From Actinorhabdospora filicis (GTDB lineage: Bacteria > Actinomycetota > Actinomycetes > Mycobacteriales > Micromonosporaceae): DNA of 64,000 nt. The stretch is from contig NZ_BSTX01000001.1 in assembly GCF_030269765.1 (NCBI RefSeq), positions 1,619,370 through 1,683,369 of the forward strand, in the 5' to 3' direction. Of the stretch, positions 1 through 64,000 are shown piece after piece. The notes beneath the pieces are model-generated. The model worked only from the letters and a program-made list of their open reading frames with translations. It made no database searches and was not told where the DNA came from. The stretch's first letter is position 1. Each line of letters begins with the position of its first letter. The position numbers and the translations under genes are program-made.

Positions 1-441
1 CTTCGGCAGGTAGGCCTCCGCCGGGGTCAGGTCCACCTGCTCCAGGAGAGCGGCGGCCTTGTCCCAGCCTTCCTTGCGGTTCCTGGCGACACCGTGCTTG
101 CGCAGCGGGGACGCCAGAGTCTTGTGGATGTCGCGGATCGGGTTCAGCGACGCGTACGGGTCCTGGTGCACGTACTGGACGGCCGTGCGGTACTCGGCGA
201 ACTCCGATTTCGACATGGACCAGATGTCGCGCCCCTGGAACTCCACGGTCCCGGCGGTCGGCTTGGCCAGTCCGGCGGCCATGCGGGCGGTGGTGGTCTT
301 GCCGCAGCCGGACTCGCCGACCAGGCAGAGCACCTCGCCGGGGCCGACCGACAGGGACACGTCGTCGACGGCCTTCAGGTCGCCCTTCTTGCTGCCGAAG
401 GTCTGCGAGACGTTCCGCAGCGTGATCAGCGGCTCAGACAC
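1..441 (-). CDS. Peptide ABC transporter ATPase, OppF/DppF type (partial)
   Basis: The N-terminal 147 residues of the second ATPase of a peptide importer; the rest lies beyond the left edge. Walker A GESGCGKTT is at about residues 42-50 and a Q-loop region (HQDPYASLNP) follows, typical of the OppF/DppF subgroup. The GTG start is inside the end of the preceding ATPase gene (8-base overlap, GTGTCTGA), implying translational coupling. It hydrolyses ATP on the cytoplasmic face to drive peptide import by the two permeases encoded upstream. Signature motif and Walker B are not visible because of truncation. Confidence 0.92.
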   Translation of the reverse strand, partial: MSEPLITLRNVSQTFGSKKGDLKAVDDVSLSVGPGEVLCLVGESGCGKTTTARMAAGLAKPTAGTVEFQGRDIWSMSKSEFAEYRTAVQYVHQDPYASLNPIRDIHKTLASPLRKHGVARNRKEGWDKAAALLEQVDLTPAEAYLPK

Positions 442-1543
442 GCTCCACCACCTTGCGCTCGTACTTCACGTCCTGCCAGCGGATGCAGGCGGCGGTGTGG
501 GCGGTGCCCCGGGGCCGCTCCTCGATGGTGTCGAGCTCCGGATCGCCCGTCAGGCAGGCGTCCTGGACGTACGGACACCGCGGGGCGAACTTGCAGCCCT
601 CCGGGAGGTTCGCCAGACTCGGCGGCGCGCCCGGGATCGAGGCCAGCTCCGGCAGGTCCCCGACCACCGGCGGCACGGCCTTGATCAGGCCGACGGTGTA
701 GGGATGCCGTGGGCCGTAGAAGATGTCGCGCGCGGTGCCGGTCTCGATGATCTTCCCGGCGTACATCGTCGCGACCCGGTCGGCCAGTTCGGCGGCGATC
801 GCCAGGTCGTGGGAGATGAACACCATGGCGAACTTGCGCTCGGCGCGCAGCTCGTGCAGGACGTCCACGATGGCGCGCTGGGTGAGGATGTCCAGCGCGG
901 TGGTCGGCTCGTCCAGGATCAGCAGCTTGGGGTCCAGCAGCAGGCTCATCGCGATGAGCACGCGCTGCTTCATGCCGCCCGACAGCTCGTGCGGGTACGA
1001 CGGCAGGACCCGGTTGGGTTCCAGCCGGACCGCGCGCAGCAGCTCCGCCGAGCGCTCCCAGATCTCCTTCTTGGACGGCTTGCGCTCACCGTCGGGGTGG
1101 GCCTTGATCGTGTCGGCCATCTGGTCGATGACGCGCAGGACCGGGTTGAAGGAGTTCATCGCGCCCTGGAAGACCATCGCGGCCTCCCGCCAGCGCCAGT
1201 CGCGCAGCTCGCGCTTCTTCAGCGCCAGCACGTCCACTGTGGAGCCGTCGCGGCCCCGGTAGGTGACGGTGCCGCGCGGCACGCTGCCCAGGCGCGGCAG
1301 CAGCCGCAGCAGGCCGAGTCCCAGCGTGGTCTTGCCGCAGCCGCTCTCGCCGACCAGGGCGAGGGACTGGTCGGGGTAGAGGTCGAAGTCGACGCCTCGC
1401 ACGGCCTCGACGGTCTTGCCCGCGCCGGTCTTGTAGGCCACGGCCAGGTCGCGGACCGACAGGATCGGCTCGTCCGGCGGGTCTTGGATCGCCAAGGTCA
1501 CCACACCCTTCTTCTGTTCGCGCGCAGTCGCACGGTCCACCAC
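434..1543 (-). CDS. Peptide ABC transporter ATPase, OppD/DppD type
   Basis: A 369-residue ATPase with Walker A GESGCGKTT (about 65-73), signature LSGGMKQRV, Walker B LLILDEPTTAL, H-loop SHD and the C-terminal Cys-containing oligopeptide domain (CKFAPRCPYVQDAC) that marks the OppD/DppD group. The GTG taken as start directly follows the TAA of the upstream permease; a second GTG at about 1503 is an alternative start closer to the first conserved strand. Third gene of oppBCDF. No substrate-binding protein gene is visible in the window, so it must lie further left or elsewhere. Confidence 0.92.
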   Translation of the reverse strand: MVDRATAREQKKGVVTLAIQDPPDEPILSVRDLAVAYKTGAGKTVEAVRGVDFDLYPDQSLALVGESGCGKTTLGLGLLRLLPRLGSVPRGTVTYRGRDGSTVDVLALKKRELRDWRWREAAMVFQGAMNSFNPVLRVIDQMADTIKAHPDGERKPSKKEIWERSAELLRAVRLEPNRVLPSYPHELSGGMKQRVLIAMSLLLDPKLLILDEPTTALDILTQRAIVDVLHELRAERKFAMVFISHDLAIAAELADRVATMYAGKIIETGTARDIFYGPRHPYTVGLIKAVPPVVGDLPELASIPGAPPSLANLPEGCKFAPRCPYVQDACLTGDPELDTIEERPRGTAHTAACIRWQDVKYERKVVERV

Positions 1544-2434
1544 TTACTTGTCGCGCAGGCGCGGGTTGAGGATCTCCTCCAGGGAGCGGGTCAGCATGAT
1601 CAGACCGAGCTGGAGGAGGGCGATCATGGCGATCGGGGCGAGGATGTAGGGCATCGCCTTGGGCAGGAACATCGCGCCGCCGATCCAGGCGTTGTTGATC
1701 ATGATCCCCCAGTTGGCGCCCGCCAGCGGCGCGAGGCCGAGGACGTAGAGGCCGACGAGGGCGTAGATCGCGTTGGTGACGGCGATGATGAAGTTGATGA
1801 GGATGTAGCTGGCCATGTTCGGCACGATCTCGCCGAACACGATCCGGCCGGTGCCCATGTCCAGCAGCTTGGCGGCCTCGACGAACTCGCGTTCCTTCAG
1901 CGACAGCGCCTGCGCCCGGATCGACCGCATCAGCACCGGCCAGGTCAGGCCGCCGATGATGAGGGCGAGGTAGAGCGGGCTGTTCAGGCTGAAGAAGGCG
2001 CCGAGCACCGCCAGCAGCACGATTTGCGGGATCGTCATGACGATGTCGGTGAGCTGGAGCATGATCGCGTCGAAGCGCCCGCGGATGTAGGCCGACAGCG
2101 AGCCGATCGCCACCGCGATGACGGTGGTGATGGCCGCGGCCAGGAAGCCCACGAAGATGACCGTCTGTCCACCCAGGACGATCTGCTTCAGGGTGTCCTT
2201 GCCCGAGCCGTCGGTGCCCAGCCAGTGCGCGCCCGAGGGGCCCTGCCAGATCTGGTCGGTGTTCGCCTTGGTGTCGGCCTCGATGAACAGCGGCGCCACG
2301 ATGGACATGCCGACGATCAGGAACACGATCACGAAACCGGCGAACCCGGCCTTGCTGCGGGTCAGCTCGCGCAGGAACCCGCGGAACGCGCCTTGCGCCC
2401 CGGCGGGCGTGGCGGCGATGGTCGCCTGGGCCAC
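1544..2434 (-). CDS. Peptide ABC transporter permease, OppC/DppC type
   Basis: About 296 residues, with an N-terminal cytoplasmic stretch, a first membrane helix (FVIVFLIVGMSIVAPLF) and the BPD_transp_1 core. The EAA loop (EREFVEAAKLLDMGTGRIVF) contacts the ATPases. I place the start at the GTG at 2434 rather than an upstream in-frame GTG, because AGAAGGAGG sits just before 2434 and the upstream permease stops one base before it. It should form the membrane channel with the OppB-type partner; the substrate (di- or oligopeptide, or nickel-type ligand) cannot be told from sequence alone. Confidence 0.92.
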   Translation of the reverse strand: MAQATIAATPAGAQGAFRGFLRELTRSKAGFAGFVIVFLIVGMSIVAPLFIEADTKANTDQIWQGPSGAHWLGTDGSGKDTLKQIVLGGQTVIFVGFLAAAITTVIAVAIGSLSAYIRGRFDAIMLQLTDIVMTIPQIVLLAVLGAFFSLNSPLYLALIIGGLTWPVLMRSIRAQALSLKEREFVEAAKLLDMGTGRIVFGEIVPNMASYILINFIIAVTNAIYALVGLYVLGLAPLAGANWGIMINNAWIGGAMFLPKAMPYILAPIAMIALLQLGLIMLTRSLEEILNPRLRDK

Positions 2435-2435
2435 C

Positions 2436-3533
2436 TCAGTCCTCCTTCTCACCGGTGCGGATGCGCGGGTCGAGCACGCTGTACACGAGGTCGGAGATCA
2501 GGTTGGCCGCGACGACGGTGATGGTCACGACCAGCAGCACGCCCTGGATGACGGGGTAGTCGCGGGCGGCCACCGAGTCGAACAGGGTGATCCCGATGCC
2601 CTCGTAGCGGAAGACCGACTCCACGAAGATCGCGCCGCCCACCACGAAGCCGGCGGCGGTGGCGATCTGCGCCACCAGCGGCAGGACCGCGTTGCGGCCC
2701 ACGTAGGCGGTGCGGATGCGCCCGTCCGACAGGCCGCGAGCGCGGGCGACCATGACGTAGTCCTCGCCGAGGACCTGTGTCGTGGAGGACTTCATGATCA
2801 GCGCCCAGGTGCCCACCGTGGTGAGGACGTAGGTGAGGATCGGCAGGCTCGCGTGATAGAAGGCGTCCTGGAAGAAGCGCGCGGAGAACTCCGGGTGGAT
2901 GCCCGGCGAGAGGTTCCCGCGGATGGTGGCGTAGTCGATGATCCCGAGGTTCACCGCGCCGAAGACCACGATCATCAGCGCCATCAGGTAGTTCGGGATG
3001 GCGTGCAGCAGCGAGCCGAGCCCGGAGATGGCGTGGTCGAGGAACCCGCCGCGCCGGTAGGCCATCAGCATGCCCAGCACCAGGCCGACGCCGACGGCGA
3101 TCAGCAGCGCGATGCCGACGGTGAACAGCGTCCACGGCAGGTGCGAGGCGATCTTGTCGGTGACGCTGGTGCCCGGCGAGAGGATCGACATGCCGAAGTC
3201 GCCGTGCGTCATCCCGGCCAGATAGTCCAGGTACTGCTGCCACAGGGGCGTCTTCGGGTCGAAGCTGAACATCGCCGCCGCTTGCGCGGCCGCGGCGTCG
3301 TAGGACATGCCGTACTCGGAGATCTGCTTGTTGATGTAGACGTCCACCGGGTTGCCCGGCAGCAGCCGCACCATGAAGAAGACACCGGTGGCGACCAGCC
3401 ACACGATGAAGATCGCCCGCAGGATGCGGCGGAGCACATAGCTGCGCCATATCCGCGATAGGACTGACCGGCCGTTCCCGGGTCCCGCCGACTTGGCGGT
3501 GACACCGGGAGCGGCGGGGCTGACGGATGCCAC
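2436..3533 (-). CDS. Peptide ABC transporter permease, OppB/DppB type
   Basis: About 365 residues. The first membrane helix is followed by RLLPGNPVD, a hallmark of OppB/DppB permeases, then a periplasmic loop and the conserved permease core (DYVMVARARGLSDGRI as EAA loop, GAIFVESVFRYEGIG). The start is set at the GTG at 3533, preceded by GGGGAGGAG; a TTG further upstream at 3557 would extend it by 8 residues but lacks a better ribosome site. First gene of the operon; it pairs with the OppC-type permease, with which it is separated by one base. Confidence 0.92.
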   Translation of the reverse strand: MASVSPAAPGVTAKSAGPGNGRSVLSRIWRSYVLRRILRAIFIVWLVATGVFFMVRLLPGNPVDVYINKQISEYGMSYDAAAAQAAAMFSFDPKTPLWQQYLDYLAGMTHGDFGMSILSPGTSVTDKIASHLPWTLFTVGIALLIAVGVGLVLGMLMAYRRGGFLDHAISGLGSLLHAIPNYLMALMIVVFGAVNLGIIDYATIRGNLSPGIHPEFSARFFQDAFYHASLPILTYVLTTVGTWALIMKSSTTQVLGEDYVMVARARGLSDGRIRTAYVGRNAVLPLVAQIATAAGFVVGGAIFVESVFRYEGIGITLFDSVAARDYPVIQGVLLVVTITVVAANLISDLVYSVLDPRIRTGEKED

Positions 3534-3856
3534 GCAGCTCCTCCCCAAGATCGACAATGATCGATGGATCCGGGGTGAGGCAGCTCACTCCCGGCGCGAT
3601 GTGCGTTGGAGCGTAACGGCTGCGCGTTGTTGCGCGCTAGGAGCTGTATCGAATCGTTATCTTCCAAAGCGGTACATGATCGTCAACAGAGAGTGACGAA
3701 CAGTCCACTTCGGAGGCACGATTCGGTTTCCTTTCCAGGTAAGGAATCTAGCGTGCTCACAGGGGTTAACGGAGTCTTGCCGACCCCGTAAATGAACTGT
3801 TAAGAAGGTGTGCTAGTACTTAACGGTCTGTAGTGCGCACGCCGAATGCGCGAAAC
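3534..3856. other. Intergenic regulatory region with TTAA-containing repeats
   Basis: A 323-base gap between two minus-strand genes that holds no convincing coding sequence and is unusually AT-rich for this genome. It contains GTTAAG (3799-3804) facing CTTAAC (3819-3824) with a 14-base spacer, and a further GTTAAC at 3765-3770; TTAACGG occurs twice in direct orientation. This looks like the control region of the opp operon and possibly the 3' end of the K+ channel transcript. Confidence 0.45.
3651..3686 (-). promoter_or_regulatory. Candidate promoter of the opp operon
   Basis: On the minus strand TTGACG (3686-3681) and GATAAC (3661-3656) form a sigma-70-like pair with a rather long 19-base spacer, roughly 120 bases before the oppB-type start. 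The stretch is clearly more AT-rich than the flanking genes. Weak, position-based evidence only. Confidence 0.3.
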
Positions 3857-4348
3857 TCAGCCGCGCGCGCTTCGCCGCCGCTCGACCGCGCGCCGCACCC
3901 GGGCCGCCAGAACCGAGGCGAACACGCCGACGAACACGACATTGAAGATCATGTTCACGGTCACCAGCCCCCGCGCGACCTGCCCGGCGGCGTGCACGTC
4001 CCCGAAACCGACCGTCGCCATCGTCGTGACGGTGAAGTAGAGCGCGTCGGTGCGCGTGGAGAGGCCCGCGAACTGTCCCGGCTGCGAGCGGGCGAGCGCG
4101 TAGTACGTGAAGGCGAAAACGAACACCGTCAGTGACACCAGGTAGAAGAGCGACTCCAGCCGGACCGTGGTGTCCTCCGAGGCTCTCGCCTGGGCCTTTA
4201 TCTGCCGGACGAACAGGACGGCGAGTCCCGCCAGGATGAGGACCGATCCGATGCCGCGCAGCAGCGGCAGCGCGTCCGAAGGGTGGGACGGGAGAAGGTA
4301 GTAGGCGGCGAGCATCGCCGCGAGCACCACACAGGTCCGCAGGCGCAT
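3857..4348 (-). CDS. Two-TM-type potassium channel subunit
   Basis: About 163 residues with an N-terminal pair of hydrophobic helices, a third helix (SLFYLVSLTVFVFAFTYYAL), the pore helix and selectivity filter TMATVGFGD, and a final membrane helix (VTVNMIFNVVFVGVFASVL) followed by a basic tail. TVGFGD is a variant of the K+ filter TVGYGD. The ATG at 4348 is chosen because GAGGGGAG precedes it; upstream in-frame codons give non-membrane, Arg-rich sequence. There is no RCK/TrkA-N domain, so gating would be by voltage-independent or unknown means. It stands alone between the opp operon and an FAD dehydrogenase. Confidence 0.85.
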   Translation of the reverse strand: MRLRTCVVLAAMLAAYYLLPSHPSDALPLLRGIGSVLILAGLAVLFVRQIKAQARASEDTTVRLESLFYLVSLTVFVFAFTYYALARSQPGQFAGLSTRTDALYFTVTTMATVGFGDVHAAGQVARGLVTVNMIFNVVFVGVFASVLAARVRRAVERRRSARG

Positions 4349-4415
4349 GACGGCTCCCCTCGACGTCCTCAGGGGATGTCTACCACCGCTTTCGCCGCGA
4401 ACCGGGCGATTTCTC

Positions 4416-6059
4416 CTAGGCCGTGCCCGCCGCGCGTCCCGCCACGCGCCCGGAGAAGATGCAGCCGCCGAGGAAGGTGCCCTCCAGCGAGCGGTACCCG
4501 TGCAGTCCGCCGCCGCCGAAACCGGCGGCCTCACCGGCGGCGTACAGGCCCGGGACCGGCTGTCCGTCGTGTCCCAGGACCCGGCCGGACAGGTCGCATT
4601 CGAGGCCGCCGAGGGTCTTGCGGGTGAGGATGTTCAGGCGCACCGCGATCAGCGGCCCGGCCTTCGGGTCGAGCAGCCGGTGCGGCGAGGCGACCCGGAC
4701 GAGCTTGTCGCCGCGGTACCTGCGCGCGCCCCGGATCGCGGTGACCTGGAGGTCCTTGGTGAACGCGTTCCGGATCTCCCGGTCGCGGGACTCGACCTGG
4801 TGGCGGACGACGGCGGCGTCCAGCGGGGTGTCCGGCGTCAGCTTGTTCATGCCCGCGACCAGCTCGTCGAGGGTCGCGGCGACCACGAAGTCCACGCCGT
4901 TCTGTTTGAAGGCCTCGACGGGCCCGGGCGCGCCGGGCAGGACCCGCTTGAGGACCTGCCGGACGCTCTTGCCGGTGAGGTCGGGGTTCTGCTCGGAGCC
5001 GGAGAGCGCGAACTCCTTCTCGATGATCTTCTGCGTCAGCACGAACCACGTGTGCTCGTGGCCGGTGCGCATGATGTGCTCCAGCGTCCCGAGGGTGTCG
5101 AAGCCCGGGAACAGCGGCACCGGCAGGCGCTTGCCGGTGGCGTCCAGCCACAGAGAAGAAGGTCCGGGCAGGATGCGGATGCCGTGCGACTTCCAGATCG
5201 GCGCCCAGTTCTCGATGCCCTCGGTGTAGTGCCACATGCGGTCGCGGTTGATGAGCCGCCCGCCGGCCGCCTCGGCGATGCCGAGCATCCGCCCGTCCAC
5301 GTGCTCCGGGACGCCCGAGAGCAGCTTCCTCGGGGGCGTGCCCAGCCGCTCGGGCCAGTTGGCGCGCACCAGCTCGGGGTTGCCGCCGATACCGCCGGAG
5401 GTGACGACGACGGCCTGCGCGGAGTACTCGAAGTCCCCCGCCACGACCCGCGAGGACGCCTCGCCCCGCTTGACATTGGACGGCTCCAGCACCGCCCCGC
5501 GCACACCCGTCACCACCCCGCCGGTCACCACCAGCTCGTCGACGCGGTGCCGGAACGCCAGCCGCACCAGCCCCTTCTCCGCCGCCTCGCGCACCCGCCG
5601 CTCGAACGGCGCCACGACCCCCGGCCCCGTGCCCCACGTGACGTGGAAGCGCGGCACCGAGTTCCCGTGCCCGTCGGCGAGGTACCCGCCCCGCTCGGCC
5701 CAGCCCACCACCGGGAAGAAGCGGACGCCCTGCGCGTGCAGCCACGCGCGCTTCTCACCCGAGGCGAAGTCGACGTAGGCCTCGGCCCACTTGCGCGGCC
5801 AGGCGTCCTCGTCCCGGTCGAAACCGGCCGAGCCGAGCCAGTCCTGCCAGGCCAGGTCGCGGCTATCCTTCACCCCCATGCGGCGCTGCTCCGGCGAGTC
5901 CACCAGGAACAGCCCACCGAACGACCACCACGCCTGCCCGCCGAGCGAGCCCTCCGGCTCCTGGTCCAGCAGCAGCACCCGTTTCCCGGCGTCCGCGAGC
6001 TCCGCCGTCGCGACCAGCCCCGCCAGTCCCGCGCCGACCACGATGACGTCGGTGTCCAT
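4416..6059 (-). CDS. FAD-binding dehydrogenase (KstD/fumarate-reductase-like)
   Basis: About 547 residues. The N-terminus has the dinucleotide-binding fold VIVVGAGLAGL, then a GGQAWWSFGGLF segment, and a C-terminal FAD signature (GLYAAGEAAGFGGGGLHGYR ... GTFLGGCIFSGRVAG). This pattern is that of the actinobacterial FAD-binding dehydrogenases related to 3-ketosteroid delta-1-dehydrogenases and flavocytochrome-c-type reductases; substrate is not predictable. ATG 6059 is chosen for GGGAGG seven bases upstream. It is divergent from the dimethylargininase gene, sharing a 72-base promoter gap. No neighbouring steroid-catabolism genes are present. Confidence 0.85.
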   Translation of the reverse strand: MDTDVIVVGAGLAGLVATAELADAGKRVLLLDQEPEGSLGGQAWWSFGGLFLVDSPEQRRMGVKDSRDLAWQDWLGSAGFDRDEDAWPRKWAEAYVDFASGEKRAWLHAQGVRFFPVVGWAERGGYLADGHGNSVPRFHVTWGTGPGVVAPFERRVREAAEKGLVRLAFRHRVDELVVTGGVVTGVRGAVLEPSNVKRGEASSRVVAGDFEYSAQAVVVTSGGIGGNPELVRANWPERLGTPPRKLLSGVPEHVDGRMLGIAEAAGGRLINRDRMWHYTEGIENWAPIWKSHGIRILPGPSSLWLDATGKRLPVPLFPGFDTLGTLEHIMRTGHEHTWFVLTQKIIEKEFALSGSEQNPDLTGKSVRQVLKRVLPGAPGPVEAFKQNGVDFVVAATLDELVAGMNKLTPDTPLDAAVVRHQVESRDREIRNAFTKDLQVTAIRGARRYRGDKLVRVASPHRLLDPKAGPLIAVRLNILTRKTLGGLECDLSGRVLGHDGQPVPGLYAAGEAAGFGGGGLHGYRSLEGTFLGGCIFSGRVAGRAAGTA

Positions 6060-6131
6060 GCCGCCTCCCAAGTCGTGTTCGCAGAGGTTTACCACAGCCG
6101 CGCCCAAGCCACCAGCCATTCAGGAGCCTCG

Positions 6132-6920
6132 ATGATCGCGCTCGTCCGCCGCCCCGGCCCCCGCCTCACCGAAGGCCTCGTCACCCACATCGAACGCGTA
6201 CCGGTGTCCTCGGAGGCGGCCCTCGCCCAATGGGACGCCTACGTCACCGCCCTCACCGAGAACGGCTGGCGCTGCCTGGAGGTCCTACCCGCCGACGACC
6301 ACCCCGACGCCGTGTTCATCGAGGACACCGTCGTCATGTGGCGCAACGCCGCCGTCCTCACCCGCCCCGGCGCCCCCGAACGCCGCGGCGAAGTCGACGC
6401 CGTCGAATCCCACCTCGCCGACCTCGGCTGCTTCACCCTGCGCGTCCAAGCACCCGGCACCCTCGACGGCGGCGACGTCCTCAAGATCGGCGACACCGTC
6501 TACGTCGGCCGCGGCGGCCGCACCAACGCCGCCGGCATCGCCCAGCTCCGCGCCGCCCTCACCCCCCTCGGCGCCCGCGTCGTCGCCGTGCCCGTGACCC
6601 GCGTCCTGCACCTCAAGTCCGCCGTCACCGCCCTCCCCGACGGCACCGTCATCGGCCACCCACCTCTCGTCGACGACCCCGGCCTCTTCCCGAGCTTCCT
6701 CCCCGTCCCCGAAGAAAGCGGCGCCCACGTCGTCGACCTCGGCTCCGGCCGCCTCCTCATCGCCACTAGCGCCCCCCGCACCACAACCCTCCTCGCCGAC
6801 CTCGGCTGGCACCCCGTCCCCGTCGACATCGGCGAGTTCGAGAAGCTCGAAGGCTGCGTGACATGCCTGTCAGTCCGCCTCCGGGGGACGTACCCGAACC
6901 CCCACCGAGCGGGCCGTTAG
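6132..6920 (+). CDS. ddaH: Dimethylargininase (DDAH family, guanidino-group modifying)
   Basis: About 262 residues of the pentein fold. Visible family marks: FIEDTVVMW (substrate-binding Glu/Asp), LDGGDVL, HLKSAVT with the catalytic His, and GCVTCLSVRL at the C-terminus where the nucleophile is most likely Cys245. Members convert NG,NG-dimethylarginine (or arginine in related enzymes) to citrulline plus amine. ATG 6132 is preceded by AGGAG. The gene ends 11 bases before the tRNA-Arg gene, so it marks the intact chromosomal side of the island junction. Confidence 0.88.
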   Translation: MIALVRRPGPRLTEGLVTHIERVPVSSEAALAQWDAYVTALTENGWRCLEVLPADDHPDAVFIEDTVVMWRNAAVLTRPGAPERRGEVDAVESHLADLGCFTLRVQAPGTLDGGDVLKIGDTVYVGRGGRTNAAGIAQLRAALTPLGARVVAVPVTRVLHLKSAVTALPDGTVIGHPPLVDDPGLFPSFLPVPEESGAHVVDLGSGRLLIATSAPRTTTLLADLGWHPVPVDIGEFEKLEGCVTCLSVRLRGTYPNPHRAGR

Positions 6921-6931
6921 ACTGGCCGCGC

Positions 6932-7004
6932 GCCCTCGTAGCTCAGGGGATAGAGCGTCGGTTTCCTAAACCGTGCGTCGCAGGTTCGAATCCTGCCGGG
7001 GGCA
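6932..7004 (+). tRNA. tRNA-Arg (anticodon CCT)
   Basis: A 73-base cloverleaf. The acceptor stem GCCCTCG pairs with CGGGGGC (one G-T pair), D-arm GCTC/GAGC, anticodon loop TTCCTAA giving CCT (reads AGG), and T-arm GCAGG-TTCGAAT-CCTGC. CCA is not encoded. The next gene downstream is a tyrosine integrase, so this tRNA is the probable attachment site of the adjacent island. Confidence 0.95.
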
Positions 7005-7011
7005 CGTGCGT

Positions 7012-7036
7012 AACCGCAGGTCAACGGCCTGCGGTT
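7012..7036 (+). terminator. Terminator hairpin after tRNA-Arg
   Basis: AACCGCAGG (7012-7020) pairs with CCTGCGGTT (7028-7036) around a 7-base loop, followed by a pyrimidine-rich TCTTC. It begins eight bases after the tRNA. Confidence 0.75.
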
Positions 7037-7106
7037 TCTTCATGTCGGGCCACGGGTGGGCCACCGTGGTGCCGTGCGTGGTGCGAACGTTTCTAGCGTT
7101 GAACCC

Positions 7107-8617
7107 ATGGCACCACGCAAGGCCGCTCCGAAGCGCGAGCGGGGCAGCATCGAGACCCTCCCGAGCGGCTCGCTCCGGGTGAAGGTCTACGCGGGCCTGG
7201 ACCCGTCACCAAGCGCCGGGTGTACCTGGATGAAGTAGTACCGCCCGGCCCCAAAGCCGCCCGCGAGGCCGAGAAGGTCCGCACCCGCCTGCTCAACCAG
7301 GTCGACGAACGGCGCCACCCGCGCACCCGGGCGACCATCACGCTGATGCTGGAGCGGTACTTCGAGGACTTCCGCGGCAAGGTCCTCACCCTCAAGAACT
7401 ACCGCGCCAAGGAACGCCGGCACATCCGTCCCCTCATCGGCCACGTGTCCGTCGGCGACATGGATGCCCACGCCTGGGACTCCTTCCACCGCGAGCTGCG
7501 CCGCTGCCGCGTCCACTGCGACGGCAAGAAGCGCATCGACCACCGCACCATCCGCCCCCACACCTGCGACCACCGCTGCCCCCCGCACCAGTGCCGCGGC
7601 CTCGCCGAGGGCTCCCTCCGGCAGATCATGACGATCCTCTCCGGCGCCTTCCGCGAGGCGATCCGCTGGAAATGGATCACCGTCAGCCCCATCGGCCAGG
7701 CCCGCTCCCTCGGCACCCCCGTCCCCAACCCACGCCCACCCAACGCCAACGACGCCGCCCGCATCCTGCGCGCCGCCTGGGAAGACGACCCCGACTGGGG
7801 AATGTTCGTGTGGATCTGCATGCGCACCGGCGAGCGCCGCGGCGAGGTCTGCGCTCTGAAACTCGACCTCCTGGACCTCGACGCCCACTCCCTCGGCGTC
7901 GACTCGTCCATCGCCCAGGACGGCGCCAGGACCTGGGAGAAGTCCACCAAGACCCACCAGAAGCGCCGCACCGCCCTCGACGACATCGACGTCGCCCTCC
8001 TGCGCGCCTACCTCGTCCACCGCGCCCGCAAGGCCGCCGCGCTCGGCGTCACCATCGCCGCTCACGGCCGCCTCTTCTCCCCCGACCCCGACCACGCCAC
8101 CTGGTTCAAGCCCTCGACCGTCGGCCAGCGCTTCAAGCGCCTCTGCGACCGCCTCGGCATGAACGCCTCCCTCAAACGCCTCCGCGAGTACGCCGCCACC
8201 GAACTCATCGCCGCGGGCGTCGACATCCGCACCGTCGCCGGCCGCCTGGGCCACGGCGGCGGCGGGACGACCACGATGAAGACGTATGCGGCGTTCGTCG
8301 CCGAAGCCGACCAGCGCGCGGCAGCGCTGACCAGCCCGCGAGTCCCGGTCTCGGAGAGCTGGCTCCAGGAGCTCGTCGACGGCCAGGAGCGTTCCGCACT
8401 GCCAGAGGAACCGTCCGAGCCCTACGAGAAGATCGCCGTCGACCTGGCCGGAGCGATTCGGGCGGGGATCCTCACCAGCGGCTCCCGGCTGCCCTCCATG
8501 AAGGAGCTCGCGGCGCGCTACTTCGTCGCGCCCAGCACCGTCCACCGCGCCGTCGACGTGCTCAAACGCGACGGCCTGGTGGCGGCAAGACGCGGAGTTC
8601 CGGTCACCGTTCAGTAG
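7107..8617 (+). pseudogene. Tyrosine recombinase/integrase with C-terminal GntR-like domain, frameshifted
   Basis: Residues from ATG 7107 (RGSIETLPSGSLRVKVYAGL) form the arm-binding start typical of actinomycete integrases, but the frame runs into a stop at 7238. The rest of the protein (YLDEVVPPGPKAAREAEKV onward) continues one frame away from about 7205, so one base is missing near CCCGTCACC. The downstream part has a Cys/His-rich insert (CRVHC ... CDHRCPPHQC), the catalytic Arg region MRTGERRGEVCAL, LRLxxY-type box II with Lys where HxxR has its first His, GRLGHGGGGTTTMKTYAAF with the Tyr, and a GntR-type winged helix (LPSMKELAARYFVAPSTVHRAV) at the end. Either decayed or a sequence error. 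Confidence 0.85.
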
Positions 8618-8717
8618 ACCCGCTCAAGGACTCCGCTCCCACCCAACCAGAAGACGCCGGTCGCGCGGTGAAACCGCACGTCACAGCGGCGTCGACCATT
8701 CCAAAAGGAGTCAGCTC

Positions 8718-8954
8718 ATGGCCAAGTTCCACATCGCCAACCTCACCAGCACCGGCCCACTGGCCTTCGGCGACAACGCCTCCATCACCAGCGACGGCGA
8801 AGTCACGGCCTCCGGCGAGGGCGCGACCGTCCGCGTCGGCAAGTACGAGCTCAAGGCGCGTGCGGGCGAGACCGTCGCGCTCCGACCTGACGGCACCGGC
8901 TACCGCAGGCTCGCCGACGGCTCCGTGAAGGCCGTCATCGACGGCCAGGGATAA
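8718..8954 (+). CDS. Small orphan protein of the island
   Basis: A 78-residue, largely beta-strand, Gly/Thr-rich protein of unknown function. AAAAGGAG is spaced normally before ATG 8718. It follows the integrase by 100 bases and precedes a membrane-protein gene, a position where AICEs often carry excisionase or transfer accessory genes, but its sequence has no helix-turn-helix and does not look like an excisionase. Not recognised. Confidence 0.6.
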   Translation: MAKFHIANLTSTGPLAFGDNASITSDGEVTASGEGATVRVGKYELKARAGETVALRPDGTGYRRLADGSVKAVIDGQG

Positions 8955-8981
8955 CCCACCACTGCCAGACCCACACACAAG

Positions 8982-9019
8982 CCCTCGGCGGGCTCGCCGG
9001 CCAGCTCCCCCGCCGAGGG
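8982..9019 (+). terminator. Hairpin after the small orphan gene
   Basis: CCCTCGGCGGG (8982-8992) pairs perfectly with CCCGCCGAGGG (9009-9019) with a 16-base loop. No T-run follows. It lies between two plus-strand genes. Confidence 0.5.
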
Positions 9020-9055
9020 TCTCCCCATCACGCAATGCACAAAGGAGAGAACCCA

Positions 9056-9484
9056 ATGATGAATCCTGTGGCCTTCAGCGTGTTCGCCGCCGTCCTCTAC
9101 GCGTTACACCCGGTCGCCGACTACTGGATGCAAGGCGACCACCAGGCCGCGCACAAGGCAGACCACAACCTGCATGGACACCTCATGTGCGGGTTGCACG
9201 TCGTCGGCTACACGCTGACATGCGCGATAGGCGTCGCGATCGCCTCGACCCTGTTCGCGCTCCCCATCCACCCCGGTGCCGCAGCGGCAGCGCTCGTGGT
9301 GAACGCCGGGACGCACTACCTCGCCGACCGGCGCACCTTCCTCGCCTGGGTCGCCGAGCGCGTCCGGCACGGCGTCTTCTGGCGAAACGGCGGGGCCCCA
9401 CAGCTCGATCGGCTTTCCATATGGGAGTCCTACTCGCCTGTGCCGGAATCCTCGCTACCTAGCCTCAGACAGACTTCAGACTGA
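9056..9484 (+). CDS. Small membrane protein (DUF3307-like)
   Basis: About 142 residues with two or three hydrophobic helices. HPVADYWMQGDHQAAHKADHN and a later THYLADRR resemble the HF(L)AD-type repeats of DUF3307 proteins carried by many actinomycete plasmids and AICEs; family assignment is from pattern memory. AAAGGAGAG at 9041-9049 supports ATG 9056 over the upstream ATG at 9035. The role is unknown, but the family often sits beside plasmid transfer genes. Confidence 0.6.
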   Translation: MMNPVAFSVFAAVLYALHPVADYWMQGDHQAAHKADHNLHGHLMCGLHVVGYTLTCAIGVAIASTLFALPIHPGAAAAALVVNAGTHYLADRRTFLAWVAERVRHGVFWRNGGAPQLDRLSIWESYSPVPESSLPSLRQTSD

Positions 9485-9595
9485 GGCTGGCAGGGTGGGC
9501 CGCCCACAAGCACGTCCTCGGCCCCTGCGAATCCGACGGTAGCAACCCTAAGCATCGTGCGAGGGGGCGGAAAGACGGTCACCCCCTCGCACAGG

Positions 9596-9796
9596 TCAAC
9601 GACTAAGGAAGCCATGGAGCCCTGCGGCAACACCAATGGCAACCGGGATTGCCAAGATAGGTTGGCTGGCAGCGGCGGTGCCCCAGCCAGCGACAGCAGC
9701 AATGACGATGATGACGAACCAGCGGAGAGGCAGGCGACTGTGCTCTTCAGGGTCGTGATCATCTCCAGGGTTCACGGTGGGGGTCTGTCGTGGCAC
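9596..9796 (-). CDS. Small two-helix membrane protein
   Basis: If started at GTG 9796 it gives 66 residues: a polar N-terminus, WFVIIVIAAVAGWGTAAA as one membrane helix and a second hydrophobic stretch to the end. AGCGGGA lies upstream of the start. The sequence is of the kind seen as orphan small membrane proteins on AICEs. Base composition here is less GC-rich than the core genome. Real-gene status is uncertain. Confidence 0.4.
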   Translation of the reverse strand: MPRQTPTVNPGDDHDPEEHSRLPLRWFVIIVIAAVAGWGTAAASQPILAIPVAIGVAAGLHGFLSR

Positions 9797-10047
9797 GATG
9801 GTCCCGCTTCTGTTGTTGGCTGAACACGGAGCAGGGCGGCCCCCGCTGCAACGGGTGGCCGCCCGCAATGCGCCCGGCGGCCTGGCCGTCCTGCTGATCT
9901 GGACCGTACCTTGTGGAGAGAGTGTCCAGACTTTCCTGTCATTGACCAACAGCCGGACCGATCCCGGATACACATGAGCCCAAGCACACCTCGGCCAGCA
10001 AGCAAGCACGGTGTCGACCGCGAGCTACAGATAGGCACGCGCGAGTC

Positions 10048-10644
10048 TCAGTAGGGCCATCGACCTTCGAGCTCATCAGCGAACCTGGTCAGTTCTTTGA
10101 TCATCAGCGGGAACCGCTGGTTGCATTTGATCCAAGCTCCAGCACTGCTCAGTCGACTCGCTCCGACGGCAGCGGCGGCGGCTCGCTTGCTTCTGGGGCT
10201 ATCGTGGGCAGCGAAGTTTCGCAGCGCGACGAGCGTGTTGATAGGACCTACGTAAGACTGCTTCCTAATAACCTCAATGAGCCAATGCCGGTCAGGAAGA
10301 TACTCCCTAATCTTCCTAATTAGCCCATCTCGGCCCTTGAAGTCAAAATACCCCTCCTTGATCACGAGATACTCACAGACCTCGTCGGTCAGGTGTTTCG
10401 GGAAACTCACGTTAGTCCTGAGACCAATGGTGCCATCGGTGTCGTTGTTAATGGCCGTGACTATACAGTCGAGCATCAAGCGCTCAAACTCGACGTAGGT
10501 TCTGATCAAGGCCGCCTCGTAAGCCCATGTAATCGACTGTTTACCAAGGCCGCTGACAGTAACCTCTTCGGTAAACGCGACGATCCGCCCCAAGGCGCGC
10601 TTGAAGTCTTGCACGACCTTCTTGCCGCTCTTCTTCCTCCCCAT
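10048..10644 (-). CDS. HEPN-type putative RNase
   Basis: About 198 residues, mostly alpha-helical, with ALRNFAAHDSP near the C-terminal part: R142 and H147 form the RN-x3-H signature of HEPN ribonucleases. HEPN proteins act as toxins or effectors in toxin-antitoxin, abortive infection and other defence systems. The gene is markedly lower in GC than its neighbours and sits in the island, indicating transfer. No obvious nucleotidyltransferase (MNT) antitoxin is adjacent. Start uncertain: ATG 10644, ATG 10674 or ATG 10704; none has a strong ribosome site. Family call rests on the motif and helical look. Confidence 0.55.
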   Translation of the reverse strand: MGRKKSGKKVVQDFKRALGRIVAFTEEVTVSGLGKQSITWAYEAALIRTYVEFERLMLDCIVTAINNDTDGTIGLRTNVSFPKHLTDEVCEYLVIKEGYFDFKGRDGLIRKIREYLPDRHWLIEVIRKQSYVGPINTLVALRNFAAHDSPRSKRAAAAAVGASRLSSAGAWIKCNQRFPLMIKELTRFADELEGRWPY

Positions 10645-10761
10645 GTCTCGAAAGTAGCCCCCCGACACTGTCATGATCCATGATTGCGATACCGGACTGC
10701 CCATGTGCTCGCAACCCGAGCGGACCGACCCTTCGGGCCGTATCGCCTCCTGCCAAGGCCC

Positions 10762-11598
10762 TCAAGGTTGCCCGAAATCCACCAACCGGCTCCGCTCATT
10801 CCCCGCCAGTGGCCACCAGATTCGTCCAGCTGATATAGGCACAAACGACTGACTGGTCGTAGCTACGGTTATCCCCTGCTCTGCATCAGAGGCCATGAAC
10901 CGAAAATTCGCCTCCCGTGTCGCGTTCGGGAAGACGAACACGACCACGCCTTCATGGTCAAGCGGCGTGTCGTACAGCCTCAGCTTTCGCACCACGCGCA
11001 CCAGCGATTCAGTGCCGGTGTTGTACTCGAGGAAGAACCTTCGGCTGAGGCCGCCCTCGCGCCAGACCCAGCTGGCGTCGGGCCGGGCGAAGCCGTAGGT
11101 GAGGGCAACGCTGTCAGGCTCGCCTAGACACTCTTCGAGCTCCGCGCCTTCGGTGTGGCGTGCGTGCTCGTAGAGGTGAGAGAGCACCTCGTTCACGCCC
11201 AGGAGGTGCTCCATGTCCCGGCGCGCCGTGAGCTTGCCGAGCCGTGCGGTCGTGTCCGGGACGCGCGGGGGCTTCTCGCCTCGGGAGTGGGCGTAGATCG
11301 TCGCTCCGACGTGGCCCAGCGTGTAGCGCCAGGCTTGGGAGCCTGGACGCACCGACCGTCGGAAGCGCGTCACCACACCCAGGCCGCGGAGCACTGTGAG
11401 GCGGGTTCGTGCTCGCGTCTCCGAGGGGAAGAACATCCTGGTGATCTGCGGGAGCAGAAGGACCTGGTGCTGACCGAGGGCATCGATGAGGTTGAGGTCG
11501 CGGTCGGTCAAGTGCCGGTGGACCGCGATGATTTGTTCGCCTGTTATGGGCTTCTGTCTGGGCTCCTCCAATGTCGCCTCCAGGTGGTTGACCTGCAT
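10762..11598 (-). CDS. Replication-relaxation family protein
   Basis: About 278 residues. A winged-helix-like N-terminal half (LTDRDLNLIDALGQHQVLLLPQIT, then RTRLTVLRGLGVVTRFRR) and a C-terminal half containing EYNTGTESLVRVVRKLRLY match the Replic_Relax family found on conjugative plasmids and AICEs, thought to bind DNA and assist replication or mobilisation. ATG 11598 is chosen because GAAGGTGA precedes it. The gene supports AICE ancestry of the island. It is 117 bases upstream of the HEPN gene on the same strand. Confidence 0.75.
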   Translation of the reverse strand: MQVNHLEATLEEPRQKPITGEQIIAVHRHLTDRDLNLIDALGQHQVLLLPQITRMFFPSETRARTRLTVLRGLGVVTRFRRSVRPGSQAWRYTLGHVGATIYAHSRGEKPPRVPDTTARLGKLTARRDMEHLLGVNEVLSHLYEHARHTEGAELEECLGEPDSVALTYGFARPDASWVWREGGLSRRFFLEYNTGTESLVRVVRKLRLYDTPLDHEGVVVFVFPNATREANFRFMASDAEQGITVATTSQSFVPISAGRIWWPLAGNERSRLVDFGQP

Positions 11599-11859
11599 GT
11601 TCACCTTCACTCGCCCGACTTGGCACCGACGGGTCACAGGCCTGGTGACCTGCTGACTCGTTCGCCGGATTGACCCGGTTCGAAGCGGGTGGACGAGAGT
11701 AGCTCTGGGCGGGCACGCGCAGTCGCCATCGCCAGGTCTCCCCGGGCACAAGTCAGGCACAGACCGGCTGCCTGCTCGTTTCTGGTTCTGCCCGGTCGAG
11801 GTCGTGCCCGCTCAGCCGCGTGTCCGAGGCAAGATCCTCTGCGGAGTAGCCTCAACGCG

Positions 11860-12975
11860 ATGCCGGATACGTCCTCACCGAAAGCGCTTTCGGCAGACGA
11901 GCGTGAGTGGCTGGCCACCCGAGCCCGCCTTACTGACGAGCGCTTCGAGCTCGGCGTCCAGGCCGCGGAGCTCTATCCCGGCCTGCTCAAGGTGGAGGGA
12001 ACGCCCCTGCTCAGCCGAAGTGAGTGGCTGCCGGAGAAGCCACTCCCGCTGGACGCCGTCAAGCTGATGTCGGTCCCTGACGCACCGCCGCTCCCTCGCC
12101 TTCCACTCGATACGCCGACGGTCGTTCCGCACGGCTACAGCTCGTACGTGGACGCACTGCTCGCGCTGACGCCAGCGAGGCTGGAGAACAGGTCCACCTA
12201 TCGACTCCGGGCCGCCGATCTCCGGCGTCCGGCGGCGTGGATGTCATTCAGCCGGGGCCGCTATTCCGATGGGCTCGACACCGGTGAGGCCGCAGCCCAC
12301 GAGTACGCCTCAGGCCGGTCGGCCGTGCTGCGCGAAGCGATCGGCGACCCGTGCGATCCGGCACGCCGGCCGACGAACATCGCCATCAGCACGCTCACCA
12401 TCCGCGAAGACCGCAGCACGGGCGAGGCGACATTCATCCTGCACTGGCGGGATCCGGCGAAGGTCGGGCACGCGGGTGGGCTGTTCCAGGTCGCGCCCGC
12501 CGGGATCTTCCAGGCCTCCGGCGAGGCCGACTGGAACGACATGAACGACTTCAGCCTGTGGCGCTGCATGACGCAGGAGTTCGCCGAGGAGCTCCTCGGA
12601 CGGCCCGAGGAGTACGGCAGTGAGCTGGCGCCGATCGACTACGCCTCCTGGCCCTTCGCCGTCGCCATGAATGCCGCCGTGACCTCTGGAGCAGCCTCCG
12701 CCTACTGCCTGGGCCTCGGCGTCGACCCGCTCACCTTCGCCACGGACCTGCTCACCGTGGTGGTCTTCGACGGCCTGGTCTTCGACGAACTGTTCGGGAC
12801 ACTCGTTGACGAGAACGCCGAGGGCCTGCTCCTGCGTGGGGACGACGGCAACGTCGGTATCGCCTTCACCCGGGAGAACGTCGAGCGGTACGCCCGGCGA
12901 GAACGGATGCAGGCAGCCGGCGCAGCGCTCCTCGCTCTCGCTTGGCGGCATCGAGAATCCTTGCTGGCCCGCTAA
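11860..12975 (+). CDS. Divergent Nudix-like protein, function unknown
   Basis: About 371 residues. The N-terminal third is unfamiliar; the middle has RPTNIAISTLTIRED, HWRDPAKVGHAGGLFQVAPAG and then TQEFAEELLG. The order (beta strand, Gly-rich loop, E-x2-EE helix) resembles a Nudix fold with a degenerate box: Arg of RExxEE is replaced by Gln and the spacing is altered. I recall similar actinomycete proteins annotated as hypothetical or regulator-like. ATG 11860 is chosen because upstream in-frame sequence looks non-coding. It is divergent from the replication-relaxation gene and faces the GntR/Nudix pair. Confidence 0.6.
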   Translation: MPDTSSPKALSADEREWLATRARLTDERFELGVQAAELYPGLLKVEGTPLLSRSEWLPEKPLPLDAVKLMSVPDAPPLPRLPLDTPTVVPHGYSSYVDALLALTPARLENRSTYRLRAADLRRPAAWMSFSRGRYSDGLDTGEAAAHEYASGRSAVLREAIGDPCDPARRPTNIAISTLTIREDRSTGEATFILHWRDPAKVGHAGGLFQVAPAGIFQASGEADWNDMNDFSLWRCMTQEFAEELLGRPEEYGSELAPIDYASWPFAVAMNAAVTSGAASAYCLGLGVDPLTFATDLLTVVVFDGLVFDELFGTLVDENAEGLLLRGDDGNVGIAFTRENVERYARRERMQAAGAALLALAWRHRESLLAR

Positions 12976-13020
12976 CCGAGTCGGCGGTGACCGGCTCCCG
13001 CAGGTTCATGCGGCCCAAGC

Positions 13021-13266
13021 TCAAGAGGCGTCCGGCCCGGATTCCGGCCCGACGTAGATCTCCGTCCCGTCTGACCGCCAGGCTCGCGTGTATCCGCCAG
13101 ACGGCGCCCAGACCACGAGCATGTCACCCACAACCGAGACCAAGCCGTCGTCCCCACCGGCAGGCCACTCGATGGTGATGGTCGCACCGGCATCCAGGCG
13201 GTGCTCGTCGGCGGTGGGCTCGAACACGACGACGGTGGCTCGATCCGAGCAGACCTTGAAGCGCAT
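13021..13266 (-). CDS. Small hypothetical protein
   Basis: An 81-residue, beta-rich acidic protein without recognisable domain. GGTAGGAGAACT precedes ATG 13266, a good ribosome site. It follows the GntR repressor gene by 35 bases on the same strand, so it is probably the third gene of the nudix-gntR transcript. Ordinary codon use suggests a real gene. Confidence 0.55.
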   Translation of the reverse strand: MRFKVCSDRATVVVFEPTADEHRLDAGATITIEWPAGGDDGLVSVVGDMLVVWAPSGGYTRAWRSDGTEIYVGPESGPDAS

Positions 13267-13301
13267 AGTTCTCCTACCCATCCATCCTGCGGGGTCGGCC
13301 G

Positions 13302-14027
13302 CTACTGCGCGCCTGAGTCGAGACTGCGACGGTAGAGCAGTTCACTTCGATGACCGCTCTTGACCAGGATCGACGCCTCGACCGCGAGGTCCCGATCGGT
13401 GAAGACGACCCGCAGCCGGCGAATGACCGGCACCTCCATGGGGAGCTCCAGAAGCTCCAGCTCCGCGCTGGTCGGAAGACGCACCGTCAGCCGGTCTTCC
13501 ATACGACGCTGTGGATAACCAAGGTCTGCCAGCGCTAGCGGAGCGCCACCCCGGATCTTGCCCGGTAGGGCCAGCGGACTCCCGACCGCGATCGAGGCCG
13601 GGTAGTAGGACCAGATCAGTTCCACCGGTTCCCTGTTGACGCGCATCAGCCGACGGCGAAGCACCGCTTGTTGTCCCGGTTTGAGATCAAGGGCGGCAGC
13701 GACCTCGACAGGCGGACGCGTCGTGCTGACTTCGAGGAGGTCGTAGCCGTACCCGTCGTCCAGGCCCGGCACGCGATACGGGAGGGGTTCGTTCAGCCTC
13801 AGCCTCCGCTCACACACGAAGACGCCACGCCCACGCTCGCCCGCAACCAGACCCTCGTCCTTGAGTGTGGTGAGCGCTCTCTGGACGGTGCTGTTGGCGA
13901 CGCCGTACCCGTCAATGAGCTGCTGGGTCGACGGCAGCGCCGACCTCGGCGGGATCTCACCGGCCATGATCTTCGCTCGCAGGTCAGCGGCGACCCTTTG
14001 ATGGTTAGCGCGCCGGTCACGGGTCAT
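13302..14027 (-). CDS. GntR-family repressor (HutC/UTRA type), KorSA-like
   Basis: 241 residues: an N-terminal winged helix (LPSTQQLIDGYGVANSTVQRAL as recognition region) and a C-terminal UTRA effector domain (PYRVPGLDDGYGYDLLEV ... YYPASIA). The ATG overlaps the stop of the upstream Nudix gene by one base (TGATG), a coupled pair. In the AICE pSAM2 a GntR repressor (KorSA) and a Nudix protein (Pif) form the maintenance and immunity control; similarity of arrangement suggests the same role here, repressing replication and transfer genes. This is inference from gene order. Confidence 0.8.
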   Translation of the reverse strand: MTRDRRANHQRVAADLRAKIMAGEIPPRSALPSTQQLIDGYGVANSTVQRALTTLKDEGLVAGERGRGVFVCERRLRLNEPLPYRVPGLDDGYGYDLLEVSTTRPPVEVAAALDLKPGQQAVLRRRLMRVNREPVELIWSYYPASIAVGSPLALPGKIRGGAPLALADLGYPQRRMEDRLTVRLPTSAELELLELPMEVPVIRRLRVVFTDRDLAVEASILVKSGHRSELLYRRSLDSGAQ

Positions 14028-14500
14028 CAGGTGCGCTTGCCGTGTTCGAGGTAGGCCGGTACGCCGCTCGATGTGGCCTCCAGCGCTGCTGTCAGCCGCA
14101 GGACGAGCCGGTCGATGGTGTACTCGGCGAACCGTTCAGGTGGGACGAACTCGTATCGGACGAGCTCCCGGGTCTCGATCTGGATGGCGTTTCTCTCCTC
14201 GATCGACAGCCGACCTCCATCGAAGACGAACAGCAGCTTGCCGCCCTCCTTGGCCGTCGGTGCCCAGTCCACCACGAGCAGCGGCCCCGGCGAGATCTTG
14301 AGCCCGAGCTCCTCGTGGACCTCTCTGACGCAGGCGTCCTGCGGGCTCTCCCCGCGTTCGACGTAGCCGCCGGGGATGTCCCAGAAGCTCTTGTAGGTCG
14401 GCTTCACGAGCATCACCGACCCGGCCTCGTCGGTGAACAGCGCGCCCGCGGCCATGACCGCCTGGGCCGGGTCGTGTTCCTGCGTCTCGGGACCGGTCAC
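14027..14500 (-). CDS. Nudix hydrolase, Pif-like
   Basis: About 157 residues with a complete Nudix box: GGYVERGESPQDACVREVHE followed by ELGL satisfies G-x5-E-x7-REUXEEXGU. Start is GTG 14500 (GGGA just upstream) or ATG 14524 (8 more residues, weak site). Nudix proteins hydrolyse nucleoside diphosphates linked to another moiety; on the AICE pSAM2 a Nudix protein (Pif) blocks transfer into cells already carrying the element. The overlap with the GntR gene supports that reading. Last gene of the island before the helical-repeat operon. Confidence 0.8.
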   Translation of the reverse strand: MTGPETQEHDPAQAVMAAGALFTDEAGSVMLVKPTYKSFWDIPGGYVERGESPQDACVREVHEELGLKISPGPLLVVDWAPTAKEGGKLLFVFDGGRLSIEERNAIQIETRELVRYEFVPPERFAEYTIDRLVLRLTAALEATSSGVPAYLEHGKRT

Positions 14501-14526
14501 GGTTCCCAGCGTATGCCCCGGCATTC

Positions 14527-14536
14527 GATCTAGATC
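14527..14536. promoter_or_regulatory. Palindrome upstream of the nudix-gntR pair
   Basis: GATCTAGATC is a perfect 10-base palindrome three bases upstream of the outermost Nudix start codon. It could be the autoregulatory operator of the GntR protein. Short and position-based, so weak. Confidence 0.3.
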
Positions 14537-14564
14537 TCCATCGGCCGTCCGCCTGGTTTGGACG

Positions 14565-17500
14565 TCACTCCGGTGCGGTGGCCAGGTTCAGGGCGAGGGT
14601 CCGGACCTCCGCCTCGGGGTGGCGGCGCAGTCGGGCGACGAGCCCGCGCGCTGCCGGGTCGGACGGGCGCCGCTCGGGTGTCGCTTTGGCGACCGCGACC
14701 ACCAGGGCCAGTGAGAGGAGGCCGCCGGGGAGGTCGCCGCGGGTGGAGAGCGCTTCGGCGGTGGCGAGGAGCGGTTCTGGGGTGAAGGACGTGCGTGAGG
14801 CGTACCAGGTTTCGACCGCCTCGGCGGTCCGGGCGGCGGCGAGGGGGCGGTCGTGGAGGCGGTCGGCGATGGCTGCGAGGCCGGGCTCGGGTCCATAGGG
14901 GAGGGTGGCGGCGACCAGTAGGGTGCAGCCTTCCGCGAGGTACTCGGGGTGCGCGGCCAGGAGTCTGCCGGCCGCGGCGACGGGTGCCAGGTCGGCGGTG
15001 CCGTCTTGTGTGCGCGCCCAGTGGTCGAGGTCTGAGCACAGGGTGGCGATGCGGCGGCGGGCCGGGAGGTCGCGGTCGGCGAGGGCGTCGGGCTGGCCGG
15101 TGGCGGACAGCAGCCGCTCGATGAGGGCGGCCGCGGTGTCCTCCGGCACGCCGGAGTCGAGGAGCCAGACGAGCGCGTGGGCCGCCTGCCGCCACGTTGT
15201 GCGGTTGTCGAGGTCGGCGACCGCGTCGGCGATGGTGGCGGTCCCGCCGGGTGCCTGGGCCGACCAGGACGGGTATGCGTTCCAGGCGGCGAGGGCGGTG
15301 TTGCGGTCGGGGTGGCGTCCGGCGGCGAGGACCAGGGCGGCGTAGGCGGCGGCGTGGCGGGGTGCGATGTCCCAGCGGCCGATGGTGAGGGCGGCCTGGG
15401 CGACCGCAGGTTCGGGGTCGGCGATGGCTTCTTCGAGGATCGTCCAGGCGCGCGGGTCGTCGAGCAGGTGGCGGACGGCCGAGACGATCGCGGCCTTCAC
15501 GTCGCGGTGCGGGCCGGTGCTCCAGGTCGCGTGGAGGGCGTCCATCGCGCCGGGCACCGAGGACGCCGCGAGCAGGCGCGCGGCCTCCTTGCGGGCGGTG
15601 ACCTTCGGGGAGGCCAGCAGCGCGGTCAGCGGCTCGGCGAGCGCCGAGGGCGGGGTGAAACGGGCGGCGCGTCCGGCGGAGTAGACCGCGACGCGGGCGC
15701 GGTCGCCGTCGGCGCGGTCGAGGAGGAGGCCGAGGGCTTCCGCGGGACGTGAGGTCCATACGAGAGCGGCGAGGGCGGCTTCGTCGAGGACGGTGTTGGG
15801 CGAGTCGACGTAGCGGTTGACCAGGTCCCAGCCGCCCGGCACGTGCGCGGCCTGGGCGATCGCGGCGGCCCGGATGTGCAGGCGTGTGCCGGCGTCACCG
15901 ATGACGGCCTTGAGCAGCCGCAGGTAGGCGGCCTGCTGCCGGGGCAGCCACCGGTCGACGGCCTGCGCGTGGCCCGGCACCCAGCGGACGCCCTGGGCGA
16001 GGTGCCCGCCCGCCGGGGGTGAGCCCTCGAAGACGAGGTCGAGCAGGTCGGTGCGCGTGGTGCACAGTGTCCTCCAGACCGCGTGGACGGCGACGGTGGA
16101 CGTGTCGCCGAGGAGGATGTCCTCGACGCGGGAGGCGCGCTCGCGCGGGTCGTCGAGGAGCAGGCTGATGGCCGTGGCGGCGACCGCGGTGACGTTGCCG
16201 GGCGCGGCGGCGCGGGCGAGGAGCTCGGTCAGCGGTGCCAGGCCGTGCGCGCGAGGGCCGAGGCCGCCGACGACGCCGAACAGCGGCTCGAAGTGGGCGC
16301 GTTCGGCGCCCCGGCGCAGCCACGGCAGGAGCGTGGCGATGAAGCGCGCCTCGTCGCCGCGCCGCAGGTGCCGCCGCAGGTCGCGCAGATAGAGGCGTCC
16401 GGTGCCGGCCAGGCCGTCCAGCGTGGACGTCGCCCAGTCCAGCAGCTCGGGCACCTCGGAGCGGGCCGACAGCAGCCGGACGGCCAGCCCGGTGAGCGCC
16501 GTGCGGGTGGACCAGGAGGCGTCACGGGCTTCGACCGTGTCCTTGGCGATCGCGGTGAGGGCGGGAGCGTGGGCGCCGGTGAAGCGGTGCGGCGGGATCG
16601 AGGAGAGGGCGGTGACGAAGCGGGCGCGGACCGGGTCCTGCTCGTTGCGCAAACGGTCGAGTCCGTTCAGGACGGTGCCGAGGGCCTCGGGGTCGGCCGA
16701 GCGGCGGACGCAGGCGATCAGGAGCCCGTAACCGGCCGCGCGGTCGTCGGCGAGGTGCCTGCGGGTCGCGGTGAGAAGCGCCGGGAAGGCGTCGGCGAAG
16801 GGCAGGTGCGCGGTGTAGTGCAGGACGCGCGCCTCGTCCTCGGCGACCGCGGGCAGGCCGATGGCGCGCTCGGCCTCACGGGTGCGCAGGGCGCGCGGGA
16901 GGACGTCGAGGAGGACCTCCGGCAGCGGCTCGGCGCTCACCGGGCGCGTCGCCGACAGGGCCTCGAACAGCTCCGCCCGCGCCGATGGCGGACGCCGCTT
17001 CAGCAGCGCGGCCCATTCGCCGGGGCCGTCCCAGCGGGTGCCCAGCTCCACCAGGACGGGCAGGTCGAGCGCGGCCAGGCGCCGCAGCGTTCCCGCACCG
17101 AGCCCGGACGGGCCGGTGCCGGTGTACACGTGCCGGGACAGCAGCCGCGCCACGCGCCGGGGATCGTGCGCGGCCAGGAAGGTCAGGGCCTTGCCGGCGC
17201 CGACGCGCGCCAGGCGGGGATCGCCCTCCAGCAGGGACAGCACCCGCTCGGGCTCGCCCTCGGCCGCCGACAGCACCGACCACCCGTAACGCGACCACCA
17301 GGAGCGCGCTTCCAGACGGTTCCCGGACAAGTGCCGCTCGGCCTCGTCGAGGACGGGCCCCGGGTGACGGCGGGCGAGGGCGTCCCATCGACCGGCGGCG
17401 TAGCCGATCCGCGGGAGCAGCTCGCGCACCGTCGCCTCACCACAGGAGATGAGCAGCTTGGCCGCCTCGGCGTCGCCGTGGCGCTCGCGGACCGCTCCGA

Positions 17501-18008
17501 CCAGCCGGTCGGCGAGGCCGCGCATCCGGGCGCGGCGGATCGTGGCGTACAGGCGCAGGCGCAGCTCGGCGGGAGCGTCGACGACCAGCCCGGCCAGGAC
17601 CTCCGGGTCGACCGGGACCGCCCGGCAGGCCCGCACCGCCCGGTGCCGGATCACCCGGTCGGGGTCGGCGAGTCCGGCGATGACGCTGCCCGCGTCCCGG
17701 CCGATGATCCCCAGCGTCAAGGCCAGGCCACGCGCGTAGTCGTCGCCGCCCCACAACACGTCCAGCCGGGCACGCAGGACGCCCTCGGCCGCCCACTCGC
17801 CGGCGCGGCGCGCGAGCAGCCTCATCCGCTCGGGGAAGGGCAGTGGGTCGAGTTCGTCGAGGAGCGCGGTGATCACCATGTCGGACACCGCCCCATCGTG
17901 CAGCACGCGCACCAGGGGCGCCAATGGGATGCGAGGTCCGCCGGCCGCGTGCTGTTCCGAGCCGATGCCGTGCGTCGTGACGCGCACGGCCCGGCGCTTC
18001 TCGCACAC
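14565..18008 (-). CDS. Large alpha-helical (HEAT/ARM-like) repeat protein
   Basis: 1,147 residues with no enzyme motif: tandem amphipathic helix pairs throughout, with repeated stretches such as DPDRVIRHRAVRACRAV, ASPKVTARKEAARLLAAS and DPEPAVAQAALTIGRW, typical of HEAT/ARM solenoids. Such proteins act as binding scaffolds or sensors. No signal peptide or membrane segment. It starts 21 bases after the membrane protein gene (GTG 18008); GTG and ATG codons near 17886 and 17880 are alternatives. Third gene of a tight operon with a nucleosidase-like protein and a membrane protein, so a target-recognition or scaffold role in that system is likely (inference). No NTPase domain is seen. Confidence 0.7.
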   Translation of the reverse strand: MCEKRRAVRVTTHGIGSEQHAAGGPRIPLAPLVRVLHDGAVSDMVITALLDELDPLPFPERMRLLARRAGEWAAEGVLRARLDVLWGGDDYARGLALTLGIIGRDAGSVIAGLADPDRVIRHRAVRACRAVPVDPEVLAGLVVDAPAELRLRLYATIRRARMRGLADRLVGAVRERHGDAEAAKLLISCGEATVRELLPRIGYAAGRWDALARRHPGPVLDEAERHLSGNRLEARSWWSRYGWSVLSAAEGEPERVLSLLEGDPRLARVGAGKALTFLAAHDPRRVARLLSRHVYTGTGPSGLGAGTLRRLAALDLPVLVELGTRWDGPGEWAALLKRRPPSARAELFEALSATRPVSAEPLPEVLLDVLPRALRTREAERAIGLPAVAEDEARVLHYTAHLPFADAFPALLTATRRHLADDRAAGYGLLIACVRRSADPEALGTVLNGLDRLRNEQDPVRARFVTALSSIPPHRFTGAHAPALTAIAKDTVEARDASWSTRTALTGLAVRLLSARSEVPELLDWATSTLDGLAGTGRLYLRDLRRHLRRGDEARFIATLLPWLRRGAERAHFEPLFGVVGGLGPRAHGLAPLTELLARAAAPGNVTAVAATAISLLLDDPRERASRVEDILLGDTSTVAVHAVWRTLCTTRTDLLDLVFEGSPPAGGHLAQGVRWVPGHAQAVDRWLPRQQAAYLRLLKAVIGDAGTRLHIRAAAIAQAAHVPGGWDLVNRYVDSPNTVLDEAALAALVWTSRPAEALGLLLDRADGDRARVAVYSAGRAARFTPPSALAEPLTALLASPKVTARKEAARLLAASSVPGAMDALHATWSTGPHRDVKAAIVSAVRHLLDDPRAWTILEEAIADPEPAVAQAALTIGRWDIAPRHAAAYAALVLAAGRHPDRNTALAAWNAYPSWSAQAPGGTATIADAVADLDNRTTWRQAAHALVWLLDSGVPEDTAAALIERLLSATGQPDALADRDLPARRRIATLCSDLDHWARTQDGTADLAPVAAAGRLLAAHPEYLAEGCTLLVAATLPYGPEPGLAAIADRLHDRPLAAARTAEAVETWYASRTSFTPEPLLATAEALSTRGDLPGGLLSLALVVAVAKATPERRPSDPAARGLVARLRRHPEAEVRTLALNLATAPE

Positions 18009-18029
18009 CGGGCCCGTGGGTCGTGCTGG

Positions 18030-19691
18030 TCAGGTGGTGGGCTGGGTGACGTTGCCCTGGACGTTGCCGACGGCGCCGATGGCGTTGCCGGTGTTGTTCT
18101 GGCCGGCGACGCCGACGTTGATGTTGGTGCCGGGGGCGTGGTTGATGACGCCGTTGTTGATGATGGTGGTGATGCGTTCGCGGAGTTCGCCGAGGTCGAC
18201 TTTGCCCTCCAGGAACTCGAAGAGCGCCACGAACAGCTGTTCCTCCAGGATGGCGACGTACTTGTGGGGGTCGCGCCACTGGAAGTAGCTATGGAAGTCG
18301 TCGTCGGCGCCGAGGGCGCGGATGCTGGTCTTGGCGCCGAAGTCGGTGGTGCCGGGGAGGTTCTTGGCCAGGCCGCGGGAGTAGGCGGCGAGGGCTTTGC
18401 ACAGGACGAGGGGGCTGCGGCCCAGGATGCGGGGGAGGCGTCCGGCGGCGCGCAGGCCGTCGAGGACGACCGCTGCGGGGCTGGTGTCGCGGGGGTCGTC
18501 GAAGACGTGGAAGTCGGCGCGGGTCGGGGGCATGGCGAACGCCTGGAACTCCATGTACAGGGTCTTGCCCTGGAGTGCGGTGTGCAGGTAGGCGGTGGTC
18601 GCGAGCTCGCCGTTCCAGGAGATCACCTGGCACTTGAGGAAGTGGCGGGCGTTGCCCGTGGGGAGGTGCATGATGCCGCGGATGTCGGCGTCGGAGGGCT
18701 GGGTCCTGTCCCCGGAGTAGCAGTCGCGACCGGGCACCATGAGGTTGTCCTCGATGGTGAGTCCCGGGATCGGCGCGAAGCGCCGGGTCTCCTCGCGCAG
18801 GGCCGACAGGGCGTTCCCGATGTGGGTGATGAGCTCGTGGACGTCGAAGCCGGGCCAGTCCTCGTCGCCGGTCGTGTTCGGGTTCGCCCGCGGGGGCTTC
18901 AGCTTGAACGCCCACCGCCAGGTCTCCAGCCGGGCGCCTTCGTGGGCGAAGGGGTCCGTCCCGGCGTAGATGACCGTGGACGCGTGTTGCTCCCGGTGGG
19001 CGCGTTCGATGGCGGCGTTCCCGGTGAGCGTGACGGGGACGCCGTTCTTGATCTTGATGAGCTGGAGGCGGCGGAGGCAGCCCATGGTGAAGACCAGCGC
19101 CAGCATCAAGAGCAGCACCGGCAGAGAGGTGCCGATCAGGCTGAAGATCACGTTGAGCGCGCTCCCGAGCGGGCCCGAGCCGCCCAGCGCGGGCGGCGAC
19201 AGGGCCAGCGAGGTGAGCATCATGGCGACGGCCGACATCAGCAGCGGCACGGCGGCCATGCCGAGGACCAGGAACAGGATGAGCCGGCCGAGCATGCCCC
19301 GCCGGTACTCCTCCCGGCCATCGCGGATGTAGCCGACGGTGTCGCGCACGAGCTTGACCGCCAGTACCGCCAGCTGCCAGATCACCAGCACGACCACGAG
19401 GCTGTTCAGCAGGCTCGGGACGCCGCAGACCAGGATCACCGTGATCGCCATCAGGACGCCGGCCTCGATGAGGGCGAGATTCCGGGCGTTCCTCGCGTGG
19501 GCGAGGACGGTGGGCGTGTCGGCGCCGGCGTAGGGCGCGATGGCGCTGCGGCGGTCGTCGTAGACGTCCCGCAGGACCTTGTCCCGGTACGCGGCGTCGA
19601 GGAACACCCCCGCGCTCAGGTGACGGGTGGCGAGGTTGTGCGACGGCGGAACGGCCGCCTGCGGCTGCGCGCTGGTCGTCAGGTGGGTCAT
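18030..19691 (-). CDS. Multi-pass membrane protein with C-terminal Asn/Gly-rich signalling-type motif
   Basis: 553 residues. After a polar N-terminus there are about four membrane helices (between residues 65 and 200, e.g. LNSLVVVLVIWQLAVLAV and FLVLGMAAVPLLMSAVAMM), then a soluble region of about 300 residues with no recognised fold, then a C-terminal 43-residue tail, INNGVINHAPGTNINV followed by GVAGQNNTGNAIGAVG. The tail aligns with a stretch of the upstream nucleosidase-like protein. Such Asn/Gly repeats recall bacterial amyloid signalling motifs. ATG 19691 lies 16 bases after the upstream gene. It could be a membrane-disrupting effector or a membrane anchor. Confidence 0.7.
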   Translation of the reverse strand: MTHLTTSAQPQAAVPPSHNLATRHLSAGVFLDAAYRDKVLRDVYDDRRSAIAPYAGADTPTVLAHARNARNLALIEAGVLMAITVILVCGVPSLLNSLVVVLVIWQLAVLAVKLVRDTVGYIRDGREEYRRGMLGRLILFLVLGMAAVPLLMSAVAMMLTSLALSPPALGGSGPLGSALNVIFSLIGTSLPVLLLMLALVFTMGCLRRLQLIKIKNGVPVTLTGNAAIERAHREQHASTVIYAGTDPFAHEGARLETWRWAFKLKPPRANPNTTGDEDWPGFDVHELITHIGNALSALREETRRFAPIPGLTIEDNLMVPGRDCYSGDRTQPSDADIRGIMHLPTGNARHFLKCQVISWNGELATTAYLHTALQGKTLYMEFQAFAMPPTRADFHVFDDPRDTSPAAVVLDGLRAAGRLPRILGRSPLVLCKALAAYSRGLAKNLPGTTDFGAKTSIRALGADDDFHSYFQWRDPHKYVAILEEQLFVALFEFLEGKVDLGELRERITTIINNGVINHAPGTNINVGVAGQNNTGNAIGAVGNVQGNVTQPTT

Positions 19692-19707
19692 GACGTGGAC
19701 ACCTCGC

Positions 19708-20877
19708 CTACTTCGCGTTGATCAGGGTCTGGACGGCCTCGATGGCCTGCCGCACGCCGGTGAGCGCGGCGGCGAAGCTGCCGATGGAGCGCAGGGCGGC
19801 CAGGACGCGGCCGGATTCGGGCCTGCCGCCGCGGACGCTGGTCTCCAGCTCCCGGACCGCGTGCTCGTACTCCGCGTCGCGACCGGCGATCGCACCGGCG
19901 TGCGTGCTCAGCAGCGCCAGCAGGCGCTTGATGGCGACCCGCAGCTCGTCGAGCTCCGTGGGGGCCAGCGGCGTCCACTCGATCCGCACGTCCCCGTGCG
20001 AGGTGCCGACCGTGCCGACGGTGTTCCCGCTGTTGCCCTGCCCCCCGATCCCGAGGTGGGCGTTACCGCCGCCGGAGTTCTCGATGCCGTTGTTGACCAT
20101 GACGGGTTCACCGCTCTCTCGGGGCGTGACGGGACGGGGTTCGGTCCGGCTGAGCAGTTCGAAGGCGAAGGCGGCGGCGTGACGGGCCGCGCGCGGCTGC
20201 CACACGCGATCGCCGTCAGAGGTCTTGTCGCCGAGGAGATCGGAGACTCCGCGCAGGACGATGCCGTCGACGCCGTCGTTGGCGCGCACGGCGGCGAGGA
20301 AGCCGAAGCCCTCGGTCTCCACGCCACGGGCGTCGTCGCAGCGCCGCTCGATGAGGCGGGCGGTGTGGGAGCCGCTGCCGGTGACGACCTTCCCGCCCGA
20401 GGCCAGCGGCGCCACGTACGCCCTCGGCATCGGGTCGGGCGGCTGCGCCAGGCGGCCGGGCCACGCCGCGTCGATGGCGACGGTCTGGGCGATGGCGACC
20501 AGGCCGGCGGCCGAGTGCAGGCTCTTGACCCGGGAGTAGGAGCCCTCATCGTCGTCGCGTCCGGCCTCGTAGTCGTAGACGCAGTCGGCGGCGATGACGT
20601 CGCCGTGGCTCACGTACCGCCCGCCGGCGATGCCCACGAGCATGGCCACCTGCGGGTCGAGGGCGGTGATCATGCGCTGGACCTGGATCGCCGCCGCCGT
20701 GTTCTCGCGGCCGATGAAGGCCAGCACGACCTTCCAGCCACCCAGTGAGGACGTCTCGTAGTGCACGCCGCCGAGTTCCTCCCGGCTCACCGGCCCCGGT
20801 GAGAGGTCGCGAACAGCGCCGTATTCGAGGGGAAGCGCGGCGCAGAGCACCGCCATGGGTCGTCGGGCATTTGCCAT
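19708..20877 (-). CDS. PNP/MTAN-like nucleosidase-family protein with internal signalling-type motif
   Basis: 389 residues. Residues 1-245 form a purine nucleoside phosphorylase/MTA-SAH nucleosidase fold: MLVGIAGGRYVSHGDVIAAD, GVETEGFGF (E187, E189, ribose-binding position) and RGVSDLLGDK (catalytic-position D213). Residues 260-300 carry MVNNGIENSGGGNAHLG and GQGNSGNTVGTVG, matching the membrane protein's tail; residues 302-389 are helical. Proteins of this fold serve as ATP- or nucleoside-cleaving effectors in phage defence (e.g. Detocs) and as N-terminal domains of fungal NLRs. GGGGGA precedes ATG 20877. First gene of the operon. The motif insertion argues against a simple salvage enzyme. 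Confidence 0.78.
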   Translation of the reverse strand: MANARRPMAVLCAALPLEYGAVRDLSPGPVSREELGGVHYETSSLGGWKVVLAFIGRENTAAAIQVQRMITALDPQVAMLVGIAGGRYVSHGDVIAADCVYDYEAGRDDDEGSYSRVKSLHSAAGLVAIAQTVAIDAAWPGRLAQPPDPMPRAYVAPLASGGKVVTGSGSHTARLIERRCDDARGVETEGFGFLAAVRANDGVDGIVLRGVSDLLGDKTSDGDRVWQPRAARHAAAFAFELLSRTEPRPVTPRESGEPVMVNNGIENSGGGNAHLGIGGQGNSGNTVGTVGTSHGDVRIEWTPLAPTELDELRVAIKRLLALLSTHAGAIAGRDAEYEHAVRELETSVRGGRPESGRVLAALRSIGSFAAALTGVRQAIEAVQTLINAK

Positions 20878-20897
20878 CCTGTCCCCCAGGTGATCTT

Positions 20898-20916
20898 TAC
20901 TGTCATCCCGACAGTA
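20898..20916. promoter_or_regulatory. Operator palindrome 1 (nucleosidase operon / NrtR-type gap)
   Basis: TACTGTCATCCCGACAGTA is a perfect dyad with 7-base arms and a 5-base centre, lying 21-39 bases upstream of the nucleosidase start codon. It shares CTGTC-N5-GACAG with a second copy 48 bases away, centre to centre, in the same divergent gap. Confidence 0.65.
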
Positions 20917-20947
20917 TTAAGGGGACGATATGACCCGGAGTCACATA

Positions 20948-20962
20948 CTGTCAATAGGACAG
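20948..20962. promoter_or_regulatory. Operator palindrome 2 (NrtR-type gene proximal)
   Basis: CTGTCAATAGGACAG is a dyad with 5-base arms around a 5-base centre, 23-38 bases before the ATG of the Nudix/winged-helix regulator. It repeats the half-sites and spacing of palindrome 1. Confidence 0.6.
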
Positions 20963-20985
20963 CAAGAACGGGTAGGGTGCCGATC

Positions 20986-21687
20986 ATGGACTGGACGCCC
21001 GCATTGATGTACGCCACCGTCGACATCGCCGCCTACACCGTCGACGGTGAGCTGAAGGTTCTGCTCGTCCGGCGTGGAGAGCCGCCGTACCAGGGGATGT
21101 GGGCGCTCCCGGGCGGCTATGTGAACAACGACGAGACCGTCGGGGAGGCCGCCCACCGCGAGCTCACCGAGGAGACCGGCCTCGCGCTCGCCCGTCCGCG
21201 CCTGGAGCACGTCGCCGACTACACCGACCCCGAACGGGATCCGAGGGGACGCGTCCTGTCCTTCTGCCACATGGCCCTCGTGCCGTCGCCACCCCCGGCG
21301 GTGGCGGGCGGGGACGCCGACGACGCCACCTGGGCGCCGGTCGGCGACATCCTTGAAGGACGGCTGGAGCTGGCCTTCGACCACCGCGCCATGGTCATCG
21401 ATTCACTGGAGCGCACCAGATCCCTGCTGGAGCACACGACGATCGCCACGGCCTTCTGCCCCGCCGAGTTCACCGTCACCGAACTGCGCCGCGTCTACGA
21501 GGCGATCTGGGGACACGCGCTGGACGTGCGCAACTTCAACCGCAAGGTCACCGGGGCCGAGGACTTCCTGGTGCCCACGGGCGGCAAGACCACCCGGGAC
21601 GGGGGCCGCCCCGCCGCGCTCTACACGCTCGGCACGGCCCGGCGCCTCCAGCCTCCGATGTACCGGCCGGCATCGATTTCGCCTTGA
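20986..21687 (+). CDS. NrtR-type regulator (Nudix plus winged helix)
   Basis: About 233 residues: an N-terminal Nudix domain with a complete box (GGYVNNDETVGEAAHRELTE followed by ETGL) and a C-terminal winged helix (FTVTELRRVYEAIWG ... VRNFNRKV ... GRPAALYTLG). This is the architecture of NrtR, the ADP-ribose-sensing repressor of NAD metabolism; relatives also regulate sugar or nucleotide genes, so ligand is not certain. ATG 20986 is chosen because conserved sequence starts there. It is divergent from the nucleosidase operon with two palindromes between, so it probably represses both itself and that operon. Confidence 0.82.
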   Translation: MDWTPALMYATVDIAAYTVDGELKVLLVRRGEPPYQGMWALPGGYVNNDETVGEAAHRELTEETGLALARPRLEHVADYTDPERDPRGRVLSFCHMALVPSPPPAVAGGDADDATWAPVGDILEGRLELAFDHRAMVIDSLERTRSLLEHTTIATAFCPAEFTVTELRRVYEAIWGHALDVRNFNRKVTGAEDFLVPTGGKTTRDGGRPAALYTLGTARRLQPPMYRPASISP

Positions 21688-21708
21688 GGACAGGTCCTGT
21701 CCTCAAGG
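21682..21708. promoter_or_regulatory. 27-base near-perfect dyad over the regulator stop codon
   Basis: CCTTGAGGACAGG (21682-21694) and CCTGTCCTCAAGG (21696-21708) are perfect inverted repeats around a single T. No T-run follows. Either a terminator hairpin between the regulator and the SGNH hydrolase, or an operator: it contains GACAG and CTGTC half-sites in the reverse arrangement to the upstream palindromes. Confidence 0.5.
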
Positions 21709-21725
21709 GTTCTTAGGCTGACGGC

Positions 21726-22937
21726 ATGATCAAAACGAAGATCGCCGCCGCGCTCCTTGCCACCGCCGCCTCCGTCTCCCTCGCCGCTCCCGCCGAAGCC
21801 GCCCCACCGTGGTCGGGGGCCTGGGCGCGGGCGCAGCAGGTGGCGGCGCCGGAGAGCTGGGCGGGGCCGAACTGGTCCCTGACGGGGTTCGCCGATCAGA
21901 CGCTGCGGCAGGAGCTGCGGCTCACCGAGGGCGGGAGCAGGCTGCGCATTGAGTTGTCCAATGTGTACGGTGACCGGCCGCTGAAGGTCGCGGGAGCCAC
22001 GGTGGGACTCGCGGGGCCGGGTGGGTCGGTGGTGCCGGGGACGGTGCGGACACTGACGTTCGGCGGGCGGTCGTCGGTGGCGGTCGCGGCGGGTCGCGAG
22101 CTGATGTCCGACGCGGCGAACCTGCGGACGGCCGCGCTGGACCGGATCAGCGTCACCTTGTACTTCAAGGAGGCCACGGGTCCGGCGACGTTCCATGAGG
22201 CCGCGTCGGACCTGGCGTACGTGGCCGGGGGCGATCGGCGGTACAGCACGAAGTCCCTGGGCACGCAGACCTCGCACTCCTCTTACTTCCTGTCGGGCGC
22301 GGAGGTCTCGGGGCACGGGCCGCGACGGCAGTCCATTGTGACCTTCGGCGACTCCATCACCGACGGGGTCGGGTCGGCGCAGGGGGCCGACAATCGTTAC
22401 CCGGACAAGCTCGCCGAGCGGCTGGGCGGCCGGTACGGCGTCCTGAACGCCGGTATCTCGGGCAACCAGGTCCTCGCCGATTCGCCGCTGTACGGGGAGT
22501 CGGGCCTGCACCGCTTCGAGCGGGACGCGCTGGGGCAGCCGGGTGTGCGGACGGTCGTGCTGCTCGAAGGTGTGAACGACATCGGGATGTCGGGCTGGAC
22601 GGGGACTCCGGTCACCGCCGAGGCGCTCATCGCCGGGTACCGGACGCTGATCGCGGCGGCGCACGAGCGCGGTGTCCGCATCGTCGGCGGGACCGTGACC
22701 CCGTTCAAGGGCTCCTACTACGACACTCCGGCCAATGAGGCGGTGCGGGACGCGGTCAACGCGTGGATCCGCGGCTCCGGCGAGTTCGACGCGGTCGCCG
22801 ACTTCGACCTGGCCGTGTCCGACCCGGCCGACCGGGACCGGATGCTGCCGCTGTACAGCGCGGGTTCCGATGGCCTGCACCCCAATGACGCCGGGCTGGC
22901 GGCGATGGCGCGGGCGATCCCGCTGTCCATCCTCTGA
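21726..22937 (+). CDS. Secreted SGNH/GDSL hydrolase
   Basis: 403 residues with a signal peptide (KTKIAAALLATAASVSLAAPAEA) and the SGNH blocks: FGDSITDG (Ser210), NAGISGNQV, EGVNDIG and DGLHPND (Asp382, His385). Actinomycete members are exported esterases or lipases. An N-terminal beta-rich region of about 170 residues precedes the catalytic domain, as in rhamnogalacturonan-acetylesterase-like family members with an extra beta domain. Exported substrate is unknown. It follows a strong dyad element and is followed by a classical terminator. Confidence 0.88.
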   Translation: MIKTKIAAALLATAASVSLAAPAEAAPPWSGAWARAQQVAAPESWAGPNWSLTGFADQTLRQELRLTEGGSRLRIELSNVYGDRPLKVAGATVGLAGPGGSVVPGTVRTLTFGGRSSVAVAAGRELMSDAANLRTAALDRISVTLYFKEATGPATFHEAASDLAYVAGGDRRYSTKSLGTQTSHSSYFLSGAEVSGHGPRRQSIVTFGDSITDGVGSAQGADNRYPDKLAERLGGRYGVLNAGISGNQVLADSPLYGESGLHRFERDALGQPGVRTVVLLEGVNDIGMSGWTGTPVTAEALIAGYRTLIAAAHERGVRIVGGTVTPFKGSYYDTPANEAVRDAVNAWIRGSGEFDAVADFDLAVSDPADRDRMLPLYSAGSDGLHPNDAGLAAMARAIPLSIL

Positions 22938-23279
22938 GGACGGACGATGAGTCGGGCGGCCCGGTGACGGGCCGCCCTTTTCGCGTCGGCGGCGGTAGGT
23001 GACGGCGAAGATGGCGCGGCCGGTGATCGCGGCGCTCGGGCGGTGGGTCAGGCACCGCCCGCGAAGGCCACGATGGGCAGCGCGGCCATGAAGTACGAGA
23101 CCCCGGACGGCGTGGGCGCGCGGAAAATGTTCGGGCGCGAGCCGGGAGCCTGCGCGCGGCCCGCGGCCCCGCGCATCCCCCGGGGGCCGCCCGGGCTCGC
23201 CGTTTCGCCGCTGGCCGGGCCGCGCGTCCGTAGCATCCGAGGTGGGGGACGCGCCGGCGTCCGGAGGGGGTCCATCGAC
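22938..23279. other. Intergenic region without a gene
   Basis: Apart from the terminator hairpin just after the SGNH gene and the ribosome site GGAGGGGG just before the next start, I see nothing coding: frames read through it give Arg/Pro/Gly-rich, non-conserved-looking peptide. It should contain the promoter of the eRF1-like gene. Confidence 0.5.
22954..22981 (+). terminator. Rho-independent terminator of the SGNH hydrolase gene
   Basis: GGGCGGCCCG (22954-22963) pairs perfectly with CGGGCCGCCC (22968-22977) around GTGA and is followed by TTTT. Confidence 0.88.
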
Positions 23280-24428
23280 ATGCCCGGGCTGTACACCGAT
23301 ATTCCGACCCGTCCGCAGTTGGAGGCGCTGCTGGTCGCGCGGGATCCGGCGAGTGTGAGCATCTATGTTCCGACGGACCCGGCGGCGCGGGAGAGCAGCA
23401 GCATCGGGTCGTCCACGGGGGCGGCGCGGATCGGGCTGAAGGACCTGGCGGCGCAGGCCGTGGCGCAGCTGCGGGCGGCGGGGACGGGCAAGGCCGAGGT
23501 CGAGGCGCTGGAGGAGCACGTCGAGGCGCTCCTGGACGACGCGCTGTTCTGGCGGTACCAGGCGCGCAGCCTGGCGGTCTTCCTCACGCCCGGGCGGGTG
23601 ACCACGTTCCGGCTGCCGAACCATCTCCAGCCGATGACGGCGGTCTCCGACCGCTTCCACCTCAAGCCGCTGCTGCGGTCGGTGACGTTCCCGCAGACGG
23701 GGTACCTGCTGGCGCTCGCGCAGGGCTCGGTGCGGCTGCTGGAGATCACCGAGGGGATCTCGCCGGAGCCGGTGAAGGTCCCCGGCCTGCCCTCCGACGT
23801 GGCCGACGCGGTGGGCAAGGCGTCCATCAAGCACCGGGCACCGGAGGGGCGGGTGCAGGGCAGCGAGGGGCAGAAGCTGCGCATGAAGCAGTACGCGCGG
23901 CAGATCGACGAGGCGCTGCGCGGGGTCCTGCCGCAGAGCGGGGTGCCGCTGATCCTGGCGGGCACCGAGCCGCTGCTGAGCATCTTCCGGGGCGTGTGCG
24001 CGTACCCGGACGTCGCCGAGGGCGTGGTCGCGGGCAACCCGGAGGGCCGGGGCGAGACCGAGCTGGCCGCCGCCGGGCGGGAGGTCCTCGACCAGGTGCA
24101 CGCCGAGGCGCTCAAGGGGCTCCAGGAGCGCTTCGCCGAGCGCGCCTCGCAGGGCCGGACGGCGGTGGACGTCGGCGACGTCGCGCGGCTGGCCACGCAG
24201 GGCGCGGTGGACACGGTCTTCGTGGACTTCGACGCGACCGTGCCGGGGACCGTCGACGACGAGGGCGCGGTGACCTACGCCGAGGTCGACGACGCAGTCG
24301 CTTACGGCATCGTGGACGAGATCGCGCGGCGGGTGCTGCTGGCGGGCGGGAACGTGGTCGCCGTCCGGCGCGAGGACGTCCCGGAGAAGGGCGACGTGGC
24401 GGCGATCCTGCGGTACGCGCCGGTCTGA
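23280..24428 (+). CDS. eRF1-like (baeRF family) protein
   Basis: 382 residues. The N-terminal pattern TRPQLEALLVARDPASVSIYVPTDP and the later VFLTPGRVTTFRLPNHLQP, LLRSVTFPQTGYLLALAQG, then a C-terminal domain with DTVFVDFD and AVAYGIVDEIARRVLLAGGNVVAV correspond to bacterial homologues of archaeo-eukaryotic release factor 1 (baeRF), thought to act in ribosome rescue or stress; experimental roles are few. The exact baeRF subfamily cannot be fixed by eye. GGAGGGGG precedes ATG 23280. The stop overlaps the ATG of the adjacent broken serine hydrolase. Confidence 0.72.
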   Translation: MPGLYTDIPTRPQLEALLVARDPASVSIYVPTDPAARESSSIGSSTGAARIGLKDLAAQAVAQLRAAGTGKAEVEALEEHVEALLDDALFWRYQARSLAVFLTPGRVTTFRLPNHLQPMTAVSDRFHLKPLLRSVTFPQTGYLLALAQGSVRLLEITEGISPEPVKVPGLPSDVADAVGKASIKHRAPEGRVQGSEGQKLRMKQYARQIDEALRGVLPQSGVPLILAGTEPLLSIFRGVCAYPDVAEGVVAGNPEGRGETELAAAGREVLDQVHAEALKGLQERFAERASQGRTAVDVGDVARLATQGAVDTVFVDFDATVPGTVDDEGAVTYAEVDDAVAYGIVDEIARRVLLAGGNVVAVRREDVPEKGDVAAILRYAPV

Positions 24429-26017
24429 TGAGGACCGTCCACATCGGACGGCAGAGGGACGGGCGCATCGACCTCGACGCCGACGTGAACACCTACCTGA
24501 GCGCCTTCAAGATCGCCGACACCTTCCCCGGCAAGCCGGTCACCATGCGGCACCTGCTGACCCACACCGCGGGCTTCGACTCGGCCACCTTCGACATCGC
24601 CGTCACCGACCCCGCCGACGCGCCCGCGCTGGAGCGGGTCGTCGCCGACGCGCAGCCCGAGCGGCTGCGGAAACCCGGGAAGCTGGCGGCCTACGACAAC
24701 TACGGCGTCACGCTGGCGGGCTACCTCGTCCAGGTCGTGTCCGGCGAGCCCTTCGCCGACTACGTCGCGAAGAACGTGTTCACGCCACTGGGCATGAGCG
24801 GCAGCTCCTTCCGGCAGCCGCACGGCCTGGATCTGGTCATGGCCAAGGGATACCGGCCCGACGGCGACGGGTACACCCCGTCGCGCGGGCAGTACGGCGG
24901 CTGAGCCCCGACCGGCGCCGGGACGGTGTCCACGCCCGCCGACGTCGGCCGGTTCATGACCGCCCAGCTCACCCGCGACCCGCGCCTGGGCGAAGGCGTC
25001 GCCGAGGCCATGCAGGCCCGCCAGTTCGGCGCCGACCCGCGCGTCCCCGGCCTGGGCTTCATGTTCGAGGAGCGTCCCCGCAACGGGCACCGGGTGCTGT
25101 TCAAGGACGGCGACGTGCCCGGCTACCACGGCAACCTCGCGCTGCTGCCCGAACAGGGCTTCGGGATCTACGTCGTCGTCAACGGCGAAGGGACCGACGG
25201 GGTCGGCTCCTGGGCCGGCAAGCGCGTCATCAACGACGTCCTCGACCGCTACTTCCCCGGCGGCGCACCGGTCACGGCCGTGCCCGCGACCGGGCTGGAC
25301 CGCTACGAGGGCACCTACCGCAGCACGCGCGCCAGCCGCAGCGACCTGTCGGCCGTCACCGGGCTCACCGCGCCCGTGACCGTCGAGGCCGACGGCGACA
25401 CGCTGGTCACCAGCGGCCTCTCCCCCGACCCGGCGGTGGAGAGCCAGACGTGGGTGCCGCTCGGCGACGGGCTCTTCGGCGAGCGCGGCGGCCAGGGGCT
25501 GCTCTTGTTCGACGCCGACGGCGTCCTGCACGCCGGAGCCGATCCGGGGCAGGCCTACGAGAAGCTCGCCTGGTACGCCTCGCCCGCGCTGCACCTGCCG
25601 CTGCTCGGCCTGGGCGTCCTGGTGCCGTTCCTGGCGTTCCTGGCGATCCCCGTGACGGCGCTGGTGCGGCGCAAGCGTCCCTCACCGGGACCGTGGTCGC
25701 GCGCCGCGTGGTGGGCCGCCTGGCTGGCCTCGGCGCTGGTCACCGCCTTCGCGGCCGGTTTCGCCGCCGTCTCCGGCGACGGCAACGCGCTCAACGAGGC
25801 GGTCATGCTCGGCGCGGGCTCGATGGTCGCGCTGACCGTGCTGGTGACGGTGACGGTCTTCGCCACCGCCGCCGTCCTCGCCGGGGCGGCCGGCGCGTGG
25901 TGGCGGCGGTGGGGATCGGTGGCCGGACGCCTCGGGTACAGCCTGATCGCGGTGTCGCTGCTGGCGTTCGTGACGGTGGCGCTGACGTATCACCTGGCGA
26001 GCGCGCCGTTCGCCTAG
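24428..26017 (+). pseudogene. Broken beta-lactamase-family serine hydrolase with C-terminal membrane helices
   Basis: The reading frame starts abruptly inside the family pattern (GRIDLDADVNTYL, then RHLLTHTAGFD), without the signal peptide or the SxxK nucleophile motif that should precede. YDNYG (the YxN motif) is present. A TGA at 24902-24904 interrupts the frame; the same frame continues (STPADVGRFMTAQL) with GYHGNLALLPEQG, a lipocalin-like region and about four membrane helices to 26017. So the gene has lost its N-terminus and carries one nonsense codon. Its start abuts the eRF1-like stop codon, marking the deletion point. Confidence 0.8.
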
Positions 26018-26140
26018 AGCCCGCCGGAGGAGGCGGCGGCCTGCGGTCGCCGCTACGGGTGGAGCCCGGGTGCGATCGGCCGTGCCGAGGCTGATGAACG
26101 GGGGATGGCGGGTGTCGGACCCCGCGCTTAGAGTGCCGGG

Positions 26141-27769
26141 ATGTCCGAGATCAACAGCCCCGCCGATGTCGCCTCGCTTGAGCGGGCGCTGATCGCCGGG
26201 GCCGCCCGGGACGGGATCACCTTCGTCCAGTTCGTCAGCAGCCGCTACTCGGTGTCCACGAAGGAGCTGGAGCGGGCGGACGGGCCGCCGCGGCCGAGTT
26301 TCGCCGAGATGCGGGCGGCGATGGAGCGCGGCGAGATCCAGGAGGCCATGGCGCGTTTCACGGGCGGGCCGGGGCTGGCGAGCGAGGTTCAGGCGCTGCA
26401 CGCCGCGCTCGGCGGGGGTGAGATCGACGGGACGCTCGTCGTCGAGGTGCGGCGGACGGGCGACGGGTACATGGTGCGCCACTCCCGGGAGCTGGCGGAG
26501 TTGTCGCCGGCGCGGCTGGTGCTGGACGGCGGGTACCGGTACCCGGGGCGTCCGGCGGCGGGGATGGCCAGGCCGGAGGGCGTCGAGGTGACCGCGCGGC
26601 CGACGGACCCGGTAGTGCTGGCCGAGGTCGCCGCGCTCGTCGGCGAGTTCACCGAGCGGGCGATGGCCCTGCGCGGCGAGGCGCCCGACTTCGGGGCGGG
26701 CTGTTCGGAGGAGGAGCTGCTGGCCGCCGAGACCGCCATCGGCGTGCGGCTGCCGGAGGACCTGCGGGCGCTGTACCGGACGGTGCGCGCCGACCTGGGC
26801 GAGGTGGGGCTGCTGGGCGCGCAGTCGCTGCTTCCCCTGGACGCGCTGGTGTCGGGCTACCTGGAGGGCGAGCCGGGCACGGATGTGGAGTCGGGGGGCC
26901 TGTTCCCGGTCAACGCCGCGATCTTCGACTCGGAGCCGCCGGACCGGATCCGGCGGCTGACCCGCAGCGACTGGTGGCTGACCTTCGCCACCGACTTCGG
27001 GTGCAACTCGTGTGCGGTGGACCTGGATCCGGCGCCGTCGGGCACGCGCGGGCAGCTCTTCGAGTACGGGCGGGACTTCCACTCCCACGTGGGCTACATC
27101 GCCGACTCGGTGCTCTCGCTGCTGCGGCGGGTCGTGGTGGCGTTGCGGGCGGGTGGCGTGACCGCGACGGAGGAGGGGTACCTGGAGCTGCCCGCGCGGC
27201 TCGGCCGTTCCCGCATGCCGCGCTACTGCGAGTCGCATGTGGTGGGGACCTCTGGTACGGCGCAGATCCTGGCCGGGATCGACGTTCCCCGGCACACGCA
27301 GCAGCTCTACCTCAACGACGGGCTCATCATCGAGCTCGGCGAGCTGGCGGTGCTGCCGAACCTGCGGGAGCTGTCGGTGAACCGGGCGGGCGGTGTCGTG
27401 GGCGTCCTGCCCGCGCGGCTGCCGGTGGAGGGGCTCTCGATCGGCGCCATGAGCTTCGACGCGGAGGCCCTGCGCGGCCACCCCGCGCTGTGGCATCTCA
27501 AGCTCGACGTGCCCACCCTCTCCATCGCGCCGCTGGCGACGATCCCCGGGCTGGCGCACCTCGACCTGTCCGGTTCCGGCGTCACCGACCTGGAACTGCT
27601 CGACGGGTTCCCCGCGCTGCGGGTCCTCACCCTGGACGCCGGGCAGTGGCGGCGGCTGCGGGAGGCCGGGCGCGTCCCGCGGGGGCTCGCGGGCGCCGCG
27701 ATGACCGGGCGGACCTACCTCGCCGACGCCCTCGACTGGAAGCGGTCGCTGGTACATCGCGGGATGTAG
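26141..27769 (+). CDS. SUKH (SMI1/KNR4)-type protein with leucine-rich C-terminus
   Basis: 542 residues. The centre (CSEEELLAAETAIGVRLPED, then LRALYRTV ... GLLGAQSLLPL) is a SUKH/SMI1-KNR4 domain, followed by WWLTFATDFGCNS and AVDLDPAPSGTRGQLFEYGR, typical of actinobacterial members. The last 170 residues are Leu-rich repeats (LPNLRELSVN, GLAHLDLSGSGVTDLELL). SUKH proteins are often immunity proteins against polymorphic toxins; in free-standing actinomycete copies the role is unclear. No toxin gene is adjacent. ATG 26141 gives a convincing N-terminus. Confidence 0.75.
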   Translation: MSEINSPADVASLERALIAGAARDGITFVQFVSSRYSVSTKELERADGPPRPSFAEMRAAMERGEIQEAMARFTGGPGLASEVQALHAALGGGEIDGTLVVEVRRTGDGYMVRHSRELAELSPARLVLDGGYRYPGRPAAGMARPEGVEVTARPTDPVVLAEVAALVGEFTERAMALRGEAPDFGAGCSEEELLAAETAIGVRLPEDLRALYRTVRADLGEVGLLGAQSLLPLDALVSGYLEGEPGTDVESGGLFPVNAAIFDSEPPDRIRRLTRSDWWLTFATDFGCNSCAVDLDPAPSGTRGQLFEYGRDFHSHVGYIADSVLSLLRRVVVALRAGGVTATEEGYLELPARLGRSRMPRYCESHVVGTSGTAQILAGIDVPRHTQQLYLNDGLIIELGELAVLPNLRELSVNRAGGVVGVLPARLPVEGLSIGAMSFDAEALRGHPALWHLKLDVPTLSIAPLATIPGLAHLDLSGSGVTDLELLDGFPALRVLTLDAGQWRRLREAGRVPRGLAGAAMTGRTYLADALDWKRSLVHRGM

Positions 27770-27828
27770 GCCCGGGAGCCATCTCGCGGGCGACGCGGCG
27801 GCCGGGCCGCGCGGGCGAGGCTGTCCAC

Positions 27829-28320
27829 ATGAGAGCCAAACCGGTCCCCGCCCTGCTCCTGCCCGCCCTCGCCGTCCTGCTCGCCGGATTCGGCGCGGGA
27901 TTCGTGTGGATGACGCACATGCATCACCTGGCGCTGCCGCTGGTCGCCGACGCCGCCGCCTACGACGGCCCGTACGAGTCGCTCACCGCGACGCTGGGCG
28001 TGCCGGTGAACGCGATCGGCGCGGTGCTGGCGGTGGCGCTGCTGGTCTACCGGCATCCCCGGGTGCCGTGGTGGCTGCCGGCGCTCGGGCTGGCGGTGCA
28101 GGCGGCGGTGTGGTTCTCGCGGCTGTGGCTGTGGGGCGCGTGGGCGGAGACCGTGCGGGCCGAAGGGGTGCGGCTGCCGGACGGCGGCCCGCACCCGGCG
28201 CAACTGGACTATGTGGACACCCACTGGATCCGGATCGCGCTCATCTCCGGCTACGCCGTGATCGCGCTGGCTACCCTCGTGATCGCGGTGGTGCGCAAGG
28301 GTCTTGAGGAGCAGCGGTGA
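27829..28320 (+). CDS. Four-helix membrane protein upstream of a two-component pair
   Basis: 163 residues, four hydrophobic helices (first VPALLLPALAVLLAGFGAGFV; last LISGYAVIALATLVIAVV) and a conserved-looking extracytoplasmic HMHHLALPLVAD. No enzyme motif. Its stop overlaps the start of the histidine kinase (GTGA), so it is co-translated with the sensor system and may be its input partner or output. Not recognised. Confidence 0.6.
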   Translation: MRAKPVPALLLPALAVLLAGFGAGFVWMTHMHHLALPLVADAAAYDGPYESLTATLGVPVNAIGAVLAVALLVYRHPRVPWWLPALGLAVQAAVWFSRLWLWGAWAETVRAEGVRLPDGGPHPAQLDYVDTHWIRIALISGYAVIALATLVIAVVRKGLEEQR

Positions 28321-29234
28321 TACGGCGCGAGTACACGATGGCCGCGGCCGCCCTGGCCGCCGTGCTCGTCGTGGGCTTCACCACGACGTGGGTGCGGCCC
28401 TTCAACTGGCTCGCGCTGGGACTGACGGTGGCGGCCTGCGCGGCGGTGGCGCTGCCGCGCTCCTGGGCCGCGCTGGCGGCCGTCATCGCCGTCGCGCTGC
28501 CGTACCACCTGCTCGACTACCCGCACGACGCGCTGGCCGCGCCCGTCCTGGTGGCGCTGTTCCGGGTCGCCGAGGACGGGCCGGGGCGGCGGACGGGCGT
28601 GGCGCTCGGCGGCGTCGCCGGGCTCGCCGTCCTCAGTGGACTGCTCGGCGGCGACATCCGCGTGGTGGACCAGGTCGCGTGGATGCTCGCGGCCGCCGCG
28701 TGCGGGGAGGCGGTCCGCCGGGGCCGGGCGCACCTGGCCGCGCGGGAACGGCTGCGCGTGGCCGCCGACGTCCACGACCTGCTCGCCCACACCGTGACCG
28801 CCGCGCGGGTGCAGGCCGACGTCGCCGCGCACCTGCTGGCCGCGGGCGCCATCGACGGCGAACGGCTCGGCCGCTGCCTTGCGGCGATCGTGGCCGCCTG
28901 CGACCGGGCGCGCGCCGACCTGGGCTCCATAGTGGACGGGCTGCGGCCACCGGCGGACTTCGGCGCGGGCGCGCTCGGCCTGACCGTGGACGGCGACCCG
29001 GGCGAGCTGCCCGAACCGGCCCGGCTGATCCTGGCCGAGGCCATCACCAACGCCGCCCGGCACGGCTCGGGACCGGCGGCCGTCACGGTGTCCAGAGAGG
29101 ACGGACGGCTCACGCTCACCGTGGCCAACCCGGTGGCCTTCGGGAACGGCCTGCGCGGCATGGCCGAGCGGGCGCGGGCGCACCGGGGCGAGCTGAGCGC
29201 CGTCCACACCCTCACCGTGGTGATGCCGCAGTGA
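28317..29234 (+). CDS. Sensor histidine kinase, NarL-partner type (HisKA_3)
   Basis: 305 residues: about five short membrane helices, then DVHDLLAHTVTAARVQ with the phospho-accepting His, a coiled linker, ILAEAITNAARHG (N-box) and a short ATPase end GLRGMAERA. The G1 box is poorly conserved, so the catalytic domain is minimal. GTG start overlaps the upstream membrane protein gene by 4 bases, and its own stop overlaps the response regulator by 4 bases, giving a three-gene coupled operon. Confidence 0.88.
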   Translation: MIRREYTMAAAALAAVLVVGFTTTWVRPFNWLALGLTVAACAAVALPRSWAALAAVIAVALPYHLLDYPHDALAAPVLVALFRVAEDGPGRRTGVALGGVAGLAVLSGLLGGDIRVVDQVAWMLAAAACGEAVRRGRAHLAARERLRVAADVHDLLAHTVTAARVQADVAAHLLAAGAIDGERLGRCLAAIVAACDRARADLGSIVDGLRPPADFGAGALGLTVDGDPGELPEPARLILAEAITNAARHGSGPAAVTVSREDGRLTLTVANPVAFGNGLRGMAERARAHRGELSAVHTLTVVMPQ

Positions 29235-29881
29235 TACGCGTACTTCTCGCCGACGACCAGTCGCTGGTGCGGGAGGCCTTCGCGCTGCTCATCGAGGCCA
29301 CGCCCGGCTTCGAGGTGGTCGCCGAGGCCGCCACCGGCCGGGACGCGGTCGCCGCCGCGGCCCGCACCCGCCCCGACGTCGCCGTCCTCGACCTGCGGAT
29401 GCCCGGGGGCGACGGGATCGAGGCCGCCGCCGCCATCGCCGCGCGGCTGCCGGGCACGCGGGTGCTGATGCTGACCACCTACGACGCCGACGAGAACGTC
29501 ATCGCCGCGCTGCGCGCCGGGGCGAGCGGCTTCCTGGTGAAGGACTGCCGTCCGGCGCAGTTCCTGGCCGCCATCGAGACGGTCGCGGCGGGTGAGTCGC
29601 TGCTGTCGCCGGGACCGACGGCGGCGCTCATCGCGCGGGTCCTGCGGGCCCCGGCGCCGGGCGGGGCGGACCTGGGCGCCCTGACCGGGCGCGAGCAAGA
29701 GATCAGCCGCCTGGTGGCGCGCGGGCTCAGCAACGCCGAGATCGCCCGGGCGCTGGTGCTCAGCCACGCGACGGTCAAGACGCACGTCAGCCGGATCCTG
29801 GCGAAACTGGGCCTGCGGGACCGGGTGCAGCTGACGATCGCGGCCTACGAGGCCGGGCTGGTCGTCCCCGGGATCGAGTGA
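29231..29881 (+). CDS. NarL/LuxR-type response regulator
   Basis: 216 residues: receiver domain with acidic pair DDQ near the N-terminus, phospho-Asp in VAVLDLRMPGGDG and Lys in FLVKD, and a C-terminal LuxR helix-turn-helix (LTGREQEISRLVARGLSNAE, ATVKTHVSRILAKLGLRDR). Partner of the kinase that overlaps it by 4 bases. Targets unknown; the membrane protein upstream is a plausible one. Confidence 0.92.
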   Translation: MIRVLLADDQSLVREAFALLIEATPGFEVVAEAATGRDAVAAAARTRPDVAVLDLRMPGGDGIEAAAAIAARLPGTRVLMLTTYDADENVIAALRAGASGFLVKDCRPAQFLAAIETVAAGESLLSPGPTAALIARVLRAPAPGGADLGALTGREQEISRLVARGLSNAEIARALVLSHATVKTHVSRILAKLGLRDRVQLTIAAYEAGLVVPGIE

Positions 29882-29901
29882 CCCCGGGGACGACCGGGCG
29901 C

Positions 29902-31329
29902 TCAGCCGGTCAGCGAGGCCATCCAGGCCTCCACCTCGTCGGCGGAGCGGGGCAGGCCCGCCGACAGGTTCTCGTTGCCCTCGGCGGTGACCACGATGTC
30001 GTCCTCGATGCGGACGCCGATGCCGCGGTACTCCTCGGGCACGCTCAGGTCGTCGGCCTGGAAGTACAGGCCCGGCTCGACGGTGAGGACCATCCCGGCC
30101 TCCAGCGCGCCCTCGACGTAGTCGGAGACGCGGGCCTCGGCGCAGTCGTGGACGTCGAGGCCGAGCATGTGCCCGGTCCCGGCCATCGTGAAGCGGCGCT
30201 GGAGCCCGAGGCGGAAGACCTCCGCCGGGTCGCCCTCCAGGAGGCCCCACTCGACGAGCTTGGTGGCCATGTACAGCTGCGCGGCGTCGTGGAAGTCGCG
30301 GTAGGCCGCGCCGGGCTTCACCGCGGCGATCCCGGCCTCCTGGGCCTCGTAGACGGCGTCGTAGACCTTGCGCTGGATCGGGGTGAACGTGCCGTTGATC
30401 GGCAGCGTGCGGGTCACGTCGGCGGTGTAGAGCGTCGTGGTCTCCACGCCCGCGTCGAGCAGGAGCAGCTCGCCGGGGCGCACCGGGCCGTCGTTGTCCT
30501 GCCAGTGCATGATCGTGGCGTGCTCACCGGCGGCGCAGATCGAGCCGTAGCCGACGTCGTTGCCCTCCAGGCGGGCGCGGCGGAAGAAGGTGCCCTCGAT
30601 CCACCGCTCGGAGGTGGCGATCGCGGTGGCCAGTTCCCGGACCACGTCGGTGAACCCGGCGACGGTGGAGTCGACGGCCCGGCGCAACTGGCCGATCTCC
30701 CACTCGTCCTTGACCAGGCGCAGCCCGGCCAGGGCCTCGCCCAGCTCGGCGTCGCGCTCGGCGTCGGTGGTGACGGCGGCGTCCAGCTCGGCGTCGTGGC
30801 CGCGCACGATGCGGGTCGGCACCGGCGGCAGCGCGGCCAGCTCGGCGGCGGCCTTGCGGGAGTCGCGGCACGGCAGCCCGAACAGGCGCTCCGACTCGGC
30901 GAGGGAACGGCGGCGGCCCGTCCACAGCTCGGCGTGGTAGCCCAGCCAGAACTCGTCGTCGTCGCGGCCGTCGCGGGGCAGCTGGTAGAGGACGGCGTCG
31001 TGCCCGCCCTCGGCGCGCGGCTCCAGGACCAGCGCGCACTCGCGGGCCTGGTCGCCGGTGAGGTGGACGTAGCCGGTGAACGGCCGGAACGGGTAGGTCG
31101 TGTCGTTGGCGCGGACCTTGAGGCGCCCCGACGGGACGATCAGCCGCTCACCGGGGAACAGCGCCGACAGCGCCTCGCGGCGGGCGGCGGCGTAGGGCGC
31201 CTGCTCGTCGAGCCGGATGTCGTGCCGCTCGGTGTCGGCCCATCCGGTCCTCATGAGCGCCGACAACTCGGGCGAGATCTCCTTGTAGAGACCGTTCTTG
31301 CGGAACTTCGTCTCGGCCACCTGAGGCAC
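29902..31329 (-). CDS. pepP: Xaa-Pro aminopeptidase (aminopeptidase P)
   Basis: About 475 residues: an N-terminal AMP_N domain (MPSGRLKVR-type region, YPFRPFTGYVHLTG) and a C-terminal pita-bread metalloprotease domain with all five ligands visible in LLLDAGVE, YTADVTRTLP, GTGHMLGLDVHD, VEPGLY and RIEDDI. It removes N-terminal residues before proline, probably in the cytosol. Start at GTG 31329 is favoured because AAGGAG lies five bases before it; ATG 31347 would place the ribosome site inside the gene. The two-component system converges on its 3' end. Confidence 0.9.
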   Translation of the reverse strand: MPQVAETKFRKNGLYKEISPELSALMRTGWADTERHDIRLDEQAPYAAARREALSALFPGERLIVPSGRLKVRANDTTYPFRPFTGYVHLTGDQARECALVLEPRAEGGHDAVLYQLPRDGRDDDEFWLGYHAELWTGRRRSLAESERLFGLPCRDSRKAAAELAALPPVPTRIVRGHDAELDAAVTTDAERDAELGEALAGLRLVKDEWEIGQLRRAVDSTVAGFTDVVRELATAIATSERWIEGTFFRRARLEGNDVGYGSICAAGEHATIMHWQDNDGPVRPGELLLLDAGVETTTLYTADVTRTLPINGTFTPIQRKVYDAVYEAQEAGIAAVKPGAAYRDFHDAAQLYMATKLVEWGLLEGDPAEVFRLGLQRRFTMAGTGHMLGLDVHDCAEARVSDYVEGALEAGMVLTVEPGLYFQADDLSVPEEYRGIGVRIEDDIVVTAEGNENLSAGLPRSADEVEAWMASLTG

Positions 31330-31374
31330 CTTTCTCCTTGCTCGCATCGACCCCCCGAGCATAGATGGTATGTA

Positions 31375-31429
31375 ACATGACACGTTCACACAACAGTTGT
31401 CATGTAATTGTCCACCGTGACGGTGGACA
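31375..31429. promoter_or_regulatory. Paired dyads in divergent promoter region
   Basis: Between the aminopeptidase and the small exoprotein gene lies AT-rich DNA with ACATGACA (31375-31382) facing TGTCATGT (31398-31405), and directly after it TGTCCACCG-TGA-CGGTGGACA (31409-31429), a perfect 9-base-arm dyad. Candidate regulator binding sites. Confidence 0.45.
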
Positions 31430-31475
31430 CCGTCCGATACGGTCGCTCCCGCCACGGAATAGAAGGGAGAAAAAC

Positions 31476-31937
31476 ATGCTGAAACGACGTATCGCCCGCA
31501 CGGCACTGGCCATCGGCATGGTCGCCGCGGCCGTGTTCGGGCTGAGCCCGGCCGCCACCGCCGGGGCGAGCTCGTTCAAGGCCGCCGCGGTGCACGGCGG
31601 TGGCGCCAGCGCCACCGCCGTGCAGGTCGTGGGCGGGATGACCTGGTACGCCCGGTCGGTGGGGCTGACGAACATCCACCTGTGGGTGACCGCCGGCGAG
31701 TGCGGCAGCTGGATGGTGGCGGGCTACCAGGGCTCGACGCTGATCGACTACCGCAGCTGGACGCGCGACTACTGCGCCCCGGCGGGCGGGCCGCAGTCCT
31801 GGCCGTTCAGTGACATCACCCTCGACGGGAGCGCGGTGCCCGGCGGGATCACGATGATCGAGGTCGAGGTGTGGGACCACTCGCACTCCGGCTACCAGCG
31901 GGTCACCTGTTACCGCAGTACTTCTTATTGCTCCTGA
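31476..31937 (+). CDS. Small secreted Cys-containing protein
   Basis: 153 residues with a signal peptide (RRIARTALAIGMVAAAVFGL, cleavage near ATAGA). The mature part has four Cys residues (CGSW, YCAP, TCYR, YCS), suggesting two disulfides, and a beta-rich composition with many aromatic residues. AGAAGGGAG precedes ATG 31476. Similar small exoproteins are common in actinomycetes, with unknown or peptidase-inhibitor-like roles. Not recognised further. Confidence 0.7.
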   Translation: MLKRRIARTALAIGMVAAAVFGLSPAATAGASSFKAAAVHGGGASATAVQVVGGMTWYARSVGLTNIHLWVTAGECGSWMVAGYQGSTLIDYRSWTRDYCAPAGGPQSWPFSDITLDGSAVPGGITMIEVEVWDHSHSGYQRVTCYRSTSYCS

Positions 31938-32272
31938 CCCGGCACGCCGTCCCGCGCGCCCGCAGGGGATCCCGGCGCGCGGGACGGAGACGCGGATCTC
32001 GCTCGCCGTCCCGGTCCGGCTTTGGCGCCGATCGACCGGTCCGCCGCCGCGATCGCCGTCGCGGGACGCCGTTCGGGCGATGAGCGCCGCCCGCATCGCG
32101 GCCTTCGTCCACTTCGGGCGCGGCATTCGCGCCGGTCACGGCATGGGCGATGAGTTGCGCCGGTAGGCCCGATCGGCGGCGTGCGGCCCCCGGCGGGGCA
32201 TTCGCATTTATCTGTTCACTGTGTTTACCATCGCGGCGCCCCGGCCTTCCCTTCCCCTCATGGAGGTCCCCC
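31938..32272. other. Intergenic region: hairpin and probable promoter
   Basis: No gene seen. CGTCCCGCGCGCC (31948-31960) pairs with GGCGCGCGGGACG (31974-31986), a probable terminator of the exoprotein gene. The segment around 32200-32235 (GCATTTATCTGTTCACTGTG) is AT-rich for this genome and is the likely promoter of the LPXTG gene. Confidence 0.5.
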
Positions 32273-33550
32273 TTGTCCAGTTCACGTACCGGGCGGCGGC
32301 GCTGGAGCCTCGCCGCGGCCGGTGGGGCCGTCATGGTCGCCTCGCTGACCGGCCTGCTGTTCGTCGGCGGTGAGGCCGCCGCGGCCGACTCGCGCAAGGC
32401 CGAATCGGTGCTGATCAGCGCCGACTACACCGCCGTGCCCGGCACGCCCCTCACCGCCTACAGCGCGGTGTACGGGACGGCGGGGACGCCCGACCTCTCG
32501 CAGCCCTCCGGCGCGGTGGAGGCGGTGTGGGGCACGCCGATCGAGCGCGTCACCGTCCAGGGCACCAAGCTCTCGGAGACCAGCTGGGACGAGGGCTCCG
32601 GTCAGCTGACCGCGCGCGCCAACATCACCGGCCTCGACGGATCCCTGGCGGGCAAGCCCGGGTTCCTGACGATGGGCTCGGTCGACAACTACGCCAGCTG
32701 CGTGCGCGGCCAGGGCTACCTCGCCTACGCGCGCTCCAACTCGAACCTGGTGTTCGTGGCCGGCAAGAAGGTCACCGGGGACAAGACGATCACCGTCAAG
32801 GGCGCCGACATCGGCCTCCCCGACATCAAGCAGGCGAAGCTGCGGGCGAGCTTCACCCGCTACGAGAAGGTGACCACCACCCCGACCGAGGCCGGCGCCG
32901 AGGCGTACATCCGCGTCACCGTCGGTGGCGAGCTGCGGAACAAGGGCGACGACGTCGTCTACGACGGCCCGCTGCTGGACGTCACCGTCGGGCACGTGTC
33001 CGTGGTGTGCGAGCCGCGCGTGAAGCCGGAGCCGACGCCGACCTCGTCCTCGCCGACGGTCGCGCCCACGACCGTCCCGCCGACCACGGTCCCGCCGACG
33101 GAGCCGGAGTCGCCCAGCCCCTCGCAGTCGCCTTCGGAGAGCCCGAGCGCGTCCCCGTCGGAGAGCCCTTCGCCGTCGGCCTCGCCCAGTGAGTCGCCCT
33201 CGGAGTCGCCGTCCCCGTCGGCCTCGCCCAGCGAGTCTCCTTCGCCGTCGACGTCCCCGAGCGAGTCGCCCTCGCCGTCGGAGAGCCCCTCGCCCAGCGC
33301 GAGCTCCTCGTCCTCGGCCTCGCCGAGCCCGAGCACCAGCTCGTCGGCCTCGGCGTCCCCGAGCGTGACGCCCTCGTCGTCCGGCTCGGCCACCCCGGTC
33401 GTCCCGACCACCACGACCGGCACGAGCCTGCCGACCACCGGCGCCGACGTGGCGACCATCGGCCTGATCGGCGGCGCGATCGCCGGCGGCGGCGTCATGC
33501 TGATCGCGCTGATCCGCCGTCGCGAGCCGGACACCGAGGCGACCTGGTAG
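32273..33550 (+). CDS. LPXTG cell-wall-anchored surface protein
   Basis: About 425 residues: signal peptide (WSLAAAGGAVMVASLTGLLF ... AAA), an extracellular domain of about 240 residues, a Pro/Thr then Ser-Pro-Glu-Ser repeat stalk of about 110 residues, then LPTTG, a hydrophobic helix and a basic tail (RRRE). Sortase would cleave at LPTTG and link it to the cell wall; no sortase gene is in the window. TTG 32273 is taken as start because GGAGG lies nine bases before. The globular part (FLTMGSVDNYASC, one Cys pair with VVCEP) is not a fold I recognise; similar proteins are annotated only as LPXTG proteins. Confidence 0.82.
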   Translation: MSSSRTGRRRWSLAAAGGAVMVASLTGLLFVGGEAAAADSRKAESVLISADYTAVPGTPLTAYSAVYGTAGTPDLSQPSGAVEAVWGTPIERVTVQGTKLSETSWDEGSGQLTARANITGLDGSLAGKPGFLTMGSVDNYASCVRGQGYLAYARSNSNLVFVAGKKVTGDKTITVKGADIGLPDIKQAKLRASFTRYEKVTTTPTEAGAEAYIRVTVGGELRNKGDDVVYDGPLLDVTVGHVSVVCEPRVKPEPTPTSSSPTVAPTTVPPTTVPPTEPESPSPSQSPSESPSASPSESPSPSASPSESPSESPSPSASPSESPSPSTSPSESPSPSESPSPSASSSSSASPSPSTSSSASASPSVTPSSSGSATPVVPTTTTGTSLPTTGADVATIGLIGGAIAGGGVMLIALIRRREPDTEATW

Positions 33551-33566
33551 CCCGCGAGATCCAGGG

Positions 33567-33598
33567 AACGGCCCGCCGGGGTATCCGGCGGGCCGTTT
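33567..33598 (+). terminator. Terminator after the LPXTG gene
   Basis: AACGGCCCGCCGG (33567-33579) pairs with CCGGCGGGCCGTT (33585-33597) around GGTAT, and a further T follows. Confidence 0.85.
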
Positions 33599-33782
33599 CG
33601 TCATCCGGACCGCATTAAGTGATTGAGGTCCCGCCGCCGGTCAGCGGGCAGGCGGCGGCACGAAGAAGTCGATCTTCTCAACCTTTCACCCCGTCGACCT
33701 CGTTTGTCTCATTGGCCCCATGTGGACCGTCGTGAAAGGACGGTGGCCCGCCGCCGTCACCTACGAACGGGGAGAAGCGCGA

Positions 33783-36700
33783 GTGAAGAGAACGCGAAGA
33801 ATGGCACTGGCCGGCGCGGCTGCGGTGACGCTGCTGCTCGGGTCGGCGCACGCCGCACAGGCCGATCCGGCCGCGACGCCGGTACCGGTGGCCGCGCCCG
33901 GGGACGGGCGGACGCACACGCTCACCCTCATCACCGGCGACCGGGTGCGGATCGAGGCCGACGGCACGGCGGTCTTCCTGCCGGGGAAGGGACGCGAGGG
34001 CGTCGGGCACCTGAACCGGACGCGGAACGGGGACCGGTACGTGATCCCCGGCGACGCGGTGCGGGCGTTCACCGACGGGCGGCTCGACGAGCGCCTGTTC
34101 AACGTGAGCGGGCTGCTGCGCGACGGGTACGCCGACACCGGCGCGCTGCCGCTGATCGTCTCCGGCGGGAGCGCGGCGAGGTCCCTGGCCGCCGATGGGA
34201 CCCGGCTCGACAGCATCGACGCCACCGCGTCCACGATGGACGGTGAGGCGATGACCGCGCTGTGGGCGAGCATGAGCGGCACCGGGCTCAAGGCCGCCGG
34301 GGCGTCGAAGGTGTGGCTGGACGGGCGGATGCGCCCGGCGCTGGACGTGAGCGTCCCGCAGGTCGGGGCCCCGGCCGCGTGGGCCGCCGGTTACGACGGG
34401 ACCGGCACGACCATCGCGATCATCGACTCCGGGCTCGACACGTCCCACCCGGACGTGGCCGGGCGGGTGAAGGCGATCAGGGACTTCACCGGCACCGCGC
34501 CCGACGGCGCCGACGACATCGGGCACGGGACGCACGTGGCGTCCATCGCCGCCGGTTCGGGCGCCGCCTCGAACGGGCGGTACAAGGGCGTGGCGCCGAA
34601 GGCGGATCTGCTGATCGCCAAGGTGTGCGTGAACGGCAGCTGCCAGTTCAGCGACATCATCGCCGGGATGGAGTGGTCGGTCGCGCAGGGCGCCGACGTG
34701 GCGAACATGTCGCTGGGCGGCCCGGCGGGCGGCACCGACGACCCGGTGGTGGCGGCGCTGGAGCGGCTGACCGCCGAGTCCGGGACGCTGTTCGCCGTCG
34801 CGGCGGGCAACTCCTACGAGCCGCGCACCATCGAATCGCCGGGTTCGGCGCCCTCGGCGCTGACGGTCGCCAGCGTCACCAAGACCGACGAGCGCTCCGA
34901 CTTCTCCAGCCAGGGCCCCAACTACGACTGGTCGATGAAGCCCGACATCACCGCGCCCGGCAGCGACATCACCGCCGCGCGGGCCGCCGGGACCGAGGGC
35001 GAAGGCGACTACGCCACCCACAGCGGCACCTCGATGGCCACCCCGCACGTGACCGGCGCGGCGGCACTGCTCAAGCAGCAGCACCCGGACTGGACGGCCG
35101 CGCGCCTCAAGAGCACCCTCGTCTCCTCCGCCAAGGGCCTGGACGGGCTCAGCGCGTTCCAGGAAGGCGCCGGACGGCTCGACCTGACGCGCGCGATCGG
35201 CCAGCACGTCACCGCCGACGGCGGCGTGGGCTTCGGCATGTTCGCCTACCCGCAGGACCAGCCGGCCGCCACCAAGACCGTCACCTACACCAACGACGGC
35301 GACACCGACGTCACCCTCGACGTGAGCCTCACCCGGGCCGCGCCCGGGTTCAGTGTGGACAGTCCACAGGTGACGGTCCCCGCGCACGGCAGCGCCACCG
35401 TGGCGGTGTCCTACGACCCGGACCCGGCGCGCGGCTACGGCGACTTCGCCGCCGAGCTGGTCGCCTCCGACGCCACCACGTCGGTCCGCACGGCCGTGGG
35501 CGCCAGCACCGAGCCGGAGCTGTACACGCTCTCGCTGCCGGTCACCAAGCCCGACGGCGAGACCACCGACTTCTACAGCATCGACTACATCAACCTCGAC
35601 AACGGTGAGCGCGGCTGGCTGCCCGGCGCGGGCGAGCCGATCGAACCCCGGGTCTCCCCCGGTCACTACCGCGTCATGCTGACCTTCTTCACCGTGCTCG
35701 GCGAGGAGCACTACTCCACCCTCGGCGTCGGCGAGATCGAGGTGCGGGCCGACACGTCCCTGCCCTTCGACCTGCGCGCGGCGAAGCCCGTGACGCTGGA
35801 CCTGGAGGGCGAGGGCGAGCGGCTGTCCAGCGGCGACCTCTGGTTCACCATCGGCGAGCCCGGCGAGGAGATGTACACCAACGCCTGGCCCCAGGGCATG
35901 CGGCTGCTGCCGGGCGGTTCCACGGCTCCGGCCCGGCTGGAGATGTTCGCGGTGTACCGCACCGACACCGAGTCCATCTACGTCACGCACCGCACGGACG
36001 GGCCGCTGCCCGCCGGGCTGGACGTGTTCTTCCGCCGGGCGGACCTGGCCCGCGTCGACCACCAGGTGGAGAGCCGGGGCGTGACGGGCACGAAGGCGCT
36101 CTTCATGTTCGGTCCCTCCGGGGCCGGGACGTGGACCGGGACGAGCCACCCGGCGCCGGGCACGGTCACCGTCTACTACTCGCCGGGCCTCTGGTCGGGC
36201 ATCCTGTCCTGGGGCGACGGTGACGAGGACGAGAGCGGGCGGTTCACCGCCGCGCTCGGGCAGACGGCGAAGCCGCGCTGGAACCGCTCACCCCTGAGCT
36301 TCGGCTTCGACGCCCGCTACACCCCGATCGGCCGCTACAACCACTTCATCACCGCCAACCTGGGCATGTTCGCCTCGCCCGACCCGGAGCGGCAGAGCTC
36401 CTACGGCTCACCGAACAGCCACATCTCCCTCGACGCCAACGGCGAGCGGGTCCTGGACGCCGACCTGGGCTTCACCAACCGCTTCGTGATCCCCGACGGC
36501 CTGTCGGGCGACTTCACACTGCGGCTGGACGCCGAGCGTGATGTCCCGTGGAGCGCGATCGGCACCCGGGCCAGCGCCGAGTACCGCTGGAAGCAGGGCT
36601 ATCAGCCCGACACGTCCCTGCCGGTGCTGATGCGCGCGGTGCGGCTGAACGCCACCGGCGTCAAGGACGGCTTCGCCTCGGCGAGGCTGCCGCAGCTGGT

Positions 36701-36938
36701 GTCGCTGTCGGTGCTCACGCCCACCGGGCAGGCGGCGACCAAGTCGCTGACCTTCGACGTCTCCTACGACGACGGCAAGACCTGGACGACCGTCCCGGTG
36801 GCGCGTTACGGCGAGACGGCCGTGGCGGTGCTGTTCCACCCGGCCGGGGCTACCGGGGTGTCCACGCGCATGACGATGGTGGACGCCGACGGGAACTCCT
36901 CGGTCCAGACGACCATCCGCTCCTACGGGCTGAAGTAG
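33783..36938 (+). CDS. Secreted S8 subtilisin-like protease
   Basis: 1,051 residues. Signal peptide (MALAGAAAVTLLLGSAHAAQA), a propeptide region of about 150 residues, then the S8 domain with Asp215 (IAIIDSGLD), His248 (GHGTHVAS) and Ser417 (SGTSMATPHV). The remaining 600 residues are beta-rich and look like several Ig/Fn-type domains plus an inactive-looking C-terminal region, as in large actinomycete subtilases. GTG 33783 follows GGGGAGAAG. It is secreted and presumably degrades environmental protein. Followed by a strong hairpin. Confidence 0.92.
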   Translation: MKRTRRMALAGAAAVTLLLGSAHAAQADPAATPVPVAAPGDGRTHTLTLITGDRVRIEADGTAVFLPGKGREGVGHLNRTRNGDRYVIPGDAVRAFTDGRLDERLFNVSGLLRDGYADTGALPLIVSGGSAARSLAADGTRLDSIDATASTMDGEAMTALWASMSGTGLKAAGASKVWLDGRMRPALDVSVPQVGAPAAWAAGYDGTGTTIAIIDSGLDTSHPDVAGRVKAIRDFTGTAPDGADDIGHGTHVASIAAGSGAASNGRYKGVAPKADLLIAKVCVNGSCQFSDIIAGMEWSVAQGADVANMSLGGPAGGTDDPVVAALERLTAESGTLFAVAAGNSYEPRTIESPGSAPSALTVASVTKTDERSDFSSQGPNYDWSMKPDITAPGSDITAARAAGTEGEGDYATHSGTSMATPHVTGAAALLKQQHPDWTAARLKSTLVSSAKGLDGLSAFQEGAGRLDLTRAIGQHVTADGGVGFGMFAYPQDQPAATKTVTYTNDGDTDVTLDVSLTRAAPGFSVDSPQVTVPAHGSATVAVSYDPDPARGYGDFAAELVASDATTSVRTAVGASTEPELYTLSLPVTKPDGETTDFYSIDYINLDNGERGWLPGAGEPIEPRVSPGHYRVMLTFFTVLGEEHYSTLGVGEIEVRADTSLPFDLRAAKPVTLDLEGEGERLSSGDLWFTIGEPGEEMYTNAWPQGMRLLPGGSTAPARLEMFAVYRTDTESIYVTHRTDGPLPAGLDVFFRRADLARVDHQVESRGVTGTKALFMFGPSGAGTWTGTSHPAPGTVTVYYSPGLWSGILSWGDGDEDESGRFTAALGQTAKPRWNRSPLSFGFDARYTPIGRYNHFITANLGMFASPDPERQSSYGSPNSHISLDANGERVLDADLGFTNRFVIPDGLSGDFTLRLDAERDVPWSAIGTRASAEYRWKQGYQPDTSLPVLMRAVRLNATGVKDGFASARLPQLVSLSVLTPTGQAATKSLTFDVSYDDGKTWTTVPVARYGETAVAVLFHPAGATGVSTRMTMVDADGNSSVQTTIRSYGLK

Positions 36939-36950
36939 CCCGGCGAGACC

Positions 36951-36984
36951 GGAAGCGGCCCGCGTGCGCGCGCGGGCCGCTTCC
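36951..36984 (+). terminator. Terminator after the S8 protease
   Basis: GGAAGCGGCCCGCG (36951-36964) and CGCGGGCCGCTTCC (36971-36984) form a perfect 14-base-pair stem with a 6-base loop. No T-run. Confidence 0.8.
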
Positions 36985-37051
36985 GCGCGTGGGTGATACC
37001 CCGTGTGGCGATCCTTGAGACCTCGCGGCGGGTGGCTGGGACGATGGGGAC

Positions 37052-37306
37052 ATGAAGATCAATCCCGAGGCCATCGCGGTGCTGCGCGCCATGGCCGCCC
37101 GGGACGGCGGGGCCGCCCGCCCGGTCCGGGGCTGGCTGGCGGTGCTGCCCTTCGACGACCGGACCGTGGTGCAGTCCATCGCCGAGCTGGGCGGCACGAA
37201 CCCGCCCTACGTGCGCGGCCGGACCCAGGGCGAGGGCGCCGAGGAGGTCCACTCCGTCGGTGTCACGCCCGAGGGCCTGACGCGGGCTCAGGAACCCGAC
37301 GAATAG
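37052..37306 (+). CDS. Small hypothetical protein
   Basis: 84 residues, no domain recognised; the N-terminal half is helical and the rest ([29 protein letters not shown]) is mixed. ATG 37052 follows ATGGGGAC. Its last 19 bases overlap the 3' end of the convergent acetyltransferase gene. Codon use is normal for this genome. Confidence 0.55.
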
Positions 37307-37911
37307 ACGCGCCCCCGCAGCCGGGTCTTCACGTCCTGCCATTCGGGGGCGATGATCGAGAACATCGCCGAGTCGCGCATCAGTCCCTCCTCGCCGGGGG
37401 TGCGGGACGGGGACCAGCTGCGCAGGATGCCCTCGAAGGTCGCGCCGAGGGCGGCGATGGCGCGGCGGGAGCGCTCGTTGCGGGCGTCGGTCTTGAAGTC
37501 GACGCGCTGGACGCGCAGGTCCTCGAAGGCGTGGGTGAGCAGCAGCAGCTTCGCCTCGGCGTTGAGGCCGGTGCGCTGCGCGGTGGGCGCCAGCCACGTC
37601 CAGCCGATCTCGATCGCGCACAGCTCCTCACTGCCGGGCCAGGTGCGCGGGAACCAGAGGCCGGTGCAGCCGACGGGCCGCCCGTCGGCTACGCGGATCT
37701 GCGCGAAGGGCGTGAGCCCGGGGCGGGCGAGCTGCTCGTCGATGTAGGCGGGCACGGTCGCGGCGGTGGGGACGACGGTGTGGCCGTAGGTGGCGCGGTC
37801 GGCGTCGACGACGGCGGCCAGCCCGGCGGCGTGGTCCTGGGACAGCGGCTCCAGGCGCACGCGTTCGCCGCGCAGGACGGGGGCGTCCATACCACCGGAA
37901 GACTTCGGCAC
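37288..37911 (-). CDS. GNAT acetyltransferase (RimJ/RimL-like)
   Basis: 207 residues with the GNAT core: [19 protein letters not shown] at the N-terminus, [20 protein letters not shown] (acetyl-CoA-loop region, poorly matching Q/RxxGxG/A), [21 protein letters not shown]. It probably acetylates an N-terminus or small amine. GTG start 37911 has AGGAG four bases upstream. It stands alone, convergent with the small gene before it. Confidence 0.82.
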
Positions 37912-37978
37912 GGGGACTCCTGATCAGGGGCGGGGCACGAACAGAATGATCATGCCCCGCCACGTCCCGATCGGCCAC

Positions 37979-39115
37979 TCAGGCGTGCGCGCCGACGGTG
38001 ATCTCGCCGAAGGTCAGCGCGGCCGTGAGCCCCTGGATCGCCGCGATCCGCTCGGCCTGCTCCTCGATCGCCGCGCGCAGCGCCGGGCCGGGCTCGTCCA
38101 GGGCCTCCACGGTGATCGCGGTCCGGCGGCGCCCGGCCTTCTGGTGCCAGACCCCGGCGACCACGCCGTCCACGAGCAGCACCGGGAAGGTCCCGGCCTG
38201 CCCGCCGTCGAGGGCGCGGGACACCGCGCGGCCCGGGAACAGCCGCTCACGCGGGTGGCTCCCGACGACGTAGGCGTCGAAGTAGGGCAGCAGCCGCACG
38301 CCCGAGGGCTCCTCGCCGAAGCCGGTGTCGCCGGCGTTGACCCACGCCTCGGCGCCGTCGACGGTGACGCGCTCGATGTCGGCGGTCTCGAAGACCCGCG
38401 CGGCCCAGGTCTTGGACACCGCCAGCCACTGCGCGAACTGCTGCGGTGTGGCCGGTCCGTAGGCGTGCAGGAACCGGTGCAGGACCGCCGCGTCGGCCTC
38501 GCCGGCGGCGACGGGGGCGAAGCCGGGCACGAACCGGCCGGGGTTGGTGTAGGTCACCTTGCGGCCCCGGTTCGGCCCGAAGCACAGGACGCCCCGGTGC
38601 GCGGCGACGTTGATCGCCTGCCGCCAGCGCGGCCACATGCCCTGGAAGGCGGGCATGACGAGGTCCCCGGCCCAGGGCCCGGTGCGCGCGACCACCTCGT
38701 CGCCGAGCTCGTCGGCGGTCAGCTCGCCGCCGGACAGGGCCGCGCCGATGGCCGCGACGACCTCGTCCTCCTGGGCGGCGGTGAGGCGGACGCCGTCGGC
38801 GAAGCGGGACGCGGGGGCCGCCGCGCCCAGCGCGCCCGCCCACACCGCCAGGTCGGCGGCCGGGAACACGTGCACCGTCCCGCGCGGCCCGTAGGTCTTG
38901 ATGAGGGCGTGGTCGCTCCACAGGGCCTCGCGGACGGCCTCGCGCGTGCCGCCCTCGACCCGCAGCGCCAGCGAGATCTCCGCCGCCGACATGACCTGGG
39001 CGTGCACGCCGCACATCACCCCGGCCTGCGCGGCGAGCCGGTCGCCCGGCACGGGCCCGGCGAGCCCGTGCCGGGCGAGGCGGCGGGCGGTGGCCCGCTC
39101 GAAGGTGGTGCGCAT
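37979..39115 (-). CDS. Winged-helix DNA-binding / AlkZ (YcaQ)-related protein
   Basis: 378 residues of the HTH_42 (winged helix DNA-binding domain) family that includes the DNA cross-link glycosylase AlkZ/YcaQ. Family-like segments: GVHAQVMSAAEISLALR, TYGPRGTVHVFPAADLAVW, GPATPQQFAQWLAVS and LPYFDAYVVGSHPRERLF. The catalytic QxQ-type motif of AlkZ proteins reads HAQ here, so activity is uncertain. ATG 39115 overlaps the stop of the upstream oxidoreductase by one base (TGATG), so the two are coupled. Confidence 0.78.
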   Translation of the reverse strand: MRTTFERATARRLARHGLAGPVPGDRLAAQAGVMCGVHAQVMSAAEISLALRVEGGTREAVREALWSDHALIKTYGPRGTVHVFPAADLAVWAGALGAAAPASRFADGVRLTAAQEDEVVAAIGAALSGGELTADELGDEVVARTGPWAGDLVMPAFQGMWPRWRQAINVAAHRGVLCFGPNRGRKVTYTNPGRFVPGFAPVAAGEADAAVLHRFLHAYGPATPQQFAQWLAVSKTWAARVFETADIERVTVDGAEAWVNAGDTGFGEEPSGVRLLPYFDAYVVGSHPRERLFPGRAVSRALDGGQAGTFPVLLVDGVVAGVWHQKAGRRRTAITVEALDEPGPALRAAIEEQAERIAAIQGLTAALTFGEITVGAHA

Positions 39116-40128
39116 CAGAACCGCACCGAGACGTTGCCGCGGTGGGCGCCGCCCAGCAGGGACACCAGTGCGTCCGGGACCGCGGCGAGGCCGCCGTCGA
39201 CGACGGTGTGCGGGAAGACGAAGCCCTCTCGCAGCCAAGCGGCGAAGTGCTCCTTCCAGGCCGCGACCTGCTCGGGGGTGTGCCAGGTGGAGAACGGCAG
39301 GAGCGTGACGTCCTTGGCGGCGGCGGCCTCGGCGTCCGGCTCGGGGAAGCGGTCGGCGTGCCCGCCGATCTGGGTGGACAGCGACCCGCAGAGCGCGAAG
39401 CGGGCCCCGGGGACGGCGTTGTCCAGCGCGGCGGCGTACTGCTCGCCGCCGACGTTGTCGAAGAAGACGGTGATCCCCTCGGGCGCCAGGCGGCGCAGGT
39501 GCGCCGAGGCCGAGCCGTCGCGGTAGTCGAAGGCGGCGTCGAAGCCCAGCTCGTCGACGAGGTAGGCGACCTTGGCGGGGCCACCGGCGCTGCCGATGAC
39601 CTTCGCGGCGCCCAGGCGCTCGGCGATCTGCCCGGCCAGGGAGCCGACGCCACCGGCGGCGCCGGAGACGAACACGACGTCGCCCTCGGTCACCTTGGCG
39701 ATCTCGGCCATGCCGTAGAAGGCGGTGGTGCCCTGGCTCAGGTGGTGCACGGGCGTGGGCAGCGCGTCGCGGTCCAGGCGGGGGTAGGCGGAGGCGGGCC
39801 CGGTGGAGTACTCCGTCCAGCCGGCCATCGTCTGCACGAGGTCACCGACGGCCAGGTCCGGGCTGCCGGAGGCGACCACGGTGCCCACGCCGCCACCGCC
39901 GACGCGGTCGCCCACCCGCCACGGCGGGATCGGCAGGATCGTGTCCTCCCGCATCATCTCCAGGTAGGCCACCGACAGTCCCAGGTAGTCGGTGCGGACC
40001 AGGACCTCGCCCTCGCCCGGAGCGGTCACCGGCACCTCGGCGAAGCTGAAATCGGCGGGCGACGGGTCGCCGGTCACGTGACGGGCGAGGCGGATCTCGG
40101 TGGTGGTGGAGGGGCTCGTGTTCGTCAT
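39115..40128 (-). CDS. NADP-dependent zinc-free MDR oxidoreductase
   Basis: 337 residues of the medium-chain reductase superfamily (PTGR/CurA-like): N-terminal GroES-like part (GDRVGGGGVGTVVASG) and Rossmann part VVFVSGAAGGVGSLAGQIAE with FFDNVGGE. No zinc-ligand Cys cluster, so an enone/alkenal reductase or quinone reductase is likely. ATG 40128. Divergent from a WYL regulator across a 62-base gap holding a dyad, which suggests direct regulation by it. Confidence 0.85.
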   Translation of the reverse strand: MTNTSPSTTTEIRLARHVTGDPSPADFSFAEVPVTAPGEGEVLVRTDYLGLSVAYLEMMREDTILPIPPWRVGDRVGGGGVGTVVASGSPDLAVGDLVQTMAGWTEYSTGPASAYPRLDRDALPTPVHHLSQGTTAFYGMAEIAKVTEGDVVFVSGAAGGVGSLAGQIAERLGAAKVIGSAGGPAKVAYLVDELGFDAAFDYRDGSASAHLRRLAPEGITVFFDNVGGEQYAAALDNAVPGARFALCGSLSTQIGGHADRFPEPDAEAAAAKDVTLLPFSTWHTPEQVAAWKEHFAAWLREGFVFPHTVVDGGLAAVPDALVSLLGGAHRGNVSVRF

Positions 40129-40147
40129 GTGGCGAAGACTAAAGTCA

Positions 40148-40172
40148 ATTGCGGCCAGTTTCCGGCCGCAAT
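40148..40172. promoter_or_regulatory. Dyad operator between oxidoreductase and WYL regulator
   Basis: ATTGCGGCC (40148-40156) and GGCCGCAAT (40164-40172) are perfect 9-base arms separated by AGTTTCC, centred in the 62-base divergent gap. Confidence 0.6.
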
Positions 40173-40190
40173 CGACGAAACAGTTGTGAC

Positions 40191-41192
40191 GTGGCGAGCA
40201 CCAGCGCACGGACCCTGAAACTGCTGTCCCTCCTCCAGACCCACCGCTACTGGCCCGGCACCGAGCTGGCCGGGCGGCTGGACGTCTCGCCGCGCACCCT
40301 GCGCCGCGACATCGACCGGCTCCGCGAGCTCGGCTACCCCGTGGACGCCCATCGCGGTGTGGACGGCGGCTACCAGCTGGCCACCGGCACCTCGCTGCCG
40401 CCACTGCTGCTGGACGACGAGGAGGCCGTCGCGATCACCATCGGCCTGATGGCCGCCGCCGCCGGGGCGGTGTCCGGGGTCGAGGAGAGCGCGGTGATGG
40501 CCCTGACGAAGGTGGTCCAGGCGATGCCGCCGCGCCTGCGGCACCGGGTGGAGGCCCTGCGCGCCTCGACGGTGGCCGCGCCGCCGCGCCTGCCCGCGAT
40601 CGACTCCGCCGCGCTGACCGTGATCGCGCTGGCCTGCCGCGACGCCGAGCGGCTGCGCTTCGGCTACACCGCCCACGGCGGCGCGGTCACCGCGCGCCTG
40701 GTCGAGCCGCTGCGGCTGGTGCCGCACGCCGGGCGCTGGTACCTGGTGGCCTGGGACCTCGACCGGCACGCCTGGCGCACCTTCCGCCTCGACCGGCTCG
40801 TGGACGCCGCCCCCACCGGCGACCGGTTCCGCCCGCGCGAGCTGCCCGGCGGCGATGCCGCCGCCTACGTCCGCGAGCAGATCTCGGGCGTGCCGACCCG
40901 CCATCACGTCGAGGTGCTGGTGCGCGCCCCCGTCGAGCAGGTCGCGGCCGCCGCCGGGCGCTGGGGCCGGGTGGCGGCCGCCGAGGGCGGCACCCTGCTC
41001 ACCATGGACGTCCACGACCTCGCCGACCCGGCGACGATCCTGGCCGGGCTCGGCGCGCCGTTCACCGTGCTGGGCCCGCCGGAGCTGCGCGACCACCTGC
41101 GCCGGGCGGGCGAGCTGTTCACCGACGCGGCTCAGTCCCCATCAGAAGATCAGTCCCCATCCGAGCCCGGGACGACCAGCCCGGCCTCGTAG
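40191..41192 (+). CDS. WYL-domain transcriptional regulator (YafY type)
   Basis: 333 residues: N-terminal helix-turn-helix (WPGTELAGRLDVSPRTLRRD), a linker, a WYL domain (AGRWYLVAWDLDRHAWRTFRLDRL) and the C-terminal WCX extension. WYL proteins sense ligands or nucleic acid and regulate detoxification, DNA repair or defence genes. GTG 40191 is the start that leaves the dyad intact. The last 43 bases overlap the 3' end of the convergent response regulator gene; the end is a low-complexity Ser/Pro/Glu tail. Confidence 0.88.
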   Translation: MASTSARTLKLLSLLQTHRYWPGTELAGRLDVSPRTLRRDIDRLRELGYPVDAHRGVDGGYQLATGTSLPPLLLDDEEAVAITIGLMAAAAGAVSGVEESAVMALTKVVQAMPPRLRHRVEALRASTVAAPPRLPAIDSAALTVIALACRDAERLRFGYTAHGGAVTARLVEPLRLVPHAGRWYLVAWDLDRHAWRTFRLDRLVDAAPTGDRFRPRELPGGDAAAYVREQISGVPTRHHVEVLVRAPVEQVAAAAGRWGRVAAAEGGTLLTMDVHDLADPATILAGLGAPFTVLGPPELRDHLRRAGELFTDAAQSPSEDQSPSEPGTTSPAS

Positions 41193-41809
41193 GCGGCGAC
41201 CACCGCCTGGACGCGGTCGCGCAGCCCCAGCTTGGCCAGGATGCGCGCGACGTGCGTCTTCACCGTCGCCTCCGACAGGTACAGGCGCGCGGCCAGCTCG
41301 GCGTTGGACAGCCCGCGCGCCAGCAGCTCCAGCACCTCCACCTCGCGGGGCGTCAGCGCCGCCAGCGACGGGCTCGGCGCCAGGGCCGGGCGTGCGAAGC
41401 GGGCCACGAGGCGGCGGGTGATGGTGGGCGCGAGCAGCGCGTCGCCGTCGCGGACGAGCCGGACGGCGGCGGTCAGCTGCTCGGGCGTGACGTCCTTGAG
41501 CAGGAACCCGCTCGCCCCGGCCTCCAGGGCGGCGTAGACGTACTCGTCGAGGTCGAAGGTGGTCAGGATGATCACGCGCGGCTCGCCGGGCTCGCCGCGC
41601 AGGATCCGCCGGGTGGCCTCCAGGCCGTCCATGACGGGCATCCGCACGTCCATCAGGACCACGTCGGGCTGGGTGCGCTCGACGGCCTCGACGGCCTCGG
41701 CGCCGTTGGTGGCCTCGGCGGCGACCTCGACGCCGTCGGCGCCCAGGATCATCGCGAAGCCGCTGCGGACCAGGGTCTGGTCGTCGGCGATTACCACGCG
41801 CGGGCTCAT
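41150..41809 (-). CDS. NarL/LuxR-type response regulator
   Basis: 219 residues: receiver with ADDQ, phospho-Asp in VVLMDVRMPVMDG and Lys in FLLKD; LuxR output domain LTPREVEVLELLARGLSNAE, ATVKTHVARILAKLGLRDR. ATG 41809 overlaps the stop of the kinase gene by 4 bases (ATGA). The pair is divergent from a MacB-type ABC exporter, its likely target. The 3' end overlaps the WYL gene by 43 bases on the other strand. Confidence 0.92.
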   Translation of the reverse strand: MSPRVVIADDQTLVRSGFAMILGADGVEVAAEATNGAEAVEAVERTQPDVVLMDVRMPVMDGLEATRRILRGEPGEPRVIILTTFDLDEYVYAALEAGASGFLLKDVTPEQLTAAVRLVRDGDALLAPTITRRLVARFARPALAPSPSLAALTPREVEVLELLARGLSNAELAARLYLSEATVKTHVARILAKLGLRDRVQAVVAAYEAGLVVPGSDGD

Positions 41810-42978
41810 GCCGTCGCTCCGATCGGGATCGTGGCCGCGACCCGCCAGCCGCCGCCGAGGCGGGGACCCGCGCTCAGCTCGCCGCCGTAGAGCGCCAGCC
41901 GCTCCCGCAGCCCCATCAGCCCGTGCCCGCCGCCGCCGGGGACCGCCGGGCCGCCGGTGTCGGTGACCTCGACGTGGACGCGTTCGGGCGCGCGCACCAC
42001 CGTCACCGCCGCCGAACCGCCCACGGCGTAGCGCAGGGTGTTGGTCAGGGCCTCCTGGACCACCCGGTAGGCGGCCAGCGCCGGGCCGGGCGGTACCTCG
42101 GCGGCGCCCTCCACCCGCAGCGTCACCGGGAGCCCGGCGTCGCGCAGCCGCCCGACCAGACCGTCCAGCTCGTCCAGGCCCGGCTGCGGGGCCAGCTCGG
42201 GGGTCGCGCCGAGCAGCCCGACGACGTGCCGCAGCTCCCCCAGCACGTCCCGCCCGGTCGCCTCCACCGCCAGCAGCGCCTCGCGGGCGCGCTCGCCGTC
42301 GGCGTCCATGACCCGCCGGGCCGCCCCCGACTGGATGACCATGACGCTCACCCCGTGCGTGACGACGTCGTGCAGCTCGCGGGCGATGCGCGCGCGCTCG
42401 TCGGCGACGGCCGCGCGCAGCTCCTCCTCGCGGGCGTGCTCCAGGCGGGCCAGCCGCTCGCGCTCGGCGGTGGTGCGGTCCCGCCAGTCGCGCACGCCCA
42501 GGGCGGTCAGCACGAACGGCACCAGCACCAGCAGGGGCGCGTAGCGGGCCGGGATGATCGGCCAGCCGTCCTCCGAGCGGACCGCCACCAGCACCCCCGC
42601 CAGGGGCAGCAGCGCCACCGTGGCCACCAGGTAGCGGCCGTAGAGGACGGCGGTCACGCAGGCGACGACCAGGTGGTAGTAGGTCAGCCGCCCGTTCATC
42701 ACCGGCATCGACGCCAGCGTGACGCCCAGGATCACGCTCAGCGTGGTCAGCGGGAAGCGGCGGCGCCAGATCAGCGGCAGCGCCGACAGGACGCCGATCG
42801 CGGTCATCAGCACCCGGTCGGCGGCCGTGGGAGACCGCGAGTACATGCCGAACAGCGAGAAATTGGCGACCATCACCGACAGGAACAGCGCCAGGGCGGT
42901 GTCGAAGAGGTAATTGCGGACGATGGGCCGGTGCGCGGGCCCGCTCGCCCGCCACAGGAGGGTGAGCGGGTGGATCAC
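41806..42978 (-). CDS. Sensor histidine kinase (HisKA_3) beside an ABC exporter
   Basis: About 390 residues: an N-terminal membrane domain with about five helices, a coiled coil (TAERERLARLEHAREEEL), ARELHDVVTHGVSVMVIQ with the phospho-His, and HATPase boxes QEALTNTLRY and GHGLMGLRERLALYGG. GTG 42978 is preceded by GGGAAG. Systems with this architecture next to MacB/FtsX-type transporters often sense cell-envelope stress or antibiotics (general knowledge). Start codons for it and the ABC gene are 122 bases apart. Confidence 0.9.
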   Translation of the reverse strand: MIHPLTLLWRASGPAHRPIVRNYLFDTALALFLSVMVANFSLFGMYSRSPTAADRVLMTAIGVLSALPLIWRRRFPLTTLSVILGVTLASMPVMNGRLTYYHLVVACVTAVLYGRYLVATVALLPLAGVLVAVRSEDGWPIIPARYAPLLVLVPFVLTALGVRDWRDRTTAERERLARLEHAREEELRAAVADERARIARELHDVVTHGVSVMVIQSGAARRVMDADGERAREALLAVEATGRDVLGELRHVVGLLGATPELAPQPGLDELDGLVGRLRDAGLPVTLRVEGAAEVPPGPALAAYRVVQEALTNTLRYAVGGSAAVTVVRAPERVHVEVTDTGGPAVPGGGGHGLMGLRERLALYGGELSAGPRLGGGWRVAATIPIGATA

Positions 42979-43099
42979 CGGACCATTCTTCCCGCCCGCG
43001 CGCCCAGCGGCATCATCCGCGCGATGTAGTCGCGGCGGGCGCGGTTTGCGCTCGTGCGGGCGACGACGCGGACGGGGGCGCGGCCATAGCGTCCCCGGC

Positions 43100-43756
43100 A
43101 TGATCGAGCTGAACCATGTGACCCGCGCCTATGACGCGGGCCCCCCGGCGCTCAACAACGCGTCCCTGTCGGTGGCGGCGGGTGAGTCGGTGGCGGTGCT
43201 GGGGCCCTCCGGCAGCGGCAAGTCGACGCTGCTGAACCTGATCGCGGGCCTCGACCGGCCCGACTCGGGGACCGTCACCGTCGACGGCGTGCGGGTCGAC
43301 GGCATGAGCGAGACCGCCGCCGCCAAGCACCGGCGAGCCCGGATCGGGATGGTCTTCCAGTTCTTCCACCTGCTCGACGACCTCACCGTCACCGAGAACG
43401 TGCTGCTCCCCGCGCGCCTGCTGGGCCTGTCCCGCAAGGCCGCCGAGGAGCGCGCGAAGCGGCTGCTGGACGACCTGGGCGTCGGCCGCTTCGGCGACAC
43501 CCACCCCGCCCGCCTCTCCGGCGGCCAGCGGCAGCGGGTCGCGGTGGCCCGCGCCCTGATGAACCGCCCGCCGGTGCTACTGGCCGACGAGCCGACCGGC
43601 GCGCTCGACTCGGCCGCCGGGGCCGAGGTCGCGGGCCTGATGAAGGACCTGCACGCCGACGGGCACACCATCGTCCTGGTCACCCACGACCTCGCGCTGG
43701 CCGAGGCGTGCGCGACGCGGACCGTGCGGCTCGCCGACGGCGAGGTGCTGGGATGA
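43100..43756 (+). CDS. ABC exporter ATPase, MacB/LolD type
   Basis: 218 residues: Walker A GPSGSGKST, Q-loop FQFFHLL, signature LSGGQRQRV, Walker B LLADEPTGALD and H-loop THD. This is the type that pairs with FtsX-like permeases. It overlaps the permease gene by 4 bases (ATGA). Divergent from the two-component system, which is likely to control it. Confidence 0.93.
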   Translation: MIELNHVTRAYDAGPPALNNASLSVAAGESVAVLGPSGSGKSTLLNLIAGLDRPDSGTVTVDGVRVDGMSETAAAKHRRARIGMVFQFFHLLDDLTVTENVLLPARLLGLSRKAAEERAKRLLDDLGVGRFGDTHPARLSGGQRQRVAVARALMNRPPVLLADEPTGALDSAAGAEVAGLMKDLHADGHTIVLVTHDLALAEACATRTVRLADGEVLG

Positions 43757-45855
43757 GCCGCCGGATCCCGGCGATCGTGATCGCGCTGTCGGCGCTGATC
43801 GCGATGACCGCGGCGGTGCTGGCGGGCAACCTCCTCGCGGTCTCCGACGGGCCCTTCGAGGACGCCTTCGCCGCACACAACGGCGCCCACCTCGCCGTCA
43901 CCGGCACGAACCTCCCCGCGAGCGCGCCGGGCGTAGCCGCCTCCGCCGGGCCCTACCCGCTGGCCATGGTCACCGCGAGGTCCCGCGAGGGATTCGAGAT
44001 CCCCCTGGCCATCGCCGGGCGCGAGGAGGGCGGCGGCATCGACGCCCTCACCCTGCTCGACGGGCGCTGGCCGGCCGCCGACGGCGAGATCGTCATGTCC
44101 GCCCTGCCCGGCGAGGGCCCGCCCCCGCCCGGGTTCGCCTTCACCGTCGAGGGGCGCGAGCTGACCATCGTCGGGACGGCCTACTCGGTCACCGGCACCG
44201 CCTCGGCGTGGGCGACGCCCGCGCAGGCGGCGGCGTGGGCGAAAGGGCGCACCCAGATGCTCTACCGGCTGTCCGACCCCGAGGCCGTGGACGCCGCCAA
44301 GGCCGCTCTCGGGCCGGTCGAGGCGGCCGCGTCCTGGCTGGACGTGAAGACCGCCGCCGAGCGGGACACCGGCGTCTACCTGCCGTTCCTGTCGGCCTTC
44401 GGGGTCCTCGGCCTGGTGCTGTCGGGGCTGGTGGTCGGCAACGTCGTGGCGGGCGCGGTCAGCGGCGGGCGGCGGCGCATCGGCGTCCTGAAGGCCGTCG
44501 GCTTCACCCCCGCGCAGGTCGTGCGCGGCTACGTCGCGCGGGCACTGGTCCCGGCCGCGGTCGGCGTGGTCCTGGGCGGTGTCATCGGCAACCTGGGGGC
44601 GGTGCCGCTGCTGGAGGCCGCCGGTGAGGCCTACCGGACCGTCCCGTCCGGCCCGAACCCGCCGGTGACCGTCGCGGCCGCGATCGGGCTCCCCCTGATC
44701 GTCGCCGTGGTCGCGTGGGCTGCCGCCGCTCGCGCCGGGCGCCTGCGGACCGTCGACGCCCTCGCGCCCGCCCGCGCCACCGGCCGCGCCAGGGGACGCC
44801 GGGCGGCGGCGCTGGCGGCGCGCTCGCCACTGCCGCGCTCGGTCTCGCTGGGGCTCGCGCGGCCCTTCGCCCGGCCGGGCCGGGCGGCGGCGGTGCTGCT
44901 GGCGGTGGCGCTGGGCGCGGCGGCGGTCACCTTCGCCGCCGGGCTCGCCACGTCCCTGGGCGAGGTCGCCGCGGCCCGCTCGCACGGCCTGGACGTGACC
45001 GTGGAGGCCCATGACGATCCGGCGGGGGTGGCCGCCAAGCTCGCCGGACACCGGTTCTACGGCTCGCGGACCACCGAGCGCATCGTGTCCGGCCGCAACA
45101 CCGACGTCACCGGGCTCACCGGCGACACGGCGCTGGCCGGTTACCGGATGACCGAGGGCCGCTGGTTCAGCGCGCCCGGGGAGGCGGTGGCCGCCGGGCC
45201 GTTCCTGGCCGCGACCGGGACCGCCATCGGCGGCACCGTGACCGTCGAGGGCACGACACTGACCATCGTCGGGGAGGTCTTCGACACCCGCTTCGACGGG
45301 ATGCGGGTGCTCGCGGCGGCGGGCGACCTGGGCATGGAGCCCGACATGTTCTACGTGGCGGGCGCGACCGCCGACGAGATCGCCGCGCTCGGGCTGGTGG
45401 CCGAGGACTCCGGGGACGGCGGCGGGCAGATGATCGGCGCGCTCAACGCCATCGCCGCCGCGTTCACGGTGCTGCTGGTCGCGGTGGCCGGGCTGGGCGT
45501 GGTCAACGGCGTCGTGCTGGACGTGCGGGACCGGGCGCGCGACCTGGGCGTCCACAAGGCGCTCGGGATGACGCCCCGGCAGACGGTGGCCGGGGTGGTC
45601 GCCTCGATCGCGCCAGCCGGGCTGCTCGGCGCGCTGCTGGGCGTCCCGGCGGGCATGGCGCTGCACACCTACGTCGTGCCCGCGATGGGATCGGGGGCGG
45701 GCACGAAGCTGCCGGTGGCCGCGCTGGAGGTGTTCGGGCCGGGGCTGCTGGCGGCGGTCGCGGTGGCCGGGCCGGTGATCGCGGTGCTGGGCGCGCTGTG
45801 CCCGGCGAGCTGGGCGGCCGGCGTCCGCACCGCCACCGCGCTGCGCGGCGAGTGA
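43753..45855 (+). CDS. FtsX-type ABC permease
   Basis: 700 residues, an N-terminal membrane helix, an extracytoplasmic domain, and two FtsX cores: one around residues 210-320 (LVLSGLVVGNVVAGAVSGGR), the second at the C-terminus (FTVLLVAVAGLGVVNGVV ... LGVHKALGMTPRQ). This double FtsX layout is usual for antibiotic/peptide-type exporters. It couples to the ATPase encoded upstream by overlap. Substrate unknown. Confidence 0.9.
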   Translation: MSRRIPAIVIALSALIAMTAAVLAGNLLAVSDGPFEDAFAAHNGAHLAVTGTNLPASAPGVAASAGPYPLAMVTARSREGFEIPLAIAGREEGGGIDALTLLDGRWPAADGEIVMSALPGEGPPPPGFAFTVEGRELTIVGTAYSVTGTASAWATPAQAAAWAKGRTQMLYRLSDPEAVDAAKAALGPVEAAASWLDVKTAAERDTGVYLPFLSAFGVLGLVLSGLVVGNVVAGAVSGGRRRIGVLKAVGFTPAQVVRGYVARALVPAAVGVVLGGVIGNLGAVPLLEAAGEAYRTVPSGPNPPVTVAAAIGLPLIVAVVAWAAAARAGRLRTVDALAPARATGRARGRRAAALAARSPLPRSVSLGLARPFARPGRAAAVLLAVALGAAAVTFAAGLATSLGEVAAARSHGLDVTVEAHDDPAGVAAKLAGHRFYGSRTTERIVSGRNTDVTGLTGDTALAGYRMTEGRWFSAPGEAVAAGPFLAATGTAIGGTVTVEGTTLTIVGEVFDTRFDGMRVLAAAGDLGMEPDMFYVAGATADEIAALGLVAEDSGDGGGQMIGALNAIAAAFTVLLVAVAGLGVVNGVVLDVRDRARDLGVHKALGMTPRQTVAGVVASIAPAGLLGALLGVPAGMALHTYVVPAMGSGAGTKLPVAALEVFGPGLLAAVAVAGPVIAVLGALCPASWAAGVRTATALRGE

Positions 45856-45886
45856 TGCACACCGGCGGTCCCGGGGGCTACACCGC

Positions 45887-46294
45887 CTACCCGGGCGCGC
45901 CGGTGGGCGCGCTGGCCTGAGCGAGCGGGCGCTCCCGGACCTCCTCGGCCTTGCCGATGACCTCGTCGAGAACCTCCCGGGAGCGCTCCAGGTCGGCGAT
46001 GAGCCGCCCGATGCGGTCGCGCTCGTCGACCAGCTCCACCACGAGGCTGTCGGTGGCCATCTCGTTGGGGCCGCCGTCGCTGTCGCGCATGCACGGCAGG
46101 AGCTTGGCGATGGTCTTGGAGTGCAGCCCGGCGGCGAACAGCTCCTGGATCAGCACGACCCGGTCGACCGCCCGCTCGGCGTACTCGCGCTGGCCACCGG
46201 CGGTGCGCTCGGAGGACAGCAGGTGCTGCTGCTCGTAGTAGCGCAGGGACCGCTCGCTCACCCCGGTCCGCCGCGAGAGTTCGCCGATGCGCAT
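45887..46294 (-). CDS. MerR-family regulator
   Basis: About 135 residues: helix-turn-helix IGELSRRTGVSERSLRYYEQ followed by HLLSSERTAGGQREYAE, a dimerisation coiled coil and a short C-terminus with only one Cys, so a metal or SoxR-type cluster is unlikely. ATG 46294. The intergenic promoter for the divergent Old Yellow Enzyme gene has a 19-base spacer with a central dyad, the classical MerR arrangement, so this protein very likely activates that gene in response to an electrophile or drug. Confidence 0.9.
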   Translation of the reverse strand: MRIGELSRRTGVSERSLRYYEQQHLLSSERTAGGQREYAERAVDRVVLIQELFAAGLHSKTIAKLLPCMRDSDGGPNEMATDSLVVELVDERDRIGRLIADLERSREVLDEVIGKAEEVRERPLAQASAPTGAPG

Positions 46295-46311
46295 TCCGGC
46301 ACCCTTCCGCC

Positions 46312-46342
46312 TTGACGCTGACACTGATGTCAGGTCCTACGG
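46312..46342 (+). promoter_or_regulatory. MerR-type promoter, 19-base spacer, probably leaderless
   Basis: TTGACG (46312-46317) and CTACGG (46337-46342) are separated by exactly 19 bases. The spacer contains the perfect dyad CTGACA-CTGA-TGTCAG (46318-46333). The ATG of the target gene starts at 46350, seven bases after the -10 box, so transcription would begin at or near the A of ATG. Confidence 0.75.
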
Positions 46343-46349
46343 TACCGGC

Positions 46350-47420
46350 ATGTCCAGGCTGTTCACACCCGCCGAGATCGGCGGCCTCGCGCTCCCCAAC
46401 CGCCTTGTGATGGCGCCGCTGACCCGGACCCGCGCCGACGCCGACGGCACCCCGAACGCGCTGATGACCGAGTACTACGCCCAGCGCGCCACGGCGGGCC
46501 TGATCGTGGCCGAGGCGACCACGCCCAGCCTCATCGGCCGCACCCACCCCGGCATCCCCGGCGTCCACACCCCCGCGCACGTCGAGGGCTGGCGGCGGCT
46601 GACCGGCGCGGTCGGCGGGCGGATGTTCCTCCAGCTCCAGCACGGCGGCCGGGTCCGCCACCACGGCTCCACCGAGCCCGGCGTCGCGCCCTCACCGGTC
46701 CCCCTGAAGGACATGGTCCCGCGCGAGCTGACCGGCGCCGGGATCACCGCGATCATCGCCGAGTTCGCCCGGGCCGCGCGCAACGCGGTCGCCGCCGGGT
46801 TCGACGGCGTCGAGGTGCACGCCGCCAACGGGTACCTGCTGCACCAGTTCACCGCGCCCAACACCAACCTCCGCGCCGACGAGTGGGCCGACCCGGTCCG
46901 CTTCACCGTCGAGGTCACCCGCGCGGTCGTGGACGCCGTGGGCGCCGGGCGGGTCGGCGTGCGCGTCTCACCGCGCAACCGCGTCAACGGCATCGAGGAG
47001 GGCGCGGCCACCGGGGCGATCTACGCCGCCCTCGTGCCCGCGCTGCGCGAGCTCGGCCCCGCCTACCTGCACGTGGTACGCGTCCCGGCCGGCGACCCGG
47101 TCTTCGCCCGGATCCGGCGCGACTGGACCGGCGTCCTCATCGCCAACCCCGACCTCGGCAAGGCCCTCCCGGCCGACGGCGGGCTCGCCGCCGCCGAGGG
47201 CCTGCTGGACGAGGGCGCCGACCTGATCGCCCTCGGCCGCGCGTTCATCGCCAACCCCGACCTGGTGGAGCGCCTGCGCGAGGGCCTTCCGCTCAATCCG
47301 CTGCGCGAGGAGTTCATGTACGAGGGCGCCGCGGAGGGCTACACCGACTACCCGAAGTGGGCCCAGGCCCCCGTCGAGACGCCGCCTGCGTCCACTGTGG
47401 AAGCGCCCGCCGGTCCATAG
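46350..47420 (+). CDS. Old Yellow Enzyme-family alkene reductase
   Basis: 356 residues, flavin-dependent ene-reductase: LFTPAEIGGLALPNRLVMAP at the start, GRMFLQLQHGGR, FDGVEVHAANGYLLHQF (with the HxxN-type pocket) and GADLIALGRAFIANPD at the end. It reduces activated C=C bonds using NAD(P)H. Sits directly behind a MerR-type promoter; likely an electrophile or oxidative stress response. No ribosome site upstream. Confidence 0.92.
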   Translation: MSRLFTPAEIGGLALPNRLVMAPLTRTRADADGTPNALMTEYYAQRATAGLIVAEATTPSLIGRTHPGIPGVHTPAHVEGWRRLTGAVGGRMFLQLQHGGRVRHHGSTEPGVAPSPVPLKDMVPRELTGAGITAIIAEFARAARNAVAAGFDGVEVHAANGYLLHQFTAPNTNLRADEWADPVRFTVEVTRAVVDAVGAGRVGVRVSPRNRVNGIEEGAATGAIYAALVPALRELGPAYLHVVRVPAGDPVFARIRRDWTGVLIANPDLGKALPADGGLAAAEGLLDEGADLIALGRAFIANPDLVERLREGLPLNPLREEFMYEGAAEGYTDYPKWAQAPVETPPASTVEAPAGP

Positions 47421-47430
47421 ATTCGAAGGC

Positions 47431-48660
47431 GTGAAGATCACCAGGGCACTGGCCGCGACGACCACGACGGCCGCAATCATCCTGGCCCTCCCCGCGATGG
47501 CCACCGCCAAGGAGCACGGGCCCCAGCGGGGCGACGTGCTGAACGCGTCCTTCGTCCGCACCGTCGGGCTCGACGAGATCCGCACCGGGCTCACCGACGA
47601 GGGCGTGGACGTGTCGTCCCTGCGCTACGAGGTCGACCTGCACCGCGTCGAGTACTCCACGGTGGACCCGTGGGGCTCGCCGATCATGGCCAGCGGCCTG
47701 CTGGCGCTGCCGCACAACCGCGACAAGCGGCTCACCGCCGTGTCGTTCGCGCACGGCACCGAGAGCAACCGCGTGGGCGTCCCGTCCGTCCCCAACCTCG
47801 AAGACAACGTGTGGGACCAGGCCCCGGCCTGGCTCTACTCCTCCTCCGGTTTCGCCACCCTCATGCCCGACTACCTCGGCCTGGGCACCGGCCCCGGCCG
47901 CCACCCCTGGTTCCACCTGCCGACCGAGACCACCGCGTCCATGGACATGCTGCGGGCCTCCGACAGCTACGTGAAGACGCTGCACCGCAAGCTGAACGGC
48001 GAGGTCATGGTCACCGGCTTCTCGCAGGGCGCCTCGGCGGCCCTGGGCCTGGCGAAGGTCCTGGACGCCGGGCGCGACGGCGCCGGGCGGCACCGCTTCG
48101 AGCTGGGCGCGGTCGGCGCGGTCTCGGGCGCCTACGACATGGCGGGCGCCGAAGTGCCCGCGCTGCTGGGCGCGCCGGGCCAGCCGAAGCTCGACCCGAA
48201 ACTGTCCGTCCTCTACACCACCTACCTGCTGACCTCGTGGGAGAAGACCTACGACATCTATGGTTCCCCGGCGGAGATCTTCCAGTCTCCCTGGGACCAG
48301 AACATCGAGTCCCTTTTCGACGGTGACCACTCCGGCAAGGACATCTTCACCGGAACCCCCGGCACCGTCGCCGAACTGCTGACCCCGCAGGGCAAGGCGC
48401 TGCTGGAGCACCCGGGCGGGCGCTTCGCGAAGGCCCTGGCCGCCGAGAGCCGGGTCTGCTCCTTCGCGCCGGACGCCCCGGTCCGGCTCTACGTGACCCG
48501 CACCGACGCCGAGGCCGCCTCGACCAACACCGACTCCTGCGCGGCGAAGTTCGACGCGGCCGGCAAGGACGTGTCCATCGTGGACCTCGGCGCCACCGAC
48601 CACGCCGGCAGCCACCTGCGGTCCATGGGTGACCTGGTCCGCTGGTTCCAGACGATCTGA
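47431..48660 (+). CDS. Secreted alpha/beta-hydrolase lipase
   Basis: 409 residues: signal peptide (RALAATTTTAAIILALPAMA), then a lipase fold with oxyanion-type FAHGTES and LMPDYLGLG, nucleophile elbow GFSQG (Ser198) and a late SCAAKF/CSFAPD Cys pair. Resembles the family of secreted triacylglycerol lipases (Lip family) of Actinobacteria. GTG 47431 follows GAAGGC. It lies 10 bases after the OYE gene and could be co-transcribed. Ends in a strong bidirectional terminator. Confidence 0.87.
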   Translation: MKITRALAATTTTAAIILALPAMATAKEHGPQRGDVLNASFVRTVGLDEIRTGLTDEGVDVSSLRYEVDLHRVEYSTVDPWGSPIMASGLLALPHNRDKRLTAVSFAHGTESNRVGVPSVPNLEDNVWDQAPAWLYSSSGFATLMPDYLGLGTGPGRHPWFHLPTETTASMDMLRASDSYVKTLHRKLNGEVMVTGFSQGASAALGLAKVLDAGRDGAGRHRFELGAVGAVSGAYDMAGAEVPALLGAPGQPKLDPKLSVLYTTYLLTSWEKTYDIYGSPAEIFQSPWDQNIESLFDGDHSGKDIFTGTPGTVAELLTPQGKALLEHPGGRFAKALAAESRVCSFAPDAPVRLYVTRTDAEAASTNTDSCAAKFDAAGKDVSIVDLGATDHAGSHLRSMGDLVRWFQTI

Positions 48661-48670
48661 TCCACAAGGG

Positions 48671-48708
48671 ACGGAGAGAGGCGGGCTGCGGCCCGCCTCT
48701 CTCCGTTT
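48671..48708. terminator. Bidirectional terminator
   Basis: ACGGAGAGAGGCGGGC (48671-48686) and GCCCGCCTCTCTCCGT (48691-48706) form a perfect 16-base-pair stem with a TGCG loop, followed by TT. It serves the lipase gene and the convergent peptidase-like gene. Confidence 0.9.
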
Positions 48709-48710
48709 CC

Positions 48711-49922
48711 CTACAGCGTCTCGGCCCCGGCGCGCAGGATCGCCTCCAGCTGCGCCAGGATGTCCGCCCGGTTCTTCTCGAAGACCGGATCGCTCAGTTC
48801 GGTGGTGTTGCCCGGCCCGAAGGCCAGGACCGGGGTGTGCACGTGACCGCCGCCGATGTTCGCGCCCAGGGCCTGCCGCAGCCGGGACGCCCGGTAGGCG
48901 ACCTCGTTGGACAGGTAGCCGCCGCCGGAGCCGTTGACCGCGACCGAGCCGGGCGTCGGGCCGTCCGCGCGGTAGACGGGATCCGTGCCGCCCGCCGGGA
49001 TCTCGGTGACCTCGTGGTTGACGTTGACCGGGAACGCGCCGGTGGCCAGCTTCATGGCGTCCACCGGCAGCGAGGTGTCCACGAACTCCCCGCCGGGGCC
49101 CACGCCCGGGAAGACCACCGGGGCGGTGAGACTGCCGCCGCCCCAGACGTTGTTGTTGTCGCCGATCGAGGAGACCGAGCGGCGGCGTCCATTGTGGATC
49201 TCCAGGTCGAAGCGGCCCGGCCGGCCCTGGCTGACCGTCACCGCCAGATCGGCGCGCTGCGGGCCCTTCTGGAAATGCGGGCGGAAGGCGTCCTCGGCGA
49301 TGCCCTCGTCGAAGTCGGCGTACCGCACCGGAAGCACGACGGTCTGGATCTGCACCAGCTCGCGGCCCACCCGCAGCCACCGCCCGTCCAGCGCGATGGC
49401 GTTGGCCCCGGACGGGTTGGCCTGCCGCAGGTCGCGGTCCAGCGTGAACGGGTCGAAACCGGAGACGAAGATCTTGCGGACGCCCCGGGCGAAGTCCGAG
49501 CTGTCGATGCCCCGCGAGGCGTACTCGAAGCGGTGCTCCAGCGCGGGCTTGTCGACCGGGTGGCGCGGCTTCCACTGGCGCAGCGCGGCCGTCATCGCCA
49601 GGCGCGCCCAGTAGAGCGGCCGGTCGTCGCCCTTGCGGGCCACCGCCGTCTCCCACAGCAGGCGGCCCTGGAGGGCGACGTCGGGGTGGCCCGAGCACAG
49701 GGAGCGCTCGAAGTTCGCCACGAGCCGGGTGAGCCCGCCCGCCGCGATGAGCCGCTGCGCGACGGGCACCGGGTCGGTGCCGATGGTGCGGGTGAGGCGC
49801 TGTTCCTCGACGGTGAGCGGGACCGAGGCGTCCCGGCAGGACGGCGGCGACGCGGCCGCGGCCGGAGCCGGGGCGAGCAGCGCGGCGAGTAAGGCGAGGG
49901 CGGTGAGGAGTCGTCGGGTCAT
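48711..49922 (-). CDS. Secreted pyroglutamyl-peptidase-like protein, nucleophile replaced
   Basis: 403 residues with a signal peptide (LLTALALLAALLAPAPAAAA). The second half resembles peptidase C15: KIFVSGFDPFTLD ... ANPSGANAI, and GGGYLSNEVAYR where pyroglutamyl peptidases have a Cys (here Ser338), then HVHTPV with the His. So the catalytic Cys is replaced by Ser. Ordinary family members are cytoplasmic and about 210-220 residues; this one is exported and has an N-terminal extension of about 150 residues. Activity as a peptidase is doubtful. Confidence 0.75.
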   Translation of the reverse strand: MTRRLLTALALLAALLAPAPAAAASPPSCRDASVPLTVEEQRLTRTIGTDPVPVAQRLIAAGGLTRLVANFERSLCSGHPDVALQGRLLWETAVARKGDDRPLYWARLAMTAALRQWKPRHPVDKPALEHRFEYASRGIDSSDFARGVRKIFVSGFDPFTLDRDLRQANPSGANAIALDGRWLRVGRELVQIQTVVLPVRYADFDEGIAEDAFRPHFQKGPQRADLAVTVSQGRPGRFDLEIHNGRRRSVSSIGDNNNVWGGGSLTAPVVFPGVGPGGEFVDTSLPVDAMKLATGAFPVNVNHEVTEIPAGGTDPVYRADGPTPGSVAVNGSGGGYLSNEVAYRASRLRQALGANIGGGHVHTPVLAFGPGNTTELSDPVFEKNRADILAQLEAILRAGAETL

Positions 49923-49967
49923 GCACGGATGGTGTTGGCCGGGGTGGTGGGGGTCAAGGCGAGGTGA

Positions 49968-50633
49968 TCAGTGAACGGCGATCAGGCCCAGCACCTCGGC
50001 GGTGGTGCGCACGTCCCCGAAGGAGCGGTAGATCGTGTACAGGGAGGCGTTCTGGTCGGCGTCGCGGCGGGCGGCGGTGGCGTCGGCGAGCATGATCACC
50101 CGGTGGCCGAGGGTACTGGCGTCCCGTGCGCTCGACTCACAGCAGACGTTGGTGACGGTGCCGGTGATCAGGACGGTGTCGACCCCGCGTGCCGTGAGCT
50201 GCTCGTGCAGGTCGCTTCGGCCGGGGAAGAAGGCGCTGGCCGCCGTCTTCTCCACGAGCAGATCGCGCTCCCCGTCCACCTCGAACTCCGGCCACAGGCG
50301 GTCTCGCACCGGGCCCTCGCCGCCGGAGGCGCGAAAGACGGCGGCGATCTCGGGGCCGTAGAACTCCTCGGCGACCGCGCGCAGGCTCTCCGGTCCCGGC
50401 GCCGGGACCACCCACGCCACGGTTCCGCCGGCCGTCCGCAGCGCGCCGGCCAGGGCGGCGATGTTCGGCACGATCTCGCGGGCGTATCGGTTGACGTCCA
50501 GGAAGAAGGGGACCATGTCGATGACGACCAGCGCGGTCCGCGCCGGATCGACGCGCTCGTAGGCGAAGCGGCGTCCGCGTCGCTCCTCGTGGCGCAGGTA
50601 CTCGCGTTCCTCGATCATCCAGTCATGGGGCAC
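49968..50633 (-). CDS. Isochorismatase-family cysteine hydrolase
   Basis: About 221 residues: TALVVIDMVPFFLD (catalytic Asp), LLVEKTAASAF (Lys) and TVTNVCCESSARDA with the nucleophilic Cys. Hydrolases of this family act on amides such as nicotinamide, biuret or isochorismate; substrate cannot be assigned. GTG 50633 or ATG 50618 are possible starts. Divergent from a GNAT gene. Confidence 0.87.
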   Translation of the reverse strand: MPHDWMIEEREYLRHEERRGRRFAYERVDPARTALVVIDMVPFFLDVNRYAREIVPNIAALAGALRTAGGTVAWVVPAPGPESLRAVAEEFYGPEIAAVFRASGGEGPVRDRLWPEFEVDGERDLLVEKTAASAFFPGRSDLHEQLTARGVDTVLITGTVTNVCCESSARDASTLGHRVIMLADATAARRDADQNASLYTIYRSFGDVRTTAEVLGLIAVH

Positions 50634-50686
50634 GCCACACCCTAAAACCCCGTGCGCCCGGGTGGGGCCCCGGCCACACTCCCGGA

Positions 50687-51310
50687 GTGTTGATCGACAT
50701 CTGGCCCCTGCCGGGCCTGCGCATCCGGACCGGATCCCTCGAACTGCGCCTGCCGACCGACGCGGAGGCGGCCGAGCTGGCGGAGCTGGCGGCGGCGGGC
50801 GTCCACGAGCCGGGGGTCCGGCGGTTCCTGACGCCGTGGCTGGACGGCGGTCCGCTGGAGATCCTGCGCGGGCACTGGCAGTCCCTCGGCGAGTGGAGGC
50901 CGGAGGCGTGGTCGCTGTCCCTGGCCGTCTTCGACGACGGGGTGCCGGTCGGCTCGCAGACCGTGCGGGCGCGCGACTTCGGGCTCGTGCGCGAGATCTG
51001 GGGCTCGTCCTGGCTCGGCAAGGACTTCCACGGGCGCGGCATCGGGACGCGGATGCGCGCGGCGAGCCTGTACCTGGCCTTCGAGGGCCTGGGCGCCATC
51101 GCGGCGAACTCGGCGGCCTTCGCCGACAACCACGCCTCGCTGGCCGTCTCCCGCAAGCTCGGCTACCGACCGGCCGGGCTGACCCGCGACGCCGCCGACG
51201 GGCGGGTGTGGGTCTCGCAGACGATGCGCCTGGAGCGCGCGGACTGGGCGTGCCCGGTGCCGGTGGAGATCGAGGGCCTGGCGCCATGCCTGCCCCACTT
51301 CGGTTTGTGA
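50687..51310 (+). CDS. GNAT acetyltransferase (RimL-like)
   Basis: 207 residues, LELRLPTDAEAAELAELA at the N-terminus, then SWLGKDFHGRGIGTRMRAA (acetyl-CoA loop with HGRGIGT) and ADNHASLAVSRKLGYRPAGL. Likely N-acetylates a peptide or small molecule. GTG 50687 or TTG 50690 start. Single-gene unit divergent from the isochorismatase-like gene. Confidence 0.88.
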   Translation: MLIDIWPLPGLRIRTGSLELRLPTDAEAAELAELAAAGVHEPGVRRFLTPWLDGGPLEILRGHWQSLGEWRPEAWSLSLAVFDDGVPVGSQTVRARDFGLVREIWGSSWLGKDFHGRGIGTRMRAASLYLAFEGLGAIAANSAAFADNHASLAVSRKLGYRPAGLTRDAADGRVWVSQTMRLERADWACPVPVEIEGLAPCLPHFGL

Positions 51311-51327
51311 CACCGCGGAGTGGGCGG

Positions 51328-51870
51328 CTAACCCAGCAGGGCCGCGACGTCCTCGCGGTGCCAGCCGGTGCTCATGGTCTCGATGCCGACCACCGCGTCC
51401 GGTTCGGCCTGGAATTCGCCGGTGTCCAGGATCAGGTGCCCCTCGGCGAGTTCGGCCTCGGTGCAGGTCGCGGCCAGGCGTTCCAGGAGGGCCGCCGGGT
51501 CGGGGGTCTCCAGGACGGTGCCGGTGAGTTCGAGCGCGGACTCGTCCTCGTCGCCGCCGTCGCCGCGCACACTGACGCGGTGCGCGGCGGTGACGCCGAG
51601 GGCGGTGAGGACGCGGGGGTCGCCGACGTCGACGAGGGGCGCGGTGACGCAGCCGAGGCGGACCGGGGCCGGGGAGCAGGGCCCGGTGGCGGTGTAGGAC
51701 TCCTCGACCAGGTCGGGGTCGGTGCCCAGTAGCTCTGTGAAGTCCTCGGCGGCGAAGCGGCCGGAGGGTTCTGCGGGGGTGAGCCCGCAGGCGGCGGACG
51801 GCGTGTCGGCCGGTCCGGCGCAGGCGGTCAGGACGAGGGCGAGCGCGCTGATGACGGCAGCGGTGCGCAT
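51328..51870 (-). CDS. Putative lipoprotein
   Basis: 180 residues with a lipoprotein signal peptide and lipobox LTAC at about residue 17. Four further Cys residues follow in the mature part. No domain recognised. ATG 51870. Anchored on the outer face of the membrane if processed. Function unknown. Confidence 0.75.
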   Translation of the reverse strand: MRTAAVISALALVLTACAGPADTPSAACGLTPAEPSGRFAAEDFTELLGTDPDLVEESYTATGPCSPAPVRLGCVTAPLVDVGDPRVLTALGVTAAHRVSVRGDGGDEDESALELTGTVLETPDPAALLERLAATCTEAELAEGHLILDTGEFQAEPDAVVGIETMSTGWHREDVAALLG

Positions 51871-52010
51871 GGCTGACGGGCTCCCATGGCGGTCGGTTCG
51901 GCCGGCCGTGTCGACGGGTTACGGACCGGGCCGTCCCATCTTCACCTTTCGCGGCGGCCGATGGAAGGACGCCGCGCCGGTTCGCCGGTGAATACCCGGT
52001 GCGCGGTCTT

Positions 52011-52646
52011 TTACTCGCGGCGTTTGACGGCGTAGGCGAAGAGGTGGTCTTCGGGGGCGGCGGTGGGCAGGTCGGGTTCGTAGCGGGTGAGCGAGGTGTG
52101 GACGACGTCGAGGCCGGTCTCGGCGAGGCGGCGGCGGTATTCGGGTTCGGTGTAGCTGCTCATGCGCAGGGGGCGGCCCATCCATTCGGTGTCGGTCTCG
52201 GAGTAGTCGCCGGGGACGGTGGCCATGGCGAAGGCGCCGCCGGGGCGCAGCCAGGCGGCGATGCGGACGAGGGTCTCGTCGAGTTCGTCGCGGGTCATCT
52301 GGAGCAGGGGGAAGAAGGCGCAGACGGCGGCGAAGGTCCCGGCGAGGGCGTTGAAGCCGCGCACGTCGCAGAGCAGGAAGCTGGCGGAGGGCACGTGCCG
52401 GGTGGCGACGTCGATCATGCGGGGTGAGACGTCGATGCCGGTGACGCGGCAGCCGAGCCCGGCGAGGCGTTCGGCGACGGGCCGTCCGGTGCCGCTGCCG
52501 ATGTCCAGGACGCGGTCGCCGGGCATGAGGCGCCCGGCGAGCCAGCCGAGGGCGGCGTGCTGTTCGGGGAGGCGGCGGAAGCCGGTCTCGTAGTCCTCGC
52601 CGAGTTCGTCGAAGATGCGGGCGGCGGGCATCGGTGCTGGTTCCAC
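52011..52646 (-). CDS. Class I SAM-dependent methyltransferase
   Basis: 211 residues with motif I VLDIGSGTGRP, motif II-like VTGIDVSPRMID and LLQMTRDELDETL ... AAWLRPGGAF. Substrate not predictable. GTG 52646 or ATG 52631. Thirteen bases after the aminoglycoside phosphotransferase-like gene, in the same direction, so probably co-transcribed. Confidence 0.88.
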   Translation of the reverse strand: MEPAPMPAARIFDELGEDYETGFRRLPEQHAALGWLAGRLMPGDRVLDIGSGTGRPVAERLAGLGCRVTGIDVSPRMIDVATRHVPSASFLLCDVRGFNALAGTFAAVCAFFPLLQMTRDELDETLVRIAAWLRPGGAFAMATVPGDYSETDTEWMGRPLRMSSYTEPEYRRRLAETGLDVVHTSLTRYEPDLPTAAPEDHLFAYAVKRRE

Positions 52647-52658
52647 GACCTCAGTGGA

Positions 52659-53654
52659 TCATGCGAATGGTTCTCGGGTCCCGGCTTTGGCGGGTTCCGT
52701 CTCGGGTTCGGGCGCCTCGGCGTGCTCGTCGGTGAGGCCGCCGGCGATGGGGCTGTCGCGCCACTGGTCGAGGACGCCGGCCAGCCCGTCGGCGAGCTGC
52801 GGCAGGCGCGGGACGAGGGCGAGGCAGGCGACGACCTGGAGCATCCGCCCGGCCTCCATGACGGTCAGGAGGCGGCGGTCGACGGGCGGGCGGCCCAGGA
52901 CGGCGGCGGCGGTGTCGTAGGCGTCGACGGCCTCCTCGCCGGACAGCGCGAGGTCCCATTCGACCGGGCCCAGGCAGGTCATCTCGAAGTCGGCGTAGAC
53001 GTTCCCACTGGTCGTGGCGATGACGTTGTACACGGGCGAGTCGCCGTGGATGGGCTGGAGGCGGATGCCCGGGAACTCCTTCCGCAGGCCCGCCCGGGTG
53101 GTCACCACCGGCGCCAGCAGGTCCCATTCGCGGCGGGCGCGGTCCAGCTCGTCGGGGTGGATGAGCTCGGGGTGGTCGCGCAGCTGCGTGAGGCAGGCGG
53201 GGATGGTGTCGTCCAGTGAGGTCAGCAGCGGCAGCTCGCGCGGGTACCCGGCCAGTTCGGCGTGCAGGCCGGGCAGGGCGGCGGTCTCGCGGAGGTGGTC
53301 GGGGTGGGCGCCGGGGACGACGTCCAGGTGCTCCCAGAAGGTCATCGCGAAGCCGTCGCGCTCGACGGGTTCGGCCGGGACCAGCGGGCTGGGCGCCACC
53401 ACCGGGAAGCCGCGCCCGGCCAGCCAGGCCACCACGTCCAGCTCGTCGAGCATGCGGGTGGCCTGCGCGGCGGTGTCGGCCCGCAGCGGCTCCGGGACGA
53501 CGGTGGGCACGCGGGCCACGACCGGCGCGGGCGCCAGGTGGACCACCACGGAGAAGAGGTCGTGCAGGACGACCGGGTCGGTCACGGTCAGGTCGAGGTC
53601 GCGCGCGGCCGCGGTGGCGGCCGCGACGGCGCGTCGAGTGCGTTCGTCCCCCAT
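52659..53654 (-). CDS. Aminoglycoside phosphotransferase-family protein
   Basis: 331 residues of the APH kinase family: IHGDSPVYNVI (catalytic HxD ... N) and ADFEMTCLGP as the DFG-equivalent (DFE). The N-terminal nucleotide lobe is weakly conserved and the Gly-loop is not clear. Members phosphorylate antibiotics, choline or unknown small molecules; similar actinomycete genes have no proven resistance role. ATG 53654. Upstream of the methyltransferase gene. Confidence 0.83.
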   Translation of the reverse strand: MGDERTRRAVAAATAAARDLDLTVTDPVVLHDLFSVVVHLAPAPVVARVPTVVPEPLRADTAAQATRMLDELDVVAWLAGRGFPVVAPSPLVPAEPVERDGFAMTFWEHLDVVPGAHPDHLRETAALPGLHAELAGYPRELPLLTSLDDTIPACLTQLRDHPELIHPDELDRARREWDLLAPVVTTRAGLRKEFPGIRLQPIHGDSPVYNVIATTSGNVYADFEMTCLGPVEWDLALSGEEAVDAYDTAAAVLGRPPVDRRLLTVMEAGRMLQVVACLALVPRLPQLADGLAGVLDQWRDSPIAGGLTDEHAEAPEPETEPAKAGTREPFA

Positions 53655-53746
53655 GCCGCGATCGTGTCAGACCGGCGACGATCCTGACGCCGGTTGTCAC
53701 GTAAGGGCAGTACGGTCGGGCAGCATTCACCACCTGTGGAGGTCCG

Positions 53747-54064
53747 ATGGTCATCGAGATTCGCACCTACCGGCTCAAGCCCGGCACCGCCGAGGAGTTC
53801 ATCCGCGTGGCGCGGGAGGAGGTGCTGCCGCTGCTGGCGGCGGCCGGTCTGAGGGTGCGCACGGTCGGCCGGTCGCTGGTCGCCGAGAACGGGCACGAGG
53901 AGGCCTACCTGGTCCGCGAGTTCGACTCGATCGAGGAGCTGGAGCGCCTGGAGACGGCGTTCTACGGCGGGGACGCCTGGCGCGAGGGCCCGCGCGACGC
54001 GATCGTCTCGCGGATCCTCAGCTACCACTCGGTCGTCCTCGACGGCGCCGAGCTGGGGCTGTGA
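53747..54064 (+). CDS. NIPSNAP-family small protein
   Basis: 105 residues matching the NIPSNAP/ABM-type ferredoxin-like fold: VIEIRTYRLKPGTAEEFIRV at the start and YHSVVL at the end. Bacterial role unknown. GGAGG lies about six bases before ATG 53747. Confidence 0.82.
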   Translation: MVIEIRTYRLKPGTAEEFIRVAREEVLPLLAAAGLRVRTVGRSLVAENGHEEAYLVREFDSIEELERLETAFYGGDAWREGPRDAIVSRILSYHSVVLDGAELGL

Positions 54065-54109
54065 CCCAGGCCACTGCGCACTGTCCGGTACGGGCCTAGT
54101 TTGATCCGA

Positions 54110-55126
54110 ATGGACGGTCTACTGACCCGTCGGTCGTTACGCGGTTTCCTGCGGCTGGCCCGGTTCCGCTTTCTGCTGTACAACGTGCTCCCGGTGGCCC
54201 TCGGGGTCTCCGCGGCGGCCTGGACGGGCCACCCGGTGCGTCTGGGCTGGTACCTGTACGCGCAGGTGTTCGCCTGGACCGTGCACGTCATGACGCACTA
54301 CTGCAACGAGTACTTCGACCTGGCCGCCGACCGCGCCAACACCCGCTACACGCCCTGGACCGGCGGCAGCCGCGCCCTGGTGGACGGGCTGGTGCGGCCG
54401 GAGGTCTCGCTGGCCACCTCGTTCCTGCTGTGGACGGCCTGCCTGGGCCTGGTGGTGGCGATGCCGGACTGGCCGGCGCGGGCGCTGGCCGCCCTCACCG
54501 TCACGCTGGCCTGGTTCTACACCGCGCCGCCGCTGAAGCTGAACTACCGCGCGCTGGGCGAGCTCACCGTCGCCGCGATCCTGAACGGGCTGTGGCCGGT
54601 GGTGGCGGTGCTGCTCCAGATCGGGCGGGTGCCGTGGATGCTCCTGGCGATCCTGGCGCCGACGGCGATCCTGCAGACGGCGCGCATGGCGGTGATGAAC
54701 CTCGGCGACCGGGTCTCCGACGCCTCGGTCGGCAAGCGCACGATCCCGGTCCGGCTCGGGCACGACCGCTCGGTCCTGCTGATCACCGTGGCCCAGGCGG
54801 TGGCCTACGGGCTGCTCACCGCGTTCGCGGTGTTCGGGTGGGTGCCGTGGCTGGTGTGGCTGGCGATGATCGCGACCGCGCCCCTGTCGGCCTGGCTGGT
54901 CACCCGTCTGCGGCGCGGCGACATGCGCGAGGGCGATCCGGTGACGATGACGCCGGTGGTGTTCTGGGCCTCCAACCACGTCTCGCTGGTCGTGTGCGCG
55001 GCCCTGGCCGGGATGGTCGCCGAGCTGGCGCTGCGCGGCCGGAGCGGCGCGCTGCCGCTGGGCGCGGTCCTGGCGGCGTACGCGGGCCTGTTCGCGCACC
55101 GGCTGTGGCTGGCCCGCAAACGCTGA
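54110..55126 (+). CDS. UbiA-family prenyltransferase
   Basis: 338 residues, eight or nine membrane helices. Asp-rich motifs THYCNEYFDLAADRAN and NLGDRVSDASVGKRT correspond to the NDxxD and DxxxD diphosphate-binding sites, with NE for ND in the first. Relates to MenA-type or other aromatic prenyltransferases; no menaquinone genes nearby. ATG 54110 follows TAGTTT at 54097-54102 by seven bases, suggesting leaderless transcription; no ribosome site is seen. Confidence 0.85.
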   Translation: MDGLLTRRSLRGFLRLARFRFLLYNVLPVALGVSAAAWTGHPVRLGWYLYAQVFAWTVHVMTHYCNEYFDLAADRANTRYTPWTGGSRALVDGLVRPEVSLATSFLLWTACLGLVVAMPDWPARALAALTVTLAWFYTAPPLKLNYRALGELTVAAILNGLWPVVAVLLQIGRVPWMLLAILAPTAILQTARMAVMNLGDRVSDASVGKRTIPVRLGHDRSVLLITVAQAVAYGLLTAFAVFGWVPWLVWLAMIATAPLSAWLVTRLRRGDMREGDPVTMTPVVFWASNHVSLVVCAALAGMVAELALRGRSGALPLGAVLAAYAGLFAHRLWLARKR

Positions 55127-55170
55127 GGGCACGACTTGTAACTGACGGCATCGCGTGTGACCATGGGGCC

Positions 55171-55584
55171 ATGGTCAACCTGAGGACGCACGACGCCATC
55201 TGCACGCCCGAGACCGGCACCGAACGCAAACCCGACGTGTGCACCGTCCGGGAGGTCCTCGACCGGGTCGGCGGCAAGTGGTCCATCGGCATCATCGTCG
55301 AGGCCGGGAAGGGACCGGTGCGCTTCACCGAGCTGGAGCGCAAGGTCGAGGGCATCAGCCGCCGGATGCTGACGCTGACCCTGCGCAACCTCGAACGCGA
55401 CGGGCTGCTCGTGCGCACCGTCTACCCGACGGTGCCGCCGCGCGTGGAGTACCAGGCCACGCCGATGGCGCTGGAGCTCTACGACTCGCTCATCACCCTC
55501 ACCACCTGGGCCGACCGGCACACCGGCGACATCACCGCCGCCCGGATCCGCTACGACGAGGAACACGCCGCCGTCACCGCGTAG
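55171..55584 (+). CDS. HxlR-family transcriptional regulator
   Basis: 137 residues: CTVREVLDRVGGKWSIGI ... FTELERKVEGISRRMLTLTL is the HxlR winged helix. Cys12 and Cys25 lie near the N-terminus; redox- or electrophile-sensing HxlR members carry such Cys. ATG 55171. Follows the prenyltransferase by 44 bases. Confidence 0.9.
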   Translation: MVNLRTHDAICTPETGTERKPDVCTVREVLDRVGGKWSIGIIVEAGKGPVRFTELERKVEGISRRMLTLTLRNLERDGLLVRTVYPTVPPRVEYQATPMALELYDSLITLTTWADRHTGDITAARIRYDEEHAAVTA

Positions 55585-55610
55585 CAACGTCGTCCACTTA
55601 GGATGATGAG

Positions 55611-56024
55611 ATGCCGCTCACAGTGGACGAGGCCGACGCCGTCCTCGCCGGGAATTTCGCGCCCTGGGTCCAGGCCCTCGGCCTGCACACCGTGTCCGTC
55701 GACGGGCCCACCGCCGTCCTTCGCCTGCCCTGGTCGAAGGCGCTGGCCCGGGAGGGCGGCGCGCTGTCCGGCCAGGCGATCATGGCCGCCGCCGACACCG
55801 CCACCGTCATCGCGATCTCCTCGGCCTCCGGTACCTACCGGCCGATGACCACGGTGCAGCAGTCAGTGACTTTCCGCAGGCCCGTGATCGACGCCGACGT
55901 GCTGTTCACCGCCACCGTCAACAAGCTCGGCCGCTCGATGGCCTTCACCGACATCGACGCCGCACTTGAGGGGACGGGCGCGCAGGTCGCCCAGGCATCC
56001 ACTGTGTACGCTCTCCTGGGCTGA
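55611..56024 (+). CDS. PaaI-type thioesterase (hotdog fold)
   Basis: 137 residues of the hotdog fold: GGALSGQAIMAAADTATVIA and TTVQQSVTFRRPV. Likely an acyl-CoA thioesterase. ATG 55611, 26 bases after the HxlR gene; TAGGAT at 55599-55604 ends six bases before the start. Confidence 0.85.
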   Translation: MPLTVDEADAVLAGNFAPWVQALGLHTVSVDGPTAVLRLPWSKALAREGGALSGQAIMAAADTATVIAISSASGTYRPMTTVQQSVTFRRPVIDADVLFTATVNKLGRSMAFTDIDAALEGTGAQVAQASTVYALLG

Positions 56025-56120
56025 CCGCCCGTTACCGCTCGCGTCCACACCACCGGGCGACCGGGGCCGCACGAACCGCTACCATCTGGCGGCAGGCCCT
56101 CCAGATTGGACAAAGCACCC

Positions 56121-57359
56121 GTGTCGAATCATCCCTCCCCGCCGCGCACGCGGCTGGAAGCGGAGCTGAGGACCCGGTCCTGGGGGAGAGAACGGGCACT
56201 ACAGCTGTTGCACCGCAAGGCGCACGAACTCGGCCTGACCGGCTTCACGCTCGGTTTACGGCAGTTCGACCGCTACCTGGCCGCGGAGTCCACGCGCATG
56301 CGGCCGGTCACCGCCGAGGTGCTGCGCGCCGTCTTCGGCATGCCCGCCACCGATCTGCTCGCCCCCGCTCCGTCCACATCGGACGCCGACCCGCTGGGCC
56401 AGGACGCCTCCCGCGACCACGCGGTGGCCATCGCCGCCGCCGACCTGTCCGAGGCGCCGGTGGAACAGCTGCGCGCCGAAGTCCGCCGCCACGCCCGCGA
56501 CTACGCGCACCTGGCACCCGGCAGTCTCCTGCCGCGGCTGCTGCGCACCCGCGACCTGGCCTACGCGCTGCTGGAGACCACCCGCCGTCCCCGCCACTGC
56601 GCCACGCTGCTCGCCATCGCCGGGCAGGTCTGCGCGCTGGCCGCCACCACCGCCTATGACCTCGGCGATCCCGACGCCGCCGACGACCACGCGCGCGCCG
56701 CCGGGATCTACGCCGACATCGCCGAGCAGCCCGCGCTCACCGCGTGGGTGCGCGGCACCCGCGCCACCATCGCGTTCTGGAGCCGCCGCCCCCGCGAGGC
56801 CCTCGACCACGTCGCCGGCGGCCTCGCCCACGCCTCCGGCACCACCGCCCGCCGCCTGCACGCCGTCGCCGCGCGCGCCCACGCCCTCCTCGGCTCCCGC
56901 CGCGAGGCGCTGGCCGCCGTCGACGCCGCCGGGCGCTGCCACGGCGCCGACTCCCTGGCCACCGACGTGGGCGGCGAGTTCGGTTTCCCGCCCGCCCGGC
57001 TGTCGATGTGCACCGCGGCGGTGCATCTGTCCCTTGGGGACGGTGACCACGCCGCGCTCAGCGCGCAGCAGGCGATCGCGATGTACGAGCGGACCCCGGT
57101 GGAGCAGCGCCGCTTCGGCGTCCTGGCCGGGGCGAGCATGGACCTGGCCGCCGCGCGGATCCTGCGCGATGAGCTCGACGGCGTCCGCGACGCCCTGGAA
57201 CCGGCGCTGGGGCTTGACCCGGCCCGCCGGACCGCGCGGCTCACCGAACGGCTCGGCGGCATCCGGGGACGCCTGGCGTCCCCCCGTTTCAAGAAGTCCC
57301 GCGCCGCGGTGGACCTGCGCGAGACCATCGACGCCTTCACGGCGGGTGCCCACCTGTGA
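56121..57359 (+). CDS. Helical-repeat (TPR-like) regulator-type protein
   Basis: About 412 residues. The N-terminal 80 residues (TLGLRQFDRYLAAESTRMRP, VTAEVLRAVFGMP) look like the degenerate helix-turn-helix of the actinomycete transcriptional-regulator family; the rest is alpha-helical, TPR-like (AGIYADIAEQPALTAWVRG, ALDHVAGGLAHA). No enzyme motif. Start TTG 56106 or GTG 56121. Located just upstream of the cvn-like operon but probably separate. Confidence 0.7.
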   Translation: MSNHPSPPRTRLEAELRTRSWGRERALQLLHRKAHELGLTGFTLGLRQFDRYLAAESTRMRPVTAEVLRAVFGMPATDLLAPAPSTSDADPLGQDASRDHAVAIAAADLSEAPVEQLRAEVRRHARDYAHLAPGSLLPRLLRTRDLAYALLETTRRPRHCATLLAIAGQVCALAATTAYDLGDPDAADDHARAAGIYADIAEQPALTAWVRGTRATIAFWSRRPREALDHVAGGLAHASGTTARRLHAVAARAHALLGSRREALAAVDAAGRCHGADSLATDVGGEFGFPPARLSMCTAAVHLSLGDGDHAALSAQQAIAMYERTPVEQRRFGVLAGASMDLAAARILRDELDGVRDALEPALGLDPARRTARLTERLGGIRGRLASPRFKKSRAAVDLRETIDAFTAGAHL

Positions 57360-57462
57360 CCGTCCACCGGCGAAATGGCAGCCCGATGTCATGGTCCGTA
57401 CGCACCGCTGCCGCCACCCTGAGTGGGCGAAGCGGGGGCGCAGAGCTTGGTAGGAGGATCCG

Positions 57463-60141
57463 CTGAAGATCACGCGGAAAGTCGGCGTGCTCGTGACCGT
57501 CCCGTTGGCCACGGCCGTCGCGTTCGCCGCGCTCGCGGTGGCCACCACCGTGGGCGACGCGCTCCAGGCGCATCGCCTGCGCACCCTCGTGGTCGCCGCC
57601 GACGCCGTCGGGGACCTGTCGCACCGCCTGCAGATCGAGCGCACCGCGGCGGTGGAGGGCCTGGCGCACCAGGAACTGGGCACCGACCCGTTCCTGGCCA
57701 GCGCCCGCGACACCGACGTGGCCGTCAAGAAGTACGCCGACGCCCGTGACCGCCTCGGCGAGTTCGGCCCGAACCTGACCTCGCTGCTGGACCGCATGGA
57801 CCGCCAGCTGAAGGACCTGCCCCGGTTGCGGCGGCAGGTGTCGGGCGGGGCGATGACGGCCTCGGCGACGGCGTTCCGCTACCGGATCCTGCTGGGCGAC
57901 CTGGTGACCTACCGGGAGTCGATCGTGCAGAACGGCGGCGCGCGCGGCGACAACGCCGACCGCATCCGCGCCGCCGCGGCCCTCGCGCAGGCCGCCGAGT
58001 ACGCCGGGGCCGAGCAGATCACGGTGGACCGGGCGATCGAGTCGGGGCGGCTGACCCCGGCCGCGCAGCAGGAGATCACCGCCGCCCGCTCGGGCTACCT
58101 GGAGTCGATGCGGACCTTCGAGACCCTGTCGGGGGCGGGCTGGCTGGCCCGCTACCAGGCGGAGATGTCGCAGGACGCGGTGACCGTGCAGGTCCTGGAG
58201 GACGCCGTCTCGCGCGTCCGGCCGGGCCGGGCGATCAAGATCGACGACGAGGCCTGGATCGAGGCGATGGACAAGCGCCTGGCGCACATCGACGCCGTGC
58301 AGTCCACCGTGGACGCCGACGTGGTCAAGGCCATCAGCGACCTGCGCACCACCGAACGCGTGTGGGGCGGCCTCCAGGCCGGGCTGGTGCTGATCGCGGT
58401 CATCGTCGCGCTGTGGCTGGCGGTGCGGCTGGGCCGTCCCGTCGTGCTAGGCCTGCGCCGCCTGCGCGACGCCGCCGACCGGGTCGCCTCGGCCGACCTG
58501 CCGATGGCGGTGGCGAAACTGAACTCCGGCGACGGGCTGGGCGACCTGACGCCCGACCAGTTCGCCGGGCGCAACACCAAACTGCTGCCCGCCAAGGGCA
58601 GCGACGAGCTGGCCGAGGTGGCACGCGCGTTCAACGCCGTCCACACCGAGGCCGTGCGCGTCGCCGCCGAGCAGGCCGTCCTGCGCCTGCACATCGCGCG
58701 GATGTTCGTCGAGCTGGCCCGGCGCGGCAACTCCCTCACCGGGCGCCTCACGCGCGCGCTGGACGCCGCGCAGCACACCGAGGAGGACCCGGAGGCGCTG
58801 GACCGGCTGTTCGCCTTCGACCACATGGTGACGCTGCTGTCGCGCCGCAACAACTCGCTGCTGGTGCTGGGCGGTTCGTCCCCGGCGCACGCGCGCGTCA
58901 ACGACGAGCCGGTCGCCGACGTCCTCAAGGCCGCCCAGGGCCAGGTCGAGCACTACAAGCGCGTGCACATCGGCGAGATCGCCGAGGGCATGGCGGTGAA
59001 GGCGAAACTGATCGACGAGATGGTCATCCTGCTGGCCGAACTCATCGACAACGCGACCCGCTTCTCCCAGCACGTGCTGGTGAGCGCCTCGGCGCTGGCC
59101 GACCGCACCATCATCCAGATCAGCGACGACGGCATCGGCATCGAGCCGCCGCAGCGCGAGGCCCTGAACGCGCGGCTGGCCTACCCGAAGCTGGACCTGG
59201 ACTCCCTGCACTCGATGGGCATGACCGTGGTCGGCACCATCGCCGAGCGGCACGGGATCACCGTGGAGCTGCGCGGCGGTCCCGACGGCGGCACCATCGC
59301 CGAGGTCACCGTCCCGGCGGCGATCCTCGTCAAGGAGGAGCCGCGCGAGGCCGCGCCGGACGCGCCCGCCGAGCCCGCCACCGCCTCCGGCCCGGCGGCG
59401 CCGCTGTTCCAGCGCCGCGACGAGGGCCACGCCGGCATCCGCCGCGACATGCTCCCCGAGCGGCCCGCCCCCGAGCCCCAGATGGTCGCCGAGGAGATCC
59501 CGGCCCTCTTCGCGCCCGAGCCGCCGCCCGAGCCCGAGCCGATCGTGGACGGCCACTCGCTCCCGCTGGACGAGTTCATCGCCGAGGCGACCGGGACTCC
59601 CATCGCCACCGAAGCTCCCGTCGCCACCGAGACGCCCGTCCCCGAGGCGGCCGCCGCCCCGGTGGAGGAGCCCGAGACCGCCGAGCCCTTCGAGGAGCCC
59701 GAGACCCTCGCGCACCCCGTCCACGAGCCCGAGCCCCTCGACTCGCGCTGGCCGATCGAACCCGCCGCGCCCGTCGCCGACGGCTACTCCCGGCCCCTGG
59801 ACGCCCCATTGGTCAAGCCGTCCCCGCTCCCCCTCACCCAGCGCGTGCCCACGGCCCGTCTTCCCGTCGAGGACGAAACGCCGACGGAGGTCATCCCAGT
59901 GATCACCGATGACATGCCGGACCCGCGAGGGCACGACGCCCTCCCGGTCCTCCCCCGACGCGCCCCCATGGCGCACCTGGTGCCCGGCGGCATGCCCGCC
60001 ACCGCCGAGGCGCCCGTCAGCGACTACCGAGACCCGGCCTCGGTCGGAGCCACGTTCGCCGCCTACAAGCGGGGAACGAGCAGTACCAACACGACCTTGT
60101 CCATGACGACCGATCGAGAGCAGGACAGTGACCGAGCTTGA
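57463..60141 (+). CDS. CvnA-like nitrate/sensor histidine kinase
   Basis: About 892 residues if started at CTG 57463. The N-terminal helix and a NIT-type extracytoplasmic domain (about residues 40-300) precede a second helix (GLVLIAVIVALWLAVRLG), a HAMP-like segment, FAFDHMVTLLSRRNNSLLVL, and a HATPase with AELIDNATRFSQ, ISDDGIGI and SMGMTVVGTIAERHG. A disordered, Glu/Pro-rich tail of about 250 residues follows. The ribosome site TAGGAGG (57451-57457) is five bases before CTG and 30 bases before the first GTG, favouring the rare CTG start. Heads a cvn operon. Confidence 0.82.
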   Translation: MKITRKVGVLVTVPLATAVAFAALAVATTVGDALQAHRLRTLVVAADAVGDLSHRLQIERTAAVEGLAHQELGTDPFLASARDTDVAVKKYADARDRLGEFGPNLTSLLDRMDRQLKDLPRLRRQVSGGAMTASATAFRYRILLGDLVTYRESIVQNGGARGDNADRIRAAAALAQAAEYAGAEQITVDRAIESGRLTPAAQQEITAARSGYLESMRTFETLSGAGWLARYQAEMSQDAVTVQVLEDAVSRVRPGRAIKIDDEAWIEAMDKRLAHIDAVQSTVDADVVKAISDLRTTERVWGGLQAGLVLIAVIVALWLAVRLGRPVVLGLRRLRDAADRVASADLPMAVAKLNSGDGLGDLTPDQFAGRNTKLLPAKGSDELAEVARAFNAVHTEAVRVAAEQAVLRLHIARMFVELARRGNSLTGRLTRALDAAQHTEEDPEALDRLFAFDHMVTLLSRRNNSLLVLGGSSPAHARVNDEPVADVLKAAQGQVEHYKRVHIGEIAEGMAVKAKLIDEMVILLAELIDNATRFSQHVLVSASALADRTIIQISDDGIGIEPPQREALNARLAYPKLDLDSLHSMGMTVVGTIAERHGITVELRGGPDGGTIAEVTVPAAILVKEEPREAAPDAPAEPATASGPAAPLFQRRDEGHAGIRRDMLPERPAPEPQMVAEEIPALFAPEPPPEPEPIVDGHSLPLDEFIAEATGTPIATEAPVATETPVPEAAAAPVEEPETAEPFEEPETLAHPVHEPEPLDSRWPIEPAAPVADGYSRPLDAPLVKPSPLPLTQRVPTARLPVEDETPTEVIPVITDDMPDPRGHDALPVLPRRAPMAHLVPGGMPATAEAPVSDYRDPASVGATFAAYKRGTSSTNTTLSMTTDREQDSDRA

Positions 60142-60535
60142 CCTGGATTTCCTCCTCAACGACTTCGTCGCGCGAGTGCCCGACGTGACCCACACGCTGG
60201 CGGTTTCGGCAGACGGGCTGCTCATCGCGCGCAACAACGCGTTGAACGAGGACGACGCCGACCGGCTCGCCGCCGTGGCCTCCGGGCTGGTCAGCCTGCT
60301 GCACTCGGCCGCCAAGTCCCTTGAGGCCGGGCGGGTGATCTCCAACCTCACCGAGATGGACGGCGGCTACCTGTCGACGATGTCGGTGTCCAGCGGGGCC
60401 TGCCTGGTCGCGCTGATCAGCCGCGACGGCGACCTGGGCCAGGTCGGCCACGAGCTGACCAAGCTCATCAACCAGGTCGGCCCGGCCCTCACCCCCCACG
60501 CCCGCCCCACCTTGCTGCCGCACAAGACGACCTGA
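60128..60535 (+). CDS. Roadblock/LC7-domain protein, CvnB-like
   Basis: 135 residues matching the roadblock/LC7 family: LDFLLNDFVARVPDVTHTLA, VSADGLLIARN, LISRDGDLGQVGHELTKLI. In cvn systems this protein links the sensor kinase to the small GTPase. GTG start lies 14 bases inside the kinase gene, indicating coupling. Confidence 0.9.
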   Translation: MTELDLDFLLNDFVARVPDVTHTLAVSADGLLIARNNALNEDDADRLAAVASGLVSLLHSAAKSLEAGRVISNLTEMDGGYLSTMSVSSGACLVALISRDGDLGQVGHELTKLINQVGPALTPHARPTLLPHKTT

Positions 60536-60561
60536 GCCCGGACTGCCCCGAAGGACCCCCC

Positions 60562-61197
60562 ATGGCCCCCGCGAACCCCTGCGGCCTTGCGCTCGCCACG
60601 AGGGCGCGGCCGCCCTCGTCGGCGACCAAGCTCGTCGTCGTGGGCGGCCCCGCCACGGGCAAGACCACCCTGATCGGGGCCGTGTCGGACCTCGGCCAGA
60701 TCACCGTCGAGACGCCCGCGCCCCGCGCGCGGGCGACCACGGCGGCGATGGACTTCGGCCGCGTCGGCTTCGAACGCGAGGACCTGTACCTGTTCGGCAC
60801 GCCCGGGCAGGACCGGTTCCGGTTCATGTGGGACCGGCTCGCGCACGGCGCGCGCGGCGCGCTGCTGCTGGCCGATCCGCGCCGGGTCGCCGACAGCGGC
60901 CCGGCGCGCGTTTTCCTGGGCACCCGGCGGCTCCCTTTCGTCGTCCTGGTGAACCGCTTCGACGACGCACCGCTGCCCACACCGCGACAGGTACGGGCCG
61001 AGCTGCGCCTGCCCGTCACCGTCCGCGTCCTCACCTGCGACGCGCGGGTGCGATCCGCCGCCCGGCGCGTCCTCGCCACCACCCTGGCGCATCTGCGGTC
61101 CCGTACCCGGGCCGCCACCGCTTCCGTACCACCGAGACCGCGCACCCACCGCTGCGGTCATCCCCTCACCCCACCCCACCAACGGGAGCATCAATGA
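60562..61197 (+). CDS. Small GTPase, CvnD-like
   Basis: 211 residues: P-loop GGPATGKTT, switch-like DFGRV, GTPGQDRFRFMW (DxxG equivalent) and VNRFD for N/TKxD. In cvn operons a DUF742 (CvnC) gene sits between the roadblock and GTPase genes; here the roadblock gene is followed directly by the GTPase after 26 bases, so CvnC is missing. Overlaps the next gene by 4 bases (ATGA). The C-terminus is basic and low-complexity. Confidence 0.9.
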   Translation: MAPANPCGLALATRARPPSSATKLVVVGGPATGKTTLIGAVSDLGQITVETPAPRARATTAAMDFGRVGFEREDLYLFGTPGQDRFRFMWDRLAHGARGALLLADPRRVADSGPARVFLGTRRLPFVVLVNRFDDAPLPTPRQVRAELRLPVTVRVLTCDARVRSAARRVLATTLAHLRSRTRAATASVPPRPRTHRCGHPLTPPHQREHQ

Positions 61198-62372
61198 CAC
61201 TTCCCCGTCTGAGATCCGCCCTCGCCCTGTCCACCGTCGCCCTCGTCGCGCTCACCGCGTGCAACGCCGAGGACGCCGGAGACGGCGGGAAGGTCACCAT
61301 CGGCTTCGTGGCCTCCCTGTCGGGCACCTACCAGACCGTCGGCGAGGACATGCGCGACGGCTTCCAGCTCTACCTCGACACCCACGGCGGCAAACTCGGC
61401 GGGCGCACCGTCGACCTGGTCGTCGCCGACGAGGGCGACGGCCCGCAGACGGCCCTGCCGGCCGCGACCCGGCTGGTCCAGGAGGACGAGGTCGACGCCC
61501 TCGCCGGAGTCGTCGCCGGCGGCTCCTACGCGGCCATCGCCAACCTCGCCCAGGAGAACAAGATCCCCCTCGTGGGCGCCAACGCGCGGCCGGACATGAA
61601 GTCCACCGACTGGCTGTGGCACACCAGCTACATCAGCGACGAACCCGGCATCGCCATCGCCCCCTACGTCAAGGAGAACGTCGCCGGGCCCGTCTACGCC
61701 ATCGGCCCCGACTACCAGGGCGGCCACGACGAGCTGCGCGGCTTCGTGGACACCTACACCAAGCTCGGCGGCGTACTGGCCAACCCCGACGGCAAGACCC
61801 GCTGGACGCCGTTCCCCGGCACGAGCGACTTCCTGCCCTACCTCAACGAGATCGCCCAGACCAACGCCAAGGCCGTCTACTGCTTCTACGCCGGCAAGGC
61901 CGCGGTGGACTTCGTCAAGCAGTACGCCCAGTCCGACGTGGCCGACCTGCCGCTGTACGGGGCGTTCCTGACCGAGGGCGCGATCCTGGACGCCCAGGGC
62001 GACTCCGCCAAGGGCATCCGCAACGTCCTCAACTACAGCCCCGACCTCGACAACCCGGCCAACCGCACCTTCGTCGCCGAGTGGAGCGCCCGGCACGACC
62101 GCCAGCCCACCACCTTCGCGATGGCCTCCTACGACGCCGCCGCCGTGCTCGACCGCGCCATCGCCGCCGTGCCCGCCGGACAGGACGTCAGCCCCGAGCT
62201 GATCAACAACGCGATCGGCGCGCTCGGCACCATCGACAGCCCCCGCGGCCCCTGGCAGTTCAGCCCCAAGACGCACTCCCCGATCCAGCGCTGGTACCTG
62301 CGCGAGGTCGCCCTCGACGGCACCAAGCTGTCCAACCTGCTCGTCGAGGACCTCGCCACCGTCGGCGGCTGA
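61194..62372 (+). CDS. Branched-chain amino acid ABC transporter substrate-binding lipoprotein, LivK-type
   Basis: 392 residues: lipoprotein signal with lipobox LTAC, then a type I periplasmic-binding fold (VTIGFVASLSGTYQTVGEDM, ALAGVVAGGSYAAI, PVYAIGPDYQGGHDELRGF). Exported and membrane-tethered; binds amino acids, amides or urea-like ligands. ATG overlaps the GTPase stop, so a signalling operon and transporter are co-translated. This coupling is unusual. Confidence 0.9.
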   Translation: MTLPRLRSALALSTVALVALTACNAEDAGDGGKVTIGFVASLSGTYQTVGEDMRDGFQLYLDTHGGKLGGRTVDLVVADEGDGPQTALPAATRLVQEDEVDALAGVVAGGSYAAIANLAQENKIPLVGANARPDMKSTDWLWHTSYISDEPGIAIAPYVKENVAGPVYAIGPDYQGGHDELRGFVDTYTKLGGVLANPDGKTRWTPFPGTSDFLPYLNEIAQTNAKAVYCFYAGKAAVDFVKQYAQSDVADLPLYGAFLTEGAILDAQGDSAKGIRNVLNYSPDLDNPANRTFVAEWSARHDRQPTTFAMASYDAAAVLDRAIAAVPAGQDVSPELINNAIGALGTIDSPRGPWQFSPKTHSPIQRWYLREVALDGTKLSNLLVEDLATVGG

Positions 62373-62374
62373 CG

Positions 62375-63229
62375 GTGGCCGACGCCTACCTGATCCCGGC
62401 CGTGAACGGGGTGGCCTACGGGCTGCTGCTCTACACCGTCGCGGCCGGGCTCACCCTCACCTTCGGCGTGGCCGGGGTCCTCAACCTCGCCCACGGCACC
62501 GTCTACGTCCTCGGCGGGTACCTCGCGGTGTCCCTGTCCGACGGCACGTGGACGGGCCTGGCCCTGGGCGCGCTCGCCGGTACCGGCGCGGGCCTGGCCG
62601 CCGGGCTCCTGCTGTGGGGGATGCTGCGCCCGATCGAGGGCCGCGGGCACCTCGCGCAGGCGCTGCTCACCTTCGGCGTGGCCCTGGCGGGCGGCGCGCT
62701 GCTGGTGCGGGCCTTCGGGACCGACGAGCTGCGCCCCAGTCTCCCGGCGGCCCTGGACGCGCCGGTGGACCTGTTCGGGCACCGCTACCCCGCCTACCGG
62801 CTCGGCTTCATCGGCGTGGCCGCCGTGCTGGCCCTGTGCGGGGTCCTGCTGGTGCGCCGCACGCGCTTCGGCGCGGCGGTGCGGGCGGTGGCCGACGACC
62901 GGGACATGGTCGCCGTCCTCGGCCTCGACCCGCGCGCGGTCATGGCGGGCGTCCTGGCCGCCGGTGGCGCCCTCGCGGGCGCGGCCGGGGCCCTCGGCGC
63001 GCCCATCCTCGGGCCCGGGCCCCGCACCGCCGACACGACGCTGCTGCTGTCGCTGATCATCGTGGTCGTCGGCGGCCTCGGCTCCATCGGCGGCGCGTTC
63101 ATCGCCGCCATCGCCGTCGGGCAGGTGCAGAGCCTGGGCGTGATCGTCGCGCCCGACTGGGCGCCCTACCTGCTGTTCGCCGCGATGGGCGTGGCCCTGC
63201 TGGCGCGGCGCCGGAGGTGGGCGACGTGA
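62375..63229 (+). CDS. Branched-chain amino acid ABC permease, LivH-type
   Basis: 284 residues with about eight membrane helices and LivH hallmarks: NGVAYGLLLYTVAAGLTLTF, GVLNLAHGTVYVLGGYL, FGAAVRAVADD, GGLGSIGGAFI. The GTG start is two bases after the upstream stop. Pairs with the LivM-type permease that follows. Confidence 0.92.
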   Translation: MADAYLIPAVNGVAYGLLLYTVAAGLTLTFGVAGVLNLAHGTVYVLGGYLAVSLSDGTWTGLALGALAGTGAGLAAGLLLWGMLRPIEGRGHLAQALLTFGVALAGGALLVRAFGTDELRPSLPAALDAPVDLFGHRYPAYRLGFIGVAAVLALCGVLLVRRTRFGAAVRAVADDRDMVAVLGLDPRAVMAGVLAAGGALAGAAGALGAPILGPGPRTADTTLLLSLIIVVVGGLGSIGGAFIAAIAVGQVQSLGVIVAPDWAPYLLFAAMGVALLARRRRWAT

Positions 63230-64000
63230 AGAAGTGGCCGACCCTGGCGGCGGTGGCGGCCGTCCTGGTGACCCTGGTGGTCCTGCCGTTCGTGCTGCGC
63301 AACTTCGCGCTGCTCACCATCGCGCGCGTGGCCGCGCTGGGCCTGCTGGCCGCCTCCACCGCGCTGCTCACCGGCACCGCCGGGCTGCCCACCCTCGGGC
63401 AGGTCGCGCCCTACGCGGTGGGCGCCTACACCGCCGGGCACCTCGCGCACGCCGGAGCCGTCGGGCTCGTCCAGATCCTCGTCGCCGCGGCCGCCGCGGC
63501 GGTCTTCGCGCTGCTCACCGGGCTGGCGGTGGTGCGCACCCGCGGCACGGTCTGCCTCATGGTCACCCTCGCCGTCGGCGAGCTCACCGCGATCGCCGCC
63601 GATCAGTGGAAGTCGGTCACCGGCGGCACCGACGGGATGGCGCGCGTCCCGGCCGTCCGCGCGTTCTGGGGCGGCGAGCCGATGCTGAAGGGCGTCCCGC
63701 TGTACGTGTACGCGGTGGGGACGGCGCTGGTGGTGCTGGTGGCGACGTGGCTGATGCTGCGGACGCGTGCGGGCGCGCTGGTGCGCGGCTGCCGCGACAA
63801 CGAGGAGCGGATGCGCGCCTCGGGTCACCGGGTGGGCCTGATCCTGCTGCTCACGCACGTGTGGGCGGGTGCGGTCGCGGGCGTCGGCGGCGCTTTGCTG
63901 ATCGCCGTACAGAGATACGTCTCGCCCGCCGACGTGGGTTTCGAGGTCTCGGCGCTGACGCTGCTGGCGGTGGTGATCGGCGGCGCGGCGTCCCTGTGGG
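63226..64000 (+). CDS. Branched-chain amino acid ABC permease, LivM-type (partial)
   Basis: Open through the right edge; about 258 residues are visible. GTG at 63226 overlaps the LivH stop by 4 bases. Membrane helices from residue 6, with GTAGLPTLGQVAPYAVGAYT, TRGTVCLMVTLAVGE, DNEERMRASGHRV and the end VVIGGAASLW, matching LivM. The ATPase genes (LivG/F) must lie beyond the edge. Confidence 0.9.
   Translation, partial: MKKWPTLAAVAAVLVTLVVLPFVLRNFALLTIARVAALGLLAASTALLTGTAGLPTLGQVAPYAVGAYTAGHLAHAGAVGLVQILVAAAAAAVFALLTGLAVVRTRGTVCLMVTLAVGELTAIAADQWKSVTGGTDGMARVPAVRAFWGGEPMLKGVPLYVYAVGTALVVLVATWLMLRTRAGALVRGCRDNEERMRASGHRVGLILLLTHVWAGAVAGVGGALLIAVQRYVSPADVGFEVSALTLLAVVIGGAASLW

Follow-up and report, generated by a model that had tools for sequence, protein, structure and literature searches.

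A candidate NrtR-family repressor with paired putative operator sites beside a nucleosidase and membrane-protein operon in Actinorhabdospora filicis

In Actinorhabdospora filicis, the gene for a regulator of the NrtR family diverges from an operon that encodes a nucleosidase and a predicted membrane protein, and two near-identical palindromes lie between them. In our main reading the regulator represses both the operon and its own gene, and the two operon products form an effector pair joined by matching motifs. We put the probability of this main line at about 0.55, a figure that does not extend to all inferred steps taken together. Comparative analysis supports the family of the regulator, the palindromes with their recurrence and position, the operon, the nucleosidase fold, its catalytic residues and the matching of the motifs. 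All positions refer to the window, the whole 64,000-nt stretch of DNA that was analysed, and the features are collected in Table 1.

Table 1 Features of the regulator and nucleosidase locus (window positions).
Feature	Position	Strand	Description
HEAT-like protein, 1147 aa	14565..18008	-	21 nt downstream of the partner gene, possibly co-transcribed
Partner protein, 553 aa	18030..19691	-	Three hydrophobic, probably transmembrane N-terminal stretches (hydropathy); motif at C-terminus
Partner C-terminal motif	18045..18152	-	About residues 514-549; matches nucleosidase linker motif
PNP/MTAN-fold nucleosidase, 389 aa	19708..20877	-	Catalytic domain; disordered linker that bears the motif; helices at the C-terminus with weak likeness to DUF5955
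Nucleosidase linker motif, G/N/Q-rich	20005..20094	-	About residues 262-291; matches partner's motif
Palindrome 1, TACTGTC-N5-GACAGTA	20898..20916		20 nt ahead of nucleosidase start; proposed operon operator
Palindrome 2, TACTGTC-N5-GACAGCA	20946..20964		21 nt ahead of regulator start; proposed auto-operator
NrtR-family regulator, 233 aa	20986..21687	+	NUDIX domain with intact Nudix box and NrtR winged helix

A preliminary description of this DNA had called the regulator an NrtR-type protein combining Nudix and winged-helix domains. This is borne out by Pfam matches above cut-off to NUDIX (PF00293, 5.7e-20) and NrtR_WHD (PF21906, 2.3e-16) and by the nearest solved chain, 3gz5 (E 6e-29), which we take to be the Shewanella NrtR; the AraR structure 5bs6 is also among the solved relatives. 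Against NF050029, the NCBIfam equivalog for NAD-metabolism NrtR, the protein scores 116.9 bits, well below the cut-off of 400. The genome encodes three NrtR_WHD proteins, and the closest paralogue (61% identity) lies in a 12-kb region without a nucleosidase. In a tree of 57 homologues the regulator groups with a paralogue from its own genome, L044 (support 100/94). The 27 nucleosidase-linked regulators in this tree are not one clade, given that four changes are needed and at least two are forced by well-supported branches; they are clustered, with 0 of 500 shuffles as low in changes.

Ligand-contact positions were transferred from passages of PMC4666351 via alignments to solved relatives. Arg30, Arg84 and His133 of the regulator, invariant in all 57 homologues, correspond to BtAraR Arg34 (SoNrtR Arg41), Arg86 and His131, with roles as given in those passages. 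The Nudix box fits GX5EX7REUXEEXGU exactly, and a slightly looser form fits 25 of the 27 nucleosidase-linked homologues. An intact-type box is also present in 21 of the 30 regulators without a nucleosidase link, so it is no mark of this system. Because its box is intact, the regulator may hydrolyse its own ligand; the box is called impaired in NAD-type NrtR regulators in parts of PMC4666351. The same passages list ADP-ribose, NAD or L-arabinose as ligands within the family, so the ligand cannot be assumed, and ADP-ribose is best regarded as a tentative candidate suggested by the conserved pocket.

The two copies of CTGTC-N5-GACAG that had been described as lying 48 bases apart between the two starts are confirmed, as CTGTCATCCCGACAG (20900-20914) and CTGTCAATAGGACAG (20948-20962), 48 nt from start to start, between the ATG codons of the divergent nucleosidase (20877, minus strand) and regulator (20986, plus strand) genes. 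When extended, palindrome 1 is a perfect 19-bp inverted repeat and palindrome 2 has one mismatch. Starting the regulator at GTG 20890 would lengthen it by 32 aa and place both palindromes inside the gene; ATG 20986 is preferred because homologues begin about there. In the 7.22-Mb genome (19 contigs) the exact core has 10 copies, two of them at this locus, and the remaining eight comprise six within predicted genes and two intergenic copies whose neighbours are a MerR-like and a GntR-like gene (gene prediction followed a simple GC3 rule, and the two neighbours were named by eye). TANTGTC-N5-GACANTA with at most one mismatch is found only twice in the whole genome, both times here, so the pair is unlikely to be due to chance and the regulon seems local; a wider regulon was rejected on this count. 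With two mismatches allowed, CTGTC-N5-GACAG shows no enrichment across the window (19 copies vs 39.7 expected), and the palindrome content of the upstream region, taken alone, is moderately unusual (3% of shuffles reach the same level). The palindrome signal is strong because the sites are rare in the genome and recur in relatives. Rfam gave no match at the locus, and a generic promoter scan returned one minus-strand site, with its first hexamer inside palindrome 2.

Recurrence was assessed in 57 regulators, comprising the one in the window, those of 40 regions from its own genome and relatives, and those of 16 loci from a scan for nucleosidase relatives. The 40 regions were taken from the longer regulator matches, two of them own-genome paralogues; most matches below about 40% identity and the contig-end regions G002 and G005 were omitted. 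A regulator was counted as linked when a nucleosidase match above 45 bits lay anywhere in the fetched region, the weakest being L061 (28% identity). The nucleosidase scan confirmed at least 466 relatives, of which the best 80, in 78 loci, were used, and among these best 78 loci 16 had an NrtR homologue (E < 1e-15) in the fetched stretch. By our own tally all 16 belong to the 30 actinobacterial loci and none to the other 48 of these best 78. The remaining 14 of the 30, including all 10 from Streptomyces, have no NrtR in the fetched stretch, so NrtR control appears to be optional.

The pattern TTnnnGTC-N5-GACnnnAA (at most one mismatch) lies upstream of 26 of the 27 linked regulators vs 12 of the 30 others, and at a density of 55 sites in 8,550 nt upstream of the 57 regulators vs 10 in the other 703,125 nt of these loci; these counts are descriptive, given that the pattern was read off those very loci. 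Half-sites vary by locus (CTGTC, TTGTC, GGTC or CGTC), several of the remaining homologues have other inverted repeats by eye, such as CTCA..TGAG, and passages of PMC4666351 describe the binding motifs of the family as highly variable. In another NrtR subgroup (L047-L053, L055 and L057) the regulator is preceded by TCGTC-N5-GACGA palindromes, at times by a pair of them. Divergent loci mostly have two sites (11 of 13) and co-directional loci mostly one (13 of 14; our own tally; Fisher p 7e-5). A shuffle test gives p ≤ 0.03 for only 8 of the 27 linked loci; such scoring is too weak for most single loci, and pooled counts were used for this reason.

For a second set, homologues of the membrane partner served as anchors and gave 20 loci in 19 genomes, mostly the best listed together with four weaker ones, and without G004 (the same as L046), G087, G100, G090, G066 and G091. 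The pattern was fixed beforehand and the promoter windows were sized only after the first site listing; these windows, 10,600 nt in all, hold 14 sites, vs 3 in 248,620 nt elsewhere. A site precedes the operon or the regulator in 7 of 8 loci with an NrtR vs 1 of 12 without (Fisher p 8e-4). Exceptions across the two sets are L093 and L207, with a regulator but no such site, and L206, with sites and no regulator in the stretch. L198, L200, L201 and L209 have their regulator gene downstream of the operon and nevertheless show sites ahead of the operon, which supports control of the operon beyond autoregulation alone. The preliminary description had named absence of the palindromes before orthologues as the outcome that would count against it; they were looked for ahead of related regulators and operons and are present, and the proposal passed this test. 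Repression of regulator and operon is well supported by the rarity of the sites in the genome and by their recurrence and position in relatives, and we consider it very probable from these comparisons that the NrtR-family protein represses both.

The nucleosidase matches PF01048 (3.4e-11), with DUF5955 below cut-off, and its matches to PADLOC effector models are weak (PDC-M60C, 1.1e-12; 'PN-superfamily' effector, 1.8e-7). An AF2 model has a mean pLDDT of 81, with a disordered linker at residues 256-304 (pLDDT < 50), and a Foldseek search with it finds MTA/SAH nucleosidase (1.5e-17) and futalosine hydrolase (2.8e-16). E18, E187, E189 and D213 are invariant in all 36 aligned homologues; the catalytic Glu/Glu/Asp roles are presumably those of E. 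coli MTAN. With this predicted fold and these catalytic residues the protein can be classed as an MTAN/PNP (PF01048) enzyme from sequence and model.

In L097 (6872-10234), L094 (6968-9823) and L085 (6974-9820) the nucleosidase domain heads a larger STAND-like protein with an NrtR regulator adjoining. NB-ARC and TPR domains are Pfam-confirmed in L097 and assigned by eye in L094 and L085; L087 likewise has the nucleosidase domain within a larger protein. In L097 a VFQIGVVHGG motif stands between the nucleosidase and the STAND-like parts.

The partner gene starts 16 nt past the nucleosidase gene. Its product has no Pfam match and no recognised NTPase, and a structure model was dropped as unusable (pLDDT 49). 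Within the family, 40 of 121 genomes, its own included, have a homologue, and the 20 loci of the second set hold a nucleosidase homologue in 15 cases and an NrtR in 8. A different partner, of 663 aa, is found in other relatives; its VQAG-x-x-HG motif is RHIM-like by eye. Small proteins of 110 and 129 aa, each with the partner's motif and a probably helical tail, are encoded beside the partner in L211 (about 7475-7807, partner-gene strand) and L046 (about 9033-9422); L211 has only the membrane protein and the small motif protein, with no nucleosidase match found. The HEAT-like protein, for which HEAT_2 is just below the Pfam cut-off, was rejected as a core part: homologues occur in 37 of 121 family genomes (own included), with no match in the 40 regulator regions or the best 78 nucleosidase loci.

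To the left of these genes, at 6932-8617 and 10762-14524, a tRNA-Arg is followed by genes for a tyrosine integrase with a fused GntR-type HTH, a replication-relaxation protein, a Nudix hydrolase and a GntR-UTRA regulator. Together they resemble an integrative element of actinomycetes, perhaps a degraded one, beside the module. The module might be cargo of such an element, with tRNA-Arg and integrase on its left, but a search of the 64-kb window gave no second attachment repeat. On the other side, at 24430-25600, a reading that resembles a serine hydrolase or beta-lactamase by eye is broken by a stop codon (24902-24904) and resumes at 24926 in a different ORF; it is possibly a pseudogene.

The nucleosidase linker (HLGIGGQGNSGNTVGTVG) and the partner C-terminus (NVGVAGQNNTGNAIGAVG) match each other, and a genome search with the partner finds the nucleosidase gene via partner residues 509-548 (E 9e-4). 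Of 29 loci entered into a pairing analysis, 24 had both proteins. The own partner ranks first in 17 of these 24 pairs, and the summed own score was reached in 0 of 10,000 permutations. Against residue shuffles the own-partner score has a z of 12.3 at this locus and of 14.6-23.3 in six loci of Nocardiopsis type. L087 and L194 show no such pairing, and that of L046 is poor (z 2.9). In the 663-aa partner class the motif is common to the class and not locus-specific, with a weak or absent match in L062, L147 and L154. At the sequence level, the motifs of nucleosidase and partner co-vary between genomes and resemble amyloid signalling pairs, for which matched motifs on neighbouring genes are a search criterion in passages of PMC9815663 and PMC7889193. 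The two proteins probably interact through these motifs; an amyloid nature, suggested by the likeness to such pairs, has a little under an even chance.

We infer a mechanism whose binding, repression, ligand, ligand hydrolysis, amyloid state, substrate and defence role are all to be read as predictions. Dimers of the repressor would occupy both palindromes, at the nucleosidase promoter and at its own, and keep the two promoters closed. The DNA would be released once the Nudix domain binds a nucleotide-type ligand, either ADP-ribose or some related Nudix substrate, and the repressor may hydrolyse this ligand via its intact Nudix box and so reset itself. The operon would then yield the nucleosidase and the membrane protein, which would recognise each other by their matching, perhaps amyloid-forming motifs, and assembly at the membrane would concentrate or activate the nucleosidase. 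Depletion of an adenosine-containing nucleotide would lead to growth stop or cell death, most likely upon infection. This defence or death reading is drawn from the STAND-like nucleosidase fusions, the weak PADLOC effector matches and the literature on PNP effectors, and on these analogies an immune or cell-death role is plausible and slightly favoured.

Could the palindromes merely autoregulate the regulator, with the nucleosidase operon controlled otherwise? The single site before the regulator in 13 of 14 co-directional loci fits such an arrangement, but regulator and nucleosidase are close and on the same strand there (9-121 nt apart) and may be one operon; with palindrome 1 only 20 nt from the nucleosidase start here, and with sites before the operon and the regulator downstream in L198, L200, L201 and L209, we regard it as very improbable. 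The choice of ligand is far more evenly balanced. Another Nudix-type nucleotide has close to an even chance, the candidates being NAD, capped or cyclic nucleotides and products of phage or defence enzymes: ligands differ within the family (ADP-ribose, NAD and L-arabinose in passages of PMC4666351) and the Nudix box is intact, unlike that of NAD-type regulators, whereas the arginine at the phosphate site, that of RDP and the histidine of FDH are all retained, which argues against a different ligand.

It is also conceivable that repressor and nucleosidase are a housekeeping salvage pair for the breakdown of ADP-ribose, MTA or a related nucleoside, with no immunity involved. The MTAN fold and catalytic residues agree with this, as do NrtR members that govern NAD and sugar metabolism (passages of PMC6800001 and PMC4666351). 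Nevertheless, a salvage enzyme is distinctly unlikely in view of the disordered motif that it has in common with the membrane protein, the relative fused to NB-ARC and TPR (L097), the patchy occurrence (partner in 40 of 121 genomes) and the lack of any additional TANTGTC-type site in the genome. Somewhat less unlikely is that the motifs serve as a docking peptide or form ordinary linkers, with no amyloid signal, and that the membrane protein merely anchors the enzyme. Glycine- and asparagine-rich sequence matches easily, and the motif region is disordered in the model, but plain low complexity would not give the z scores of 12.3 and 14.6-23.3 or the partner specificity (0 of 10,000), while docking is still conceivable. 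We retain an NrtR-repressed effector pair joined by its motifs as the main reading.

The regulator resembles MsNrtR from M. smegmatis and SoNrtR from Shewanella in its Nudix and winged-helix domains and its ligand-contact residues. With both domains, a palindrome at its own and at the target promoter and the pocket residues, it can be placed in the NrtR family by sequence. MsNrtR also has a palindrome between regulator and target operon and represses itself, but that palindrome, GTTTTCGA-N7-TCGAAAAC, differs from those here (passages of PMC6800001). NAD-metabolism NrtR proteins have nad gene targets and an impaired Nudix box in the parts of the literature consulted, in contrast to the proposed target, the nucleosidase and membrane-protein operon, and the intact box here. 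For the Nudix-HTH regulators of ARG-centred conflict systems, PMC9503650 (Viruses 2022) proposes an NrtR-like one-component repressor under which the immune operon stays silent as long as ADP-ribose is absent. Genes for ADP-ribosylglycohydrolases, phosphatases and chaperones make up the operons described there, whereas the present one encodes a nucleosidase and a membrane protein. The word 'nucleosidase' is absent from the main text of that paper, and its section 3.8 names neither matched motifs nor operators.

Effectors of Detocs and Cap17, with PNP or (d)ATP-degrading activity, have the same PF01048 catalytic domain as the predicted effector here (passages of PMC10952713), and PNP domains are known or predicted effectors in parts of PMC7159879 and PMC10952713; compared with Detocs and Cap17, the present system has an NrtR gate and a membrane partner in addition. 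BASS signalosomes likewise have a matched short motif on an effector and on the product of an adjacent gene, and the fungal PUASM motif stands on the same PNP_UDP effector domain, paired with NLRs (passages of PMC7889193, PMC9815663 and PMC12261475). In BASS one partner is an NLR, whereas here it is of membrane type and has no Pfam match, and the likeness of the motifs is one of sequence only. Each ingredient is already known, and their combination may be new: a full-text search, which included few subscription journals and covered titles, abstracts and passages, found no NrtR together with a nucleosidase effector and matched motifs. An unlikely but far-reaching version is an amyloid signalosome without an NLR, in which a nucleosidase effector and a membrane hub co-evolve through prion-like motifs and a Nudix repressor both senses and destroys the signal.

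If such an NLR-less signalosome were true, breakdown of NAD or nucleotides by a first defence would arm a second one through a switch that resets itself. One recurring locus would join ADP-ribose-type sensing, nucleotide-cutting effectors and matched-motif signalling. With a concrete candidate operator and a defined pair of genes, it can be put to a direct test in a laboratory actinobacterium whether breakdown of NAD or nucleotides induces immune operons in bacteria.
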